64,000 bases of DNA from Rhodoferax sp. Its GTDB lineage: Bacteria > Pseudomonadota > Gammaproteobacteria > Burkholderiales > Burkholderiaceae_C. A program made the position numbers and the translations under genes. Numbering within the stretch: the stretch's first letter is position 1; the number at the start of each line of letters is the position of its first letter. Location: NCBI RefSeq assembly GCF_013297935.1, contig NZ_JAAFIX010000011.1:62001-126000 (forward strand), in the 5' to 3' direction. The notes beneath the pieces were generated by a model. It worked only from the letters and a program-made list of their open reading frames with translations. It made no database searches and had not been told where the DNA came from. Positions 1-64,000 of this stretch are shown piece after piece.

Positions 1-2
1 TG

Positions 3-149
3 TGGTACTTGCGTGGCGACGTGATGGCAGCAGTCGCTTCTTTTGCAGGAGAGGCAATCGCGAAGGAGCGGATTGGCCAAATCAGCGAAATGTTTGTTGG
101 TTTGGTACCAAGCTCCCTTACAGGAAAGCTTGGTCAAAGGTATCGATAG
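3..149 (+). CDS. C-terminal fragment of an unrecognised protein
   Basis: An open frame enters from the left edge and runs 48 codons to a TAG at 147-149. It reads as normal protein (contains VASFAGEAIAKERIGQ and ends GKLGQRYR). It stops 3 bases before the convergent ldcA gene, as expected of a real 3' end. No start lies in the window and the family is not recognisable. The competing 69-aa ORF in another frame looks like noise. Moderate confidence that this is the tail of a gene; no function is assigned. Confidence 0.5.
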   Translation, partial: WYLRGDVMAAVASFAGEAIAKERIGQISEMFVGLVPSSLTGKLGQRYR

Positions 150-152
150 ACC

Positions 153-1097
153 TCAAAGGTCTCCCCAATACAACATAACGTCCTTACCGCTAAGGTGCAA
201 ATCCACCTTGGCACCAAAAGGAAGCAGAACTTTGGTTTGCACATGTCCATAGGGCAAATTTGTAAGCACCGGAATGGTCAGTCGAGCCCGAAGCCAATCG
301 ATGACCTTGGGCAGACCAAAACCTTTGTCATGACCTGACAACTTGTACTCAGTGAATTGGCCGAAAACGATTGCTTTTTGTTTGTCAAAAACACCTGCCC
401 AAAGGAGTTGGGTCAGCATTCGCTCAATCCGATAAGGGTGTTCGGCAACATCCTCAATGAAGAGCACTCCACCTTGAATACTTGGAAAAAACGGAGTGCC
501 CAAAATGGAGGTTAACACGCACAAGTTGCCCCCCCAAAGTACCGCATCTTCAATCACCAACGGTTCTTCGGTAATTGCTAGACCATATCGGTCCTGACGC
601 CAACCTGTGCCCTCCCCCTGCTCCTGCAAGAGGTCGTTAAAACAGTCTTCCATGATGTCGTCGTTTTCTTCCCCAGCGGCGCCCGAGACACCAAATCCCT
701 CGCAAAGTGCGGGACCAGCCCACGTTGTACAGCCCTCCATTGCATAAAGTGCCGACTGCAAGGCAGTGAAATCGCTGATGCCGATAAAATGGGTCCCATT
801 TCCGATTGCAGATGCCAGCCCAGAATAAGGGAGCCTATCCAAAATCCGCGTGAGTCCGTAGCCACCACGGCTGATCAATGCCGCATCGGCACCGGATGCT
901 GCCGCTCTGGATATCGCGCGGAGGCGCGTCTCGTCATCGCCCGCAAAGCGTTGGTGCGCAGTAAGGGCATCGACATCGATCTCAACCTCATAACCAAGCT
1001 TGACTAGGCGCCTAACGCCACGACGAAACGCACCTCTGTCACGAACAGCACCGGATGGCGAATAGATGTAAATGGACTTACTCACGGCGTTAGTCAT
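153..1097 (-). CDS. ldcA: LD-carboxypeptidase (muramoyltetrapeptide carboxypeptidase)
   Basis: Predicted serine peptidase of family S66. It removes the terminal D-alanine from tetrapeptide stems of recycled cell-wall fragments in the cytoplasm. The 314-aa product fits the family length. Seen in the sequence are the GGYGLTRIL segment, the nucleophile block GISDFTALQ, the FIEDVAEHPYRIERM block carrying the expected catalytic Glu, and the late GHVQTKVLLPFG block carrying the expected His. The track ORF starts further upstream, but ATG 1097 is preferred. It overlaps the tadA stop codon (AATGACTAA), which suggests translational coupling, and the protein then begins directly at the first strand. 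Last gene of a three-gene minus-strand run. Confidence 0.9.
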   Translation of the reverse strand: MTNAVSKSIYIYSPSGAVRDRGAFRRGVRRLVKLGYEVEIDVDALTAHQRFAGDDETRLRAISRAAASGADAALISRGGYGLTRILDRLPYSGLASAIGNGTHFIGISDFTALQSALYAMEGCTTWAGPALCEGFGVSGAAGEENDDIMEDCFNDLLQEQGEGTGWRQDRYGLAITEEPLVIEDAVLWGGNLCVLTSILGTPFFPSIQGGVLFIEDVAEHPYRIERMLTQLLWAGVFDKQKAIVFGQFTEYKLSGHDKGFGLPKVIDWLRARLTIPVLTNLPYGHVQTKVLLPFGAKVDLHLSGKDVMLYWGDL

Positions 1098-2313
1098 TGG
1101 TGAAGTTTTTGAAGAAGCCATTGACCTTGTCGGAGCTAAGCTCAGTCGGTCGAAAGGCGTTTTTCGATAGTGAATGGTAGGGCTGTAGAGAGTGGTGGAG
1201 CATACCCTCCAAGACAGCGGCATATCCCTGGTCAGGGAATGGTGCTGAAATGCGTCGACGAATGCTAGGCGGCACGCCCTCTAAACAAGCTAACTGCTTT
1301 AAAGTCAAAGCTCTTCGAGGCGTCGATAGATCGCCTCTCTTTACTTCTGCTTCGCGGACTAGAGGTACCTCAGTTGCTGCATTGTCGAAGAAGATGACTT
1401 TGTCGTGGTCCAACGACAGACTCTTTTGCAACGTACTTGCGATGGCATTTGCGTTTCCAAGCGCAAGGATATTCAGTCTATCAATTTGCAATTGATTAAC
1501 TAGATCCGACAGCGACTCGACATGCCTTTCAAGTGAATGCCATGTGCTTTTCTTTGGCTTGTCACTCATGCCGCATCCAATGAGGTCGGGTATCACAATC
1601 CGCCAGTCGACGGATCTTGGGTGATCCAGTAAAGGTTGGAATTGCCAACTCCAACTGCCCAACTCCGGGATGCAAAGCAATGTTCTTTGCGCAGAAGGAC
1701 TCCCTGTGTCACGGTAGTGCATCCGATGACCGCTTTGGGTGTAAAAAAAGTGTCCTGCGTCGTTGTCGGGAACCAAGTCCTTAAAGGCTGAATCCGGTGT
1801 CCGCAGGGCATCCTCTCGAAGAGTGGGGCGACGCTCCCGCTTTTGCAAACGTATGGTGGCAAAAAATCGCTGCAGAAGCTCCTGACACTCCGATGCAAGG
1901 ACACCTCCCTGCACTTGGGTCTGATGATTCAACTGCTTGCTGGCGAAGATATCCATCACCGAACCGGCCACCCCGGTTTTTGGATCCGACACTCCATATA
2001 CGAGCCTCTTTATTCGACCGTGCAAAACCGCGCCACTACACATGGCGCATGGCTCTAGGGTGACATACAGTGAGGCGTTTTCCAGACGGAAGTTTTTGAG
2101 GTTTTTAGCAGCGTCTCGAAGCGCCATAACCTCAGCGTGTGCCGTTGGATCACAAAGCGTAATGGTTTGGTTCCGCCCAACTCCAATTACAGCCCCGTCT
2201 TTGACGACAACCGCACCGACAGGTATTTCACCTTCAGCGGCGGCGAGCCCGGCCTGTTCCAAAGCCAGGGACATGAAGGCCTCGTCAGCTCCCAACAATC
2301 GATCCACGGGCAA
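1090..2313 (-). CDS. tadA: tRNA adenosine(34) deaminase fused to an alpha/beta-hydrolase-like domain
   Basis: Residues 1-160 are a TadA deaminase that converts A34 to inosine in the tRNA anticodon. The zinc and proton-shuttle motifs HAE (59-61) and PCAMC (88-92) are intact. Residues about 190-385 resemble an alpha/beta hydrolase: an oxyanion-side LLCIPELGSWSWQF block and a VIPDLIGCGMSDKP block. The nucleophile elbow, however, reads LALGNANA with no Ser, Asp or Cys at its centre, so that half is probably not catalytic. The start is uncertain. TTG 2313 has GAGAG upstream and includes residues expected of TadA. ATG 2274 has a good GAGG but would cut the first helix. The 5' end overlaps the EAL gene by 29 bp. 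Confidence 0.88.
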   Translation of the reverse strand: MPVDRLLGADEAFMSLALEQAGLAAAEGEIPVGAVVVKDGAVIGVGRNQTITLCDPTAHAEVMALRDAAKNLKNFRLENASLYVTLEPCAMCSGAVLHGRIKRLVYGVSDPKTGVAGSVMDIFASKQLNHQTQVQGGVLASECQELLQRFFATIRLQKRERRPTLREDALRTPDSAFKDLVPDNDAGHFFYTQSGHRMHYRDTGSPSAQRTLLCIPELGSWSWQFQPLLDHPRSVDWRIVIPDLIGCGMSDKPKKSTWHSLERHVESLSDLVNQLQIDRLNILALGNANAIASTLQKSLSLDHDKVIFFDNAATEVPLVREAEVKRGDLSTPRRALTLKQLACLEGVPPSIRRRISAPFPDQGYAAVLEGMLHHSLQPYHSLSKNAFRPTELSSDKVNGFFKNFTND

Positions 2314-4087
2314 TAAGCCACTCTCTGAGTGCAGACGAGGTCATGGGGCGCGCATAAAGGTAGCCTTGTCCCTCATGACATCCGAGCTCTTTAAGGCGGG
2401 CTGCTTGCCCCTCGGTCTCAATACCTTCCGCAATCACCTTGAGGTCAAGGTTTCGCCCTAGTTCGATCACCATAGAAGCTATGTGGCCACCCAACGCGTT
2501 GTCACTCAATTCAGTGACAAACGCACGGTCGATTTTTAACCGGTCTATTGGAAGCTGTCGCAGCTGACTTAATGACGAATAACCCGTCCCGAAGTCATCA
2601 ATAGCAATCGAAATCCCAAGCTGCCGGACACCATGTAATGTCTCCAGCATGAAGTCGGCATCCTCCATGGCGACCGACTCGGTGATTTCAAGCTCCAAAC
2701 ACTCAGGCTTAATTCCGGTGTCGGTGAGAGCCGCACGCAACTTGTCCATAAATTCCGGGTTCCGAAACTGGATTTGCGAAACGTTGACCGACATCCGGAT
2801 ATCTTTACCACCTTGCGTTTGAAGTCTAACGAGTTCATGACACGCCATGCGTAGAACCCAGTCGCCGATCGCGATGATCATCCCGGAGGCCTCCGCCAAA
2901 GGAATAAAGCGATCGGGCGGAACGAATGTCCCGTCTTCATTTCGCCAGCGAATGAGTGCTTCGAGTCCTACGATCTGGTTCGTAGTGAGGTCAATTTGCG
3001 GCTGGTAAACGATAAACAGCCGTTCACTCTCCACCGCATTGCGCAAGCTTTGCAACAAGCGCACACGCTCGCGAATGTCTGAGCCCATTTCTGCAGAAAA
3101 CATCACAAAGCTTCCGCGCCGGCTCTTCTTTGCTCGTTTCAATGCGATGTTGGCATCTTTTAACGCATCACGGCCCGAGGTGGTACCTGTGAACAACTCA
3201 GTCAGCCCCATGGTCGCAGTTACGATCATGGCATCGTCCTGAACTACAAAGGGACGACGGAACAGGGACAGGATACGCAATGGATCGATGACATCCCGAG
3301 CGCCCATGAGCCCGAAAGTGTCGCTGCCTATCCGGGCCAACACCGCGTCAGGACCAAGTTCGAACTTCAACCGGTCGGCCACTGACTGAAGAAGCCGATC
3401 CCCTTGTTGGTGACCCAGCGCATCGTTGATCTCAGAAAAATCATCAATGTCCAGAATGGCAATAACTACGTCACTCAATGTTGAGGTGGCAAGTCGCTCT
3501 TCACTCAAATCTATGAATTTGTTGCGGTTCGGCAGGCACGAGAGGCGATCGTAAAACGCCATTTCGTCAAGCTTTCTAATTTGCTCATAGGCACGCAGTG
3601 CTGCAGTCACTGTGGCATAGAGCTTAGTTCTGGTTAGCTCAGACTTCGTCTTGTAATCATTGATATCGAAATCATGGATGGTTTCAATTTCGGGGGCGTA
3701 GCCGGGCTGCCCCGTCCGGAGAATAATGCGCAGGTCTGTCAACTTGAGTTCTTGGCGGATAGTCTTTACGAGTGCAAGACCAGCGTCTTCACGCTCCATG
3801 ACAACATCCAGCAGGACAATTGCAACTTCGGCCTCCCCTGCGAGCAAAAGTGCCGCTTCGCTGGCAGAGTAAGCGTGCAAAAACTCTAATTGACGCCCGA
3901 GAATCTGCACACCCGCTAAAGCAAAGGTCGTCGCTCGATGGACATCAGGCTCATCGTCAACGACCAAAAGGCGCCAAACCAGTGGCTTGCTGCTCTCGGC
4001 ATCCGTCTCATCGTCCAAGAACTGGAGGGTATCGCCGTCTGATGATGGGTCCAACATATTGCCATTACTCATAGAAACATTGTGCAT
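2285..4087 (-). CDS. response regulator with receiver, degenerate GGDEF and EAL domains
   Basis: A cyclic-di-GMP signalling protein of about 600 aa. The N-terminal receiver (about 35-160) shows LLVVDDEPDV and the phospho-acceptor Asp in VLLDVVME. It is followed by a segment like the start of DUF3369 (ILRTGQPGYAPE, INDYK). The GGDEF-like domain (about 195-330) reads RIGSDTF where RxGGDEF is expected, so cyclase activity is doubtful. The EAL domain keeps LEALIRW, DDFGTGYSS, LKIDRAFV and AEGIE, consistent with an active phosphodiesterase. The track begins at a TTG; ATG 4087 is the first normal start, although its ribosome site is weak. The partner sensor kinase is not in the window. Confidence 0.87.
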   Translation of the reverse strand: MHNVSMSNGNMLDPSSDGDTLQFLDDETDAESSKPLVWRLLVVDDEPDVHRATTFALAGVQILGRQLEFLHAYSASEAALLLAGEAEVAIVLLDVVMEREDAGLALVKTIRQELKLTDLRIILRTGQPGYAPEIETIHDFDINDYKTKSELTRTKLYATVTAALRAYEQIRKLDEMAFYDRLSCLPNRNKFIDLSEERLATSTLSDVVIAILDIDDFSEINDALGHQQGDRLLQSVADRLKFELGPDAVLARIGSDTFGLMGARDVIDPLRILSLFRRPFVVQDDAMIVTATMGLTELFTGTTSGRDALKDANIALKRAKKSRRGSFVMFSAEMGSDIRERVRLLQSLRNAVESERLFIVYQPQIDLTTNQIVGLEALIRWRNEDGTFVPPDRFIPLAEASGMIIAIGDWVLRMACHELVRLQTQGGKDIRMSVNVSQIQFRNPEFMDKLRAALTDTGIKPECLELEITESVAMEDADFMLETLHGVRQLGISIAIDDFGTGYSSLSQLRQLPIDRLKIDRAFVTELSDNALGGHIASMVIELGRNLDLKVIAEGIETEGQAARLKELGCHEGQGYLYARPMTSSALREWLIARGSIVGS

Positions 4088-4141
4088 CAACCGCACGTTC
4101 AAGGCTAACTGATAAACACCGGAAAAGCCCTACGATTGAGC

Positions 4142-4188
4142 AAAAACAAAAAAGCGGTCCCACAGGTTTTCCCTAGGTGACCGCTTTT
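4142..4188 (-). terminator. rho-independent terminator after guaA
   Basis: Read on the minus strand, a 10-bp stem AAAAGCGGTC/GACCGCTTTT with a 19-nt loop is followed by a T-rich tail. It lies between the guaA stop and the start of the EAL gene, so it should end the guaBA transcript. Confidence 0.85.
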
Positions 4189-4216
4189 CTAATGTTCAGT
4201 GATAAGAACGACGTCG

Positions 4217-5863
4217 TTATTCCCACTCGATCGTGGCAGGAGGCTTGCTACTCACATCATAGGTAACCCGGTTAATTCCCCGGACCTCATTAATAATCCG
4301 GCCCGACACCGTCTTCAGAAGGCTGTACGGCAATTCAGCCCAGTCCGCAGTCATGAAATCGCTGGTTTGCACTGCACGTAACGCAACGACGTAGTCATAG
4401 GTCCGGCCATCGCCCATCACACCAACACTCTTTACCGGCAGAAAAACCGTAAATGCCTGTGACACCGCGTCATACCAGGTCTTGGGGGGCTTGCGCGGAT
4501 TGGAACCAGCAAGACTTCCGCCTTGGTAAGGGGCCCGGCGCAATTCTTCAATAAAGATCGCATCCGCCCGTCGCAGAAGGTCGGCGAAGTCTCTATTCAC
4601 CGCACCCAAAATTCGTACACCAAGGCCCGGGCCGGGGAATGGATGACGGTAAACCATGTCTGCAGGTAAGCCAAGAGCAACGCCCAATTCACGGACTTCG
4701 TCCTTGAACAACTCACGAAGTGGCTCGAGGAGCTTCAACCCTAACTGCTCAGGCAAGCCACCAACATTGTGGTGACTCTTGATCGTGACGGCTTTTTTGC
4801 TTTTCGCACCACCAGACTCAATCACATCCGGATAAATCGTGCCCTGTGCCAGCCACTTTGCACCGGACTTAGACGCACCAGACGCCGTCAATTTAGCCGC
4901 CTCGGCTTTAAACACCTCGACGAACTCGCGGCCGATGATTTTGCGTTTGGCCTCTGGGTCGCTTACCCCCGCCAGATGCCCCAGAAACTGCTCAGAGGCA
5001 TCCACACGAATGACTTTGGCGTGCAACTTACCGACGAACATCTCCATGACCATATCGCCTTCATTCAGGCGGAGAAGTCCGTGGTCCACGAACACACAAG
5101 TCAGCTGGTCTCCGATAGCACGGTGAATCAGGGCAGCTGCCACTGAGGAGTCAACGCCTCCACTCAGCCCGAGAATGACCTCTTCGTCACCAACCTGCTC
5201 GCGAATCTTCTGCACTGCTTCCGCGATGTAGTCGCCCATAATCCAATCGGGTCGGGCTTCACAAATTTGCAGGACAAAGCGCTCCAGCAGATCTTGCCCC
5301 TTTTTGGTGTGCGTCACCTCAGGATGAAACTGCACGGCGTAAAAACTGCGCGATTCGTCGGCCATACCAGCGATGGGGCAGGCTGCGTTAGACGCCATCA
5401 ACGAAAAACCGGGGGGCATTTCGGTGACTTTGTCGCCATGGCTCATCCAGACGTCCAACAAGCCATGGCCCTCTTCCGTCTTCAGATCTTCAAGACCCTC
5501 CAGCAGACGAGTGTGACCATGGGCTCGCACTTGGGCAGAGCCAAACTCCCGGGTACGCCCCGCCTCGACCTTGCCGCCGAGTTGCTGCGCCATGGTTTGC
5601 ATGCCGTAGCAAATGCCCAGCACAGGGACCCCCAAGCTGAACACGGCATCTGGGGCTTTATCAGTCTCGTCCTCGTACACGCTGGCATGGCTGCCGGACA
5701 AAATAACGCCCTTCAGATTGCCATCCGCGGCGTAAGCCCGCACCCACTCGTCGGACACATCGCACGGGTGGACCTCGCAGAAAACGTGAGCGTCTCGCAC
5801 ACGTCGCGCGATGAGCTGGGTGACTTGCGAGCCGAAGTCAAGAATCAGGATTTTTTGATGCAT
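4217..5863 (-). CDS. guaA: GMP synthase (glutamine-hydrolysing)
   Basis: Converts XMP to GMP using glutamine and ATP, the last step of guanine nucleotide synthesis. The N-terminal class I amidotransferase (about 1-200) has nucleophile Cys in [11 protein letters not shown] and the His/Glu pair in [10 protein letters not shown]. The ATP pyrophosphatase domain carries the PP-loop [13 protein letters not shown]. The C-terminal dimerisation domain includes [14 protein letters not shown] and ends with the typical PATIEWE. At 548 aa it is slightly longer than the E. coli enzyme. ATG start. It follows guaB by 13 bp, the classic guaBA operon, and ends at a strong terminator. Confidence 0.98.
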
Positions 5864-5876
5864 GGGCTACTAACCT

Positions 5877-7406
<1,530 letters not shown>

Positions 7407-7419
7407 CTAAACTGTTGGC

Positions 7420-7929
7420 ATGAAACTGCTCAAGCCCCTCGCCGCACTGTCCCTTGCGTTTATCACCGCTTCGGCCATGGCCCAATGGCAATGGATCGAC
7501 AAAGACGGGAGAAAAATATTCAGCGACCGGGCACCGGGAGCAGAGATACCTGAAAAAAATATTCTCAAGCGTCCTGCAGGTTCCAAGGCGCCTGTGAGCG
7601 ACGCCCCCGCGCAGACTGACGTACCAGCCACCAAGCCAGAAAGTTCAGCAAGCCCGTCGACCAAGGACTCGGGTGTAGACAAGACACTGGATGCCAGAAA
7701 GAAGCAAGCGGAAGCTGCAGAAGCTGCAAAAAAACAAGCGGAAGCTGAAAAAATCGCGAAGGCCAAGGCTGACAACTGCAAGCTCGCCCGACAGGCAAAA
7801 GCCACCTTCGATTCAGGCGTCAGGATTGCGCGCACCAACAGCTCCGGGGAGCGAGAGTTCTTAGACGACTCTGCACGCGCCGCTGAAACTCAGCGCATTC
7901 AAAGTGTCATTGAAAAAGATTGCCTATAA
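7420..7929 (+). CDS. secreted DUF4124-domain protein
   Basis: A 169-aa protein with a cleavable signal peptide (LLKPLAALSLAFITASAMA). It is followed by the short DUF4124 motif QWQWIDKDGRKIFSDRAP, then a low-complexity Ala/Lys/Glu-rich segment likely to form a coiled coil (about 85-120). The family is common in betaproteobacterial envelopes and has no defined function. Diverges from guaB and converges on rnfH. Confidence 0.8.
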   Translation: MKLLKPLAALSLAFITASAMAQWQWIDKDGRKIFSDRAPGAEIPEKNILKRPAGSKAPVSDAPAQTDVPATKPESSASPSTKDSGVDKTLDARKKQAEAAEAAKKQAEAEKIAKAKADNCKLARQAKATFDSGVRIARTNSSGEREFLDDSARAAETQRIQSVIEKDCL

Positions 7930-7944
7930 GCTCCGCCCAGTAGC

Positions 7945-8310
7945 TCAGTAGCCGGCCTTCTTACCCGGTTTTGTTTTGGCAAACAAACCCGCCGACTTGG
8001 CCCCTTGCCGGACGAAGCGCTCTCGGCGGGCCACCTTGGGATCCACCTTCAAAGGCTGCAGCAATTCCAGCCGGTCGCCGTCCAGCAAAGCCTGGTGCGG
8101 GTTGACTCTTTTGCCCCAGACAGCAAGCGACAAGCCATCAATTTCTGCATCACTTTTTCCGGCAAGCAACAGGCTCTTCGCCACCGCATCTGCCGCAGTC
8201 GCACCCGGCTTTAAACGAACGACTTGCTCCAGGACGCTCCTCGGTGCACTCGCCATGATGACCAGCACCGTGATAGCGCCCCCACAGTCCTTGCGTGTTT
8301 CAGTCGCCAT
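7945..8310 (-). CDS. rnfH: RnfH-family ubiquitin-like protein
   Basis: Small beta-grasp protein of the RnfH/UPF0125 family (also called RatB), of unknown biochemical role. The 121-aa product shows the family blocks LKPGATAADAVAKS, LAVWGKRVNPHQALLDGDRLELLQPLKVDPKVARRERF and a basic tail. The track ORF starts at 8325. ATG 8310 is preferred because it overlaps the ratA stop (ATGGCGACTGA), giving the coupled ratA-rnfH pair seen widely next to smpB. Confidence 0.88.
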   Translation of the reverse strand: MATETRKDCGGAITVLVIMASAPRSVLEQVVRLKPGATAADAVAKSLLLAGKSDAEIDGLSLAVWGKRVNPHQALLDGDRLELLQPLKVDPKVARRERFVRQGAKSAGLFAKTKPGKKAGY

Positions 8311-8743
8311 ATACTTGTTGCGCACGCTTTACAAATGCATCGACCATGCTGGCTGCAATTTTGTCAAATACCGGCCCGACCAGTTTGGCAAGGGCGTTGC
8401 TATCAAAGCCGTAATTCAAACTCAGGCTCACCCGGCAGGCGCGCTGACTACCATCCCCCACAGGCGCAAAAAGCCACTCCCCATCCAACTTGGAAAACGG
8501 CCCTTTCACCAGGCTCATGCCGACACGCTCATGGGCGGTGTGCTCATTTTTAGTCACAAAGGTCTGTCGAATTCCGCTGAAGGAAATACCGACCTCAGCG
8601 GTCATGCCGAGCTCGTCTTGCGTCATCACATGGGCGTGGTCACACCATGGCAAAAAGCGGGGATACTGCGCAACGTCAGTGACCAAGGCATACATTTCTG
8701 CGGGGCTGTACCAGATGAGGACGGACTTGTGAACGGTTTTCAT
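8300..8743 (-). CDS. ratA: RatA/Coq10-type START-domain protein
   Basis: A 147-aa member of the SRPBCC/START fold, covering both RatA ribosome-association toxin and ubiquinone-binding Coq10 homologues. Typical blocks are SVLIWYSPAEMYALVTDVAQYPRFLPWC near the N-terminus, KGPFSKLDGEW in the middle and FDKIAASMVDAFVKRA at the end. It lies divergent from smpB as in many proteobacteria. Whether it inhibits ribosomes or handles quinone cannot be told from sequence. Confidence 0.9.
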   Translation of the reverse strand: MKTVHKSVLIWYSPAEMYALVTDVAQYPRFLPWCDHAHVMTQDELGMTAEVGISFSGIRQTFVTKNEHTAHERVGMSLVKGPFSKLDGEWLFAPVGDGSQRACRVSLSLNYGFDSNALAKLVGPVFDKIAASMVDAFVKRAQQVYGD

Positions 8744-8823
8744 AGAATGGCGTGTTGCGCGGGATTGTAGACAAGCCCATATGCGTCTCTTTCAATCCCC
8801 ACCGTCATCCCCATTTGCACCCC

Positions 8824-9297
8824 ATGGCCAAGAAACCCGAAACACAAACGCGCATTGCTGACAATAAAAAAGCCACCTTTAACTACTTCTTTGAAGAGCG
8901 GTTTGAGGCAGGACTGGTACTCGAAGGCTGGGAAGTTAAATCGTTGCGTGAAGGGAAAGTGCAACTCACCGACGGCTACGTAGTGATCCGCGACGGTGAA
9001 ATGTTCATCATCGGTCTGCAGATCAATCCATTGCACACGGCCTCCAGCCACGTCAGCCCCGACAAAGTTCGCACCAAAAAACTCCTGCTGCACAAAGAAG
9101 AAATTAAGCGGTTGACCGGCAAAGTCGAGCAAAAAGGCTACACGCTGGTACCTATCAACCTGCATTGGAAGAGTGGCAAAGTGAAATGCGATATCGCGCT
9201 GGCCAAGGGAAAAGCAGAGCACGACAAACGCGACACTATCAAGGATCGGGAAGGTAAACGCGAGGTAGAACGTGCCATGAAAGATCGCAACCGCTGA
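8824..9297 (+). CDS. smpB: SsrA-binding protein SmpB
   Basis: Partner of tmRNA in rescue of stalled ribosomes. The 157-aa product has [27 protein letters not shown] and a basic, Lys/Arg-rich C-terminal tail that follows the mRNA path. The track ORF begins at 8752. ATG 8824 ([16 protein letters not shown]) matches the family N-terminus. Stands alone on the plus strand. Confidence 0.97.
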
Positions 9298-9313
9298 TTT
9301 TTTTCGGAGCAGC

Positions 9314-9342
9314 GGAATAAATCGCCTGCGGCAAACGTTTAT
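9314..9342 (+). promoter_or_regulatory. candidate ECF-type promoter
   Basis: GGAATAAAT and CGTTT are separated by about 15 nt, 45 bp upstream of the lipoprotein-sigma-anti-sigma operon. This layout resembles promoters used by many ECF sigma factors and would allow autoregulation. Inferred by eye only. Confidence 0.45.
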
Positions 9343-9387
9343 CCCGGGGAGCAGGCATGTCGCCTGTCACACCCCTAGGAGCCTCGC

Positions 9388-9762
9388 ATGAAGTCTTTCT
9401 CTGCCCTCGCCCTCTCCGCCCTCATCTTGGGAGGCTGCGCTTCGGTCCCTCCGGGAGCACCTACCGCAACCAGTGGAGGCATTCTGACCGGAACTAACGG
9501 CATGACGCTCTACACCTTTGACAAAGATGTGACGGGGAGCAGCAAATCCGTCTGCAACGGTCCCTGTGCCGTGAATTGGCCTCCATTGATGGCACAAGAC
9601 ACTGACAAAGCACAGGGTGAATACAGCATCATCACGCGTGATGATGGGAAAAAACAGTGGGCTCTCAAAGGCAAGCCTCTCTACTTCTGGATCAAAGACA
9701 CCAAACCCGGCGACACCACCGGCAATGGTGTGAACAATGTGTGGCGCACGGTCACGCCTTGA
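9388..9762 (+). CDS. small lipoprotein with PF03640-type secreted repeats
   Basis: A 124-aa protein with a lipoprotein signal (lipobox LGGC, Cys about residue 17). It has two copies of the repeat seen in COG4315-like proteins: GMTLYTFDKDVTGSSKSVCNGPCAVNWPPL, and KGKPLYFWIKDTKPGDTTGNGVNNVW. The two cysteines in the first repeat may form a disulfide. Good ribosome site AGGAG. It is followed by 6 bp and then the ECF sigma gene, an arrangement often found for this family. The molecular role is unknown; a link to envelope or oxidative stress is inference. Confidence 0.82.
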   Translation: MKSFSALALSALILGGCASVPPGAPTATSGGILTGTNGMTLYTFDKDVTGSSKSVCNGPCAVNWPPLMAQDTDKAQGEYSIITRDDGKKQWALKGKPLYFWIKDTKPGDTTGNGVNNVWRTVTP

Positions 9763-9768
9763 CAAGAC

Positions 9769-10308
9769 ATGAACCCCACCCGGCTCACAGAACACTTGCC
9801 AGGACTCCGGCGCTATGCCCGGGCACTGACAGGAAGTCAGTGGGCCGCGGACGACTTGGTGCAAGACACCCTGGAACGCGCCTGCACCAAGTGGTCGCTA
9901 TGGTTGGCTGGCACCGACTTGCGGGCGTGGTTGTTTACGCTGATGCACAACATCTATGCAAGCGATGTCCGCCGCGCAATACGCCGACAAGTTACAGCGC
10001 CCACCGATGATTGGGATGAGTCCGTAACGCAGGTCGCGGCACAGGAGACTGACCTTGACACCCGAATTGATCTGCAGCGCTGTCTGATGCAGCTACCGGA
10101 GGAGCAGCGGATCGTGCTGCTTCTTGTGGGCATGGAGGGACTGTCGTATTCCGAGGTGGCTCACATAACCCGCACCCCTTTGGGCACTGTTATGTCGAGG
10201 TTGTCCCGCGCCCGCTTGCGCCTGCACCTCCTCATGGATGCGAGTCCCCACGAGGCGCAGGACTCGCCGCCAGTCGACAACGTTGTACACCTACCGCTGA
10301 AGCACTGA
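9769..10308 (+). CDS. ECF-family RNA polymerase sigma factor
   Basis: A 179-aa group 4 sigma factor. Region 2 covers about 5-75 (LPGLRRYARALTGSQWAADDLVQDTLERA, then DLRAWLFTLMHNIYASDVRR). Region 4 covers about 105-160 (LPEEQRIVLLLVGMEGLSYSEVAHITRTPLGTVMSRLSRARLRL). There are no extra C-terminal domains. It sits between the lipoprotein gene and a membrane-anchored anti-sigma candidate, so its activity is probably held at the membrane until a signal arrives. Confidence 0.93.
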   Translation: MNPTRLTEHLPGLRRYARALTGSQWAADDLVQDTLERACTKWSLWLAGTDLRAWLFTLMHNIYASDVRRAIRRQVTAPTDDWDESVTQVAAQETDLDTRIDLQRCLMQLPEEQRIVLLLVGMEGLSYSEVAHITRTPLGTVMSRLSRARLRLHLLMDASPHEAQDSPPVDNVVHLPLKH

Positions 10309-10315
10309 GTACCCT

Positions 10316-11044
10316 ATGAGCGTAACTCCCCTCCCGCCGGAAAGCTCCGAAGAGCGCCGGATCCGCGAACAGCAGGACATTTGGTTGCAAGGTTTGCACC
10401 GGGGAGTCCTGAACGAGCCTGTGCCAGTGTATTTGCAGGAGGCTGCACGTGCGATTCAGTCCCGTCACCGCAGCGCGATGCAATGGACTCGCACGGGAGG
10501 ATGGGCGGCAAGTGTGGCTTTTGCATTCATCATGGGATGGGTGGCTCAGCCTTTATGGGGTACGTCAGCGGTCGGTTTCTCGCAGGCCGCGCGGAGCACC
10601 CCATTGTTCGCACAGCAAGCCTTGGCCGCTCATGCGGTCTTCACGCCGGAAGTGCGCCATCCGGTGGAGGTGGGGCCAACGGAGCAACAACATCTGGTGC
10701 AATGGCTATCAAAACGTGTCGGCAAACCGCTGGCAGCGCCCGATCTGCAGACTCAGGGTTATCAGCTGATGGGAGGTCGGCTCCTCTCAGCGGAGTCCGG
10801 CGCGCGCGCGCAAATGATGTTCGAAAACGCAGCCGGCAAACGGCTGACGCTTTACGTGGGCGGCTTACCCATCAGTCAAACGCCTGCCAGCGCGAGCTCG
10901 ACCGGTTTTCAGCTGACGCAGCAAGGCCGGAACCTGAGTTTCTATTGGGTCGATCAAAACTTCGGCTATGCACTCACCGGCGAGCTCGATCGGCAAACCA
11001 TGCTGGCACTTGCCGAGGCGGTGTATGCCCAGTTGCCTCGCTGA
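10316..11044 (+). CDS. putative membrane-anchored anti-sigma factor
   Basis: A 242-aa protein starting 8 bp after the sigma gene. The N-terminal 55 residues are charged and cytoplasmic. A single membrane span lies at about 60-80 (WAASVAFAFIMGWVAQPLW), and the C-terminal 160 residues would be periplasmic. No zinc anti-sigma HxxxCxxC motif is visible. The periplasmic part (VGKPLAAPDLQTQGYQLMGGRLL, then FYWVDQNFGYALTGELDR) resembles the conserved C-terminus of anti-sigma factors paired with this ECF type. Assignment rests on topology and position. Confidence 0.78.
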   Translation: MSVTPLPPESSEERRIREQQDIWLQGLHRGVLNEPVPVYLQEAARAIQSRHRSAMQWTRTGGWAASVAFAFIMGWVAQPLWGTSAVGFSQAARSTPLFAQQALAAHAVFTPEVRHPVEVGPTEQQHLVQWLSKRVGKPLAAPDLQTQGYQLMGGRLLSAESGARAQMMFENAAGKRLTLYVGGLPISQTPASASSTGFQLTQQGRNLSFYWVDQNFGYALTGELDRQTMLALAEAVYAQLPR

Positions 11045-11075
11045 CCACTCGCCCGCCTCGGTATCTATTGAAACC

Positions 11076-12188
11076 TTAAGCGAGATCCCGCAGGGGGTGG
11101 GCAGCAGCAGGCCACGGGCTGGCAAAAAATGGCGTCACCATCGCGGTGTTTACTTCGTGAATCGAAGCGGGAGCCCACTGTGGCTGGTGGTCTTTGTCGA
11201 CCGCCAAGGCGCGAATGCCTTCCACGGTTTCACTGCGAGCGCCCTGCCGGTCCAGATGCCGCGTGACAAAGCAGTGCCGCACCATATCGCGCTCCATGCG
11301 AAGCTCATCGGCTAAGCCCATATCCCGACCACGACGGATCTGCGCCAACACCACGTGCAACATCAGTGGAGAACGCTTCTGCAATGTCGCCAGCGTGGCC
11401 TGTGCCCATTCGGAACCGTCCGACTCCAGCGCTGCAAAGATGCCAAAGATGTCGCTAGCAGCAAAAATAGAATCAATTTGACCTCTAGCCCTTATGGAAT
11501 ATGCGGTAAGTGCTATCGAATGCATAGCAATCCAAGACTCCAGTGAATTCGAGTCCTGCCAGTCAAGAAGTGTCAAACCGTCCCACGCACTTTGCAGACT
11601 GGTCGGCGCGAAGACACGGTCAGCCAATCCGGCAGCTACGGCACCCTCGCCGTCCAACAGCTCGCCGGTCAAGGCCAGCCACTCGCCAATGCGCCCCGGG
11701 CAGCGGCTCAAAAAGTAGCCTCCGCCCACATCGGGAAACTGGCCGATACCGGTTTCCGGCATGGCCATCTTGGTCCGCCCCGTCACGATGCGGTGCGAGG
11801 CGCCTTGGCTCACGCCCATGCCGCCCCCCATGACAATTCCATCCATGAAAGCGATGTAGGGTTTGCCGTAGGTGTGGATCAAATGGTTGAGGGCGTATTC
11901 CTCTGTGAAGAAATCCTCAAGCGCGGGGTCTCCGGAGAGTGCAGCCGCATGAAAAAACCGGATGTCTCCTCCCGCACAAAAGGCGCCGAAAGGCCCCTCC
12001 TTGCCAATCCCCCGGATGGCCACCGCCTGCACAGCGTCGTCGGCCTGCCAATGGCGCAAGGCTGCGGTGAGCGCTCTCACCATCGGTAAGTTCAGCGCGT
12101 TCAGGGCTTTGGGGCGATTCAGCGTGATCAAGCCCACGCCGCCGCGGACCTCGGTCACCACCTCAGGGCATTGCATATCAAAACTCAT
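11076..12188 (-). CDS. enoyl-CoA hydratase/isomerase family, 3-hydroxyisobutyryl-CoA hydrolase-like
   Basis: A 370-aa crotonase-fold protein, longer than simple hydratases and matching 3-hydroxyisobutyryl-CoA hydrolases of valine breakdown. Visible blocks are LITLNRPKALNALN, AFCAGGDIRFF (oxyanion hole), MDGIVMGGGMGVSQGASHRIVT and MPETGIGQFPDVGGGYFLSR. ATG 12188 overlaps the stop of the upstream EamA gene by ATGA, so the longer track start is not used. A family 1 repeat copy lies in frame at 11485-11529 (peptide MHSIALTAYSIRARG). No other valine-pathway gene is nearby. Confidence 0.85.
   Translation of the reverse strand: MSFDMQCPEVVTEVRGGVGLITLNRPKALNALNLPMVRALTAALRHWQADDAVQAVAIRGIGKEGPFGAFCAGGDIRFFHAAALSGDPALEDFFTEEYALNHLIHTYGKPYIAFMDGIVMGGGMGVSQGASHRIVTGRTKMAMPETGIGQFPDVGGGYFLSRCPGRIGEWLALTGELLDGEGAVAAGLADRVFAPTSLQSAWDGLTLLDWQDSNSLESWIAMHSIALTAYSIRARGQIDSIFAASDIFGIFAALESDGSEWAQATLATLQKRSPLMLHVVLAQIRRGRDMGLADELRMERDMVRHCFVTRHLDRQGARSETVEGIRALAVDKDHQPQWAPASIHEVNTAMVTPFFASPWPAAAHPLRDLA
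11485..11529 (-). repeat. family 1 interspersed repeat, copy inside the echA-like gene
   Basis: Read on the minus strand it follows TGCTAT-N8-TAGCA-N19-GGGCTAG exactly, in the same orientation as the gene and without breaking the frame (codons GCT ... ATA GCA ... AGG GCT AGA). Confidence 0.85.
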
Positions 12189-13057
12189 GTTCTTTGTCTC
12201 CAACCAATCCATTCATTGACCACCAGTGCACCGATTACCAGCGCACCCCCGGTGAGCACCGCGGAGCCGGGTTCTTCACCAGCACCCCACCACGCCAGAA
12301 GAATACCGAAAATGACCTCCAGCAACTGAAGCAATGATATTTCAGGGGCCTTCAAAATCTGGGCACAGCGCACACTCAAAACGCAGGGTACCGCCAGCTG
12401 GAATACGCCCAGCAGTCCGAGCAACAGGACGTCGTGGGAGGTTGCCTGAAACGGGAGCGCCATAGGCAAGGTCACCACACAAGAGATCACGCCACCTGCC
12501 CAGACAGCGGGCATCAGGTCCACATCGTGACCTTGGTCATGCGCATGCTGGGTCACGGTCCAGTTGGTTGCGCCCGCAAGGGGCACACACAAAGCGACCA
12601 GGGTTCCGGCAAGCGACACACTGTCGAGTTGCGAGGCGTACATGTACACAATGCCGGCACCTGCCACACACACAGCCACCCACGTGCGCCGCGGAATGTG
12701 CTGCCCTATAAACAGGCGTGCCAGTAGTGCCGTCATGAGCGGGCCCATCGACATGGTCACGAGTACATTGCCCACGGACGTGAGCGTCAGCGCCACCATG
12801 AAAGCCGTGAACATCACACTCCAGCACACCGCACTGAGCCAGAACGAGCGGCCGGCCGTTAATGTCCGGCGAAAGACTGCCTTGCCACTCACCCAAGGCA
12901 AGAGCAGGCTCAAGGACAGCACCGTGAAAAAGGCCCGCCAGAAGGTGACCTCAAAGCTGCGGGCTGACTCCAAATGCCGCGTCACCACACCGGCCGTCGA
13001 CCACAGCAAGGTCACCAGCACCATTAAAAACACCGCCCGGTTATGGCTTAGTTTCAT
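12185..13057 (-). CDS. DMT-superfamily transporter (EamA type)
   Basis: A 290-aa inner-membrane protein with about ten hydrophobic helices arranged as two EamA repeats: FLMVLVTLLWSTAGVVTRHLE in the first, and LLQLLEVIFGILLAWWGAGEEP in the second. Substrate unknown; relatives export metabolites or amino acids. The track ORF begins 34 codons earlier, but ATG 13057 (MKLSHNRAVFL) has GGGG upstream, and the earlier stretch overlaps the typA terminator region. Followed by the crotonase-family gene with an ATGA overlap. Confidence 0.82.
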   Translation of the reverse strand: MKLSHNRAVFLMVLVTLLWSTAGVVTRHLESARSFEVTFWRAFFTVLSLSLLLPWVSGKAVFRRTLTAGRSFWLSAVCWSVMFTAFMVALTLTSVGNVLVTMSMGPLMTALLARLFIGQHIPRRTWVAVCVAGAGIVYMYASQLDSVSLAGTLVALCVPLAGATNWTVTQHAHDQGHDVDLMPAVWAGGVISCVVTLPMALPFQATSHDVLLLGLLGVFQLAVPCVLSVRCAQILKAPEISLLQLLEVIFGILLAWWGAGEEPGSAVLTGGALVIGALVVNEWIGWRQRT

Positions 13058-13094
13058 AACACCCCAGTCCATAGAAAAAAGGCACTCCGGACGC

Positions 13095-13130
13095 AAAAAA
13101 GCCGCGGAACCAGCAAGGCTGGGCCGCGGC
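13095..13130 (-). terminator. rho-independent terminator after typA
   Basis: On the minus strand, GCCGCGG and CCGCGGC form a 7-bp GC stem with a 16-nt loop followed by TTTTTT. It sits downstream of the typA stop and ends the long translation-gene transcript. Confidence 0.85.
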
Positions 13131-13177
13131 CGTCCGGGCAATTCTGCACACACCGGCAAGCTACCGGCGCATCAGAA

Positions 13178-15001
13178 TTAGTCGCGGGACGCGCGCTTGC
13201 GCTCGTGCTCTTTCAGGAAACGCTTGCGCAGGCGGACCGACTTGGGCGTGATTTCGACCAGCTCGTCGTCTTCAATGAATTCCACGCCGTATTCCAGTGT
13301 GAGTTCAATCGGAGGTGTGATCTTGATCGCGTCTTCCTTGCCGCTCACGCGGAAGTTGGTCAACTGCTTGGTACGGGTCGCGTTCACGATCAGGTCGTTG
13401 TCACGGTTGTGGATACCCACAATCATGCCTTCGTACACCGGGTCGTTCGCCTTCACGAACATGCGGCCACGGTCATCCAGCTTGCCCAGGGCGTACGTGA
13501 AGATTTCACCGTCGTCCATGGAGATCAGCACGCCGTTCTTACGACCGCCGATGTCGCCCTTGTGCGGCTCGTAGCAGTCGAAAATGTTGGCGATCAGGCC
13601 GGAACCACGGGTCAAGTTCAGGAATTCGTTAGAGAAACCGATCAATCCGCGGGCAGGAATACGGTATTCCAAACGCACGCGACCACGGCCGTCCGGCTCC
13701 ATGTTGATCAGCTCGCCCTTGCGCTCGCCCATGGCTTGCATCACACCGCCCTGGTGTTGCTCTTCGATGTCGGCAGTCACCAATTCGATAGGCTCGTGCT
13801 TCTCGCCGTTGATGTCCTTGAACATCACGCGGGGCTTGGACACTGCCATTTCGTAGCCTTCGCGACGCATGTTTTCCAGCAAGATGGTCAGGTGCAATTC
13901 ACCACGACCCAAGACTTCGAACACGCCTTCTTCGTCGGTTTCGTTAACGCGCAGCGCCACGTTGTGTTGCAGTTCTTTTTGCAGGCGGTCCCAGATCTGA
14001 CGGCTGGTCACAAACTTGCCTTCGCGACCGGCCAAGGGGCTGGTGTTCACGCAGAAGTTCATGGTCAGGGTGGGCTCGTCCACCTTCAGCATAGGCAGTG
14101 GCTGGGGGTTGGCGGGATCAGTCACCGTCACGCCGATACCAATGTCTTCAATACCGTTGATCAGCACGATGTCGCCGGGGCCGGCCAAGGGGCTCTGCAT
14201 ACGGTCCAGACCTTGGAAGGTCAGCACCTGGTTCACGCGGCCTTTGACAACCTTGCCATCGGGACCTTCCATGACCACCACGTCTTGCATGGGCTTGATC
14301 GTGCCCTGGCTGATACGGCCCACGCCGATACGGCCCACAAAGCTGGAGAAGTCCAACGCAGAAATTTGCAATTGCAGCGGAGCAGCCGGGTCACCGGAGT
14401 TCGGTGGCACGTGCTTCAAAATGGTGTTGAACAGAGCCGACATGTCGGGGCCCCACTGCTCACCGGGAGCGCCTTCTTCCAGGGAGGACCAACCGTTGAT
14501 ACCGGAGGCGTACACCACGGGGAAGTCCAACTGCTCGTCAGTCGCGCCCAGCTTGTCGAACAGGTCAAACGCCGCGTTCACCACCTTGTCGGGGTTGGCA
14601 CCAGGCTTGTCCACCTTGTTCACCACCACGATGGGCTTCAGACCCAAGGCCAAGGCCTTCTTGGTCACAAAGCGGGTTTGGGGCATAGGGCCTTCTTGGG
14701 CATCGATCAACAACAAGACGCTGTCGACCATGGAGAGCGCACGCTCCACTTCACCACCGAAGTCCGCGTGTCCGGGGGTGTCCACGATGTTGATGTGAGT
14801 GCCTTCCCAGCTCACGGCACAGTTCTTGGCCAGAATCGTGATGCCGCGTTCTTTTTCGATGGCGTTGTTGTCCATCACGGTATCAACGACTTTTTCGTGC
14901 TCGGCAAAGGTGCCGGACTGGCGCAGCAACTGGTCCACCATGGTGGTTTTACCGTGGTCAACGTGCGCAATGATGGCGATGTTTCGGATTTGTTTACTCA
15001 T
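13178..15001 (-). CDS. typA: translational GTPase TypA/BipA
   Basis: Ribosome-associated GTPase of the elongation-factor family, important in 50S assembly and stress or cold growth. The 607-aa protein begins with the G1 loop [15 protein letters not shown]. It then shows [20 protein letters not shown] and NKVDKPGA, followed by EF-G-like domains and a C-terminal TypA-specific domain with RLRKRFL. Clear ATG. Separated from truB by 15 bp and ends at a strong terminator. Confidence 0.97.
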
Positions 15002-15016
15002 GGTTCACTTTCTTGC

Positions 15017-16018
15017 TTAAGCCACTGGGGCCCAGTTTTCGCTACTCTGTTTCAAACTTGTTTCCAGGGCCGCTTGCTGCCCCAGGGATTCACTGATTTC
15101 CAGCGGACTCAATAGCCGCACCGGGATCAGTTCCCCGGCCTTGACCTGTGCAGTACCCAACAAGGCTTTGGGTGATGCGGCATACACCGCCACTTGCTCT
15201 GCGTCGGCCCAGCTCCCGCGCCGCCGCATTCCACTCAAAAACCGTGCCGCATTCTCGCTGTCCAGTGTGACAAGCGCATGCTGCGGCAGCAATGCATCAA
15301 CGGGCAGCAGGCACGCCATGCGCTCCGCTTCCGTCATCGCCTCCAGTGCCTCCAGCGTGATGCAGCGGCTGGTATCGAAACCGCCGGTACGCACACGCCG
15401 CAGTGCGCTCAAATGCGCTCCGCAACCCAAGGCTTCGCCAATGTCTTCACCCAGGGTGCGGATATAAGTACCCTTACTGCAATCCACTACCAATTTGATA
15501 GCAGGCTGCGCAATATCTATAGGGGCTGGCACCTGTTTCAGCCCATGAATCACAACATGGCGCGCCTCGCGCTCCACCTCGATGCCGGCCCGGGCATATT
15601 CGTACAAGGCCCGGCCATCTTTCTTGAGGGCACTGTGCATGGGCGGGACCTGGGCGATCGGGCCGGTAAACCGAGCCAGAACCGCATCCAACGCCTCCTG
15701 CGTAAACGCCACAGGGCGCTCACTGATCACTTCACCCTCAGCATCCGCTGTGGTGGTTTTGATGCCCAGGCGCACTGTCGTCTCGTAGGCTTTGTCAGCG
15801 TCCAAGTGCATCTGACTGAACTTGGTGGCTGCGCCAAAACACAAGGGCAGCACACCGGTTGCCAATGGATCCAAGGTACCTGTATGGCCCGCTTTTTCGG
15901 CCCGCAGCAACCATTTTGCTTTTTGCAAAGCCTGGTTGCTGGACAGTCCGATCGGCTTGTCCAGCAGTAGCACCCCATGCACAGGGCGCCTTGCAACCCG
16001 TGCACGTGGCGCGTTCAT
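15017..16018 (-). CDS. truB: tRNA pseudouridine(55) synthase
   Basis: Makes the universal pseudouridine 55 of the tRNA T-loop. The 333-aa product has the catalytic motif [15 protein letters not shown] (Asp), [10 protein letters not shown] and the [15 protein letters not shown] block. ATG 16018 (MNAPRARV) is used instead of the upstream track start because it follows rbfA by 4 bp. A family 1 repeat in reverse orientation lies within the gene just before CSKGTY and encodes [15 protein letters not shown], so this loop may differ in length from homologues. Part of the rimP-nusA-infB-rbfA-truB cluster. Confidence 0.95.
15485..15529 (+). repeat. family 1 interspersed repeat, copy inside truB
   Basis: Plus-strand CACTAC-N8-TAGCA-N19-GGGCTGG, antisense to truB. 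The gene frame reads through it as CCA GCC CCT and remains open. Confidence 0.8.
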
Positions 16019-16022
16019 GGTC

Positions 16023-16391
16023 TTAATCCTCTTTGGCGCGAGACGATACCGCACGAGCAATCAGCGCATTCATGTCTGCGGCTCGTTCGGTTGTCTGGTC
16101 AAAAATGAAATGCAAGGTTGGCACCGTATGGATGTGCAGTCGCTTGAACAAACCGGCGCGCAAAAAGCCTGCAGCCTGGTTCAGACCTTCGGCCGTTTCC
16201 ACCGGATCGCCCACCAACAGACTGAAGAACACCTTCGCATGCGCATAGTCGGGCGTCACTTCGACGCCTTGAATGGTGACCATGCCCACTCGTGGGTCCT
16301 TCAACTCGCGAGCGATCAGCTCGGCCAGATCCCGCTGGATCTGGTCGGCCACCTGAAAGCTGCGGTTGGGGGTAGATGACTTTTTTCGCAC
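16023..16391 (-). CDS. rbfA: ribosome-binding factor A
   Basis: 30S maturation factor that binds near the 5' end of 16S rRNA. The 122-aa KH-like protein has [27 protein letters not shown] and the conserved [22 protein letters not shown] end. The start is GTG 16391: an in-frame TGA directly precedes it, no ATG is available, and GAAGG lies 7 nt upstream. It lies between infB and truB. Confidence 0.95.
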
Positions 16392-16405
16392 TCAAAAACC
16401 TTCGC

Positions 16406-19336
16406 TTACAGGGTACGGGCGATCTCTTTGACTTCAAAGAATTCGAGCTGATCGCTTTCCTTGATGTCGTTGTAGTTCTTGAGCTTGATACCGCACTCGA
16501 AGCCTTCTTTCACTTCGCGAACGTCGTCCTTCATGCGCTTCAAAGAGTCCAACTCGCCGGTGTAGATCACCACGTTCTCGCGCAACAGACGGAAATGGGC
16601 ATTGCGGGTCACGTAACCATTGGTCACCATACAACCCGCCACCGTACCGATCTTGGAGGCCACAAACACGGTGCGGATCTCGGCTGTACCGATGACTTCT
16701 TCGCGCTTCTCTGGCGCCAACATGCCGGACATCGCTGCCTTCAACTCATCCACGGCGTCGTAAATGATGTTGTAGTAACGGATATCCACACCGTTGCCTT
16801 CAGCCAACTTGCGCGCGCCTGCATCGGCACGGGTGTTGAAGCCGATCACGATAGCCTTGGAGGCAATCGCCAAGTTGATGTCGGATTCGCTGATACCACC
16901 CACTGCGGAGTAGACCATCTGCACCTTGACCTCGTCGGTCGACAACTTGAGCAAGGACTGCGCGAGGGCTTCTTGCGAGCCCTGCACATCGGCCTTGACG
17001 ATGATGGGAAGCATCTTGACGTCGCCGCCACCGATGTCCGCAAACATGTTTTCCAGTTTGGCTGCTTGCTGCTTGGCCAACTTGGTGTTGCGGAACTTGC
17101 CGGCACGGTAAGTAGAAATTTCACGGGCCCGACGCTCATCGGACATGACCATGAACTCATCACCTGCCTGCGGCACCTCGGTCAAGCCTTGGATTTCCAC
17201 AGGGATGGACGGTCCGGCCGTCTCGATTTTGTGGCCGTTTTCGTCCAGCATGGCACGAACGCGACCGTAAGTCTGACCCGCCAACACCACATCACCGGCT
17301 TTGAGCGTACCCGACTGCACCAAGACGGTTGCGACAGGACCGCGGCCCTTGTCCAGCTTGGCTTCAATCACCAAGCCCTTGGCCATGGCTTCTACTGGGG
17401 CCTTCAGCTCCAACACTTCGGCTTGCAACAGCACTTGCTCAAGCAGGTCATCGATACCCATGCCGGTCTTGGAAGACACGGGCACGAATGGAGAATCGCC
17501 ACCGTATTCTTCCGGCACGACTTCTTCAACGACCAACTCTTGCTTGACCCGCTCCAAATTGGCATCGGGCTTGTCGGCTTTGGTGATCGCAACCACCAGA
17601 GGAACGCCAGCCGCCTTGGCGTGCTTGATCGCTTCTTTGGTTTGCGGCATCACGCCGTCGTCGGCTGCAACTACCAGAATCACGATGTCGGTAGCCTGCG
17701 CACCACGGGCACGCATGGCGGTAAATGCCTCGTGACCCGGGGTATCTAGGAAAGACACCATGCCACGCGGCGTTTCCACGTGATAGGCACCGATGTGCTG
17801 GGTAATACCACCAGCCTCACCGGCGGCCACTTTGGCCCGACGAATGTAGTCCAGCAACGATGTCTTACCGTGGTCGACGTGACCCATCACGGTAACCACA
17901 GGTGCGCGGGGCAGCGAGATCGCTTCCTGGCCTTGGACTTCGTCGTCGGTAAATGCTTCCGGATCATCCAGCGCGGCAACAATAGCCTTGTGGCCCATTT
18001 CTTCCACCATGATCATGGCGGTGTCTTGGTCCAGAGGTTGGTTGATCGTCACCATCTGGCCCATTTTCATGAGCGCCTTGATCACTTCAGAGGCCTTGAT
18101 GGCCATCTTGTGGGCCAACTCGGCCACCGTGATGGTTTCAGGCACGTGCACCTCAATGATGCGCGCTTCCACCGGTGCGGACTGCTGGTTGTGATGATCG
18201 TCACGATCGCGGTCGTTGCCACGACGACCCTTAGGACCTGCACGCCAGTTGCTGGAGCGCCCTGCCCCGGCAGACGTGTCGCCACGTGTCTTGAGTTCTT
18301 TCTTTTTGGCGGGATCGCCTGCCCAGCTACTGGACAGCTTGGCGGACTTGACCTCTTTGCCATTTCCGGCGGGAGCGCCTGTAGTCGCAGCACCAGGTGC
18401 AGGTTTTCCGGGCTTGGCCACTGCCGAGCCGTTGGCTGGCTTGTGCAATGTGCCTTTCATGCCGGCTTTGGCGTCTGCAGCGGGCTTGGGTTCTTCCACC
18501 TTCTTAGGGGCAACCATCACCTTCTTGGGGGCCGCCATCATGGAACGGATAGCAGCTGCTTCCGCTTCTGCTTTACGACGACGCTCGCCCAAATCAGCGG
18601 CACGTGCCGCCTCTTCGGCAGCGGCAGCCTTCGAGGCCTGCGCTGCAGCATTGGCACGCTCTTGCGCGGCAGCCTTGGCAGCCGCTTCAGCAGCTTGTAC
18701 CACTGCCGCTGTATCAACAGCCGGAGCAACCATAGCAACCGGTTCGGCCTTCACAGAAACCTGGACCTGATCCTGGGCCTTGCGGGCAGCTGCGGCGGCA
18801 GCTTGGGCTTCGCGCTCTTGAGCGGCAGCTTGTTCAGCTGCAGCCTTAGCACGGGCTTCCTGCTCTTCACGCTCACGGCGGCGCTGGGCCAACTCTTCTT
18901 CCTGGCGACGGATCAACTCAGCCTGACGGCTGGCCTCTTCCTCACGGCGAGCCAGCTCCGCATCTTCTGCGGCTTGCGCAGCATTTGCAGCCACCAGATC
19001 TTGCTCTTCAACTTCCACGGTGCCTTCCACGCCATCATCACGGCGGACAAAAGTGCGCTTCTTGCGCACTTCCACCTGGATCGTGCGGGCCTTGCCGGTG
19101 GCATCAGCCTGCTTGATCTCGGTGGTCTGTTTTTTCACCAGCGTAATTTTTTTGCGTTCAGGGCTGGCAGTGCCATGGCTGTTTTGCAGGTAGCTCAGCA
19201 AGCTGTGCTTGTCTGCATCGGTCAGCGCATCGGAGGGAGACGCTTTGGGCACTCCCGCGGATTTCAGCTGCTCAAGCAGGGTGTCGGTAGATTTTTTGAG
19301 TTCATTGGCAAACTCGGCAACGGTCGTACTGGTCAT
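16406..19336 (-). CDS. infB: translation initiation factor IF-2
   Basis: GTPase that brings initiator tRNA to the 30S subunit. The 976-aa protein starts with the IF2 N-terminal helical domain ([24 protein letters not shown]). It continues through a long Ala/Glu/Lys/Arg-rich, probably helical linker (about 120-270) and a Pro/Gly/Ala segment. It ends with the catalytic core: [33 protein letters not shown] and then domains II-IV. Linkers of this length are usual in Burkholderiales. Between nusA and rbfA. Confidence 0.98.
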
Positions 19337-19360
19337 ATTCTGTGGAACCTTTCATGACCA

Positions 19361-20857
19361 TTACTCTTGAGAGGCGGCGTCATTGGTAAACCAATGCTCG
19401 CGCGCCTTCATGATCAGGGCCTTGGCCTCGTCCGCAGACTGGCCGGTAATATCTGTCAATTCGTCGACGGCAAGGTCGGCCAGTTCGTCGCGGGTATGCA
19501 CGCCGCCGTCTGCCAATTTGCCAATCAATTCGGGAGTCAAGCCTTCCAGGTCACGCAGATTCTGCGAGACTTCCTCTACGCTTTCCTCGTGTGCAATTTC
19601 CATGGTCAACAGTGCGTCTTTGGCACGGTTGCGCAGCTCATGCACAGTGTCTTCGTCAAAGGACTCGATTTCCAGCATCTCTTGTAGCGGCACATAGGCC
19701 ACTTCTTCGAGGCTGGTGAAGCCTTCAGCGATCAGGATGTCGGCGATTTCTTCGTCCACATCCAGCTTTTCCATGAACAGCTTGCGTCCGGAATCTGTCT
19801 CGTTAGCCAGCTTCTGGGCGGACTCAGCGGCGTCCATGATGTTGATTTTCCAGCCGGTCAACTCCGCAGCCAGACGCACGTTCTGCCCACCACGACCGAT
19901 AGCAATCGCCAGGTTTTCTTCGTCGACAACCACATCCATGGCGTGGCGCTCTTCGTCAACCACGATGGAAGACACGTTGGCAGGAGCCAAAGCGCCGATC
20001 ACAAACTGGGCCGGATCTTCGCTCCAAAGGACGATGTCCACACGCTCGCCGGCCAACTCGTTCGTCACACCGTTCACGCGTGTACCACGAACACCCACAC
20101 AGGTGCCGATGGGGTCAACGCGCTTGTCGTGCGACAACACAGCGATCTTGGCGCGGGAACCTGCATCACGGGCGCAAGACTTAATTTCCAGCAGACCTTG
20201 CTCGATTTCGGGCACTTCCTGGCGAAACAGCTCGATCATGAACTCTGGCGCCGAGCGCGACAACACAATCGGTGCGCCACGCAGGGTCAGGTCCACTTCC
20301 ATGATCATGGCGCGAACGCGGTCACCCGTGCGGAGGTTTTCCTTCGGGATCATTTCGCTGCGGCGCAGGCGGCCTTCGACGCGGCCGGACTCGACAATGA
20401 TGTCGCCCTTGTCCATGCGCTTGACGGTACCGACAAAAATCTTCTCACCGCGGGACATGAAGTCGTTGAGCAGCATTTCGCGCTCAGCATCGCGAATTTT
20501 TTGCAGAATAACTTGCTTGGCCGCCATGGCACCGATACGGCCGATAGGCACCGAAGCCACAGGCTCCTCGATGTACTCATCGACTTCAATGTCAGCGATT
20601 TGCTCTTTGGCTTCAAACAGCAAAATTTCCTGGTCAGGCAATTGCAGACCTGCCTCATCGGGCACCACATGCCAGCGGCGGAAGGTTTCGTAATTGCCGC
20701 TGTCGCGATCCAATGCGACGCGGATGTCCACATCACCGGCGTACAGCTTTTTAGTGGCTTGTGCCAAGGCTGCCTCGACGGCACCCAACACCACATCACG
20801 CTCCACGTTTTTCTCACGGGAAATTGCTTCAACCAGCATCAACAGTTCGCGATTCAT
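19361..20857 (-). CDS. nusA: transcription termination/antitermination protein NusA
   Basis: Binds RNA polymerase and modulates pausing, termination and antitermination. The 498-aa protein has the N-terminal polymerase-binding domain, an S1 domain, two KH domains (including [22 protein letters not shown] and [18 protein letters not shown]) and two acidic C-terminal repeats ([45 protein letters not shown]). Lies between rimP and infB, the conserved order. Confidence 0.98.
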
Positions 20858-20916
20858 GCCATGACTCTCCTGAACACTCTAATCAACCAATACAAATCGA
20901 ATTCGGGGCGCGGGCG

Positions 20917-21513
20917 TTAAGCCTCATCCACCAGCGACTGGCCATTGCGGCCTTTGAAATTCACAATCGGGGCCAAACGGGCTTCGCGCAGCTCATCCAA
21001 CGCAAAGCCGAGGGCTTGCAGTGGTGGCGGGACGCGCTGTTTACTGACTTTTTGACCGGGTTTGGGCTCAGGCGCATCGCTCCAGACGATCTGCCAGCCC
21101 ACCGAAGCATCCGCAGCTACCACACGCTCCAGCGTGCCGCGGAATTTTTTGCGATTGGCGCTCACCTGCCCGTTGGCAGCAGCACCCATAGGTGCTTTCA
21201 AAGTGATGTCGATCACCTGACCGGCAAAACGCTCAAAGTCCTGCACATTGCGCAAAGGACGATCGATACCTGGAGAGGAAATTTCCAGTCGCTTGTATTC
21301 GATGCCATCGACCTCGAGCGCAAACTGCAACTGCCGATTAACTTTTTCGCAGTCCTCAACGTTGATGAACTGCTCCACAACAGGCTGCCCTTCAACAGGC
21401 GGAGTCCAGGGCAAATCGATGGTGATGCGCAGCAATCCTCCGGCGGAACGCTCGATCTCGATCAAGTCATATCCCAGCCCTGCCACGGTTTGTTCAACGA
21501 TGTCCTGTAATGC
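20917..21513 (-). CDS. rimP: ribosome maturation factor RimP
   Basis: Needed for maturation of the 30S subunit. The product has VEQTVAGLGYDLIEIERSAGGLLRITID, EVDGIEYKRLEISSPGIDRPL and a C-terminal RNA-binding-like domain. The track start (TTG 21561) falls at the T-run of the upstream terminator and is unlikely. GTG 21513 (GTGGCATTACAGGAC, reading MALQDIVEQ) gives 198 aa and a family-like N-terminus. First gene of the nusA-infB operon. Confidence 0.92.
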   Translation of the reverse strand, partial: ALQDIVEQTVAGLGYDLIEIERSAGGLLRITIDLPWTPPVEGQPVVEQFINVEDCEKVNRQLQFALEVDGIEYKRLEISSPGIDRPLRNVQDFERFAGQVIDITLKAPMGAAANGQVSANRKKFRGTLERVVAADASVGWQIVWSDAPEPKPGQKVSKQRVPPPLQALGFALDELREARLAPIVNFKGRNGQSLVDEA

Positions 21514-21559
21514 CACGTCTGTAATGCCTGCCTGATGTGAGGATGAAAAACGATTGACC

Positions 21560-21592
21560 AAAAAAAACGGGCGGTAATTACCCGCCCGTTTG
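21560..21592 (-). terminator. rho-independent terminator between yejF and rimP
   Basis: On the minus strand, a 9-10 bp stem AACGGGCGG/CCGCCCGTT with a 7-nt loop is followed by eight T. It ends the yej transporter transcript and insulates the rimP operon. Confidence 0.88.
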
Positions 21593-21650
21593 GTCGTGAG
21601 CTTTGGATTGTACTCGAAAAGCGCCCTAAAGCCCTTGATTCTTAAGGAAA

Positions 21651-23255
21651 TTACCGGCTTGCAGCCAGCAATTTGGCGGTATAAGCATGCTGTGGGGCAC
21701 TAAAGACATCCGCCAGCGCACCCGCCTCCACCGCACGCCCCTGGTGCATCACTACCACCCGGTGTGCCATGGCCTCCATGACCGCGACATCGTGGGTTAT
21801 CAGTAGATATGACAAACCCCGGCTTTTTTGCAACCCTTGCAAGAGTCTCAAGACCTGCTGTGCCAAAGTGACATCCAAGGCACTGGTGGGCTCATCCAAC
21901 ACCAGGACCTCCGGCTCCACGACCAGTGCACGGGCAATCGCCAGCCGCTGACGCTGCCCGCCGGAAAACTGGTGCGGATAACGTTGCAACATGCCGGGAA
22001 ACTGGGTTTCTGTGATGCCGACTGTCCGCAGTGCTTCCACCACCCGCCCTTGCCGCTCTGCCACGGAGGTACCTGCGTCATGGACATCCAGCCCCTCCCC
22101 GACCAGCTCTTCGACGGTCAGCCGCGGGGAAAGTGAAGAGAAAGGATCTTGAAATACCACTTGCACCTTTTTTCTCAGCGGCAGGTCTTGCCGGAATCGC
22201 CCTGACCACGCCACACCGCCCACAGAAACCGCGCCGGAATACCCCACCAACCCCAACGCAGCGAGGGCCAGCGTAGATTTGCCTGAACCGGACTCCCCCA
22301 CCACGCCCAGTGTTTCCCCCCGTCGCAACACCAGATCGACCTGCTGTACGGCGGGAAAGCGACCACGGGAAAACCAGCCGCGCCAGCCGCCCTGAGCCAC
22401 CGGGTAGTTCACGCACACGCCCCGAGCCTCCAGCACGACAGGCGCATCCGCTACCACCGGCGCGACGTCGCGCACAGGCAGGCTGTCCAGCAACTCGCGG
22501 GTGTAACGGTGCTGCGGCGCTGCAAAAACCTCTGCCACAGAACCTTGCTCCACCACACAGCCCTGCTCCATCACGGCAACCCGATCTGCGAACTTGCGGA
22601 CTAGGTGCAGATCATGGGTAATCAAAAGCACCGCCATGCCTTTTCGCACCTGCAGTTCAGCCAACAAATCCAGGATCTGCTGGCGGACGCTGACATCCAG
22701 GGCCGTGGTGGGTTCGTCCGCGAGCAACAAGCGGGGTGAGCATGCCAAGGCCATGGCGATCATGGCGCGCTGACGTTGCCCACCCGATAGCTGGTGGGGA
22801 TAAGCTTTCGCCCGACGGGCGGGCTCCTCAATGCCGGTGTCCGCTATTAAATTAATAGCTAATCGCACAGATTCCTCGCGGGCTAGCCCCTCTTTTTCTT
22901 GCAAAATCTCTGCTATTTGCTCACCGATGGTGAACAGTGGATTCAACGCGGTCATGGGCTCCTGAAACACCATGGCGATGTCCCGCCCCCGGATGGGGCG
23001 AAGTTGCTGCTCCGGTAGCGCCAGAAGATCGACCATCCCGGTCGTAGCCGCAAACCGGGCGGAACCACCGGTGCGCGCGCCTTGCGCCAAGCCCAGCAAC
23101 GCCAGCGCGGTCATGGTTTTGCCGGAACCCGACTCCCCTACCAATGCAAGCTTCTCCCCTTCGCGGATCGCAAAGTCAATTCCCTTGACCACCTCACTAC
23201 CGCCGAATGAAACCCGGAGCTGCTCTACCTGCAGCAAAAGCGGGGCGAGGCTCAT
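21651..23255 (-). CDS. yejF: peptide ABC transporter ATPase with two ATP-binding domains
   Basis: A 534-aa fused ATPase energising the YejABEF-type oligopeptide importer. There are two complete nucleotide-binding domains, each with Walker A (ALVGESGSGKT; GVVGESGSGKS), signature (QLSGGQRQRAMIA; QFSGGQRQRLAIA) and Walker B (LLLADEPTTALD; VLVLDEPTSALD). The start overlaps the yejE stop by ATGA. A family 1 repeat in reverse orientation lies in the first domain and encodes EGLAREESVRLAINLIAD, next to the Q-loop region. Ends at a strong terminator. Confidence 0.93.
   Translation of the reverse strand: MSLAPLLLQVEQLRVSFGGSEVVKGIDFAIREGEKLALVGESGSGKTMTALALLGLAQGARTGGSARFAATTGMVDLLALPEQQLRPIRGRDIAMVFQEPMTALNPLFTIGEQIAEILQEKEGLAREESVRLAINLIADTGIEEPARRAKAYPHQLSGGQRQRAMIAMALACSPRLLLADEPTTALDVSVRQQILDLLAELQVRKGMAVLLITHDLHLVRKFADRVAVMEQGCVVEQGSVAEVFAAPQHRYTRELLDSLPVRDVAPVVADAPVVLEARGVCVNYPVAQGGWRGWFSRGRFPAVQQVDLVLRRGETLGVVGESGSGKSTLALAALGLVGYSGAVSVGGVAWSGRFRQDLPLRKKVQVVFQDPFSSLSPRLTVEELVGEGLDVHDAGTSVAERQGRVVEALRTVGITETQFPGMLQRYPHQFSGGQRQRLAIARALVVEPEVLVLDEPTSALDVTLAQQVLRLLQGLQKSRGLSYLLITHDVAVMEAMAHRVVVMHQGRAVEAGALADVFSAPQHAYTAKLLAASR
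22842..22886 (+). repeat. family 1 interspersed repeat, copy inside yejF
   Basis: Plus-strand CGCTAT-N8-TAGCT-N19-GGGCTAG, antisense to yejF. The gene reads it as CTA GCC C.. in the same phase as the truB and hrpA copies. Confidence 0.85.
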
Positions 23256-24289
23256 GCGTCCTGCTTTCTGGGATCGAGTGCGTCCCGTAAGGCATCACCC
23301 ATCAGGGTGAGCAACAACAAACTGACCACCAACACCGCAAACGTGGACAACGATATCCACCAGGCATCGATATTGTTCTTGCCCTGTGACAGTAACTCCC
23401 CCAGCGAGGGAGTGCCTGGTGGGACCCCAAGCCCCAGAAAATCGAGCGAGGTCAGCGCAAGAATTGCACCGCTCATCCGGAAGGGTAAAAAGGTAACGAC
23501 CGGCGTCAAACTGTTGGGCAAGATGTGCCGGGTCATGATGACGCGGTCCGACACCCCCAGCGCCCGCGCAGCCCGCACATAGTCAAGTTGCCGGTTCCGC
23601 AAAAATTCCGCCCGCACATAGTCCGAGAGCCCCATCCAGCCGAAGAGGCTCAACAACACCCACAGCAAGCCCACACTGGGCGTGAATACCGCGCTGAAAA
23701 TAATGAGCAGGTACAACTCGGGCATGGAGCCCCAGACCTCAATGGCCCGCTGCATGACAAGGTCGGTTCTACCTGCAAAGTAGCCCTGCACCGCGCCGGC
23801 CAGCACACCGAGCACCACACCGGTGACCGTAAGCGCCAAGGCAAACAGCACACTGACCCGAAAGCCGTAAATCAGTTGCGCCAATAAATCGCGACCCCGG
23901 TCATCCGTACCCAGCCAATTTGCGCTGCTTGGCGGCGCTGGGTTGGGCGCAGTGGCAAAGTAATTCAGCGTCTTCGGGCCATAGCGGTTGGGTGCAAAAA
24001 GTGCCCAGTTGCCTTCCTGCGCCAAGCGCTGCTGGATAAACGGGTCCAAATAATCTGTCGGCGTGGCGAAATCCCCGCCGAACGTGGTTTCCGGATAATC
24101 GCGAACCAAGGGCCAGTACGCCTCTCCTTGGTACACCACCACCAGAGGCCGGTCGTTGGACACCAACTCGGCACACAGACTCAGCACCACCAAGCCTGCA
24201 AAAAGCAGCAAGCTGGCAAAGCCCAAGCGGTTGCGCCTGAAGCGTCGCCAGGCGCGGGCCACGGGGCCCGGGTTATTCGAAGGTGACAC
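23252..24289 (-). CDS. yejE: peptide ABC transporter permease (YejE type)
   Basis: A 345-aa inner-membrane permease. After a short cytoplasmic start (ARAWRRFRRNRLGFAS) and one span, a long periplasmic segment carries FGGDFATPTDYLDPFI, typical of YejE. It is followed by the permease core with the EAA-like loop (RAARALGVSDRVIMTRHILPNSLTPVVTF). The start is GTG 24289, which overlaps the end of yejB by 17 bp. ATGA overlap with yejF. Confidence 0.92.
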   Translation of the reverse strand: MSPSNNPGPVARAWRRFRRNRLGFASLLLFAGLVVLSLCAELVSNDRPLVVVYQGEAYWPLVRDYPETTFGGDFATPTDYLDPFIQQRLAQEGNWALFAPNRYGPKTLNYFATAPNPAPPSSANWLGTDDRGRDLLAQLIYGFRVSVLFALALTVTGVVLGVLAGAVQGYFAGRTDLVMQRAIEVWGSMPELYLLIIFSAVFTPSVGLLWVLLSLFGWMGLSDYVRAEFLRNRQLDYVRAARALGVSDRVIMTRHILPNSLTPVVTFLPFRMSGAILALTSLDFLGLGVPPGTPSLGELLSQGKNNIDAWWISLSTFAVLVVSLLLLTLMGDALRDALDPRKQDA

Positions 24290-25304
24290 GGGGATCCGCC
24301 CAGGCGTAACAGAGGTCGGATACCAATTTGGTCACCAACCCCATGAGGGTAAAAAGATACAGCGTGCCCATCACAACGGGGTAGTCGCGGCGGATCACAC
24401 TCTCGTAGCTCAGCAGGCCTAGCCCATCCAGCGAAAACTGGGTCTCGATCAGCAATGAACCGGTAAAGAAAGCCCCGATAAATGCGGCAGGAAAACCCGT
24501 CACGATGGGGATGAGTGCATTGCGCATCACGTGCTTCCACAGGACTGCGCGCTCAGGCAATCCTTTGGCACGGGCCGTCAACACATATTGCTTGCGGATT
24601 TCTTCCAAAAACGAGTTTTTGGTCAACATGGTGATGGTGGCAAAACTCCCCATCACCATGGCGGTCACCGGCATGGCGATGTGCCACAGATAGTCCACCA
24701 CCCTTGCCCCCCAGCTCAAGCTCTCCCAGTTTGACGAGGTAAGGCCCCGCAGCGGGAACCATTGCAGCTGCCCACCGAACACAACCAACAGGGCCACGCC
24801 CAGCACAAAGCCCGGGATAGCAAACCCCACCAGCACTATTGAGCTGGTGACCAGATCGAAACGCGACCCCGCCCGCACTGCCTTGGCAATCCCCAAGGGC
24901 ACCGCGATGGCGTAGCTGATAAAAAATGTCCACAGGCCGAGGCTCATGGACACCGGCAGCTTCTCCCAGATCAGTTCCGAGACCTTGCGATTCTGGAAAA
25001 AGCTGGTTCCCAGGTCAAAACGGGCGAACTGCTGCAGCATGTGCCAAAAACGCTCAGGGGCCGGCTTGTCAAAGCCGTACAAGGCCTTGGCTAACTCCAG
25101 GCGCTTGGGATCCACACCCTGCGCGCCGCGATAGCTCAGCCCGCCCTCGGCGCCGACACTGCCACCGGCCTTGGCTTCAGCCAGGTACTGCTCCACCGGC
25201 CCGCCGGGCACAAACTGCACCACGACAAAGGTCAGCAACAACACCCCGAACAGGGTGGGCACCATCAGCAGCAAGCGCTTGAGTGTGTAAGACAGAAGAT
25301 TCAT
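24273..25304 (-). CDS. yejB: peptide ABC transporter permease (YejB type)
   Basis: A 343-aa permease with the first span in LLLMVPTLFGVLLLTFVVVQFVPGGPVEQYL, a long loop containing YRGAQGVDPKRLELAKALYGFDKP, and the permease core with YVLTARAKGLPERAVLWKHVMRNALIPIVTGFP. ATG 25304 overlaps the yejA stop (ATGA), so it is preferred over the GTG five codons upstream. Confidence 0.92.
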   Translation of the reverse strand: MNLLSYTLKRLLLMVPTLFGVLLLTFVVVQFVPGGPVEQYLAEAKAGGSVGAEGGLSYRGAQGVDPKRLELAKALYGFDKPAPERFWHMLQQFARFDLGTSFFQNRKVSELIWEKLPVSMSLGLWTFFISYAIAVPLGIAKAVRAGSRFDLVTSSIVLVGFAIPGFVLGVALLVVFGGQLQWFPLRGLTSSNWESLSWGARVVDYLWHIAMPVTAMVMGSFATITMLTKNSFLEEIRKQYVLTARAKGLPERAVLWKHVMRNALIPIVTGFPAAFIGAFFTGSLLIETQFSLDGLGLLSYESVIRRDYPVVMGTLYLFTLMGLVTKLVSDLCYAWADPRVTFE

Positions 25305-27103
25305 GGTTGCTTGGCCCACCAGGTATCAATGGCCCAGCCCTCACCGGCTGCATAGGGGGGCATGGCGGCAGGCTTGTCCAGGCGCCAGTGGTTGTAGGCC
25401 AGGCGGTGGCTGCTGGCCGACCACTGAGGTACCAGCACATGGCTGTGGGCTATCACGCGGTCTAAAGCACGACAGGCCGGCAAAAGTGCACTCTTGGAGT
25501 TGGCGGAAGTCATGGTTTGAATCAGCGCGTCCACTGCAGCATTGCGAACTCCACTCAGATTGCCCGAGTCCTCCTGCCCGGCGGCCTTGCTGCCGAACAA
25601 GTCTACGAACTCCTGCCCGGGATTCTGCGTACCCGCATAGGCGATGGATGTGATTTCAAACTCAAACTTTTGCAGGCGCTGTTGGTAGAGCGCAAAGTCC
25701 ACCGGCCGGAAGTTGAGCTTGACGCCAATCTTCTCCAGGTTGCGGGCCCAGGGAGTCACGACCCGCACACCGCTCTCATTGCTATCGAGGTACTCCAACT
25801 CCAGAGTCTGGCCTTGGGCATTGCGCAAAGCGCCATCCCTGAACGTCCAGCCCGCCTCGCGCAACAGCTCCTGGGCCACCCGAAGGTTGTCACGCAGACT
25901 GCGATCCCCATCGGTACGGGGCGCTACAGCCATGGGGCCGAATGCCGCAGGTGGCACGTTCGCACGCAATGGAGAGAGCAAAGCCAGTTCAGCCGGCGAC
26001 GGCAGACCCGTGGCTTGGCACGCCGTGTTGCCAAACAAACCTTGCACGCGCTGGTAAGCGCCGTAAAACATCTGCCGGTTCATCCACTCGTAATCCAAAG
26101 CCAAGCCCAGTGCCTGGCGCACTCTCACATCTTGCAGTTTGGGGGAACGGGTGTTGAGCACATAGCTCTGGAACCCGGTGGGCAAGGTATGGCGGAACTC
26201 TTCTTTCACGAGCTCGCCGGTGTCAAACTTGCGACCGGTGACGCGCCGGGCCCAGTCACCCGCTGAAAAGAAACGCATCAAGTCGAACTCGCCGGCCTTC
26301 AAGGCCTCAAGCCGTGCGGTGCTGTCTTTGTAAATTTTGACGGTAATGCGGTCGAAATTGGCCGTACCGCGGCGCACAGGCAGATCGCGCGCCCAATACT
26401 GAGGGTCGCGCACATAAGTGATGTCTTTGCCGAAATTCACTGGCCCGACCTTGTAGGGACCGCTCCCGATGGGGACCTCCATCACGATCTGATCAAAGGG
26501 CTTGGCGACGCCCCCTACCTCCCCCCACCGGTGGCTGAAAACCGGCAAACCGCCCACGGTCAAGGGCAGCTCCCGGTTGGGCTTCGCAAATCGATAGCGC
26601 ACGGTGCGTGCGTCCAGAACCTCGGCCGCCACGACCTCTTCCAGCAGACTGCGGTAGCCCGGTGCTGCCTGCGCACTTTTGAGCATGTCAAAGCTATGTT
26701 TGACATCCCGTGCCAGCACCGGGTCCCCGTTGTGAAAGCGCGCTTCGGGGCGCAGCACAAAGGTGGCACTCAAACGGTCCGGCGACACCGACACGTCCTG
26801 CGCCAGCAAGCCGTAACCGGCCGCAGTTTCGTCCAACGCTCCGGCGAGCAGGCTGTCAAACATTAAGTTGCTCAAATACGCCGGTGCCGAGCCTTTCACG
26901 GTGAAGGGGTTGTACTTGTCAAAGGTAGACACCCGCAAGTTACTCACCAGACGCAACTCCCCTCCCTTGGGGGCAGCCGGATTCACGTAGCTGAAATGTG
27001 CGAACCCTGCGGGATATTGCAGGTCCCCCCACAACGCATAGCCGTGGGCAGCCCACGTGTTGCACGCCGCAAAACTCCAGAGAAATAGTGCCCAAATCCG
27101 CAT
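25301..27103 (-). CDS. yejA: extracellular peptide-binding protein (YejA type)
   Basis: Periplasmic solute-binding protein (family 5) that delivers peptides to YejBEF; E. coli relatives take up microcin C. A signal peptide MRIWALFLWSFAACNTWA is followed by the mature domain with GGELRLVSNLRVSTFDKYNPF, VLRPEARFHNGDPVLARDVKHSFD and QEFVDLFGSKAAGQEDSGNLSGVRN. ATG 27103 gives the cleanest signal peptide; ATG 27130 would add nine residues. First gene of yejABEF, 42 bp from the divergent fabI. Confidence 0.9.
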   Translation of the reverse strand: MRIWALFLWSFAACNTWAAHGYALWGDLQYPAGFAHFSYVNPAAPKGGELRLVSNLRVSTFDKYNPFTVKGSAPAYLSNLMFDSLLAGALDETAAGYGLLAQDVSVSPDRLSATFVLRPEARFHNGDPVLARDVKHSFDMLKSAQAAPGYRSLLEEVVAAEVLDARTVRYRFAKPNRELPLTVGGLPVFSHRWGEVGGVAKPFDQIVMEVPIGSGPYKVGPVNFGKDITYVRDPQYWARDLPVRRGTANFDRITVKIYKDSTARLEALKAGEFDLMRFFSAGDWARRVTGRKFDTGELVKEEFRHTLPTGFQSYVLNTRSPKLQDVRVRQALGLALDYEWMNRQMFYGAYQRVQGLFGNTACQATGLPSPAELALLSPLRANVPPAAFGPMAVAPRTDGDRSLRDNLRVAQELLREAGWTFRDGALRNAQGQTLELEYLDSNESGVRVVTPWARNLEKIGVKLNFRPVDFALYQQRLQKFEFEITSIAYAGTQNPGQEFVDLFGSKAAGQEDSGNLSGVRNAAVDALIQTMTSANSKSALLPACRALDRVIAHSHVLVPQWSASSHRLAYNHWRLDKPAAMPPYAAGEGWAIDTWWAKQP

Positions 27104-27145
27104 GCGACAATTCTGCACCAGACCACGCATTTTTAAGAGGACGAT

Positions 27146-27940
27146 ATGGGCTTTTTAGCAGGCAAGAAGTTGTTGATTACCGGGGTGCTGTCGAACCGCT
27201 CCATCGCCTATGGCATCGCCAAAGCGTGCAAAGAACAAGGCGCCGAATTGGCGTTCAGCTATGTAGGCGAGCGCTTCAAAGACCGCATCACTGAGTTTGC
27301 AGCAGACTTCGACTCCAAGCTGGTGTTCGACTGCGATGTAGGCAGCGACGAGCAGATCGACCAGTTGTTCAAAGACTTGTCGACACACTGGCCCACGTTT
27401 GACGGATTTGTGCACAGCATCGGCTTTGCCCCCCGCGAAGCGATTGCCGGCAACTTCCTGGACGGCCTGACGCGCGAGAACTTCAAAATTGCGCACGACA
27501 TCAGCGCGTACAGCTTTCCGGCAATGGCCAAAGCAGCCCTGCCCTACCTGAACCCGAAAGCAGCCTTGCTCACCCTGTCGTACCTGGGTGCTGAGCGCAT
27601 CATCCCCAACTACAACACCATGGGTTTGGCCAAAGCCTCGCTCGAAGCCAGCGTGCGCTACCTCGCCGAAGCCGTGGGTCCCAAAGGCATCCGGGTCAAC
27701 GGCATCAGCGCCGGCCCCATCAAGACGCTAGCAGCCAGTGGCATTAAAGACTTCAGCAAACTGCTCAACATGGTGGCAGGTGCATCACCCATCCGCCGCA
27801 ACGTCACCATTGAAGACGTGGGCAATGTGGCCGCCTTTATGTTGAGCGACTTGGCCGGCGGCGTCACTGCCGAAATCACGTATGTGGACGGTGGCTACAG
27901 CCAGACCATGGGCGTGACGACCGAGCCCGCAGCGGGCTGA
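27146..27940 (+). CDS. fabI: enoyl-ACP reductase (NADH)
   Basis: Last reduction of each fatty-acid elongation round. The 264-aa short-chain dehydrogenase-like protein has the FabI cofactor loop [13 protein letters not shown] and the [15 protein letters not shown] block. The catalytic Tyr-x6-Lys appears in [14 protein letters not shown], and the substrate-binding region is [11 protein letters not shown]. Clear ATG. Transcript ends at a 17-bp perfect hairpin. Confidence 0.97.
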
Positions 27941-27958
27941 TTTAAGCCAAATCCGGCT

Positions 27959-28003
27959 CTAGCCCCTATGGATGCTGCGCGGGCAGCTCCTAAAAAAATA
28001 GCG
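27959..28003 (-). repeat. family 1 interspersed repeat, intergenic copy after fabI
   Basis: Minus-strand CGCTAT-N8-GAGCT-N19-GGGCTAG (one base off in the TAGCT block). Its 5' hairpin end overlaps the left arm of the fabI terminator. Confidence 0.85.
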
Positions 28004-28031
28004 CTAATGCCATCGCATTAGCGCTATTTTT
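27994..28031. terminator. bidirectional terminator between fabI and the decarboxylase gene
   Basis: Perfect 17-bp inverted repeat (left arm AAAAATAGCGCTAATGC) with a 4-nt loop CATC and T-runs on both strands. It serves two convergent genes. The left arm is partly made of a family 1 repeat end. Confidence 0.9.
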
Positions 28032-28059
28032 GTTAGTGAGCCCCCTAGGGGGCGTACGC

Positions 28060-30330
28060 TCAGGCTTTGACGCAGTCGGCGTAGTAACGCAGTTTGCCGT
28101 CTTCCCCCACCTCGCTCACCAGACCGTGCACATCGGTCTCAAAGCCAGGGCACTGGGCGTTGAATTCGCGTGAGAACTTGAGGTAGTCCACCACTTTCTT
28201 GTTGAAGACCTCACCGGGAATCAACAAGGGAATGCCCGGCGGGTAGGGTGTGACCATGCCCACCGACACGCGGCCTTCCAGGTGGTCGATTTCCACCCGC
28301 TCGGTCTTGCGCAGTGCAATATGGGCGTATGCGTCGCTGGGCTTCATGGCCGGGGTCAGGTCACTGAGGTACACCTCGGTGGTCAGGCGGGCAATATCAA
28401 ACTTGGCATACAGCTGGTGAATGTGGTGGCACAGGTCCGCCAATCCCATCTTCTCGTAGCGCGGATACTTTTGCACAAACTCAGGCAGCACACGCCACAT
28501 GGGTTGGTTTTTGGCGTAGTCGTCCTTGAACTGCTGCAAGGCAGTCAACATGCTGTTCCAGCGGCCCTTGGTAATGCCGATGGTGAACATGATGAAGAAA
28601 CTGTACAGGCCGGTCTTCTCCACCACCACACCGTGCTCCGCCAGGAACTTGGTCACGATGGAGGCAGGAATACCGGTCTTGGCGAACTTGCCGTTCAGGT
28701 CCAGACCCGGAGTCACGATGGTGGACTTGATCGGGTCCAGCATATTGAAGCCGGACGCCAGTTTGCCAAAACCATGCCAGTTGGCTTTTGCAGACTTGGC
28801 TTCCCCCTTGATGATCCAGTCTGCCGCTTTGCCGATACCTTCGTCGGCCAGCTTGTCCGGGCCCCAAACCTTGAACCACCAGTCATCACCGTACTCTTCG
28901 TCCACCTTGCGCATGGCACGGCGGAAGTCCAAGGCTTCAGCAATACTCTCTTCCACCAGCGCGGTACCACCGGGCGGCTCCATCATGGCAGCAGCCACGT
29001 CGCAGCTGGCAATGATGCTGTACTGCGGACTGGTGCTGGTGTGCATCAGATAGGCCTCATTAAAGAGGTGCTTGTCGAGCTTGACCGTCTGCGAGTCCTG
29101 CACCAGCACGTGGCTGGCTTGGCTGATGCCGGCCAATAGCTTGTGGATGGACTGCGTGCTGTAAACCACGGCTTCTTTGGGGCGCGCGCGGTTCTTGCCC
29201 ATGGCGTGGTAGGTGCCATAGAAGGGGTGAAAGGCTGCGTGCGGCAACCAGGCTTCGTCAAAGTGGATGTTTTCCACATAGCCGTCCAGCATGGTTTTGA
29301 TCGTTTCGGTGTTGTAGAGCACGCCGTCGTAGGTGCTCTGCGTTAGCGTCAAAATGCGTGGCTTGACCTTTTTGGCATCCACGCCCTGGAGCAAGGGGTT
29401 GGCTTTGATCTTGGCGCGAATGGTTTCCGGCTCAAATTCGCTTTGCGGAATCGGCCCGATGATGCCGAAGTGGTTGCGCGTCGGCTTCAAAAAAACAGGG
29501 ATAGCACCCGTCATGATGATGGCGTGCAGATTGCTCTTGTGGCAGTTGCGGTCCACGATCACGATGTCACCCGGTGCCACGGTGTGGTGCCACACCATCT
29601 TGTTCGAGGTGGAGGTGCCGTTGGTCACAAAGAAGCAGTGATCGGCATTGAAGATACGGGCCGCATTGCGCTCAGATGCACCAATGGCACCGTTGTGGTC
29701 CAGCAGTTGGCCCAGTTCTTCCACCGCGTTGCACACATCGGCGCGCAGCATGTTTTCACCATAAAACTGGTGGTACATCTGGCCCACTGGGCTCTTCAAG
29801 AAGGCCACGCCTCCGGAGTGACCGGGGCAGTGCCAGCTGTAGGAGCCATCTTCGGCGTAGTCGAGCAGCGCCTTAAAGAATGGCGGCTGCACGCCCTCCA
29901 GGTAACCCTTGGCTTCCCGGATGATGTGGCGCGCCACGAACTCCGGCGTGTCTTCAAACATGTGAATAAAGCCATGCAGTTCGCGCAGGATGTCGTTGGG
30001 AATGTGGCGGCTGGTTTTGGTCTCGCCGTACACATAAATAGGCACGTCAAGATTTTTACGGCGAACTTCTTCAATAAAGTGGCGCAAGTTCAAGACTGCG
30101 GGGTCCAGATCCGGCCCGGGAGTGAACTCTTCGTCGTCAATCGACAAAATGAAAGCGCTGGCACGGCTCTGCTGCTGCGCAAACTGGCTCAAATCACCGT
30201 AGCTGGTGACGCCAAGCACCTCAAAACCTTCAGACTCAATCGCCTGCGCCAGGGCACGGATGCCCAGACCCGACGTGTTTTCCGAGCGGAAATCTTCGTC
30301 AATGATGATGATGGGAAAGCGAAACTTCAT
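28060..30330 (-). CDS. arginine/lysine/ornithine decarboxylase
   Basis: PLP-dependent fold type I decarboxylase of the large bacterial basic amino acid family, 756 aa, similar in length to E. coli AdiA. The N-terminal wing domain is a receiver-like fold (FPIIIIDEDFRSENTSGLGIRAL). The core shows WHCPGHSGGVAF, VDRNCHKSNLHAI, HFDEAWLPHAAFHPFY and the PLP lysine in STQSIHKLLAGISQASH. Substrate choice between Arg, Lys and Orn cannot be settled by eye. It has no adjacent antiporter, so a role in acid resistance is not implied; polyamine or cadaverine production is equally likely. Confidence 0.9.
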   Translation of the reverse strand: MKFRFPIIIIDEDFRSENTSGLGIRALAQAIESEGFEVLGVTSYGDLSQFAQQQSRASAFILSIDDEEFTPGPDLDPAVLNLRHFIEEVRRKNLDVPIYVYGETKTSRHIPNDILRELHGFIHMFEDTPEFVARHIIREAKGYLEGVQPPFFKALLDYAEDGSYSWHCPGHSGGVAFLKSPVGQMYHQFYGENMLRADVCNAVEELGQLLDHNGAIGASERNAARIFNADHCFFVTNGTSTSNKMVWHHTVAPGDIVIVDRNCHKSNLHAIIMTGAIPVFLKPTRNHFGIIGPIPQSEFEPETIRAKIKANPLLQGVDAKKVKPRILTLTQSTYDGVLYNTETIKTMLDGYVENIHFDEAWLPHAAFHPFYGTYHAMGKNRARPKEAVVYSTQSIHKLLAGISQASHVLVQDSQTVKLDKHLFNEAYLMHTSTSPQYSIIASCDVAAAMMEPPGGTALVEESIAEALDFRRAMRKVDEEYGDDWWFKVWGPDKLADEGIGKAADWIIKGEAKSAKANWHGFGKLASGFNMLDPIKSTIVTPGLDLNGKFAKTGIPASIVTKFLAEHGVVVEKTGLYSFFIMFTIGITKGRWNSMLTALQQFKDDYAKNQPMWRVLPEFVQKYPRYEKMGLADLCHHIHQLYAKFDIARLTTEVYLSDLTPAMKPSDAYAHIALRKTERVEIDHLEGRVSVGMVTPYPPGIPLLIPGEVFNKKVVDYLKFSREFNAQCPGFETDVHGLVSEVGEDGKLRYYADCVKA

Positions 30331-30461
30331 CTACAGGCTCCAACAACGGGCTAAAAATAGCAAACAGGCGCGAAGTGTAAGGACTAAATGTGGCAAGCCG
30401 GCGGCACTGACTTGCAATTGGCCCACAATGTGGCGTCATCAATACAACTGGAGTCCCTGTC

Positions 30462-30887
30462 ATGTCGGAACCCAACCTCTGGTGGCTCGTCGTCGGTGTG
30501 CTGGTCGCGCTGGAGCTATTCACTGGAACCTTTTACTTATTGATGCTCGGGCTCGGCGCCGCCGCCGCGGCGTTGGTAGCCTACTCTGGTGCGAGCGTTG
30601 CTGTGCAACTGGTCTCAGCCGCCGTGGTCGGAGGCGGCGCCGTCTCGCTGTGGCACCTTCGCCGCACCCGGCCGGGCGCAGAGCTGCCAGCTCAGTCGAA
30701 CCCCAACGTCAATCTGGATATTGGAGAAATCGTGCAAGTGGGCCAATGGAGCCCTGACGGCACAGCCCAAGTGCACTACCGGGGTGCCGCATGGACCGTC
30801 ATGCACCGGCCCGGCATCAACCCCACGGGGGGAGCCCATCGGGTTGCAGAAATGGTGGGAAACCGCCTGTTGGTAGACAAAGCTTAA
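30462..30887 (+). CDS. NfeD-family membrane protein
   Basis: A 141-aa short NfeD protein: two or three N-terminal membrane helices (WWLVVGVLVALELFTGTFYLLMLGLGAAAAALVAY, then VAVQLVSAAVVGGGAVSLW) and a C-terminal OB-fold-like domain (NLDIGEIVQVGQWSPDGTAQVHYRGAAWTV). It lies 12 bp upstream of the SPFH gene, the usual pairing; the two are thought to work together in membrane quality control. Confidence 0.9.
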   Translation: MSEPNLWWLVVGVLVALELFTGTFYLLMLGLGAAAAALVAYSGASVAVQLVSAAVVGGGAVSLWHLRRTRPGAELPAQSNPNVNLDIGEIVQVGQWSPDGTAQVHYRGAAWTVMHRPGINPTGGAHRVAEMVGNRLLVDKA

Positions 30888-30899
30888 CGAGGGAAACTT

Positions 30900-31808
30900 A
30901 TGGAAATCGCAATCATTGTTCTAGTCATCGCCATCATTTTCGTGTCGCGGTCCGTCAAGGTCGTGCCACAGCAGCACGCTTGGGTTATTGAGCGCTTGGG
31001 CAAGTACCACGGCACCCTGACTCCCGGCCTGAACTTTCTGGTGCCCTTTATCGACCGCGTCGCCTACAAGCATGTGCTCAAAGAAATTCCACTCGACATT
31101 GCCAGCCAGGTTTGCATCACCAAGGACAACACCCAGCTGCAGGTGGATGGCATCTTGTACTTCCAAGTCACCGACGCCATGCGTGCGAGCTATGGCTCCA
31201 GTAACTACATCATCGCCATTTCTCAGCTGGCGCAAACCTCGCTGCGCTCCGTCATCGGAAAGCTGGAGCTGGACAAAACGTTCGAGGAGCGTGACATCAT
31301 CAATGCGCAAGTTGTTGCAGCGATTGATGAGGCCGCGCTCAATTGGGGCGTCAAGGTGCTGCGTTACGAAATCAAAGATCTGACACCCCCAAAGGAAATC
31401 TTGCACGCCATGCAAGCCCAAATCACCGCCGAGCGCGAAAAGCGTGCACTGATAGCCGCCTCGGAAGGCCGCCGTCAGGAGCAAATCAATATTGCGACCG
31501 GCGAGCGCGAGGCGTTTATTGCCCGCTCTGAAGGTGAGAAGCAAGCAGCCATCAACAGCGCCCAAGGCGAGGCCGCGTCCATCACCGCGGTGGCGGAAGC
31601 CACTGCCAATGCGATTGAGCGTATTGCAGCGGCCATCCGGCAGCCTGGCGGAGAGCAAGCAGTTCAGCTCAAGGTTGCTGAGCGCGCAGTTGATGCCTAT
31701 GCCAAGGTGGCCGCCGATGCCACCACCACCCTCATCATCCCCGGCAACATGAGCGAAGTGTCCGGTTTGATCGCCACGGCCATGAAAATGGTTCAGTCCA
31801 GCAAATAA
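30900..31808 (+). CDS. SPFH/Band 7 protein (paraslipin/QmcA type)
   Basis: A 302-aa stomatin-like protein. One N-terminal membrane span (IAIIVLVIAIIFV) is followed by an SPFH domain (about 20-190; VVPQQHAWVIERLGKYHGTLTPGLNFLVPF). A long Ala/Glu/Arg-rich helical segment (EKRALIAASEGRRQEQINIATGEREAFIARSEGEKQAAI) and a C-terminal oligomerisation region follow. Such proteins form membrane microdomain scaffolds. Probably cotranscribed with the NfeD gene. Confidence 0.93.
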   Translation: MEIAIIVLVIAIIFVSRSVKVVPQQHAWVIERLGKYHGTLTPGLNFLVPFIDRVAYKHVLKEIPLDIASQVCITKDNTQLQVDGILYFQVTDAMRASYGSSNYIIAISQLAQTSLRSVIGKLELDKTFEERDIINAQVVAAIDEAALNWGVKVLRYEIKDLTPPKEILHAMQAQITAEREKRALIAASEGRRQEQINIATGEREAFIARSEGEKQAAINSAQGEAASITAVAEATANAIERIAAAIRQPGGEQAVQLKVAERAVDAYAKVAADATTTLIIPGNMSEVSGLIATAMKMVQSSK

Positions 31809-31823
31809 GCAGGAAACGGGCAA

Positions 31824-31856
31824 CAAAAAAGCCCGTAGTGCGTAACACTACGGGCT
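31824..31856 (-). terminator. rho-independent terminator after tRNA-Ser
   Basis: On the minus strand, an 11-bp perfect stem AGCCCGTAGTG/CACTACGGGCT with a 5-nt loop is followed by TTTTTT. It lies 10 bp downstream of the tRNA CCA end and may also help stop the convergent SPFH transcript. Confidence 0.88.
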
Positions 31857-31865
31857 ATCTGTTTC

Positions 31866-31955
31866 TGGCGGAGCAGGCGGGATTCGAACCCGCGGTGGGT
31901 TTTACCCCACGCACGCTTTCCAGGCGTGTGACTTAAACCACTCATCCACCGCTCC
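31866..31955 (-). tRNA. tRNA-Ser(GGA)
   Basis: 90-nt class II tRNA read on the minus strand. The acceptor stem is GGAGCGG/CTGCTCC. The anticodon arm CACGC-CTGGAAA-GCGTG gives anticodon GGA. A long variable arm follows, then the T-arm with GGTTCGAATCC, discriminator G and an encoded CCA. It should read UCC and UCU serine codons. Confidence 0.96.
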
Positions 31956-32049
31956 TAAGCCTCGTATTCTAGCCCGTTATTTCGAGCATTCCGGAAGAAA
32001 CCTTAATCTTTTTGGAAAAAGCGGCAATGGCACACCCGCTGCCAAGGCC

Positions 32050-32409
32050 TTAGCTACCCGGCCGACTGTTTGCCAAAGCTTCTGCCACCGCCCGCGCGAC
32101 GGTGCATTCGACATCCTGCAACACCCCGGGAAGCAATACCTGAAGGCGCGCTTGCAGGCTTTGCTGCAAGGCCTCCTGAACAATCTGCTCCAGCGCCGGG
32201 GACAGCATTTGCATCACCCGGCCTACCAACTCTGCGTCGGACATCGCCGCCGGTTCAGGCTCCGGGCTGGCGTGCCATGTTTCAGACGTAGGGGTCAACG
32301 TAGGCTGTGAAATCGCAATGTCTGCCGGCAGCTCCGCCGGTTGAGGCTGCCTTACTACCTCGGTAAGTGTCGGCAAAAACCGTGGGGGGTGCTTGGGAGC
32401 TTGCATCAT
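32050..32409 (-). CDS. hypothetical protein downstream of holC
   Basis: A 119-aa protein, soluble, with a Pro-rich N-terminal half and a helical C-terminal half (DAELVGRVMQMLSPALEQIVQEALQQSLQARLQVLLPGVLQDVECTVARAVAEAL). The latter looks like an amphipathic bundle or coiled coil. The start overlaps the holC stop, so it is translationally coupled. No known domain is recognised; position suggests a small accessory gene in the pepA-holC unit. Confidence 0.75.
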   Translation of the reverse strand: MMQAPKHPPRFLPTLTEVVRQPQPAELPADIAISQPTLTPTSETWHASPEPEPAAMSDAELVGRVMQMLSPALEQIVQEALQQSLQARLQVLLPGVLQDVECTVARAVAEALANSRPGS

Positions 32410-32840
32410 TCGGCCCCTTTCAACTTCAAGTCGTGGCGCTGAATCGCGTAGCCGCGTTGCACATAGTGTTTCCAGCGGATTCGGGCCGTAGCGCGGTCTT
32501 CCTCGTCCACCGACACTACTTCAATCACCCGCTCAAACTGGTCAAAGCCTGCAGGCACTTCCTGGGTCAAGTTCACCAAAATCCCGTGCTCCACCAAGCC
32601 GGGATGCACACGGGACGTCAACACCACGGGACACCGAAGAGACGCTGAGTCTCCGTTGTCCACACCATGCACCAAGAAGTCTGTTGGCGACGTGGCCCAC
32701 AAGCTGGCATCCAGGTACTGCACTTGCGCTGGAACCGCGAGCACCGTCAAACGCGCACCCCGCCCCACCGCCTTTCGCAGCAAGCGCCCGACATATTCCA
32801 GCTTATTCGGGGCCCCGAAATGAAAGGCGATGTCGGTCAC
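32406..32840 (-). CDS. holC: DNA polymerase III subunit chi
   Basis: Clamp-loader accessory subunit that contacts single-strand-binding protein. The 144-aa product has the family features: a DIAFHFGAPNKLEYVGRLLRKAVGRGARLTVLA N-terminus, LDASLWATSPTDFLVH, and VVLTSRVHPGLVEHGILVNL. The GTG start at 32840 overlaps the pepA stop (GTGA). Lying downstream of pepA is the standard arrangement. Confidence 0.92.
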   Translation of the reverse strand: MTDIAFHFGAPNKLEYVGRLLRKAVGRGARLTVLAVPAQVQYLDASLWATSPTDFLVHGVDNGDSASLRCPVVLTSRVHPGLVEHGILVNLTQEVPAGFDQFERVIEVVSVDEEDRATARIRWKHYVQRGYAIQRHDLKLKGAE

Positions 32841-34282
32841 TTACCCGCAACCCGACTCAGCACAAAGTCCACCAACAATGGCACAGGTCGGCCGGTCGCA
32901 CCCTTTGCCGCACCGCCCTTCCAGGCCGTGCCGGCGATGTCTAGGTGTGCCCAGTCAAATTTCTCGGTAAACCGCTGCAAAAACTTCGCCGCAGTAATGG
33001 CACCACCGGCGCGACCCGCGACGTTGGCAACATCCGCAAAATTAGTTTTCAAACCATCGGCGTAATCGTCATCCAAGGGCAATTTCCAGCACAAATCGCC
33101 GCTGGACTCACCTGCCTTAAACAGTGCATCCCCCAGCGCGGGCTTGCTGGCGAACAATCCGCTTCGCACACCGCCAAGAGCGACCATACAAGCACCGGTC
33201 AGGGTAGCAATGTCTACCACCGCATCAGGTTTGAAACGCTCCGCGTAGGTCAATGCGTCACACAGCACCAAGCGACCTTCTGCATCGGTGTTGAGGATCT
33301 CAATTGTCTGACCGCTCATGCTCGTGACCACATCGCCAGGCTTGACTGCCTTTCCATTGAGCAAGTTTTCGCAGGCAGGGATCAGGCCCACCACATTAAT
33401 GGCCGGCTTGAGTTCTGCCAAGGCCCGGAAGGTCCCCAGCACACTGGCGGCCCCGGACATGTCGAACTTCATCTCGTCCATCTCTGCTGCAGGCTTGATG
33501 GAGATACCGCCGCTATCGAATGTGATGCCCTTGCCGACCAGCACCAGCGGTGCCTGCGCTTTAGCAGCGCCGGTATATTTCAAAACAATAAAGCGCAGAG
33601 GCTCGTCAGACCCTTGGGCTACCGCCATGAAAGAGCCCATTCCCAGCTTGGCCACCTCTTTCGGCCCCAACACTTCGCAAGTGACCTTGGCGAACTCCGC
33701 CAAGCTCTCCGCGGCCTGGCCCAGTAACGTGGGCGTTGCATAGTTGGCCGGGCGGTTGGCCCATTCTTTCGCAAACTCCACCCCCACCACAGTGCCTACA
33801 GCCACTGCAAAGGACGAAGCCACTTCGGAGGCATTGGTCGCGGCCACCAACACCTTTTGGAGCTGGCGCTCCTCAGGCTTGGATTTGGTGTGCGTGTACA
33901 CATAGGTGGCGTCCGCCACAGCCAGCGGGACCGCACGAACAGCGTCTTCCCGGGCCGGGCCGGCAAAGCCCACCACGACTTTCTTGACATTGGCAGCCTT
34001 CAGGCTGGCAGCACAGGCCCCCACAGCGGAGCGGACTTGGCGAGCCGTACCCTCACCCACACCGGCCAGCAAGACCTTCACGGCATTGGCCTGCACAGGC
34101 CGGTGCAAGGCTAATACCGTACCTGGCTTGGCACTGAAATCACCCTGCTTCAGAGACTTGGCCACCAAAAGTGACAACTCATCCTTGCCGGGTTTGAAAT
34201 CCTGGGCTACCAGCAGCACCAGGACATCCGCTTTTTCATTGGCCAAGGCCACGAGGTTCAGAGGCTTCAGTTCAAAGTTCAT
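32837..34282 (-). CDS. pepA: leucyl aminopeptidase
   Basis: Dinuclear-metal M17 aminopeptidase, 481 aa. The N-terminal macro-like domain (1-170) is followed by a catalytic domain with LVGKGITFDSGGISIKPAAEMDEMKFDMSGAASV and the signature NTDAEGRLVLCDAL, carrying the metal ligands and catalytic Lys/Arg. In some bacteria PepA also binds DNA. Divergent from lptF with a 23-bp gap. Confidence 0.96.
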   Translation of the reverse strand: MNFELKPLNLVALANEKADVLVLLVAQDFKPGKDELSLLVAKSLKQGDFSAKPGTVLALHRPVQANAVKVLLAGVGEGTARQVRSAVGACAASLKAANVKKVVVGFAGPAREDAVRAVPLAVADATYVYTHTKSKPEERQLQKVLVAATNASEVASSFAVAVGTVVGVEFAKEWANRPANYATPTLLGQAAESLAEFAKVTCEVLGPKEVAKLGMGSFMAVAQGSDEPLRFIVLKYTGAAKAQAPLVLVGKGITFDSGGISIKPAAEMDEMKFDMSGAASVLGTFRALAELKPAINVVGLIPACENLLNGKAVKPGDVVTSMSGQTIEILNTDAEGRLVLCDALTYAERFKPDAVVDIATLTGACMVALGGVRSGLFASKPALGDALFKAGESSGDLCWKLPLDDDYADGLKTNFADVANVAGRAGGAITAAKFLQRFTEKFDWAHLDIAGTAWKGGAAKGATGRPVPLLVDFVLSRVAGK

Positions 34283-34305
34283 AATTCACGCTTTCGTTTC
34301 GCACA

Positions 34306-35409
34306 ATGTTATTCCATTCCTCTATCCGCAAAGAGTTAGGCCGCAGTTTCGGGGCGACCCTGATCGTTCTCGTGACCGTCGTCATGACCATGACCTTGCT
34401 GCGCACGCTGGGCGAGGCGTCCCGCGGCACCTTTAACCCTGCCGACGTGCTCATCATCATGGGCTACACGGTGCTCTCTGACATGCCGACCATTCTGTCG
34501 ATGAGTCTGTTCATCTCGGTACTCACCGTAGTGACCCGCATGTACCGTGACAGCGAGATGGTGATCTGGTTCGGCAGCGGGCGCGGGCTGCTCGGGCTTG
34601 TTGGACCACTGCTGCGCTTTGCCTGGCCGATTCTCGTGGTGGTGGTGGCACTGGCATTTGTCATCCTGCCTTGGTCATTCAGCAAAATTGAAGACCTGCG
34701 CGACAAATACGACAAACGCGGCGACATTGCGCGTATCGAGCCGGGGCAGTTCCAGGAGTCCGCCAATGGTGACCGGGTCTTTTTCATCGAGAAAGACAGC
34801 AAGGGGCAACAAACCGGCAAAAACGTCTTCATTTCTACCCAGGAAGGCAACAAGCAAACGATCACCAGCGCCCGCTCCGGGACCATCGAAGTGATGAATG
34901 GCGACAAGTTTCTGGTTCTGCAGGAAGGCCAGCGCCTGGAGCGCACCAACGGGAAAAATGACATGACGCTCAGCACTTTTGAGCGCTACGGTGCCCGGGT
35001 CGGCGCAGATGACAACTCCAGCCGTGACTACGCCCCCTCCAACGCCAAATCCACGCTCGAACTACTCCGAACCCCTAACCCGCAACACTTTGCAGAACTG
35101 GCATGGCGCGCCGGTCTGGCGCTTGCGGCCTTCAACCTGATTTGGATCGGACTGGCGGCGGCGGGGGCCAACCCACGGGCCGGCCGGAGCACCAACCTCA
35201 TCTTTGCCTTCCTGGCCTTTGTGGTCTATTTCAACCTGCTGGTGCTGGGTAAAAACTGGGTGGAGAGCGGCAAAGCCGAGCTGCTGCCCCTGCTGCTGCA
35301 GTTGCACGGTGGTGTGTTGGTCTTGAGCATGGTGTGGCTGGCCAAGCGGCACAACCACTGGACTCTGCGCTTGCCCCGCCGCAAGGCTCGCATTCAAGGT
35401 TCCCGATGA
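34306..35409 (+). CDS. lptF: LPS export permease LptF
   Basis: Half of the LptFG pair that, with LptB, pulls lipopolysaccharide from the inner membrane onto the Lpt bridge. The 367-aa protein has three N-terminal spans (SIRKELGRSFGATLIVLVTVVMTMTLL, VLIIMGYTVLSDMPTILSMSLFISVL), a periplasmic jelly-roll domain (about 130-260) and three C-terminal spans. Divergent from pepA, the widespread arrangement. Its stop overlaps the lptG start. Confidence 0.95.
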   Translation: MLFHSSIRKELGRSFGATLIVLVTVVMTMTLLRTLGEASRGTFNPADVLIIMGYTVLSDMPTILSMSLFISVLTVVTRMYRDSEMVIWFGSGRGLLGLVGPLLRFAWPILVVVVALAFVILPWSFSKIEDLRDKYDKRGDIARIEPGQFQESANGDRVFFIEKDSKGQQTGKNVFISTQEGNKQTITSARSGTIEVMNGDKFLVLQEGQRLERTNGKNDMTLSTFERYGARVGADDNSSRDYAPSNAKSTLELLRTPNPQHFAELAWRAGLALAAFNLIWIGLAAAGANPRAGRSTNLIFAFLAFVVYFNLLVLGKNWVESGKAELLPLLLQLHGGVLVLSMVWLAKRHNHWTLRLPRRKARIQGSR

Positions 35410-36512
35410 AAACTCTCCGCAAACTGCTCTACGGCGAGGTCATCACCGCCGTCACGCTCGTCACGCTGGCCTTCATGGCCTTGTTTTTTTTCTTTGACGT
35501 GGTCGAAGAACTCCAACAAGTGAGCCGGTTGGGTGCCACAGGTTACCAGGTGCCCCAAGCTTTGATCTATGTGGCGCTCATGATTCCAGCCCATGTCTAT
35601 GAGCTCTTTCCCATCACGGTATTGATTGGCACCATTTTTGTGATGGCCCGCCTGGCCCGCAGCTCCGAATTCACTATTTTACGCACCAGCGGCCTAGGGC
35701 CTTGGCGGGCTTTACGCACGCTCATGGTCTTGGGGCTGGGCTTTGTGTTGTTCACCTTTGCGGTGGGGGACTATGTGGCCCCGCTGGCCGACAAGACTGC
35801 GCAGCTCCTCAAATCGCGCTTTCAGGGCAAGATCAGCGTGGGGAAAACAGGCGCGTGGCTCAAGGAAAAGCAGGCCTACGGCAGCTTTTCCGTTAATGTG
35901 GGCTCGCTGGCACCCGACGCCACGCTCAAGGACATCCGCATCTATGAATTCGACAACCAAGGCTTTGTGGTCTCCCTGACCGATGCAACAACCGGCACGT
36001 TCGGCAGCGACGAATCCTGGACGCTAGCCAACGGCGAGCGCACCGAATTCAGCGCAGACAAAAACCAGGTCGCCAAGGTGGACCGGGTGGCGTTTGAAAG
36101 CTTCCGCTGGCCTACGCAAATCAGTGCCGAAATGGTGGCTGCCGCCGTTCTGCGGCCCGAGCGCATGGGCACGATTGACCTGTTCCAGTACATCCGCCAC
36201 CTCAACGCCAACGGCCAGAGTGCGCAGAAATACGAAATCCAGTTCTGGAAGAAAGTGTTTTACCCGCTGAGCTGCCTGGTGATGGTGGTGCTCTCGCTGC
36301 CCTTTGCCTACCTGCACTTCCGATCCGGGGGAATTGCCAGCTACACCTTCGGCGGCGTGATGGCAGGCATCAGCTTCGTGCTGCTCAACAACGTGCTCAA
36401 TGACCTTGGAAACCTGCAGGGTTGGCAGCCTTGGATCACCGCCGCTCTGCCCGGCATGATCTACTCCTTCTTTTCTCTTGCCGCCTTTACCTGGCTCGTA
36501 CTCCGACGATGA
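35406..36512 (+). CDS. lptG: LPS export permease LptG
   Basis: Partner of LptF. The 368-aa protein has the same layout: N-terminal spans (KLLYGEVITAVTLVTLAFMALFFFFDVVEEL), a periplasmic beta domain and C-terminal spans. The track ORF begins 24 codons earlier, but ATG 35406 overlaps the lptF TGA (ATGA) and matches the LptG N-terminus. Confidence 0.95.
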   Translation: MKTLRKLLYGEVITAVTLVTLAFMALFFFFDVVEELQQVSRLGATGYQVPQALIYVALMIPAHVYELFPITVLIGTIFVMARLARSSEFTILRTSGLGPWRALRTLMVLGLGFVLFTFAVGDYVAPLADKTAQLLKSRFQGKISVGKTGAWLKEKQAYGSFSVNVGSLAPDATLKDIRIYEFDNQGFVVSLTDATTGTFGSDESWTLANGERTEFSADKNQVAKVDRVAFESFRWPTQISAEMVAAAVLRPERMGTIDLFQYIRHLNANGQSAQKYEIQFWKKVFYPLSCLVMVVLSLPFAYLHFRSGGIASYTFGGVMAGISFVLLNNVLNDLGNLQGWQPWITAALPGMIYSFFSLAAFTWLVLRR

Positions 36513-36895
36513 CAAGCTCCGCCCCCCGCCACGCCATTGTGTTGTTTGCCCACGGTTCCCGCGACCCTCTCTGGCACAAGCCCATGGAGGCCGTGGCAGC
36601 ACGCATTCGCAGCCAGTCGGCTGAGGTCGAGGTGGCCTGCGCCTACCTCGAGCTCAGTCAACCTGATTTGCCGCACACCGTGGCCCAACTGGTTGCAGCC
36701 GGTACCGGCAGCATCACCATCGTCCCGATGTTTCTGGGCGTGGGCCGCCATGCCCGCGAAGACTTGCCAGAACTCGTGGCCCAGCTGCGCAGCACCCACC
36801 CGGAGGTGAACTTTGTGCTCCAAAAGGCGGTGGGAGAAGACGAGCGCCTGGTGCACATGCTGGCCGCTATAGCGCTGGACCCCACCGAGGCATAG
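36509..36895 (+). CDS. CbiX/SirB-type sirohydrochlorin chelatase
   Basis: A 128-aa single-domain chelatase with the active-site motif LFAHGSRDPLWHKPME and the second conserved block ITIVPMFLGVGRHAREDLPELVAQL. Small CbiX proteins insert Co or Fe into sirohydrochlorin, so it may supply sirohaem to the sulfite reductase encoded near the window end. ATG 36509 overlaps the lptG stop; the longer track start is rejected. Confidence 0.87.
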   Translation: MTSSAPRHAIVLFAHGSRDPLWHKPMEAVAARIRSQSAEVEVACAYLELSQPDLPHTVAQLVAAGTGSITIVPMFLGVGRHAREDLPELVAQLRSTHPEVNFVLQKAVGEDERLVHMLAAIALDPTEA

Positions 36896-36911
36896 ACCCC
36901 TGAGGCATAAT

Positions 36912-36935
36912 GAATTCCATCTTTAGCTGGAATTC
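36912..36935 (+). promoter_or_regulatory. hairpin directly before the cysB-like start codon
   Basis: Perfect 8-bp inverted repeat GAATTCCA/TGGAATTC with an 8-nt loop, ending 3 bases before ATG 36939. The only purine-rich ribosome site (TGGA) is in the 3' arm. It could be an operator for autoregulation or an RNA hairpin limiting translation. Confidence 0.5.
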
Positions 36936-36938
36936 GAT

Positions 36939-37904
36939 ATGAACCTTCACCAATTCCGCTTCGTGCAGGAAGCCGCCCGCCGCAACCTCAACCTGACGGA
37001 AGCGGCCAAGGCACTGCACACCTCGCAACCGGGCGTGTCCAAGGCCATCATTGAGCTGGAAGAAGAGCTGGGCATCGACATCTTTGCCCGTCACGGCAAG
37101 CGCCTCAAGCGCATCACCGAGCCGGGCCAGCATGTGCTCAAAAGCATCGAGCTGATTTTGCGGGAGGTCAACAACCTCAAGCGCATCGGCGAGCAGTACA
37201 GCTCTCAGGACAGCGGCACCCTGTCCATTGCCACCACCCACACCCAGGCACGCTATGTGCTGCCTGAAAAAGTGGCCCAGCTGCGCACCGCGTTTCCCAA
37301 GGTCAACGTCAGCCTGCACCAGGGCGCACCCGACCAAGTGGCCCGCATGTTGATTGACGATGTGGCGGAAATCGGCATCGCCACCGAATCGCTCTCCAAC
37401 TACAGTGAGCTGGTCACCCTGCCTTGCTACGAGTGGCAACACGTGCTGGTCTTGCCGGCAGACCACCCGCTGGCCCAGAAAGAGCGCGTCACGCTCGAGG
37501 ATGTGGCAGCCGAGCCGCTCATCACCTACCACCCCTCGTTCACCGGCCGCACCAAGATCGACCAGGCCTTTGAGGCCCGAAAGCTCGAACCCCGCATCTC
37601 GCTGGAAGCCATTGACTCCGATGTGATCAAGACCTACGTGCGCCTGGGCCTGGGCATCGGCATTGCCGCCGAAATGGCGGTCACCGATGTCGTCGAGGAC
37701 ATGGAAAAGAACGGCGCCCGGGGCGGCTTGGTAGTGCGCCCCGCGGGCTACCTGTTCGGTCAGAACGTGACCCGTGTCGCCTTCAAACGCAGCGCCTACC
37801 TGCGAAACTTTGTGTTTACCTTTGCCGAATTTTTAAGCAGCCGCCTCAACCGCGCCCTGATTGCCAAGGCCATGGAAGGCCATGTTAACGACTACGAGCT
37901 ATGA
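36939..37904 (+). CDS. cysB: CysB-like LysR-family transcriptional regulator
   Basis: A 321-aa regulator of the CysB/Cbl subfamily, which controls sulfate assimilation in response to N-acetylserine or sulfate. The N-terminal winged helix is MNLHQFRFVQEAARRNLNLTEAAKALHTSQPGVSKAIIELEEELG. The effector domain shows TTHTQARYVLP, HQGAPDQVARML and ITYHPSFTGRTKID, all typical of CysB. It is followed by an aminotransferase gene with an ATGA overlap. Confidence 0.9.
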   Translation: MNLHQFRFVQEAARRNLNLTEAAKALHTSQPGVSKAIIELEEELGIDIFARHGKRLKRITEPGQHVLKSIELILREVNNLKRIGEQYSSQDSGTLSIATTHTQARYVLPEKVAQLRTAFPKVNVSLHQGAPDQVARMLIDDVAEIGIATESLSNYSELVTLPCYEWQHVLVLPADHPLAQKERVTLEDVAAEPLITYHPSFTGRTKIDQAFEARKLEPRISLEAIDSDVIKTYVRLGLGIGIAAEMAVTDVVEDMEKNGARGGLVVRPAGYLFGQNVTRVAFKRSAYLRNFVFTFAEFLSSRLNRALIAKAMEGHVNDYEL

Positions 37905-39061
37905 CTCCCGCACACACCCCCACCCTCACCTCCCGCCTGCCGAATGTGGGCACCACGATTTTTACGGTCATGTCGGCCTTGGCCGCAGAGCACAAGGCGG
38001 TGAACCTGGGCCAAGGCTTCCCCGACTTTGCCTGTGACCCGGCGCTGGTGGACGCCGTGACCGCCGCCATGCAAGCCGGCCACAACCAGTACCCGCCCAT
38101 GACCGGCGTGCCGGTGCTGCGCCAAGCCGTGGCTGCCAAGATTGCGGCGCTGCATGGCAAGCAGTACGACGCGGACCGCGAGATCACCATCACGGCCGGT
38201 GCTACGCAAGCCATCATTACTGCCATCCTGGCGGTGGTGCACCCGGGTGACGAGGTCATCGTGCTGGAGCCCTGTTACGACAGCTATGTGCCCAATATCG
38301 AGCTGGCCGGCGGCGTCGTGGTGCGGGTTCCGCTCACGCCGGGCACCTTCCGGCCCGACTTTGCCAAGATCAGCGCGGCCATCACGCCTAAGACCCGCGC
38401 CATTCTGATCAACACCCCGCACAACCCCAGCGCCACCGTGTGGAGCCGCGCCGACATGCTGGCCTTGCAAGACCTGCTGGCGCCCACCGACGTGCTGCTT
38501 ATCAGCGACGAGGTTTATGAACACATGGTGTTTGACGGCCAGCAGCACGAAAGCGCCTCCCGCTACCCCGGCCTGGCAGCACGGGCGTTTGTGGTGTCGA
38601 GCTTCGGCAAAACTTTTCATGTGACCGGCTGGAAAGTCGGCACGGTGGCAGCCCCCGCCGCGCTGACGGCCGAGTTCCGCAAGGTGCACCAGTTCAATGT
38701 GTTCACCGTCAACACGCCGGTCCAGCACGCGCTGGCCGCCTACCTTGCCGACCCGGCGCCCTACCTCAACCTGCCCGCCTTTTACAGCGCCAAGCGGGAC
38801 CTGTTTCGCGCCGGGCTCGCCGGCACGCGCTTCAAGCTCTTGCCCAGCCAGGGAAGCTACTTTCAGTGCGTGGACATTTCCGAGGTGAGCGACCTCGGTG
38901 AGGCGGACTTTTGCCAATGGCTCACCCGCGAGGTGGGCGTGGCGGCCATACCGCTGTCCGCTTTTTATGGCAATGGTTTTGACCAGCGGGTCGTGCGCTT
39001 TTGCTTTGCCAAGCAAGACAACACCCTGCACAGCGCACTGGAGCGACTCAAGACCCTGTAA
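37901..39061 (+). CDS. PLP-dependent aminotransferase (methionine/aromatic aminotransferase type)
   Basis: A 386-aa fold type I class I aminotransferase close to YbdL methionine aminotransferase and kynurenine aminotransferases. Visible blocks are NLGQGFPDFACDP, QYPPMTGVPVLRQAV, NTPHNPSATVW, LISDEVYEHMVFDG, and the PLP lysine in SSFGKTFHVTGWKVG. Overlap with the cysB-like gene suggests a role in sulfur amino acid metabolism, but this is inference. Confidence 0.88.
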   Translation: MTPAHTPTLTSRLPNVGTTIFTVMSALAAEHKAVNLGQGFPDFACDPALVDAVTAAMQAGHNQYPPMTGVPVLRQAVAAKIAALHGKQYDADREITITAGATQAIITAILAVVHPGDEVIVLEPCYDSYVPNIELAGGVVVRVPLTPGTFRPDFAKISAAITPKTRAILINTPHNPSATVWSRADMLALQDLLAPTDVLLISDEVYEHMVFDGQQHESASRYPGLAARAFVVSSFGKTFHVTGWKVGTVAAPAALTAEFRKVHQFNVFTVNTPVQHALAAYLADPAPYLNLPAFYSAKRDLFRAGLAGTRFKLLPSQGSYFQCVDISEVSDLGEADFCQWLTREVGVAAIPLSAFYGNGFDQRVVRFCFAKQDNTLHSALERLKTL

Positions 39062-39065
39062 GAAT

Positions 39066-39110
39066 TGCTATTCTTTTAGTAGCTAGCTGCGCAATATTCA
39101 TAAGGGCTGG
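39066..39110 (+). repeat. family 1 interspersed repeat, intergenic copy before the sugar dehydrogenase gene
   Basis: TGCTAT-N8-TAGCT-N19-GGGCTGG starts 4 bp after the aminotransferase stop. Its 3' end supplies the GGAGG ribosome site of the next gene. Confidence 0.85.
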
Positions 39111-39120
39111 AGGCTGTTTT

Positions 39121-40320
39121 ATGCATAAATTGCCACTCACTCGTTCGCTCCGCATCCTGGCAAGCGGCGGATCAGCCGCCCGCAGCGGGGGCATCGCTCT
39201 GGCCCTGTGGGTGTGCATGGTGGGCGCGGCACTTGCGCAAGCCACCGCGCTGCGGATCGAAACCGTAGCCTCCGGTTTGGAGCACCCCTGGGCGCTGGCT
39301 TTTCTGCCGGATGGCAAATTTCTGGTCACCGAGCGACCCGGGCGCCTGCGCACCATCAGTGCCACAGGCCAAGTCAGTGCGCCCTTAAGCGGGCTCCCTC
39401 CGGTTGAAGCCCGCGGCCAGGGCGGCCTGCTCGATGTGCTGCTGGACAGCGCCTTTGCCACCAACCGCCAGCTCTACCTCTGCTATGCCGAGCCGGGCGA
39501 AGGCGGCAACAGCACCGCCATGGCACGGGCCACCTTGAGCCCCGATAGCACCCGCCTGTTGGACTTGAAGGTGTTGTTCAGTCAGAAGCCCAAAGTCAAC
39601 AGCAACGGGCATTTCGGTTGCCGCATGACCGAGGGCCAGCGCGACGGCCAACCCGACGGCACCCTGTTTCTCGCCTTGGGTGAGCGCTTCAGCCGCAAAG
39701 ACGATGCCCAGACCCTCGGCAACCACCATGGCAAGGTTATCCGCATCCACAAAGACGGCACGGTACCCGCCGACAACCCTTTTGCCACCGCTGCCGCCCA
39801 GGCCAGCGGCGCGCTACCCGAAATCTGGAGCCTGGGCCACCGCAACCCCCAAGGCATGGTGATAGCCCCTAACGGCACCCTGTGGGAGTTGGAGCACGGC
39901 CCCCAAGGCGGCGACGAAATCAACACGGTGCAGAGCGGGCGCAACTACGGCTGGCCGGTCATCACCTATGGCGAAAACTACGGCGGCGGCAAGATTGGTG
40001 CGGGCATCACCGCCCAAGCGGGTCTGGAGCAGCCGGTGCACTATTGGACGCCCTCTATCGCCCCCTCCGGCATGGCCTTTGTCAGCAGCACACGCTACGG
40101 CCCCGCGTGGTCGGGAAATCTGGTGGTGGGTTCGCTCAAATTCGGCTACCTGGCCCGCCTGGAACTCAGCGAGCCCTTTGGCGGCCGGGTCGTGCGCGAA
40201 ACCCGGCATCTGCAAGACCTGGGCGAGCGGGTGCGCGATGTCCGCCAGGGACCTGACGGCTGGCTGTACCTGCTGACGGATGCCCCGCGCGGCCGCTTGC
40301 TGCGCGTTTTGCCTGACTAG
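39121..40320 (+). CDS. secreted PQQ-dependent sugar dehydrogenase (YliI/Asd type)
   Basis: A 399-aa periplasmic six-bladed beta-propeller enzyme of the aldose sugar dehydrogenase family. A signal peptide of about 40 residues ends near VGAALAQA. Family motifs are SGLEHPWALAFLPDGKFLVTERPGRLR, GHRNPQGMVIAPNGTLWELEHGPQGGDEIN and NYGWPVITYGENY. ATG 39121 is preferred over the track start because GGAGG lies 7 nt upstream. That ribosome site sits at the end of a family 1 repeat. Confidence 0.9.
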   Translation: MHKLPLTRSLRILASGGSAARSGGIALALWVCMVGAALAQATALRIETVASGLEHPWALAFLPDGKFLVTERPGRLRTISATGQVSAPLSGLPPVEARGQGGLLDVLLDSAFATNRQLYLCYAEPGEGGNSTAMARATLSPDSTRLLDLKVLFSQKPKVNSNGHFGCRMTEGQRDGQPDGTLFLALGERFSRKDDAQTLGNHHGKVIRIHKDGTVPADNPFATAAAQASGALPEIWSLGHRNPQGMVIAPNGTLWELEHGPQGGDEINTVQSGRNYGWPVITYGENYGGGKIGAGITAQAGLEQPVHYWTPSIAPSGMAFVSSTRYGPAWSGNLVVGSLKFGYLARLELSEPFGGRVVRETRHLQDLGERVRDVRQGPDGWLYLLTDAPRGRLLRVLPD

Positions 40321-40388
40321 GCCCGGGGAGCGCTTCACCGATTTGTCATCTGAGTTGTCTGTAATGCGCCCTTCGTTGGAGAAGAACT

Positions 40389-40958
40389 ATGCAGCTACTC
40401 AAAACCGACAAAGGGCGGACGGAATTGCAGTTAGGTAACCGCACGCTGGGCCAGCGTGAGCGCGCCCTGCTCATCCTCGCCGATGGCAGAAACACCGTCG
40501 ACGGGGTCAACCATCTCTTTGGCGGTGAGGCCATGCGCCTGGCTCTGCACCTGATGCAGAGCGGCTACCTGGTGGTGCCGCAGGCGCCGACCGCCCGGGC
40601 CGCGCAGGCAAGCCCGCCAGCGGCGCCCGCACGACCCGCGGTGACAAGGCCTGCGACGCGCCCCGCGCCGATCGCTCCAGAGGTGCCGCCGCCAGCGGTA
40701 GCCGCAGACAACTTTGAAGGCAAACGCTCGCTGGCGACCACCCGCATGTTTTTGTTCGACATTTGCGAGCGCATGTTTGCCCGCCGGGACCCGGCGCATG
40801 CCGACGCTTTCCGTCAAGCGCTGCGCAACGCGAAAGACCGCGAAGCCATGCTCGCCGCCGCGCGCGACATGATCAGCGCCATTGAAGCCATCGCCGGGCA
40901 TGAACGCGCTGACTCCATCAGTGAGCGCATTGCCATGCTGCTGCCGCCGGAGACCTGA
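40389..40958 (+). CDS. hypothetical protein with two small domains and an Ala/Pro linker
   Basis: A 189-aa soluble protein. Residues 1-65 look like a small winged-helix-like domain (ELQLGNRTLGQRERALLILADGRNTVDGVNHLFGGEAMRLALHLMQSGYLV). Residues 66-105 are a low-complexity Ala/Pro linker. Residues about 110-189 are helical (RMFLFDICERMFARRDPAHADAFRQAL). The N-terminal pattern recalls fragments found in betaproteobacterial signalling proteins, but I cannot name a family. Ribosome site GGAGAAG. Confidence 0.75.
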   Translation: MQLLKTDKGRTELQLGNRTLGQRERALLILADGRNTVDGVNHLFGGEAMRLALHLMQSGYLVVPQAPTARAAQASPPAAPARPAVTRPATRPAPIAPEVPPPAVAADNFEGKRSLATTRMFLFDICERMFARRDPAHADAFRQALRNAKDREAMLAAARDMISAIEAIAGHERADSISERIAMLLPPET

Positions 40959-40991
40959 GCCCCGGGAGAGCAAGGAAGGGGAAAGGCTGAA

Positions 40992-43900
40992 TCAGCTCTG
41001 GATTTGTGCCCAGGCCTTGTCCAGCCGCTTCACACTCACCGGTTGGGGCGTGCGCAGCTCTTGGGCAAAAAAGCTCACGCGCAGCTCTTCGAGCAACCAG
41101 CGGAACTCTTGCATGCGCTCGTCTTGCGCGCCCTTGCGCTCCGCCACCAAACGCCAGTAGCGCTGATCTTGCGGGCGCAATTCGGCCAGGCGGGCGGCGT
41201 CGCGGGCTGGGTCGGCGCGGTACTTGTCCAGCCGCAGGGTGATGGCCTTGAGGTAGCGGGCCAGGTGCTGCAGCCGGTCCCAGGGCGTAGCCTGCAAAAA
41301 CCGCTTGGGGATCAGGCGGTTGATCTGCTGTGCCGCATCGGCCACCGCGTCGGGGGCGTTTTTGGTGTCTTTGATCTTGCGGGCGGCGGTGGCGTATTCC
41401 AGCAGCACGGTACCGGCCAGACGGGCCACTTCGTTGGCGATCAGGGTCAGGCGCCCTCGCCCTTCATCGATACGGCGCTTGAAGGCAAACTCGTCAGTGG
41501 GCAGCGGGTCGAGCAGGAAGGCGCGGTCCAGTGCCACCGCAATAATTTGCTCGCGCAGCTCTTCGACTGTGCCGCCGGTGGCGGTTTTGCCGCCTTCCAG
41601 GGTGCCCACTTGCATGTAGGCCACGGCCATTTTTTGCAGGTCGGGGATGTTTTTTTCCAAGTATTTCAGCGCGTCCTTGATCTGGATGGCAAACAGGCGG
41701 CGCAGGCCGGCGCGGTGTTTGGCGGCGGCGACTTCGGGTTCGTCAAACACTTCGACGGTGACGGCGTCGCCCGCGTCGATGAGTGCGGGGAAGCCGATGA
41801 GTGTTTGGCCGCCTTTGCGGATTTCCAGCAGTTCGGGTAGTTCGCCAAAGGTCCAGGCGGTGAAGCGGCCGTCGAGAATGCTGGCGGTGCTGCTTTTGCC
41901 CTGAGCGCTATTTGCTACTGTTTTTGTAGCTGCTTGCGTAGTGTTGGCGGGGGCTGAGCGCTGGTTCGACCGGGCGCTCTGCTCCGTGTCCCCCGCCCGC
42001 TGCGCGGGCTCCTCCTTGACCTGCGCAGAACGCCCGGTCGCACCAGCTCCCGGCGATGAGCCACTGTCTTGGCTCGCCGCCTGGTTTTGCTGCAATTTCA
42101 GACTCGCCAGCGCCTGAAAGGCCCCGCGCGCTTGGCTGCCCAGCTCGGCCTTCAATGCACCCAGGTTTCGGCCGTGGCCGAGTTGGCGGCCGTGCTCGTC
42201 CACCACGCGGAAGTTCATGAAGAAGTGCGGGCTGAGCATGTCGACTTTGATGTCGGCTTTGACAATGTCCAGGCTGGTCGCATCGCGCACCAGTTTCAGC
42301 ACGGCTTCTACCAGGCCGCCGCTGCCAAACTTCTCGGGCGCGTTCAGCGCTTCGGCAAACTTGCTGGCGGTGTCGGGCAGCGGCACTAGGCGGCTGCGGG
42401 GGCGTTGGTGCAGAGTCTTGAGCAAGGCCTGCACTTTGTCTTTCAGCATGCCGGGCACCAGCCATTCGCAGCGTTCGTCGTTCACCTGGTTCAGCACAAA
42501 CAGCGGCACGGTCACGGTCAGGCCGTCGCGTGCATCGCCGGGTTCGTGCAGATAGGTAGCGGCACAGTCCACACCGCCCAAGCGAATGGTCTTGGGGAAG
42601 GACGCGGTGGTGATGCCCGCCGCCTCGTGGCGCATGAGTTCTTCGCGGGTGAGCTTCAGCAGGTCGGGCTGTTTTTTGACTTCTTCGCGGTACCAGCGCT
42701 CAAAGCTGTAGCCACTGCACACATCGGCGGGCAGCTGCTGGTCGTAGAAGGCGTAGATCAGTTCGTCGTCCACCAGCACGTCCTGGCGGCGCGCCTTGTG
42801 TTCCAGGTCTTCTACTTGCTTGATGAGCTTTTGGTTGGCGGCCAGAAACGGCAGCGTGGTTTCCCACTCTTTGCCCACCAGCGCTTCGCGAATGAATATT
42901 TCGCGGGCTCCGTGCATATCCACGCGCCCGTAGTTCACCTTGCGCCCGCTGTAGACCACGATGCCATACAGCGTAGCCCGCTCCAGCGCCACCACTTCAG
43001 CCGCCTTCTTTTCCCAGTGCGGATCGAGCAGCTGTTTCTTGAGCAAATGCCCGCCGACCGTTTCAAGCCATTGCGGCTCGATCGCCGCAATGCCACGGCC
43101 GAACAGGCGCGTGGTTTCCACCAGCTCGCTGGCCACAATCCACTTGCCCGGCTTCTTGGTCAGGTGGGCGCCGGGGTGGGCAAAGAACTTGATGCTGCGC
43201 GCGCCCAGGTATTCGCCGTTTTGGCCTTCTTCGAGTTTGCAGCCGATGTTGCCTAGCAGGCCCGAGAGCATGGAGAGGTGCAGCTGCTCGTAGCTGGCGG
43301 GCTTGGTGTTCAAGCGCCATTTGTGTTCGGCCACCACGGTGTGGAGTTGCGAGTAGATGTCTTTCCACTCGCGCACGCGGCGCATGTTGACGAAGTTCTG
43401 GCGCAGGAGTTGTTCGTATTGGCGGTTGGTAAGTTTGTGGGTTGCTGCTTGGGCATTGCCTTGGGCGCGCGCTGGGAGTTGGGGCATCCGGCCGCTCTGC
43501 TCCGTGTCCCCCGCCCGCTTTGCGGGCTCCTCCTTGACCTGCGCAGAACGGCCGGACGCCCCAACTCCCGCCTTAGCCTCGTGCGTGCCACCTCTTGCAT
43601 CGTGAATCCACTTCCATAGCTTCAGGTAGCCGGTGAACTCGCTCTTCTCATCGTCAAACTTCTGGTGCGCGGCATCGGCTTGCTGTTGGGCCTCCATGGG
43701 GCGGTCGCGCACGTCTTGCACGCTCAAGGCGCTGGCAATTACCAGCGCCTCATCTAGCGCCTCGCGGCTGCGCGCCTCCAGCAGCATGCGGCCCACGCGC
43801 GGATCCAGCGGCAGGCGGCTGAGTTCGGTGCCCAGTGGGGTTAGCTCATTCGCATCGTCCACCGCGCCCAGCTCGTTGAGCAGCTGGTAGCCATCGGCAA

Positions 43901-45161
43901 TCGCGCGGCCGCTCGGGCGCTCCAGGAACGGAAAGTCTTCGACGATGCCCAAATGCAGCGACTTCATGCGCAGGATGACGCCCGCCAGCGAGCTGCGCAA
44001 AATTTCCGGGTCGGTAAACCTTGGTCGCCCGTCAAAGTCTTTCTGGTCATACAGGCGAATACAGATACCGTTGGCCACGCGGCCGCAGCGGCCGGCGCGC
44101 TGGTTGGCCGAGCTTTGGCTGATGGGCTCCACCAGCAGCTGCTCCACCTTGCTACGGAAACTGTAGCGCTTGATGCGCGCTGTACCTGCGTCAATGACGT
44201 AGCGTGTACCCGGCACCGTGAGCGATGTTTCGGCCACGTTGGTGGCCAGCACAATGCGTCGGCCGGTGTGCCCGTCAAAAATACGGTCCTGCTCGGCGGG
44301 GCTCAGGCGGGCGAACAGGGGCAGCACTTCGGCACCTCGCATCACCGGCTGGTGGCTCAGGTGCTTGCGCAAATGGTCCGCGGCCTCGCGGATTTCGCGC
44401 TCGCCGGGTAGGAACACCAAAATATCGCCTTGGTTGTGCGGGTCGCGCCACAGTTCGTCCACACCATCGGCAATCGCGTTGTTCAAGTCGTATTCACGGC
44501 TTTCTTCAAACGGGCGGTAGCGCTGCTCCACCGGGAACATGCGCCCCGACACCATGATGACCGGCGCAGGGCCTTTGCTGGATTTAAAGTGGTCCGCAAA
44601 GCGCTGCGCGTCGATCGTGGCCGAGGTGACGATGATCTTGAGGTCAGGCCGGCGCGGCAGTATCTGGCGCAGGTAGCCCAGCAGAAAGTCGATGTTGAGG
44701 CTGCGCTCATGCGCCTCGTCGATGATGATGGTGTCGTAGGCCTTGAGCAGCGGGTCGGTCTGCGTTTCGGCCAGCAAAATACCGTCGGTCATCAGCTTGA
44801 CCGAGGCGTCTTTGCCCAGCCGGTCGTTGAACCGCACCTTGTAGCCCACCACATCGCCCAGCGGCGTTTTCAGCTCCTCGGCAATGCGCTTGGCCACACT
44901 GCTGGCCGCAATACGGCGCGGCTGGGTGTGGCCGATGAGCTTGCCGCGCTCGCCTTCAGGGTAGTTGAGCTTGCCGCGGCCCATGGCCAGAGCGATTTTG
45001 GGTAGCTGCGTGGTCTTGCCCGAACCGGTCTCGCCGCAAACGATAACGACCTGGTGCGCCGCAATGGCGTCCATGATTTCTTGCCGCTTGCCCGATACAG
45101 GCAGGGTCTCAGGAAACTCGATGTGCAGGCGCGGAGAAGCTGGGGAAGAGGTAGAAGACAT
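40992..45161 (-). CDS. hrpA: DEAH-box ATP-dependent RNA helicase HrpA
   Basis: A large RNA helicase, 1389 aa, of the HrpA family involved in rescuing collided ribosomes in E. coli. The helicase core has GETGSGKTTQLPK, DEAH, SATID, TNVAETSLTVPG and QRAGRCGR, followed by HA2, OB and the long HrpA-specific C-terminal domain (DUF3418). Two linkers are expanded by repeat DNA. The 32-residue family 2 element appears twice (AQVKEEPAKRAGDTEQS and AQVKEEPAQRAGDTEQS), and a family 1 copy adjoins the C-proximal one. The track start is TTG; ATG 45161 is used. Confidence 0.95.
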   Translation of the reverse strand: MSSTSSPASPRLHIEFPETLPVSGKRQEIMDAIAAHQVVIVCGETGSGKTTQLPKIALAMGRGKLNYPEGERGKLIGHTQPRRIAASSVAKRIAEELKTPLGDVVGYKVRFNDRLGKDASVKLMTDGILLAETQTDPLLKAYDTIIIDEAHERSLNIDFLLGYLRQILPRRPDLKIIVTSATIDAQRFADHFKSSKGPAPVIMVSGRMFPVEQRYRPFEESREYDLNNAIADGVDELWRDPHNQGDILVFLPGEREIREAADHLRKHLSHQPVMRGAEVLPLFARLSPAEQDRIFDGHTGRRIVLATNVAETSLTVPGTRYVIDAGTARIKRYSFRSKVEQLLVEPISQSSANQRAGRCGRVANGICIRLYDQKDFDGRPRFTDPEILRSSLAGVILRMKSLHLGIVEDFPFLERPSGRAIADGYQLLNELGAVDDANELTPLGTELSRLPLDPRVGRMLLEARSREALDEALVIASALSVQDVRDRPMEAQQQADAAHQKFDDEKSEFTGYLKLWKWIHDARGGTHEAKAGVGASGRSAQVKEEPAKRAGDTEQSGRMPQLPARAQGNAQAATHKLTNRQYEQLLRQNFVNMRRVREWKDIYSQLHTVVAEHKWRLNTKPASYEQLHLSMLSGLLGNIGCKLEEGQNGEYLGARSIKFFAHPGAHLTKKPGKWIVASELVETTRLFGRGIAAIEPQWLETVGGHLLKKQLLDPHWEKKAAEVVALERATLYGIVVYSGRKVNYGRVDMHGAREIFIREALVGKEWETTLPFLAANQKLIKQVEDLEHKARRQDVLVDDELIYAFYDQQLPADVCSGYSFERWYREEVKKQPDLLKLTREELMRHEAAGITTASFPKTIRLGGVDCAATYLHEPGDARDGLTVTVPLFVLNQVNDERCEWLVPGMLKDKVQALLKTLHQRPRSRLVPLPDTASKFAEALNAPEKFGSGGLVEAVLKLVRDATSLDIVKADIKVDMLSPHFFMNFRVVDEHGRQLGHGRNLGALKAELGSQARGAFQALASLKLQQNQAASQDSGSSPGAGATGRSAQVKEEPAQRAGDTEQSARSNQRSAPANTTQAATKTVANSAQGKSSTASILDGRFTAWTFGELPELLEIRKGGQTLIGFPALIDAGDAVTVEVFDEPEVAAAKHRAGLRRLFAIQIKDALKYLEKNIPDLQKMAVAYMQVGTLEGGKTATGGTVEELREQIIAVALDRAFLLDPLPTDEFAFKRRIDEGRGRLTLIANEVARLAGTVLLEYATAARKIKDTKNAPDAVADAAQQINRLIPKRFLQATPWDRLQHLARYLKAITLRLDKYRADPARDAARLAELRPQDQRYWRLVAERKGAQDERMQEFRWLLEELRVSFFAQELRTPQPVSVKRLDKAWAQIQS
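41913..41957 (+). repeat. family 1 interspersed repeat, copy inside hrpA
   Basis: Plus-strand TGCTAC-N8-TAGCT-N19-GGGCTGA, antisense to hrpA and read in the same phase as the other antisense coding copies (TCA GCC C). It abuts the family 2 element. Confidence 0.8.
41956..42051. repeat. family 2 palindromic element, copy A in hrpA
   Basis: 96 bp: a 21-bp left arm (contains CGACCGGGCG), a 54-bp core and a 21-bp right arm (CGCCCGGTCG...) pairing at 18 of 21 positions. Core 52/54 identical to copy B. Length is a multiple of three, and it encodes 32 in-frame residues. Confidence 0.88.
43474..43569. repeat. family 2 palindromic element, copy B in hrpA
   Basis: 96 bp, same 21-54-21 layout. Arms (contain CATCCGGCCG / CGGCCGGACG) pair at 20 of 21 positions but differ from the arms of copy A. 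The core differs from copy A only at a GC/TT dinucleotide in its central loop. Confidence 0.88.
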
Positions 45162-45228
45162 TGGGTGCAATTATCCCGGCTGGCGGCCTGATGGCCGCCG
45201 GGGCGGGTTTTATGCATTAAATCTGACT

Positions 45229-45273
45229 CTAGCCCTCGTGGAATAAACGCGAGCAGCTATGGTATTTGTAGTG
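45229..45273 (-). repeat. family 1 interspersed repeat, intergenic copy upstream of hrpA
   Basis: Minus-strand CACTAC-N8-TAGCT-N19-GGGCTAG between hrpA and the cassette island. It marks the edge of the island. Confidence 0.85.
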
Positions 45274-45360
45274 CTTATGAAGTGATCGAGAGCCGACGTT
45301 TGAATTCAGTGGCTTGCCGTAGGCACGTCCACTTGAAGAAATATATCGGCCTCGGGGCGC

Positions 45361-45867
45361 CTACCGGTACGCAATGTAGAAGGGAAGTGCGGCAATGCAC
45401 AAAGGTGCAATGATCTTGAGCAGTGTTGTCTCGTACCCGGGACCACATACTCGAACGTATAGCGTGAAGGACAGAATTGGCCACATGGCAAAGAGCACGA
45501 CCAGCCCGCCGCTTCTGGCGGCCTGTACGCCGATGCTCGCTGGCGAAAGCAGGATCAGCACGGCAAACAACAGCGAATTGGTGGCCCCAGCCAGAAAGAT
45601 TCGACCCTCAATGGACTTTGCAACCTGCGCCCTGAGGAACTCTCCAACTGGCCGACTGGCCCAGCCTTCCGCGAGTGGACCCGCGCTGAGACCACCCTGC
45701 GATAGCTGCTTGCCACGCCAAAGAGTTCGGGCAAAGAACACCAGCAGACCGACCATAAAAAGCATTAGAGCGATTCCCCTCCAGTCTTGTGCTTGCGCCG
45801 CAAAATAGAAGCCCAGCAGGTTGATGCCGAGCAGAGGCAAGATGCAGAGGAAGCCCAACGTGCGCAT
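45361..45867 (-). CDS. cassette-borne membrane protein of unknown function
   Basis: A 168-aa protein with four predicted membrane helices in two pairs: LGFLCILPLLGINLLGFYFAA and GIALMLFMVGLLVFFARTL, then IFLAGATNSLLFAVLILLS and GLVVLFAMWPILSFTLYVRV. No family recognised. The ATG lies only 11 bases past a GTTAGAT core site, as is typical for the first gene of an integron cassette. Base composition is visibly less GC-rich than hrpA or argA, supporting foreign origin. The distal attC of this cassette is not intact. Confidence 0.72.
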   Translation of the reverse strand: MRTLGFLCILPLLGINLLGFYFAAQAQDWRGIALMLFMVGLLVFFARTLWRGKQLSQGGLSAGPLAEGWASRPVGEFLRAQVAKSIEGRIFLAGATNSLLFAVLILLSPASIGVQAARSGGLVVLFAMWPILSFTLYVRVCGPGYETTLLKIIAPLCIAALPFYIAYR

Positions 45868-45877
45868 GTTCAGCGGG

Positions 45878-45964
45878 ATCTAACGTTGGCGCTGCCCCGC
45901 ACGCAACCTGTGTCGCGAAGCGGCTGCCTTCGGTTGCGTGTCCGTGCCGAGCGCAATGTTAGAA
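45878..45964 (-). other. integron attC recombination site
   Basis: On the minus strand the site runs from TTCTAAC to GTTAGAT (R' matching GTTRRRY), 87 nt. The inner arms ATTG-CGCT and AGCG-CCAAC pair with one bulged base, as the extrahelical base of attC L-boxes does. A second paired segment GGTTGCGT/ACGCAACC encloses a variable central loop. This is the standard attC fold. Confidence 0.85.
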
Positions 45965-45996
45965 AACATACTTGGCATTCTTGTTTTGTCGCCCCG

Positions 45997-46338
45997 TCAA
46001 ACTGTGCGGTCTGCGATAAGGTTAATCCGAGGCCACTTTGACAAAAAGCGAACAGCCACTATGTCTCTGGGCCGAAAACCGTAACTCATCAATTGCCTAC
46101 CGCGGTACATCAAGGCATTTCCGCCGGAGCGCGTGGCCGAAAATTCATACGACACGACGAACATCTTGCCGCCGCGAGTGTTGCCCAACTCCACGGCGCT
46201 AACCACCCTGCCCCGGGTAGTTGTGCCGCGACGCTCTAGCATGAATTCAGCTAAATAGCGGTAGACAAGCCATCCCACCAAAGCGAAACCCGCAATGGCG
46301 GCAGCAGATCTAACGAAGGGCAGGAGTAGGAGTTCCAT
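45997..46338 (-). CDS. cassette-borne DUF3592-like membrane protein
   Basis: A 113-aa protein with one N-terminal membrane helix (AAAIAGFALVGWLVYRYLA). It is followed by a small beta-rich domain (TRGRVVSAVELGNTRGGKMFVVSYEF, then YGFRPRDIVAVRFLSKWPRINLIADR) resembling DUF3592 proteins. ATG 46338 is 19 bases after a GTTAGAT core site, and the gene is followed by the attC, so it is a complete cassette. The track start at 46425 (TTG) would read back through the core site. Function unknown. Confidence 0.72.
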   Translation of the reverse strand: MELLLLPFVRSAAAIAGFALVGWLVYRYLAEFMLERRGTTTRGRVVSAVELGNTRGGKMFVVSYEFSATRSGGNALMYRGRQLMSYGFRPRDIVAVRFLSKWPRINLIADRTV

Positions 46339-46356
46339 ACGGGCCTTTGAAATGCT

Positions 46357-46363
46357 ATCTAAC
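46357..46363 (-). other. second integron core site (R' GTTAGAT)
   Basis: Minus-strand ACGTTAGAT is identical to the R' end of the attC for nine bases. It marks the upstream boundary of the first cassette. No matching R'' lies to its right, so it may be an attI-like site or a decayed attC. Confidence 0.6.
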
Positions 46364-46421
46364 GTAATGTATGGAGCAAAACGTGCTCGATAAAACTGGG
46401 ACTGCTCGATATTCTGGACAT
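46359..46421 (-). CDS. possible 20-codon leader ORF ending in the core site
   Basis: ATG 46421 with an AGGAG ribosome site 6 nt upstream; 20 codons ending at the TAG inside GTTAG of the core site. Such a short ORF recalls the ORF-11 of attI1, which boosts translation of cassettes lacking ribosome sites. It may also be the remnant of an interrupted gene. Confidence 0.35.
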   Translation of the reverse strand: MSRISSSPSFIEHVLLHTLR

Positions 46422-46669
46422 GCAAAACTCCTGAAACCCTTGCCTGACATGGCTTGCGCGGGATAGATCAAGAATTTATAGCGGTATAAAAATTCCGACA
46501 AACACCGCAATCCCATGCAACGAGTGTAGACGCGTATGACCGCACCACCCATCAACCAAAAGGGGGGATTCCGCCCTCCACCGTCGATTCCCCGATGCGC
46601 CCTCCGTCTTCGTAGAGAATTGCGGCATATTCGCTCCTCCTTCATCTGCTCCCCCCACCCGCCACCGCA
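46364..46669. other. non-coding gap between the cassette island and argA
   Basis: Contains the leader ORF described separately. A candidate minus-strand promoter lies at 46475-46501 (TTGTCG, 15-nt spacer, TATAAA) pointing into the cassettes. A short palindrome GAGCA/TGCTC lies beside the core site. The rest, up to argA, shows no gene, RNA or clear terminator. The argA promoter must lie in its right half but is not distinct. Confidence 0.5.
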
Positions 46670-48016
46670 ATGACCTCAGTCTTCAATTTCACCTTCGTTC
46701 CCTGGTTCCGGTCGGTCGCGCCTTACATCCATAAGTTCCGCAACCAGACCTTTGTGGTGGGTATTGCCGGCGAGGCCATTGCCGCGGGCAAGCTGCACAG
46801 CTTGGCGCAAGACCTGGCCATGATCCAGAGCATGGGCGTGAAGATAGTGCTGGTGCACGGTTTCCGGCCGCAGGTGAACGAGCAGCTCGCCGCCAAGGGC
46901 CACACCCCCAAATACAGCCACGGCATCCGCATTACCGACGAGGTGGCGCTCGACTGCGCCCAGGAGGCCGCCGGCCAGTTGCGCTACGAGATTGAAGCCG
47001 CTTTCAGCCAAGGCTTGCCCAACACGCCCATGGCGGACTCCACGGTGCGCGTGATCTCGGGCAACTTCATCACGGCGCGGCCGGTGGGCATTGTGGACGG
47101 GGTGGACTTTCAGCACAGCGGGCTGGTTCGCAAGGTCGACACGGCCGGCATCACCCGCACCCTGGACATGGGTGCCATGGTGCTGCTCTCGCCGTTTGGC
47201 TTTTCGCCCACGGGCGAGGCGTTCAACCTCGCCATGGAAGAGGTGGCTACCAGCGTAGCCACCGCGCTGCAGGCCGACAAGCTGATCTTTTTGACCGAGG
47301 TGCCCGGTGTGCGCATGGACCCCATGCAGCCTGCCGGGGAAGACAACCCGATCGACACCGAGTTACCCCTGGCCGCTGCCGAGAAGCTACTCCAAGCCCT
47401 GCCCGCCGCCAACCAGCCTACCGACGTGGCCTTCTACCTGCAGCACTGCGTGAAGGCGTGCAAGGCGGGCGTTGAGCGCAGCCACATCATTCCGTTTGCG
47501 ATTGACGGCGCGATTCTGCTGGAGGTGTATGTGCACGACGGCATCGGAACCATGGTGGTGGACGAAAAGCTCGAGAGCCTGCGCGAGGCCACCGAGGAAG
47601 ACGTGGGCGGCATTCTGCAGCTCATCGAGCCCTTTGAGCGCGATGGCACGCTGGTCAAACGCAGCCGCACCGAGATCGAGCGCGACGCGGGCAACTACAC
47701 CATCATTGAGCACGACGGGGTGATCTTTGCCTGTGCGGCCCTCTATCCCTACCCCGAATCCAAAACCGCCGAGATGGCGGCTGTAACTGTGTCGCCTGAG
47801 GTGCAGGGTCAGGGCGACGGCGAACGCATCCTGAAACGCATTGAGCAGCGCGCCAAGGCGGCCGGGCTGGACAGTATTTTTGTGCTGACCACCCGCACCA
47901 TGCACTGGTTCATCAAACGCGGCTTTGTGCAGGTGGACCCTGAGTGGCTGCCCGAGGCCCGCAAGCGCAAGTACAACTGGGACCGCAAGAGCCAGGTGCT
48001 GGTCAAGCGGCTCTAA
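46670..48016 (+). CDS. argA: amino-acid N-acetyltransferase
   Basis: First step of arginine synthesis: acetylation of glutamate by acetyl-CoA. The 448-aa protein has an amino acid kinase-like domain (about 20-280; VVGIAGEAIAAGKLHSLAQDLAMIQSMGVKIVLVHGFRPQVNE) that binds arginine in this family. A GNAT domain (about 300-430) has AAVTVSPEVQGQGDGERILKRIEQRAK and TTRTMHWFIKRGFVQV. Convergent with dsbB, overlapping by 14 bp. Confidence 0.96.
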   Translation: MTSVFNFTFVPWFRSVAPYIHKFRNQTFVVGIAGEAIAAGKLHSLAQDLAMIQSMGVKIVLVHGFRPQVNEQLAAKGHTPKYSHGIRITDEVALDCAQEAAGQLRYEIEAAFSQGLPNTPMADSTVRVISGNFITARPVGIVDGVDFQHSGLVRKVDTAGITRTLDMGAMVLLSPFGFSPTGEAFNLAMEEVATSVATALQADKLIFLTEVPGVRMDPMQPAGEDNPIDTELPLAAAEKLLQALPAANQPTDVAFYLQHCVKACKAGVERSHIIPFAIDGAILLEVYVHDGIGTMVVDEKLESLREATEEDVGGILQLIEPFERDGTLVKRSRTEIERDAGNYTIIEHDGVIFACAALYPYPESKTAEMAAVTVSPEVQGQGDGERILKRIEQRAKAAGLDSIFVLTTRTMHWFIKRGFVQVDPEWLPEARKRKYNWDRKSQVLVKRL

Positions 48017-48521
48017 GCCGGCGCCAGAGCATCAAGCTGCCAAACACCGCAAAGCCACTGAAGCACACGAATGACCAGTTGGCGATGGTGCCGCCCAGAA
48101 AGGTCCAGTCGATCTTGCTGCAGTCCCCGCCACCGCGGAAGATCATGGGCAGTGCGCGCTTGAGCGGGAAGGTCTCGATCATGCCGTAGAGGTCGCGCCC
48201 GCAGGACACCACCTCGGGCGGGTACCACTGCAGCCAACTCTGGCGGGCCGCCACATAGGCACCCGCCACGGCAAAAGCCACCAGCAGCACTGCACCGGCA
48301 ATTTGCAAGCTTTTTCGGCCGCTAGCCCCCGCAATACCTGCGCTGATAGCTACCAAAATGAGAGCATAGCGCTGCACAATACACATCGGGCACGGCTCCA
48401 GACCCACCACGTGCTGCAGATACATGCCAAACACCAGCATGGCCACGCAGGCCAGCAACACGCCACCGTACATGCGCCGGGGCGCAGTGTCCATCCAACC
48501 GAAAACCAAGTTCAAAATCAA
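48003..48521 (-). CDS. dsbB: disulfide bond formation protein B
   Basis: Inner-membrane quinone reductase that reoxidises DsbA. The 172-aa protein has four helices, the CPMC motif in the first periplasmic loop and the second cysteine pair in SCGRDLYG and GGDCSKIDW. The start is a TTG: 48521 or 48515 next to GAGG, with ATG 48494 as an alternative. A family 1 repeat in sense orientation encodes ALILVAISAGIAGASGRKS, which forms much of the second membrane helix. The last codons overlap argA. Confidence 0.93.
   Translation of the reverse strand: MILNLVFGWMDTAPRRMYGGVLLACVAMLVFGMYLQHVVGLEPCPMCIVQRYALILVAISAGIAGASGRKSLQIAGAVLLVAFAVAGAYVAARQSWLQWYPPEVVSCGRDLYGMIETFPLKRALPMIFRGGGDCSKIDWTFLGGTIANWSFVCFSGFAVFGSLMLWRRLRAA
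48322..48366 (-). repeat. family 1 interspersed repeat, copy inside dsbB
   Basis: Minus-strand TGCTCT-N8-TAGCT-N19-GGGCTAG (one base off in the first block). Sense orientation, in the same reading phase as the copy in the echA-like gene (GTA GCT ... GGG GCT AGC). Confidence 0.8.
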
Positions 48522-48663
48522 ATCCTCATTGAGTTAACCAGCCGCAAGGCGCTGGGGGTTGGTACCTTTTGCGGGACTGAAGTTCCCGCAAAGCCTTGGG
48601 GTCAGCCCAAAGCGAATAAGATTCGGCCTTCGTTTTTACACCACCGACAAAGAGGTTTTCCCC

Positions 48664-48936
48664 ATGGCACGCACCGTTAACTGTATCAAGCTGGGCAAAG
48701 AGGCTGAAGGCCTGGACTTTGCGCCCTACCCCGGTGAGCTGGGCAAGCGCATCTGGGAAGGCGTGAGCAAAGAAGCCTGGGCCGCCTGGCTCAAGCACCA
48801 GACCATGCTGGTCAACGAAAACCGCCTGAACCTGGCCGACGCCCGCGCCCGCCAGTACCTGGCCCGCCAGATGGAAAACCATTTCTTCGGTGATGGTGCC
48901 GATGCCGCCCAGGGCTACGTGCCCCCCAGCGCCTGA
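48664..48936 (+). CDS. yggX: Fe(2+)-trafficking / oxidative damage protection protein
   Basis: A 90-aa YggX protein with [56 protein letters not shown], matching the family along its length, including the single conserved Cys. It helps protect iron-sulfur enzymes from oxidative damage. ATG 48664 is used, not the earlier track start. Confidence 0.96.
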
Positions 48937-48958
48937 GGTGCAGGACACCACGGACCGC

Positions 48959-50704
48959 ATGGCTTTTTCGGCCCACAGCGGCTTACCTGCTGCTTGGGCC
49001 GGCTGTGCGGCGTGGACGGTGTTGGACACCGGCTTCCATCAGGCCCGGCGCTTTCTTGCCACCTGGGCCGCGTGGCGCGCCGACCCGCAGCGCCCCACCA
49101 TGCTTCACTATGTGGGGCATGTTTCCCCCGCCGGCCTCGCCCGGCTGCTCGCCCCCCCTGCCCCGCCGCCTCAAGCGCCAGATGACCTTGAGGGTCTGCT
49201 GCTTGCCGAGCTACAGGACCGGGGCCCCGGCATTCACCGCATCCTGCTGGACCACGGGCAGGTCTCGCTGACCCTTTGCGTGGGAGACAGCCACGCGTTT
49301 TTGAGCGACCACGCGCTCCATGCCAACACGGTTTGGCATACCTCCTCTGACACGGGCTGGAGCAAATGGGCCGCCAAAGCCCTGGCGCGCCTGTGCCTGC
49401 GCGGTGCGACCCTGGAGGCCGCACTCCCCGCAGATGCACCGTCCGAGTGGCTGCACGAGGCGGGTTTTGTGCACTGCAGCCCCGCGCTCGACACCGGCAC
49501 GCTGAACGCAACATTCAACCCGCCATGGCCTTTGGGCGCCAAAGAGCCCCCCAGCAGCGGAGGGCGCGCGCTAAGCAACCTGACGTGTTGCGTAGTGGGT
49601 GCGGGTATTTCGGGCGCGAGTGTGGCCTACGCGCTGGCCCGCCGGGGCTGGCAAGTCACGGTGCTCGACGCTGCAGAGCACCTCGGTGCCGGCGCCTCCG
49701 GCCTGCCGGTAGGCCTGGTCGTGCCCCATATCTCCGCAGACGACAGCCCGCGCTCACGCCTCTCCCGCGTGGGTGCCAAACTGATGTTGCAACATAGCAA
49801 AACACTGCTGCAACACGGGCAAGACTGGTCACTGACCGGTGTGCTGGAGCACCGCTTTGCCGAGGGCCCGGACCGGGCACACGCCCATGCGGCGTGGGTC
49901 AAGCCGGGCGCTTTGGTCCGCGCTTGGTTGGCCCACCAGGGCATCACGGTGCGGCACTTAGCCCGGGTCTCGGGCATCGAGCGAACGGGCGAATGCTGGA
50001 CACTGCGAGACCCCGAAGGCTCGACCCTCGCACAAGCCCCCGTGGTGGTGCTCGCGACCGCGTTTGCCACCCGCGCACTGCTGGAGGCCGATGCCTTGCA
50101 ACCGCACCGGGCCGGCACCCTGCATTTGACATTGGGGGACCTGCAAGCGGTGCACGGCACAGCGACCACAGGCCCTATGCCCGCCCATGTAAACAGCCCC
50201 GCCTGGCGCCACCCGCACAACGGACATGGCTGCTTTATCCCCCAGGTGCCCGGCCGAGGTGGTGATTTTTGGCTAGCCGGCTCCAGCTTCGAGCCCGATA
50301 GCCAGCCGACTACACCGACCGGTGAGCCCCACCGGCTGGCACCCTTGGCGCTGCAACATCAAGGCAACCTGGAGCGCCTGCAAACCTTGTGGCCAGCGGC
50401 AGCGCAGGCGGTGGCGCCGCTGTTTGAATCCGGTGGGGTTGAAGCGTGGTCCGGCACCCGCTGCGTCAGCCATGACCGCCTGCCCTTGGCCGGACCGGTG
50501 GACGCTACCGGCCGCAACGGCCTGTGGATGCATGTGGGCATGGGTGCCCGCGGCCTGACGTTTTCAGCGCTAGGGGCGGAGCTGATTGCAGCACGCATGT
50601 GCCATGAGCCCTGGCCCGTGGAGAGCGCGTTGGCGAAGTCGATGGATTCGCAGCGCCTGCGCAAGCGGCGTGCGGTTCGTGAAGTGGAGAGCGACAGCAC
50701 CTGA
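48959..50704 (+). CDS. mnmC: MnmC-like FAD oxidoreductase with a decayed methyltransferase domain
   Basis: MnmC finishes the mnm5s2U34 modification of tRNA with an N-terminal methyltransferase and a C-terminal FAD oxidase. Here the oxidase half (about 200-560) is intact: CCVVGAGISGASVAYALARRGWQVTVLD, GASGLPVGLVVPHIS, SGTRCVSHDRLPLAGP and GMGARGLTFSALGAEL. The N-terminal half starts late, lacking the usual first 60 or so residues. Its SAM-binding loop reads DTGFHQARRFLATW where homologues have a Gly-rich GFGxGLNFL. Methyltransfer is therefore probably lost. ATG 48959 is the first start after yggX; 581 aa. Confidence 0.85.
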   Translation: MAFSAHSGLPAAWAGCAAWTVLDTGFHQARRFLATWAAWRADPQRPTMLHYVGHVSPAGLARLLAPPAPPPQAPDDLEGLLLAELQDRGPGIHRILLDHGQVSLTLCVGDSHAFLSDHALHANTVWHTSSDTGWSKWAAKALARLCLRGATLEAALPADAPSEWLHEAGFVHCSPALDTGTLNATFNPPWPLGAKEPPSSGGRALSNLTCCVVGAGISGASVAYALARRGWQVTVLDAAEHLGAGASGLPVGLVVPHISADDSPRSRLSRVGAKLMLQHSKTLLQHGQDWSLTGVLEHRFAEGPDRAHAHAAWVKPGALVRAWLAHQGITVRHLARVSGIERTGECWTLRDPEGSTLAQAPVVVLATAFATRALLEADALQPHRAGTLHLTLGDLQAVHGTATTGPMPAHVNSPAWRHPHNGHGCFIPQVPGRGGDFWLAGSSFEPDSQPTTPTGEPHRLAPLALQHQGNLERLQTLWPAAAQAVAPLFESGGVEAWSGTRCVSHDRLPLAGPVDATGRNGLWMHVGMGARGLTFSALGAELIAARMCHEPWPVESALAKSMDSQRLRKRRAVREVESDST

Positions 50705-50718
50705 GCAGTGCCGCCACC

Positions 50719-51459
50719 TCAAACTTTTTGAAATGCGCTGAACACCTGCTGGGGGTTGAAGGGCACTTCCAGCAAGTCTGCGCAGCCCATGCTTTCGGAC
50801 AGGCGCACCGCCTTCCAGTCGGGAGCCGGCATGACCCCCATGACGTTAGCCGGAGGCACCGCCTGGTCTTGAAAGTACTTGGCATAGCGCCAAGGGTCCT
50901 GCGTGACCGGGTCCACGTACACCAAGGCGAGGCTGTAACTCCGCTGCCCCATGCGATCCATGCACTCTTCGAGTGAATGCACCTCGTCAATCACCAGCAG
51001 ACCAGCCAGCGCCAGGCGAGCCCGCAGGTAGTAGGCTGCCACCTGAGGAATACAGACAAACAGCGCACACCGGATGCCCGGCGGGGGCGGCACATCGGTA
51101 GACGGTGCTTCGGCAAAAATGTCGATGTCCACCTCTTGCAAAGTGGCAAACAACTCGTCGAGCAAGTGCACCAGCCCACCCCAGTCCACGGGTCGCTGCA
51201 AAGCCCGCCATGCACCCAAGGGGGCAGAGTCGCCCACGGCAATCATCTTGAGGTGGGGGTTAAAGCCTGGTGACACCAGATCGAGGCCCGCCTCGTAGCT
51301 GTCCACATCAATCAACGCCACGTTCGGAGAACTGCTTTCCTCCGGGGTCCAGAGCACGTAGTTGGGCCCGTCGGCCCGCGACACCCTGAACAAGGTGTTC
51401 AGCGAATGCCGCTCGGCATCGCTGAAACCCACTACTTTCACCCGAACCTTGATGCCCAT
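50719..51459 (-). CDS. protein with two receiver-like domains, function unknown
   Basis: A 246-aa soluble protein. Residues about 3-112 and 128-246 each look like a divergent response-regulator receiver fold (VKVVGFSDAERHSLNTLF ... NVALIDVDSYEAGLDLV, and CALFVCIPQVAAYYLRARLALAGLLVIDEVHS ... YSLALVYVDPVTQDPW). The canonical acidic cluster and phospho-acceptor Lys/Thr partners are not all present, so phosphorylation is doubtful. No output domain. Placed between mnmC (convergent) and the nucleoside transporter genes. Confidence 0.72.
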   Translation of the reverse strand: MGIKVRVKVVGFSDAERHSLNTLFRVSRADGPNYVLWTPEESSSPNVALIDVDSYEAGLDLVSPGFNPHLKMIAVGDSAPLGAWRALQRPVDWGGLVHLLDELFATLQEVDIDIFAEAPSTDVPPPPGIRCALFVCIPQVAAYYLRARLALAGLLVIDEVHSLEECMDRMGQRSYSLALVYVDPVTQDPWRYAKYFQDQAVPPANVMGVMPAPDWKAVRLSESMGCADLLEVPFNPQQVFSAFQKV

Positions 51460-51483
51460 ATTTCCCTGTCAGCGCAGCGGCGC

Positions 51484-52452
51484 TTATCTTTCCTTGGAGT
51501 AGGGACGACCCAGCGCCTGCGGTGCCACAGCCTTGCCAATGAATCCCGCCAGCAAAACCACCGTCAACACATAAGGTAGTGCCTGGATGAACTGCACCGG
51601 CACTTCACCAAAGCCGCTCACCTGCACGCCCTGCAAACGAATGGCAGCAGCATCCAGAAACCCGAACAACAAACACGCCCAGAAGGCGCCAACCGGATGC
51701 CAGCGGCCGAATATCAGGGCCGCCAAGGCCATGAAGCCCCGACCCGCCGTCATGTTGGCGGAGAAGTTGGCACTCTGAGCCAGCACCAGGTAGGCGCCAG
51801 CCAAGCCGCACAACACACCGTTGATGGTCAGCGCGGCATAGCGCAGCCGGGAGACCGAAACCCCCGCAGCGTCGACCATTTGCGGGTTCTCGCCCACGGC
51901 CCGCAGTCGCAAACCGAAGCGCGTGCGGAACAGCACCCACCAGCACATCGGCACCAAGGCCAGAGTGAGGTAGACCATGGCGTTGTGGCTCAAGAGCCCC
52001 TCGCCCACAATCCGCCCCACCCAAGGCACGCCACTCAGCGCGTCTTGCATGCCCGGGAACAAGGCTTGAATGCGGACGTCGCTGCCCACCGGAGGCGTCT
52101 GACCGCCCTGCGCAAACCACGCAATGCCCAGCACCACCGTCATGCCGGCGGCAATGATGTTGATCGCCACCCCGGACACCACTTGGTCCCCTTTGTGGCT
52201 CACACAGGCCAGGCCGTGCATCCACGAGAGCACCACGGCCACCAGCACCCCCAAAGCCAGCGCCAGGGTGGTGGATTGAAACGCCGCTCCGGCCGCACCT
52301 GCGGCGAATGCGGCAAACAGCATCTTGCCTTCCAGCCCGATGTCCACCACGCCAGAGCGCTCTGAAAACATGCCGGCCAGCGCACAGAGAATCAGCGGCG
52401 TAGAAACCCTCAGCGTAGAGGCCAGCATGGCCGCAACCAATGCGTCATCCAT
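51484..52452 (-). CDS. nupQ: nucleoside ABC transporter permease 2
   Basis: A 322-aa BPD-type-2 permease of the BmpA-NupOPQ class, with about eight membrane helices (STPLILCALAGMFSERSGVVDIGLEGKMLFAAFAAG; VYLTLALVPMCWWVLFRTRFGLRLRAVGENPQMVDAAGVSVSRLRY). The SERSGVVDIGLEG block is typical of this class. The start overlaps the end of nupP by 8 bp. Last gene of the transporter operon. Confidence 0.92.
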   Translation of the reverse strand: MDDALVAAMLASTLRVSTPLILCALAGMFSERSGVVDIGLEGKMLFAAFAAGAAGAAFQSTTLALALGVLVAVVLSWMHGLACVSHKGDQVVSGVAINIIAAGMTVVLGIAWFAQGGQTPPVGSDVRIQALFPGMQDALSGVPWVGRIVGEGLLSHNAMVYLTLALVPMCWWVLFRTRFGLRLRAVGENPQMVDAAGVSVSRLRYAALTINGVLCGLAGAYLVLAQSANFSANMTAGRGFMALAALIFGRWHPVGAFWACLLFGFLDAAAIRLQGVQVSGFGEVPVQFIQALPYVLTVVLLAGFIGKAVAPQALGRPYSKER

Positions 52453-53560
52453 GTTGCACCCCCGCCTTCAAGAACTTGGACAAAACCCAGGCCAACACCG
52501 GCGCAATCACGTACACCATGGCCCCGGAGAACAACACAATGAAACCTTGCAACATCACCACCATCTCCCGGCTGAAGCCCGGTATTTCAAATGCCACCTC
52601 GGCGCCCCCTTGAAACAGGGCCCCGAACAACACGCTGGCAAAAATAATGCCGACTGGGTGGTTGCGCCCCATCAGGGCCACCGCAATACCGGTAAAGCCC
52701 GCGCCGCTGACGAACTCCAACAAGAGCTTGCCATTGACGCCCGCAATCTCATTCATACCCACCATGCCGGCCAGTGCACCTGAAATGGCCATGCCAATCA
52801 CGATCTGATGGCGGACGTTGATACCGGCGTACTCCGCCGCACTCTGGCTGGAGCCGACTGCACGCAGCCGGTAACCTGCCCGTGTACGCCACAAAAACAG
52901 GTACACCCCCAGAGAGGCCAGCAAAGCGAGCAGCAAGCTCAAATTGAGGGGCGATGCGTCCCACTCAATGCCTATGGCCGCCAAGGCCTCGTGCATGGCC
53001 GGCAGCTTGGCCGATGCAGCAAACGCCGCACTTTCAACCGCCATAGAGCCCGAGGGGCGCAGGTGGTTGACCAGCAGGTACACCAGCAGACTACTAGCAA
53101 TGAAGTTGAACATGATGGTCGTAATCACCACATGGCTACCCCGGTAAGCCTGGAGATACGCCGGAACTGCCGCCCACGCCGCCCCGAATAGCGCACCACT
53201 GAGCAGCATCAAGGGCAACATGGCCCAGGCGGGCAAGCTGTTTGAAAGCCAGAGAGCCATCAAGCCGGTACCCAGCCCACCCAAAATAGCCTGCCCTTCC
53301 CCGCCGATATTGAACAAGCCGCCATGAAAAGCGACTGCCACCGCGAGGCCGGTGAAGATAAAGGTGGTGGCGTAGTAAAGGGTGTAACTGATCCCGCGCT
53401 GGCTGCCGAAAGCACCTTGCACCAACACCGAAATCACCTCCACCGGGTCCTGCCCGACCAAAGCCACTACACCGGCCGCGGCCAGCATGGCGACCAGCAG
53501 GCACACCACCGGGAGCAGCACCAGATCCGCCCAACGGGGCAATGCGTAATTCGCGTTCAT
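52445..53560 (-). CDS. nupP: nucleoside ABC transporter permease 1
   Basis: A 371-aa permease, partner of NupQ. It has membrane helices throughout, FTGLAVAVAFHGGLFNIGGEGQAILGGLG near the first third, and the coupling region TRAGYRLRAVGSSQSAAEYAGINVRHQIVIGMAISGALAGMVG. The start overlaps the nupO stop (ATGA). Confidence 0.92.
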   Translation of the reverse strand: MNANYALPRWADLVLLPVVCLLVAMLAAAGVVALVGQDPVEVISVLVQGAFGSQRGISYTLYYATTFIFTGLAVAVAFHGGLFNIGGEGQAILGGLGTGLMALWLSNSLPAWAMLPLMLLSGALFGAAWAAVPAYLQAYRGSHVVITTIMFNFIASSLLVYLLVNHLRPSGSMAVESAAFAASAKLPAMHEALAAIGIEWDASPLNLSLLLALLASLGVYLFLWRTRAGYRLRAVGSSQSAAEYAGINVRHQIVIGMAISGALAGMVGMNEIAGVNGKLLLEFVSGAGFTGIAVALMGRNHPVGIIFASVLFGALFQGGAEVAFEIPGFSREMVVMLQGFIVLFSGAMVYVIAPVLAWVLSKFLKAGVQHG

Positions 53561-55095
53561 TGCGCCCCTCCTGTCATCAGCAGGCCGATACCGGCCTCTG
53601 TGCAGTCTTCAATCGCCAGCTCTCCGCTGACTCGCCCTTGATTCATCACAATGACCCGATCAGCTAGCGCCAAAATCTCGTCCAACTCGCTGGACACCAC
53701 CAGTACTGCGCAACCGGCATCCCGCATAGCCCGCAGCTGGGAATAAATGAATTCGATCGCGCCGATGTCCACTCCACGCGTCGGCTGCCCGACCAGCAGC
53801 ACTTTGGGCGACTGCCCCAACTCCCGCGCGAGCACCAGCTTCTGCTGATTTCCGCCCGAAAATTTGCTGCTCTTGAGTTCCGGGTCGCGCGGGCGCACGT
53901 CAAAGCGCTCCATCAAGCCCGCCGTGGCGCGGCGCATGGCGCTGTGGGACATCCAGCCGCCACTCGCGTACTCAGGCAACCCGTCGTAGCCCAATACGGC
54001 CGACTCCCAAGCGACAAAGTCCATGACCATCGCGCGCGCGTGGCGGTCTTCAGGAACGTGCGCGACCCCCAGGTGGCGTGCGGTTTGCGGATCCAGCCAC
54101 TGCGCTGCAGCGAACGTCTGGCCCCCGGTGGTGATGGTGCCGGCATCGGGTGTGAGCAACCCCGACAGCACATCGAGCAACTCGCTCTGCCCGTTGCCGG
54201 ACACACCGGCCACCCCCACGATTTCACCGGCCCGCAAATCGAGGTTCAAGTCATGCAGGCGCGTGACCTCCAAGGCGTCTCTCACCACCACGTTGCGCAC
54301 TGAGAGCAAGGTATCTCCCGCAGGGCGGGCATCTGCGTCCACACGGCCCATGTGCACTTTGCGCCCCACCATGGCTTCGGCAAGGCTCTCTACAGAGGCT
54401 TGCGCAATCGGCAGCTCCTGCACCACTCGGCCGCCGCGCATGACGGTCACGTTGTCGCACAAGCCCACGACTTCTTTCAGCTTGTGGGTAATCAGCAAGA
54501 TAGTGGTGCCTTGCCCGCGCAACACCCGCAGCACTTTGAACAAGTGTTCGGTTTCTTGGGGGGTCAGTACTGCGGTGGGTTCATCCAGAATCAAAATCTT
54601 GGCGCCGCGGTAGAGCGCCTTCAGAATCTCAAGCCGCTGACGATCGCCCACCGGGAGTTCGGACACCGGAGCATCGAGCTTGACCTGCAAGCCGGTCGCT
54701 TGCATCAGGGTTTCGAGCTTGCTGCGCACAGCGGCATCGGCTTTGTGCAGCAGCCAATGCGGCTCCGCACCGAGCATCACGTTTTCGAGCGCGGTCAGGG
54801 TGTCCACCAACATAAAGTGCTGGTGAACCATGCCAATGCCTTGGGCAATCGCATCGTCCGCATTGCGTATCGTCACCGGCTTGCCGAGGACCCATATGTC
54901 GCCGCTGTCGGCCTGGTAAAAGCCGTACAAGATGGACATCAGCGTGCTCTTGCCCGCCCCGTTCTCGCCCACGATGCCGTGAACCGTACCGCTAGCCACC
55001 CGCAAGTTCACGTCGGCATTCGCTGCCACCGCACCAAACCGTTTGTTGATGCCCTGCATGTGAATCGCCGGGGGCGATGTGCTCTCTACACTCAA
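53557..55095 (-). CDS. nupO: nucleoside ABC transporter ATPase with two ATP-binding domains
   Basis: A 512-aa double ATPase energising nucleoside uptake. The first domain is canonical (GENGAGKSTLMSILYG, QRLEILKALYRGAKILILDEPTAVL). The second is degenerate at Walker A (GVAGVSGNGQSELLD) but keeps SGGNQQKLVLARELG, as usual in sugar/nucleoside importers. The track start at 55197 runs through the upstream terminator. TTG 55095 has GAGGAGCAGGA directly before it and is preferred; ATG 55059 is the alternative. Confidence 0.92.
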   Translation of the reverse strand: MSVESTSPPAIHMQGINKRFGAVAANADVNLRVASGTVHGIVGENGAGKSTLMSILYGFYQADSGDIWVLGKPVTIRNADDAIAQGIGMVHQHFMLVDTLTALENVMLGAEPHWLLHKADAAVRSKLETLMQATGLQVKLDAPVSELPVGDRQRLEILKALYRGAKILILDEPTAVLTPQETEHLFKVLRVLRGQGTTILLITHKLKEVVGLCDNVTVMRGGRVVQELPIAQASVESLAEAMVGRKVHMGRVDADARPAGDTLLSVRNVVVRDALEVTRLHDLNLDLRAGEIVGVAGVSGNGQSELLDVLSGLLTPDAGTITTGGQTFAAAQWLDPQTARHLGVAHVPEDRHARAMVMDFVAWESAVLGYDGLPEYASGGWMSHSAMRRATAGLMERFDVRPRDPELKSSKFSGGNQQKLVLARELGQSPKVLLVGQPTRGVDIGAIEFIYSQLRAMRDAGCAVLVVSSELDEILALADRVIVMNQGRVSGELAIEDCTEAGIGLLMTGGAQ

Positions 55096-55130
55096 ATCCT
55101 GCTCCTCTGAGGGCTCTTGCCCTGAAGCGA

Positions 55131-55164
55131 AAAGCCCACGGTACGTGCAAGCACCGCGGGCTTT
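55131..55164 (-). terminator. terminator or attenuator between bmpA and nupO
   Basis: Minus-strand AAAGCCCGCGGT and ACCGTGGGCTTT form a stem with one mismatch and a 10-nt loop, followed by only a short T tract. It would leave more binding-protein mRNA than transporter mRNA. Confidence 0.65.
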
Positions 55165-55221
55165 ACAACCAGGAAAGAAAGCGCCCGCTACCGGCATGGC
55201 CGGCCGGACGCCACTTTCAAA

Positions 55222-56205
55222 TTACAACTTGCAAGCGTTGTCCGCCATGAAGTCAGCCACTTTGATCTTGCCGCTGATGATGTCAGCCTTGGCAGCTTCC
55301 ACCTTCTTCTTCATTTCAGGGGTAATCAACTTGGCGTTGTTCGCATCCACAGCGTAGTCCACGCCGCCTTCTTTCAGACCCAACACGGTCATACCGGCCT
55401 TGTGGCCCTTGGCAACGTTGTACACCGCGGTGTCCACGCGCTTGAGCATGGAAGTCAACATGGTGCCGGGGTGAATGTGGTTCTGGTTGCTATCCACACC
55501 GATGGCCAGCTTGCCGCTGTCCTTGGCAGCCTGGTACACACCGATACCGGTGCCGCCGGCGGCTGCAAACACCACGTCCACGCCTTGCGAGAACTGGGCC
55601 TTGGCCAACTCGCCGCCGCGGGCGGGGTCGTTCCAAGCGGCACCGGTGGTGCCTGTCATGTTGCCGATGACTTCAGCCTTGGGGTTCACAAACAGTGCGC
55701 CTTGCTTGTAGCCGCACTCAAACTTGCGGATCAGGGGGATGTCCATACCGCCCACAAAGCCGACTTTGCCGGTCTTGCTGGCCATGGCGGCAATCGTGCC
55801 CACCAGGAAGCTACCTTCTTGCTCTTTAAACACCACGGACTGCACGTTAGGCAAGTCCACCACCATGTCGATGATGGCGAATTGCAACTTGGGGAATTCT
55901 TTGGCTACTTTTTCGATGCTGGAAGCCTGGCCGAAACCGATACCGATGATGGGGCTAGCGCCACGCTCTGCCATGCGGCGGATGGCCTGCTCACGCTGGG
56001 ACTCGTTGGTGATTTCGAACGACAGGTACTTTTTGCCGGTCTCTTTTTTCCACTTTTCGATACCGTTGTAAGCCGCTTCGTTAAAGGACTTGTCAAACTT
56101 GCCGCCCATATCGAACACCACTGCAGGGTCAGCAGCGATAGCTTGGAAACTGGCGGCCAAGGTCGCGGCCAACAGCGTCATGCGCACAGGAGATTTCACG
56201 TTCAT
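55222..56205 (-). CDS. bmpA: BMP-family nucleoside-binding protein
   Basis: A 327-aa periplasmic binding protein of the basic membrane protein family, whose characterised members bind purine nucleosides. A signal peptide (MTLLAATLAASFQAIAA) is followed by VVFDMGGKFDKSFNEAAYNGIEKWKKETG, GIGFGQASSIEKVAKEFPKLQFAIID and GGMDIPLIRKFECGYKQGA. It lacks a lipobox, so it is soluble in the periplasm. First gene of bmpA-nupOPQ, after a 218-bp gap that must hold the promoter. Confidence 0.93.
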   Translation of the reverse strand: MNVKSPVRMTLLAATLAASFQAIAADPAVVFDMGGKFDKSFNEAAYNGIEKWKKETGKKYLSFEITNESQREQAIRRMAERGASPIIGIGFGQASSIEKVAKEFPKLQFAIIDMVVDLPNVQSVVFKEQEGSFLVGTIAAMASKTGKVGFVGGMDIPLIRKFECGYKQGALFVNPKAEVIGNMTGTTGAAWNDPARGGELAKAQFSQGVDVVFAAAGGTGIGVYQAAKDSGKLAIGVDSNQNHIHPGTMLTSMLKRVDTAVYNVAKGHKAGMTVLGLKEGGVDYAVDANNAKLITPEMKKKVEAAKADIISGKIKVADFMADNACKL

Positions 56206-56423
56206 AGCTTCTCTCAGTTCTTAATCAAGTTAAAAAAACAGTCAATTCAACAAACCAATGGCAGAACCGCCATTTTCATCACACATTTGCCGCTAAGCGC
56301 GGTCAACGCCACACTGTAGTTCAAGAATCACAGCGGACTCCAGTGTCTGTATCAGGGCTTCTCCGGATATAACTCGGGCGTTATACACCTCTTACACCAC
56401 TCCGGAATTCACCTGCACCCGTT

Positions 56424-57353
56424 TCAAACCGGCTTGAGCTCCACCAGCGACTTGCCGATGGCACTGGCCAGCCGCGCATTGTTCAGCACCAACTGAATGT
56501 TGGACGCCAAGCTATCCCCTCCGGTGATCTCACACACTCGCGCCAACAAAAACGGGGTGGACTCTTTGCCACCAATATTCTGGGCTTGGGCCTCTGCCAG
56601 TGCCTGCTCGATCGCTGCATCAATCACCGCTCCCGCCATGGCGTACTCCGGAGGGATGGGGTTAGCAATTACCATGCCACCATGCAGCCCCATGCCCCAT
56701 TTGGCATGCAACACCTGCGCAATTTCTAGCGGCGTGTCCAAGCGGTAGTCCACTGAAAACGCACTGTCCCGGGTAAAAAATGCCGGCAGCGCCCGGGTCT
56801 GGTAACCCACCACGGGAACGCCATGTGTTTCCAGGTATTCCAGGGTCAAGCGCAGGTCGAGAATCGACTTGGCTCCCGCGCACACGACTGCCACCTGGGT
56901 GTGGGCCAACTCTTGCAAGTCCGCCGACACGTCAAAACTTTCTTGTGCGCCACGGTGCACACCGCCGATGCCACCTGTGGCAAACACGCGAATTCCCGCC
57001 ATTGCCGCAATGATCATGGTCGAGGCCACCGTAGTAGCCCCTGTGGCCCCCGCAGCCACGATAAAGGGCACGTCTCGGCGGCTCACCTTCACCACGTCGC
57101 GGCCGGAGCGGCCCAACTGCTCGATATCAGCCTCCGACAGACCGGCCTTCAAGCGCCCGTTCACGATGGCAATGGTGGCAGGCACCGCACCATGGGCACG
57201 CACCTCCGCCTCCACCATGAGTGCTGTTTGCACATTCTGCGGATAGGGCATGCCGTGGGAGATGATGGTGGATTCCAGCGCCACCACCGGGATACCGTTT
57301 TGCAGCGCGTGCTCCACTTCAGGGGCTATATCGAGATAAGGGTTCAAGGTCAT
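56424..57353 (-). CDS. psuG: pseudouridine-5'-phosphate glycosidase
   Basis: Splits pseudouridine 5'-phosphate into uracil and ribose 5-phosphate, acting on a C-C glycosidic bond. The 309-aa protein shows VVALESTIISHGMPYPQN, GATGATTVASTMIIAAMAGIRVFATGGIGGVHRGA, and GLHGGMVIANPIPPEYAM, all family hallmarks. It overlaps psuK by ATGA. Confidence 0.95.
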   Translation of the reverse strand: MTLNPYLDIAPEVEHALQNGIPVVALESTIISHGMPYPQNVQTALMVEAEVRAHGAVPATIAIVNGRLKAGLSEADIEQLGRSGRDVVKVSRRDVPFIVAAGATGATTVASTMIIAAMAGIRVFATGGIGGVHRGAQESFDVSADLQELAHTQVAVVCAGAKSILDLRLTLEYLETHGVPVVGYQTRALPAFFTRDSAFSVDYRLDTPLEIAQVLHAKWGMGLHGGMVIANPIPPEYAMAGAVIDAAIEQALAEAQAQNIGGKESTPFLLARVCEITGGDSLASNIQLVLNNARLASAIGKSLVELKPV

Positions 57354-58291
57354 GCGTTCAGGCTCATGTGGTGCCGGACTGTCGAGTCGGTCAAATCCGG
57401 CGAGTTGGCGAATGTACTGGATAGTGTGATCTCTGCACAGGCCACCCCGTATTCAATGGCACTGTCGAATGCAGGATCTTTCTGAAGCGCCGCCACCACG
57501 CCCGCTAACAAAGCGTCTCCGGCTCCGGTGCTGTTGAGCACCGGCACCTTGCGGGCCCGCCGAAACTTGGCGCCCGCGCCAGCCTGGCCCCACGCCAGAC
57601 CCGACGCACCAAAACTCACCATGACCTGCTGCACGCCACTGGCCAAAAAATACTCCACCGCAGCGGCGCAGTCTTCCAGCGACGCAATCACCAAACCACT
57701 GAGCGCGGCGGCCTCCAGGTGGTTGAGCTTTAGGAGGTAAATACCGGGGAGCAGGCCCGTCAAACGCCGGCACTTGGCCACCGAGACACCATCCACCACC
57801 GTAGTCCGGCCTAAGCCCAGCAGGTGCGACAGGGTGGCCTGGGGCACATTGCAGTCCACCAGCAACCAAGGTTGCGGCTCTTGCAATACAGGCACGCGGG
57901 CGCACCACTCTGGCGTGAGGGTTTCCAAAATCTCCATGTCGTTGACCGCCATGGCGACTTCACCATCCGGCTGGTGCATCGACAAATAGGTGGCTGTTCG
58001 TTGGCCCTGCGCGGTCATCATGGCGTCCACACCGACTCCCGTGGCGGCTGTCATAGCGGTGAGTTGCTGGCCAAAGGCGTCGTCACCCACCACGGTGACC
58101 AGTTGAACTCCAACGCCGAGGCGGGCCAGGTTTTCCGCAATATTGCGCCCCACCCCACCGGGCGAGTAACGAATGGCGCCGGGGGTCGAGTCGCCCGCGG
58201 TAACAGCACTGTGCGCCGTAGCGCTGATATCCATGTTGGTGCCGCCCACGACCGTGACCGGGAATAAAACAGCGGGCGAATCAGATGTCAT
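57350..58291 (-). CDS. psuK: PfkB-family pseudouridine kinase
   Basis: A 313-aa PfkB kinase with the N-terminal GGTNMDISATAHSAVTAGDSTPGAIRYSPGGVGRNIAENLARLG and the catalytic GAGDALLAGVVAAL (Asp base). Being directly upstream of psuG with a 4-base overlap identifies its likely substrate as pseudouridine. It diverges from the ribokinase gene. Confidence 0.92.
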   Translation of the reverse strand: MTSDSPAVLFPVTVVGGTNMDISATAHSAVTAGDSTPGAIRYSPGGVGRNIAENLARLGVGVQLVTVVGDDAFGQQLTAMTAATGVGVDAMMTAQGQRTATYLSMHQPDGEVAMAVNDMEILETLTPEWCARVPVLQEPQPWLLVDCNVPQATLSHLLGLGRTTVVDGVSVAKCRRLTGLLPGIYLLKLNHLEAAALSGLVIASLEDCAAAVEYFLASGVQQVMVSFGASGLAWGQAGAGAKFRRARKVPVLNSTGAGDALLAGVVAALQKDPAFDSAIEYGVACAEITLSSTFANSPDLTDSTVRHHMSLNA

Positions 58292-58373
58292 TAAGGTCTA
58301 TATCGAAGGACTTATCCGGCGCACGTAAATTCAGCGTCAAAATAAGCGGTTTCGCAATCAGAGAGTGCTGACG

Positions 58374-59306
58374 ATGATACTTGTGGCTGGCTCTGCCAAT
58401 CTGGACTTTGTGGTCCGCGCCCCTCACATTCCGGCCCCCGGGGAAACGGTGCTCGGCCGCGACTTCAAGACCTTTCCCGGAGGCAAAGGCGCCAATCAGG
58501 CTGTGGCCTCGGCCAAAGCCGGCGGCGCTGTCACCCACATGTTGCTGGGGCTCGGCCAGGACGCGTTTGCAGCGTCTTTAGAGGCATCACTCCAGTCCGC
58601 CGGTGTCGACATGCACATTGTGCGCACGCCCGACCACCCCAGCGGCACAGCATTTATCTGCGTGTCTGACGACGCAGAAAACGCCATCACCGTTGCACCT
58701 GGTGCCAACGCAGAGTTGCGCCCCGAGCACTTGCCGTCGCTCGCCGGATTCACGCACCTGCTGCTGCAGCTTGAAACACCGCTAGACACTGTGAACGCCT
58801 ATGCCCAGGCAGCGCGTGCCCAAGGTGTGCAAGTGGTTCTCAACGCCGCGCCCGCCCGCGCCTTGCCTGCCGAACTGCTGGCTGCGGTGGATGTGCTGGT
58901 GGTAAACGAAGGCGAACTGGCATTGGTATCTGGCCACCAAGGCAGCATTGCAGCTGCGCTGGCAAGCCTGACCGTGCCCACCGTGGTCGTCACTTTGGGC
59001 CACCAGGGCAGCTGCGCGCGGCATGCCGGTGGCTTTGAGTTGCAAAGCGCATTCCCCATTACGCCAGTGGACACCACCGGTGCCGGCGACACCTTTTGTG
59101 GCAGTCTCGTCGCAGCGCTGAGCCAAGGGCAAAGCTTGAAATCAGCGCTGCAATTTGCCAGTGCCGCCAGCGCTTTGGCCTGCACGCGGTGGGGCGCCCA
59201 GTCCAGCATCCCTGATACTGCCGAAGTCAACGCTTTTGTGGCCACCGCCCCCGCCACAGACACGGCTGCCCAAGCCGCCCTCCGCGCATTCTGCGGGCTG
59301 AACTAA
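58374..59306 (+). CDS. rbsK: ribokinase
   Basis: A 310-aa PfkB kinase with AGSANLDFVVRAPHIPAPGETVLGRDFKTFPGGKGANQAVASAKAGG and the catalytic DTTGAGDTFCGSLVAAL, closest to ribokinases. It would phosphorylate ribose freed by the nucleoside hydrolase encoded next. ATG 58374 (AGAGAG 8 nt upstream) is preferred to the GTG of the track. Confidence 0.9.
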   Translation: MILVAGSANLDFVVRAPHIPAPGETVLGRDFKTFPGGKGANQAVASAKAGGAVTHMLLGLGQDAFAASLEASLQSAGVDMHIVRTPDHPSGTAFICVSDDAENAITVAPGANAELRPEHLPSLAGFTHLLLQLETPLDTVNAYAQAARAQGVQVVLNAAPARALPAELLAAVDVLVVNEGELALVSGHQGSIAAALASLTVPTVVVTLGHQGSCARHAGGFELQSAFPITPVDTTGAGDTFCGSLVAALSQGQSLKSALQFASAASALACTRWGAQSSIPDTAEVNAFVATAPATDTAAQAALRAFCGLN

Positions 59307-59340
59307 GCCGCACCATCTTTTTACCTAACCGAGATACCCC

Positions 59341-60339
59341 ATGAGCAACGCCACCACTGCCAGCACCGCCCGCAAAGTCATTTACGACACCGACCCCGGG
59401 GTCGATGACGCCATGGCGCTCTATTACGCGCTGGCCCACCCCGGCATCGATGTGGTGGGCATTACCACCACCTTCGGCAACGTGACCGTGGAGCAAGCTG
59501 CCATCAACGGCCTGTACCTCACCGAGATTGCCGGTCGCAAGATCCCCGTCACCCTGGGCGTGAAAACACCCTGGCTCAAAGCGCCCGGCACGCCGCCTGA
59601 CTTCATCCACGGTGGCGACGGCCTGGGCAACCTGCCCTCCCGCGTGGCAACCACCAGCGTGCTGGACCCCCGCCCATCGGCGCAATTCATTGTGGACATG
59701 GCCCGCGCCTACCCCGGTGAAATCACCCTGGTCGCCGTCGGCCCCTTGGGCAACCTGGCCACCGCACTGAAGCTGGAGCCCAAGCTGCCCCAGCTGCTGC
59801 AAGAAGTCATCATCATGGGCGGCACCGTCATGGAACCCGGCAACGTGTCCCCGGTGGCCGAAGCCAACATCTGGAACGACCCGCACTCCGCCGACTTTGT
59901 GTTCACCGCCGGCTGGAAGCTCACCATGGTGGGCCTGGATGTGACCCACCAGCTGATCGTGCCCCTGGCCCTGTTCAAAAAAGTGGCCGACCACCACAAG
60001 CACGTGGCTACCGACACCTTGCACCACGCGGTGAGCTTTTATGCGGACTTCTACAGCGGCATCTACCCGCATGTGGCCAAAATCCACGGCTGCTTCGGGC
60101 ACGACGTGCTGGCCTTTGTGGCGCTCACCAACCCCGAGCTGTTTGAAATCCAGACCGGCCGCATCCGCGTGGCGCTGGACGGCCCCGCAAACGGCCAGAC
60201 CATGATGCGCCGCAAAGAAATCTTCTATCCCCAGCCAGGCTGGGGCGACGAGGTGCCCGACACCCACGCCTGCCTGCAGCTCAAGGCCCCCGAAGCCCTG
60301 CAGCTCATCGAATCCACCCTCATGTCCAGCTGGCTGTAA
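59341..60339 (+). CDS. nucleoside hydrolase (IunH/RihA family)
   Basis: A 332-aa Ca2+-dependent ribonucleoside hydrolase releasing base and ribose. The N-terminal metal motif YDTDPGVDDAMAL is intact. Further blocks are GITTTFGNVTVEQAAINGLYL, EVIIMGGTVMEPGNVSPVAEANIWNDP (metal/substrate) and a C-terminal FGHDVLAF. Specificity is not predictable. Between rbsK and the oxygenase gene, all in one direction. Confidence 0.93.
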   Translation: MSNATTASTARKVIYDTDPGVDDAMALYYALAHPGIDVVGITTTFGNVTVEQAAINGLYLTEIAGRKIPVTLGVKTPWLKAPGTPPDFIHGGDGLGNLPSRVATTSVLDPRPSAQFIVDMARAYPGEITLVAVGPLGNLATALKLEPKLPQLLQEVIIMGGTVMEPGNVSPVAEANIWNDPHSADFVFTAGWKLTMVGLDVTHQLIVPLALFKKVADHHKHVATDTLHHAVSFYADFYSGIYPHVAKIHGCFGHDVLAFVALTNPELFEIQTGRIRVALDGPANGQTMMRRKEIFYPQPGWGDEVPDTHACLQLKAPEALQLIESTLMSSWL

Positions 60340-60365
60340 GCCACACCCCGAGCGCGAGAACCCTC

Positions 60366-61211
60366 ATGCACCTCCCCGTTGTTGACTTCACCAGCCCGAC
60401 AGCTCCACAAGAGTTTTGCAAAAGCCTGCACGAAACCGGCTTTGGCGTTTTGAAGAACCACCCCTTGAGCCAAGACCTGGTCGAGGGCATCTACGCCGAA
60501 TGGCTGGGCTTTTTTAAAACCGACGCCAAGGCCAAGTACCCCAACGACCCGGACAAGCACGACGGCTACTTCTCGCCCAGCGTGTCAGAGACCGCCAAAA
60601 ACTTCACCAAGAAAGACCTCAAAGAGTTCTTTCACATCTACCCCTGGGGTCGCTATCCCGCAGAGGTGAGCGACGCCGCCACCCGCTACTACGCGGAGGG
60701 CGCCAGCCTCGCGGCCACCCTGCTGAACTGGGTAGAAGCCAACTCGCCCGATGAGGTCAAGGCCCGCTACTCCATGCCCCTGCCCGCCATGATTGAGGGC
60801 AGCGACCACACCCTGCTGCGCGTGTTGCACTACCCGCCCCTGCGGGGAGACGAAGAGCCCGGCGCCGTGCGCGCTGCGGCGCACGGCGACATCAACCTGC
60901 TGACCATCTTGCCCGCCGCTACTGAACCCGGCCTTCAAGTCTTGGGCAAAGACAACGCTTGGCACGATGTGCCTTGCGACTTCGGGCTGCTCATCGTCAA
61001 CATCGGCGACATGCTGGCCGAAGCCTCCGGCGGCTACTACCCCAGCACCGTGCACCGGGTGCTCAACCCCACCGGGGAAGGCGCCAAGAAATCACGCATC
61101 TCCCTGCCGCTGTTTTTGCACCCCCGCCGCGAAGTGGTGCTCTCCGAGCGCTACACGGTAGAGACTTACTTCAAAGAACGCATGGAAGAGTTGCGCGGCA
61201 AGAAGTACTGA
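60366..61211 (+). CDS. 2-oxoglutarate/Fe(II)-dependent oxygenase of the isopenicillin N synthase family
   Basis: A 281-aa oxygenase. The N-terminal half is typical (LPVVDFTSPTAPQEFCKSLHETGFGVLKNH), then FFHIYPWGRYP. The iron site is HGD (AAHGDINLLTILP) plus the distal His of TVHRVLNP, and the 2-oxoglutarate-binding SRISLPLFLHP is present. Within a nucleoside salvage cluster it may hydroxylate a nucleobase, as fungal thymine-7-hydroxylases of this superfamily do; this is inference. Ends at a terminator. Confidence 0.88.
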   Translation: MHLPVVDFTSPTAPQEFCKSLHETGFGVLKNHPLSQDLVEGIYAEWLGFFKTDAKAKYPNDPDKHDGYFSPSVSETAKNFTKKDLKEFFHIYPWGRYPAEVSDAATRYYAEGASLAATLLNWVEANSPDEVKARYSMPLPAMIEGSDHTLLRVLHYPPLRGDEEPGAVRAAAHGDINLLTILPAATEPGLQVLGKDNAWHDVPCDFGLLIVNIGDMLAEASGGYYPSTVHRVLNPTGEGAKKSRISLPLFLHPRREVVLSERYTVETYFKERMEELRGKKY

Positions 61212-61259
61212 ATTAGGCCGGAGCCCTGAAGTTCAGTCTTCCGGCCCTAGCGAACTTTG

Positions 61260-61290
61260 ACAGCGCATGGCTTGGCGCTGTTATTTTTTA
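61260..61290 (+). terminator. rho-independent terminator after the oxygenase gene
   Basis: ACAGCGC/GCGCTGT stem with an 8-nt loop followed by TATTTTTTA. A second hairpin (GGCCGGA/TCCGGCC, 61216-61246) precedes it. Confidence 0.8.
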
Positions 61291-61303
61291 ATAAAACAGG
61301 CTG

Positions 61304-61348
61304 CTAGCCCTCTGAGAATATGCGCGAGCAGCTACTTTTTTAGTAGCA
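61304..61348 (-). repeat. family 1 interspersed repeat, intergenic copy after the nucleoside cluster
   Basis: Minus-strand TGCTAC-N8-TAGCT-N19-GGGCTAG, 14 bp past the terminator; the copy closest to the consensus. Confidence 0.88.
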
Positions 61349-61494
61349 GACAGAGTGCAAAAGACGCATCAATATGCGACATCCCTGCCGGCTTCAGCAA
61401 CCCCTTCTCAGTCGACCAGAGAAAAGTATTCGTGTGTCTGATTCGGTGGTTTTGCATGGGCTCTGTGACTTCATTCAACAAAATCACCCCTCAA

Positions 61495-62127
61495 ATGCAA
61501 CTTCTTCCAAAAACACTGCTCATCTTCATATGTTTTTGCGCCTCGCTCCAGGCCGCAGCACAAAATGCATTCAGCAACTACGTTGCAGACCTCCACCTGA
61601 GTGAAAGCCGCCAGTTTCGATCGCCAGAACCAGTCATCCGGTACTCTGACGGCGATAGCGGCGCATTGTTAAGAGGCGTCCTGAACCCTGCTCAGGTGAA
61701 GGAGATGATGACGATCTATCTCCAGCAGTCCAAGCAAGGCCCCAGTCCAGCCAATGTTCCACAGCTCTTGGCGCCGATACTCAACAGGTATCAGAAAGCT
61801 TTTGAAACCCGTGGCTACGCCTACGAGAACGAATACCTCGACTCTGTAGAGATCACAACAATCATGACCCTTTCTTCCATGGCCATGATGAATGGTGCGC
61901 AGTCTGTAAACCACACCAGCAAGGACAGCAATAAGTCCTCCTCAGATCAAGAAAAGATGATCGAGAGCATGGACTCCATGATCAAAAGTTTGGGAAGTTT
62001 GATGGCCACCATCAAGCAAAAAATAGCCACCGATCTGAGGCAGAAGGTTGGGGCAGGAAAGTTTTCAACGGAGGGGGCTAAGCGCGCTTTGAACCTCGCT
62101 GACTCACTCACTGCTTCCGTGCCGTAA
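61495..62127 (+). CDS. secreted protein of unknown function
   Basis: A 210-aa protein with a signal peptide (MQLLPKTLLIFICFCASLQAAAQ). A globular region follows (AFSNYVADLHLSESRQFRSPEPVIRYSDGDSGALLRGVLNPAQVKEMMTIYLQQ), then a Ser/Met-rich stretch (TIMTLSSMAMMNGAQSVNHTSKDSNKSSSDQEKM) and a helical end. No family recognised. The track start 76 codons upstream runs back through the intergenic repeat and is rejected. ATG 61495 lacks a clear ribosome site. Codon use is less GC-biased than in its neighbours. Confidence 0.68.
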   Translation: MQLLPKTLLIFICFCASLQAAAQNAFSNYVADLHLSESRQFRSPEPVIRYSDGDSGALLRGVLNPAQVKEMMTIYLQQSKQGPSPANVPQLLAPILNRYQKAFETRGYAYENEYLDSVEITTIMTLSSMAMMNGAQSVNHTSKDSNKSSSDQEKMIESMDSMIKSLGSLMATIKQKIATDLRQKVGAGKFSTEGAKRALNLADSLTASVP

Positions 62128-62390
62128 TGTGAAAGTGCGAGTGCCCCCAAGTCTTTATTAGATTGCGAGTCGGATACTGCGACCTCAAAAACCCCAGGTC
62201 GCTGGTGTCAAAAGTAATGAAATCAACGTCGGGTTTTTGCTGACGTTTGAGGCAGCTTGGTCTCGACTGCCACCAGAGGTGGCAGATTTAATCAAGAGAT
62301 TACTCCCCGCCGCCCCATATAACCAGACCTCATATCCCCATAGCTAAAAAATAGTTTTCAATCTAAGCAGCCCCGCCTACATTCGCCCCC
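62128..62390. other. structured non-coding gap
   Basis: Holds two perfect hairpins: GCGACCT/AGGTCGC at 62179-62202 and CTGCCACC/GGTGGCAG with a 3-nt loop at 62267-62285. Neither has a following T-run. No ORF. It could hold the end of the secreted-protein transcript, a small RNA, or the promoter of the permease gene. Confidence 0.4.
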
Positions 62391-63182
62391 ATGGAAGATT
62401 TGGCATTTGTATTCGCGGGGTTTTTTGTGGGCTTGATCGTGGGGCTCACGGGGGTCGGGGGTGGCTCGCTCATGACGCCCATCTTGATTTTCTTTTTCGG
62501 GGTCAAGCCCTACATGGCGGTGGGCACCGATTTGCTGTTCGCGGCTTTCACCAAGCTGGGCGGCACTGTCAAGCTGGCGCGCTCCCGACACATCGACTGG
62601 CCGGTGGTGTTGAACCTGTCGGCTGGCAGCATTCCCGCCGCGCTCATCACCCTGTATGTGTTGCACCAGTTGGGCGCCACCAGCTCGGCGGTCCAGCACA
62701 TCATGACCACCACCTTGGGTTTTGCGCTCTTGCTCACCGCAGCGGCCACTTTGTACAAAGCCATTCGCGGCAAGGCCGGGCCCACCTCTATTGCGGCGGG
62801 CCATGAAGCTGCTGCCGCCCGCCCCCGCCATTGGAGCCTGCCGGTGCTCTTCGGGGCGCTCATCGGCACGCTGGTTACACTCACGTCCGTTGGCGCGGGG
62901 GCCATTGGCGTCACGGTGTTGATGCTGCTGTACCCGCTGTTGCCCTTGCCCCGCATCGTGGCGGCGGACATTGCCTACGCAGTGCCCCTGACCCTGGTGG
63001 CCGGCATGGGGCATGCGTCGCTTGGTTCGGTGGACTGGCCCCTGTTGGCCAAGCTGCTGGCGGGCTCGCTCCCCGGTATCTGGGTGGGCTCGCACCTGAT
63101 GTTCAAAACCCCGGAGCGGGTGATCCGCTCCCTGCTGTCCTTGTTGCTGGCCTATGCCGGCCTGAAACTCATCGCTCTCTGA
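62391..63182 (+). CDS. TauE/SafE-family anion permease
   Basis: A 263-aa inner-membrane protein with about eight helices. The family pattern appears twice (FVFAGFFVGLIVGLTGVGGGSLMTPILIFFFGVKP and LPVLFGALIGTLVTLTSVGAGAIGVTVLMLLYPLLP). Members move sulfite, sulfonates or other organic anions. It lies 19 bp before a sulfite/nitrite reductase gene, which points to sulfite or sulfate handling. Confidence 0.88.
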   Translation: MEDLAFVFAGFFVGLIVGLTGVGGGSLMTPILIFFFGVKPYMAVGTDLLFAAFTKLGGTVKLARSRHIDWPVVLNLSAGSIPAALITLYVLHQLGATSSAVQHIMTTTLGFALLLTAAATLYKAIRGKAGPTSIAAGHEAAAARPRHWSLPVLFGALIGTLVTLTSVGAGAIGVTVLMLLYPLLPLPRIVAADIAYAVPLTLVAGMGHASLGSVDWPLLAKLLAGSLPGIWVGSHLMFKTPERVIRSLLSLLLAYAGLKLIAL

Positions 63183-63201
63183 TCTTTGCTGCACCACGCT
63201 T

Positions 63202-64000
63202 ATGTACCAATACACCGAATTTGACCGCCAGTTCATCCGCGCCCGCGCGGCCCAGCACCGCGACCAACTGGAGCGAAATCAGGCCGGCACCCTGAGCGAC
63301 GAAGAGTTCCGCCCCTTGCGCCTGCAAAACGGCTGGTACATCCAGCGCTACGCGCCCATGCTGCGCGTGGCTGTGCCCTACGGCGAGCTGTCGACCAAGC
63401 AACTGCGCGTGCTGGCTCGCATTGCCCGCGAATACGACCACCCGAGCAAAGAGGTGTTTGACAAAGCCATTGGCACCCAAGCGACCTGGGGCACTACGCA
63501 CCTGCCGGTGGGCTACGGCCACTTCACCACCCGCCAAAACGTGCAGTTCAACTGGATTCCCCTGGCCAAGAGCGCCGACGTGATGGACCTGCTGGCCACG
63601 GTCAACATGCACGGCATTCAGACCAGCGGCAACTGCATCCGCAACATCACCAGCGACGAGCTGGCCGGTGTGGCGGTCGACGAAATTGCAGACCCCCGCC
63701 CCTTTGCCGAAATCATGCGCCAGTGGAGCACCCTGCACCCTGAGTTCGCCTTTTTGCCGCGCAAGTTCAAGATCGCCATCACCGGCGCTACAGAAGACCG
63801 CGCTGCGGTGCGTTGGCACGACGTGGGCCTTCACCTCATCAAAAACGATGCAGGTGAGCTGGGCTTCCGCGTGTTTGTGGGCGGCGGCATGGGCCGCACC
63901 CCGGTCATCAGCACCGAGATCCGCGCCTTCCTGCCCTGGAACCAGATCATGAATTACCTGGAGGCGGTGGTGCGCGTGTACAACCGCTGGGGCCGCCGCG
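63202..64000 (+). CDS. cysI: sulfite/nitrite reductase haemoprotein, N-terminal part (runs off the window)
   Basis: Absent from the ORF track because it has no stop in the window. The 266 codons visible begin MYQYTEFDRQFIRARAAQHRDQL. They contain the ferredoxin-like half-domain RYAPMLRVAVPYGELSTKQLRVLARIAREY, the substrate-side motif HFTTRQNVQFNWI and the block GIQTSGNCIRNIT. The FeS/sirohaem cysteines lie beyond the edge. It matches the one-subunit assimilatory sulfite reductases of betaproteobacteria; nitrite reductase is the alternative. Confidence 0.88.
   Translation, partial: MYQYTEFDRQFIRARAAQHRDQLERNQAGTLSDEEFRPLRLQNGWYIQRYAPMLRVAVPYGELSTKQLRVLARIAREYDHPSKEVFDKAIGTQATWGTTHLPVGYGHFTTRQNVQFNWIPLAKSADVMDLLATVNMHGIQTSGNCIRNITSDELAGVAVDEIADPRPFAEIMRQWSTLHPEFAFLPRKFKIAITGATEDRAAVRWHDVGLHLIKNDAGELGFRVFVGGGMGRTPVISTEIRAFLPWNQIMNYLEAVVRVYNRWGRR

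Follow-up and report, generated by a model that had tools for sequence, protein, structure and literature searches.

A CALIN-like cassette array that keeps its own attI between hrpA and argA in Rhodoferax, one of several dispersed integrase-less attI sites in the genome

Introduction

Integrons are usually described as one attI site tied to one intI gene. The closest described systems to the locus reported here are the CALINs, for which off-target insertion, loss of intI and rearrangement have been proposed as origins (PMC8618304), and which can be mobilised in trans and, in Xanthomonas, are dispersed at several chromosomal loci (PMC12444791). By default, IntegronFinder 2 calls a CALIN only where there are at least two attC sites, and IntegronFinder detects attI only for class 1. 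As the program is blind to attI sites outside that class, such sites would appear in its output as plain or single-attC CALINs.

Here we describe a locus between hrpA and argA in a Rhodoferax genome that is a CALIN-like element keeping its own attI. It lies in the window, by which we mean the whole 64-kb stretch of DNA that was analysed. An initial annotation, made from the sequence of the window, had described integron cassettes without an integrase at this position. That description is supported by the attC score and by the absence of the genes in relatives, but it was incomplete: an attI of its own heads the array, and dispersed attI sites without intI, of which this is one, are numerous. 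The reading that we favour, and consider probable from the sequence comparisons below, is that the locus is a dispersed, attI-headed, integrase-less cassette outpost that was loaded in trans. In the literature on orphan, multiple or intI-less attI sites, of which our coverage is partial and in which a prior report is possible, we found no description of multi-copy, attI-headed outposts lacking intI; the only match for Rhodoferax together with integron and attC concerned a river resistome.

Results

The cassette block is an insertion between hrpA and argA

The block is flanked on the left by a gene for an hrpA-type helicase (40992–45170, minus strand) and on the right by argA (46670–48016, plus strand). 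In approximately 30 same-genus genomes that carry argA, the start regions of the two flanking genes are only ~35–130 bp apart, and the genes of the block were found between hrpA and argA in none of the relatives checked. Since hrpA and argA stand back to back in these relatives and the genes are absent there, the block has been inserted, and by this comparison it is a lineage-specific insertion. Relatives with both cassette genes at this position, the pattern of vertical inheritance that the initial annotation had named as evidence against its reading, were not seen. On the hrpA side, the 5′ region is conserved to ~45188, its 53 bp being common to another genome of the genus (G312), and the homology of relatives ends before ~45188; on the argA side, it restarts at 46605–46625. 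Neither a target-site duplication nor a terminal inverted repeat was established, the empty site of the relatives being too diverged for a duplication to be defined. The locus has no match in the plasmid collection or in an Rfam search. A sigma-70 promoter scan of the insert found none, with none expected beyond chance, and we therefore claim no cassette promoter.

Unrelated inserts of ~0.3 to 4.6 kb occupy the hrpA–argA gap in other genomes of the genus, for which it seems to be a hot spot of insertion. The gap in G312 (L176) contains a different insert, with a cassette-like gene of 246 aa, an oppositely oriented attC at 3500–3590 and, as named by eye, a possible HNH-type protein and a VapBC-like pair. 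Within the intergenic DNA of the window, we also observe a short repeat, CTCTAGCCCTCGTGGAATAAACGCGAGCAGCTA, at 45196–45276, which has BLAST matches in many genomes of the family.

The array is headed by an attI and the remnant of an intI promoter region

Read on the minus strand, the insert runs from an attI core through a first cassette to a second cassette with a decayed attC. The attI (46357–46417, minus strand) consists of the core GTTAGAT (46363–46357) and three matching motifs of the IntI-binding type, GAGCA at 46374–46378 and TGCTCG at 46384–46389 and 46403–46408, one of which is inverted and two direct. The core had been noted before as an upstream core site and is indeed present, though as part of a full attI rather than as a lone core. 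The site scores 72.2 bits (E 7e-21) with our attI model (R2) and, by sequence homology and motif pattern, appears to possess the multiple integrase-binding motifs of a complete integron. All three motif copies are of the same variant (CTC/CTC/CTC). Such agreement within a site was observed in 33 of 50 sites, against a mean of 9.5 and a maximum of 18 in 2000 shuffled trials, and it could be partly inherited from two old attI lineages.

Adjoining the attI is the remnant of an intI promoter region (46418–46512, plus strand), which ends in the conserved block TATAAAAATTCCGACAAACACCGC (46485–46508). This region is the normal neighbour preceding intI. At the locus, the ATG of intI is replaced by GAC at 46497–46499, with ATGAAACCCGGC in relatives reading GACAAACACCGC in the window, and intI is gone. 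From 46357 to 46512, as far as the intI start codon, the window can be aligned with complete integrons over their attI and intI promoter; these integrons come from three genomes of other family genera (G003, G007 and G135) and from two of the same genus (G312 and G341). The pattern of this remnant occurs in 33 of the 103 genomes of the genus, with a control near zero. In place of the intI coding sequence, there is a tail that extends, together with the right edge of the insert, over 46513–46604 (no strand assigned) and has no similarity to intI. When a profile of the 263-bp element is used, its tail half is unmatched beside intact intI, and the match in the window stops at 46532. Few parts of the intI-less unit are as well conserved as the block TATAAAAATNCCGACAAACNCCGC (46485–46508 in the window), which is kept as well as the attI. 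A small RNA in the common tail was considered and dropped, with only three consensus pairs and unconvincing covariation.

Two cassettes follow the attI

The first cassette is complete and measures 479 bp from core to core (45884–46362, minus strand), with GTTAGAT cores at 46363–46357 and 45884–45878. It contains an ORF for a 113-aa protein with one predicted N-terminal helix (45997–46338, minus strand) and is closed by an attC of the 85-bp type of the genus (45878–45965, minus strand), with TCTAAC as R″ and GTTAGAT as R′. A covariance model (R1) trained on 20 attCs, all from other genomes, gives this site 80.4 bits (E 3.5e-25), far above the next match in the window at 11.6 bits. Its DNA fold has an energy of −23.5 kcal/mol and a z score of −3.7, with 1 of 200 shuffled sequences folding as well, and a simple attC scan of the 64-kb window recovered the site on both strands along with one weaker match. 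The initial annotation had called this attC well formed and had proposed the covariance model as a check, and on both counts its assignment is borne out.

The second cassette carries a hydrophobic ORF of 168 aa (45361–45867, minus strand), by eye a multi-helix membrane protein. Although only its start had been recognised before, this cassette is complete as well, ending in a decayed attC (45292–45351, minus strand) in which R″ has changed from GCCTAAC to GCCGATA and R′ from GTTAGGC to GTCGGC. The decayed site is 87% identical to intact attC sites in L030 and L046; it was missed by the simple attC scan, and its fold is not significant (z −1.0). Decay of the last attC suggests that the array is ageing. 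The ATGs at 46338 and 45867 lie 18 and 10 nt beyond the core sites, as close behind them as had been claimed, and both ORFs are on the minus strand. The two units thus have the ORF closed by an attC, the start near the core and the shared orientation of integron gene cassettes, with the attC of the second one decayed.

Cassette genes commonly have no family or homologue match. Neither protein here matches a known family, and both are without a match elsewhere in our sample of 301 genomes of the family, in the 300 other than the genome studied. For the 113-aa protein, Pfam gives no match even at E 10 and NCBIfam gives none; it has no relative among viral contigs, and its predicted structure is of low confidence (pLDDT 54) and not usable. 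The earlier label of this ORF as DUF3592-like is unsupported by the Pfam search and by the predicted fold.

The genome has seven attI sites and no intI

Using the integron-integrase model TIGR02249, we found no match above the cut-off in the window, in agreement with the initial annotation, or in the rest of the genome, an assembly of 30 contigs that is 99.98% complete; the best matches in the genome are XerC- and XerD-like recombinases only. The adjacent intI gene of a complete integron is thus missing at the locus. The attC covariance model, extended to the full genome as the initial annotation had advised, identified nine attCs (E ≤ 1.4e-5) at six to seven places. The attI found in the window, which we call type I, is present in four copies: in the window, at C12:293.6 kb and as a convergent pair at C1:155.7–157.0 kb. 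The type-I profile was built without this genome and matches the window element at E 1.8e-22. A type-II attI profile, learned from intI-linked sites in G306, G313, G320 and G399, matches three further sites at C12:352 kb, C1:401 kb and C1:680 kb (E 4e-41 to 2e-57). The total is therefore seven attI sites without intI, of two types and mostly with cassettes, and an intI fragment is absent from all seven.

The type-I pair on C1 (L260, 5661–7015) stands face to face, ~1 kb apart, and encloses cassette ORFs and one attC. On C26, two attC sites at 189.8 and 190.7 kb (L257) have neither attI type recognisable nearby, and this pair is possibly a plain CALIN or an attG insertion.

Sites without intI predominate across the genus

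With a sequence model of the unit, we detected 98 type-I attI sites at E ≤ 1e-9 in 46 of 103 same-genus genomes, with up to eight in one genome. An intI gene lies within 2 kb of seven of these sites. Nine of the 91 non-adjacent sites begin less than 1.2 kb from the start of a contig and might have an intI past its edge. There are 51 type-I sites in 28 genomes without an intI match, by a criterion that leaves out matches of 100–120 bits lacking the IntI-specific middle region. Three genomes with type-I outposts (G218, G311 and G313) do have intI, which in each adjoins a different attI type, a caveat for any helper role of that integrase at their type-I outposts. On the cassette side, an ATG-initiated ORF of at least 80 aa begins within 30 nt of 35 of the 57 intI-less attI sites, compared with 8% of control positions. 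In the GTDB collection, 14 contigs match a short motif of the unit exactly, and their titles read Rhodoferax, Comamonadaceae, Burkholderiales or uncultured beta proteobacterium without exception.

The locus could also have arisen by local decay, with a complete integron once present between hrpA and argA, its intI deleted, and the other loci of the genus formed likewise. Loss of intI is among the origins proposed for CALINs, which have been treated as degraded integrons (PMC9024848), and intI fragments do occur near attI in some members of the family (for example, G118 and G209). None of the seven sites in the genome studied here retains such a fragment, however, and with as many as eight sites per genome, each would need a former complete integron. 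The intI-less copies moreover have in common the tail, which is unmatched next to intact intI, and the same substitution at the start codon, and they have lost a LexA-type operator, the perfect form of which (CTGT-N8-ACAG) is found at 9 of 14 intI-linked sites versus 2 of 59 intI-less sites. We consider local decay unlikely on these grounds.

Cassettes differ at orthologous addresses

The outpost at C12:293.6 kb has orthologues in two other genomes (G331, a two-contig assembly, and G330, only 76% complete), with flanks that are 85–90% identical; in outgroups, the two genes flanking it are nearly adjacent. The first cassettes at this address are unrelated in the three genomes, G000 (the genome studied here), G331 and G330; they encode 118, 137 and 157 aa, and each begins ~10 nt past the attI. 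In a further pair, G314 and G309, a left flank of 2.1 kb aligns at 89% identity and is followed by different arrays; the right flanks are unalignable, and there is an IS-like insertion beside the G314 unit. No intI was found in any of these five genomes. As cassettes differ at orthologous addresses with no adjoining integrase, they have changed at fixed chromosomal addresses. This comparison covers the C12 and G314/G309 sites, the hrpA–argA block being absent from the relatives checked. The different cassettes at one orthologous outpost fit loading on site.

These differences bear on the idea that the locus is a passive relic, in which the attI and its cassettes were copied or moved in as a preloaded block by another mechanism and no integrase acted here. 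In its favour, the block is a lineage-specific insert at a spot where relatives carry other inserts, and its last attC has decayed. The unlike cassettes at the same address in the C12 trio and in the G314/G309 pair argue against it, and we rate this reading as improbable, below local decay. Off-target insertion by an IntI elsewhere into a chromosomal attG-like site, a route by which cassettes are known to settle outside integrons (treated in PMC12444791), is highly improbable, as the insert has a complete attI with repeated motifs and an intI promoter region, both outside the cassettes and both missing from the empty site of relatives, whereas an attG insertion has no attI at the insertion point.

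Discussion

The loading in trans that we favour would proceed as follows. The DNA block inserted between hrpA and argA holds two cassettes, headed by a complete attI and what is left of the intI promoter region, and cassettes would enter at its attI by attC × attI recombination. An IntI encoded elsewhere, whether in another integron of the cell, in a transient mobile integron or by a gene since lost, would catalyse this reaction in trans. We infer the loading in trans, and any present-day activity of the outposts, from these sequence patterns; the cassettes might date from a time when the genome, or even the site itself, still had a cognate intI. A broader proposal, which we put forward tentatively and hold to be somewhat doubtful, is that the intI-less unit of ~260 bp (attI, former intI promoter and common tail) constitutes a self-contained family of non-autonomous elements. 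Such a family would multiply and disperse through Rhodoferax-type genomes on integrases supplied from outside, making one chromosome a multi-dock cassette network without a resident integrase.

Should attI sites be both dispersed and served in trans, cassettes could be captured without a resident integrase, and CALINs would not have to be dead relics. Docking sites per genome would then have been undercounted, since attI sites outside class 1 are not searched for. A testable question follows as to whether one IntI loads several attI outposts of the same chromosome.

The locus resembles a CALIN in having attC-bearing cassettes with no intI nearby. It differs in keeping its own attI and promoter region, the attI unit itself being dispersed in many copies, and by the attC scan and covariance model it has one recognisable attC, the second being decayed, where the default definition asks for two. 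Like attG insertions, it places cassettes at a chromosomal site away from intI, from which it is distinguished by a true attI. The delta-attI cassettes of class 1 integrons likewise have an attI away from intI, one that is functional when IntI1 is supplied (PMC12901181); in those cassettes, the attI replaces the attC at the cassette end within mobile resistance integrons, whereas the attI of an outpost heads the array at scattered chromosomal sites. The chromosomal integrons of Comamonadaceae (G312 contig C114 and G003 contig C20) have the same attI and promoter sequence as the locus, and the G312 integron also has the same 85-bp attC type. Relative to these complete integrons, the locus lacks intI, its LexA-type operator is degraded and its tail is different.
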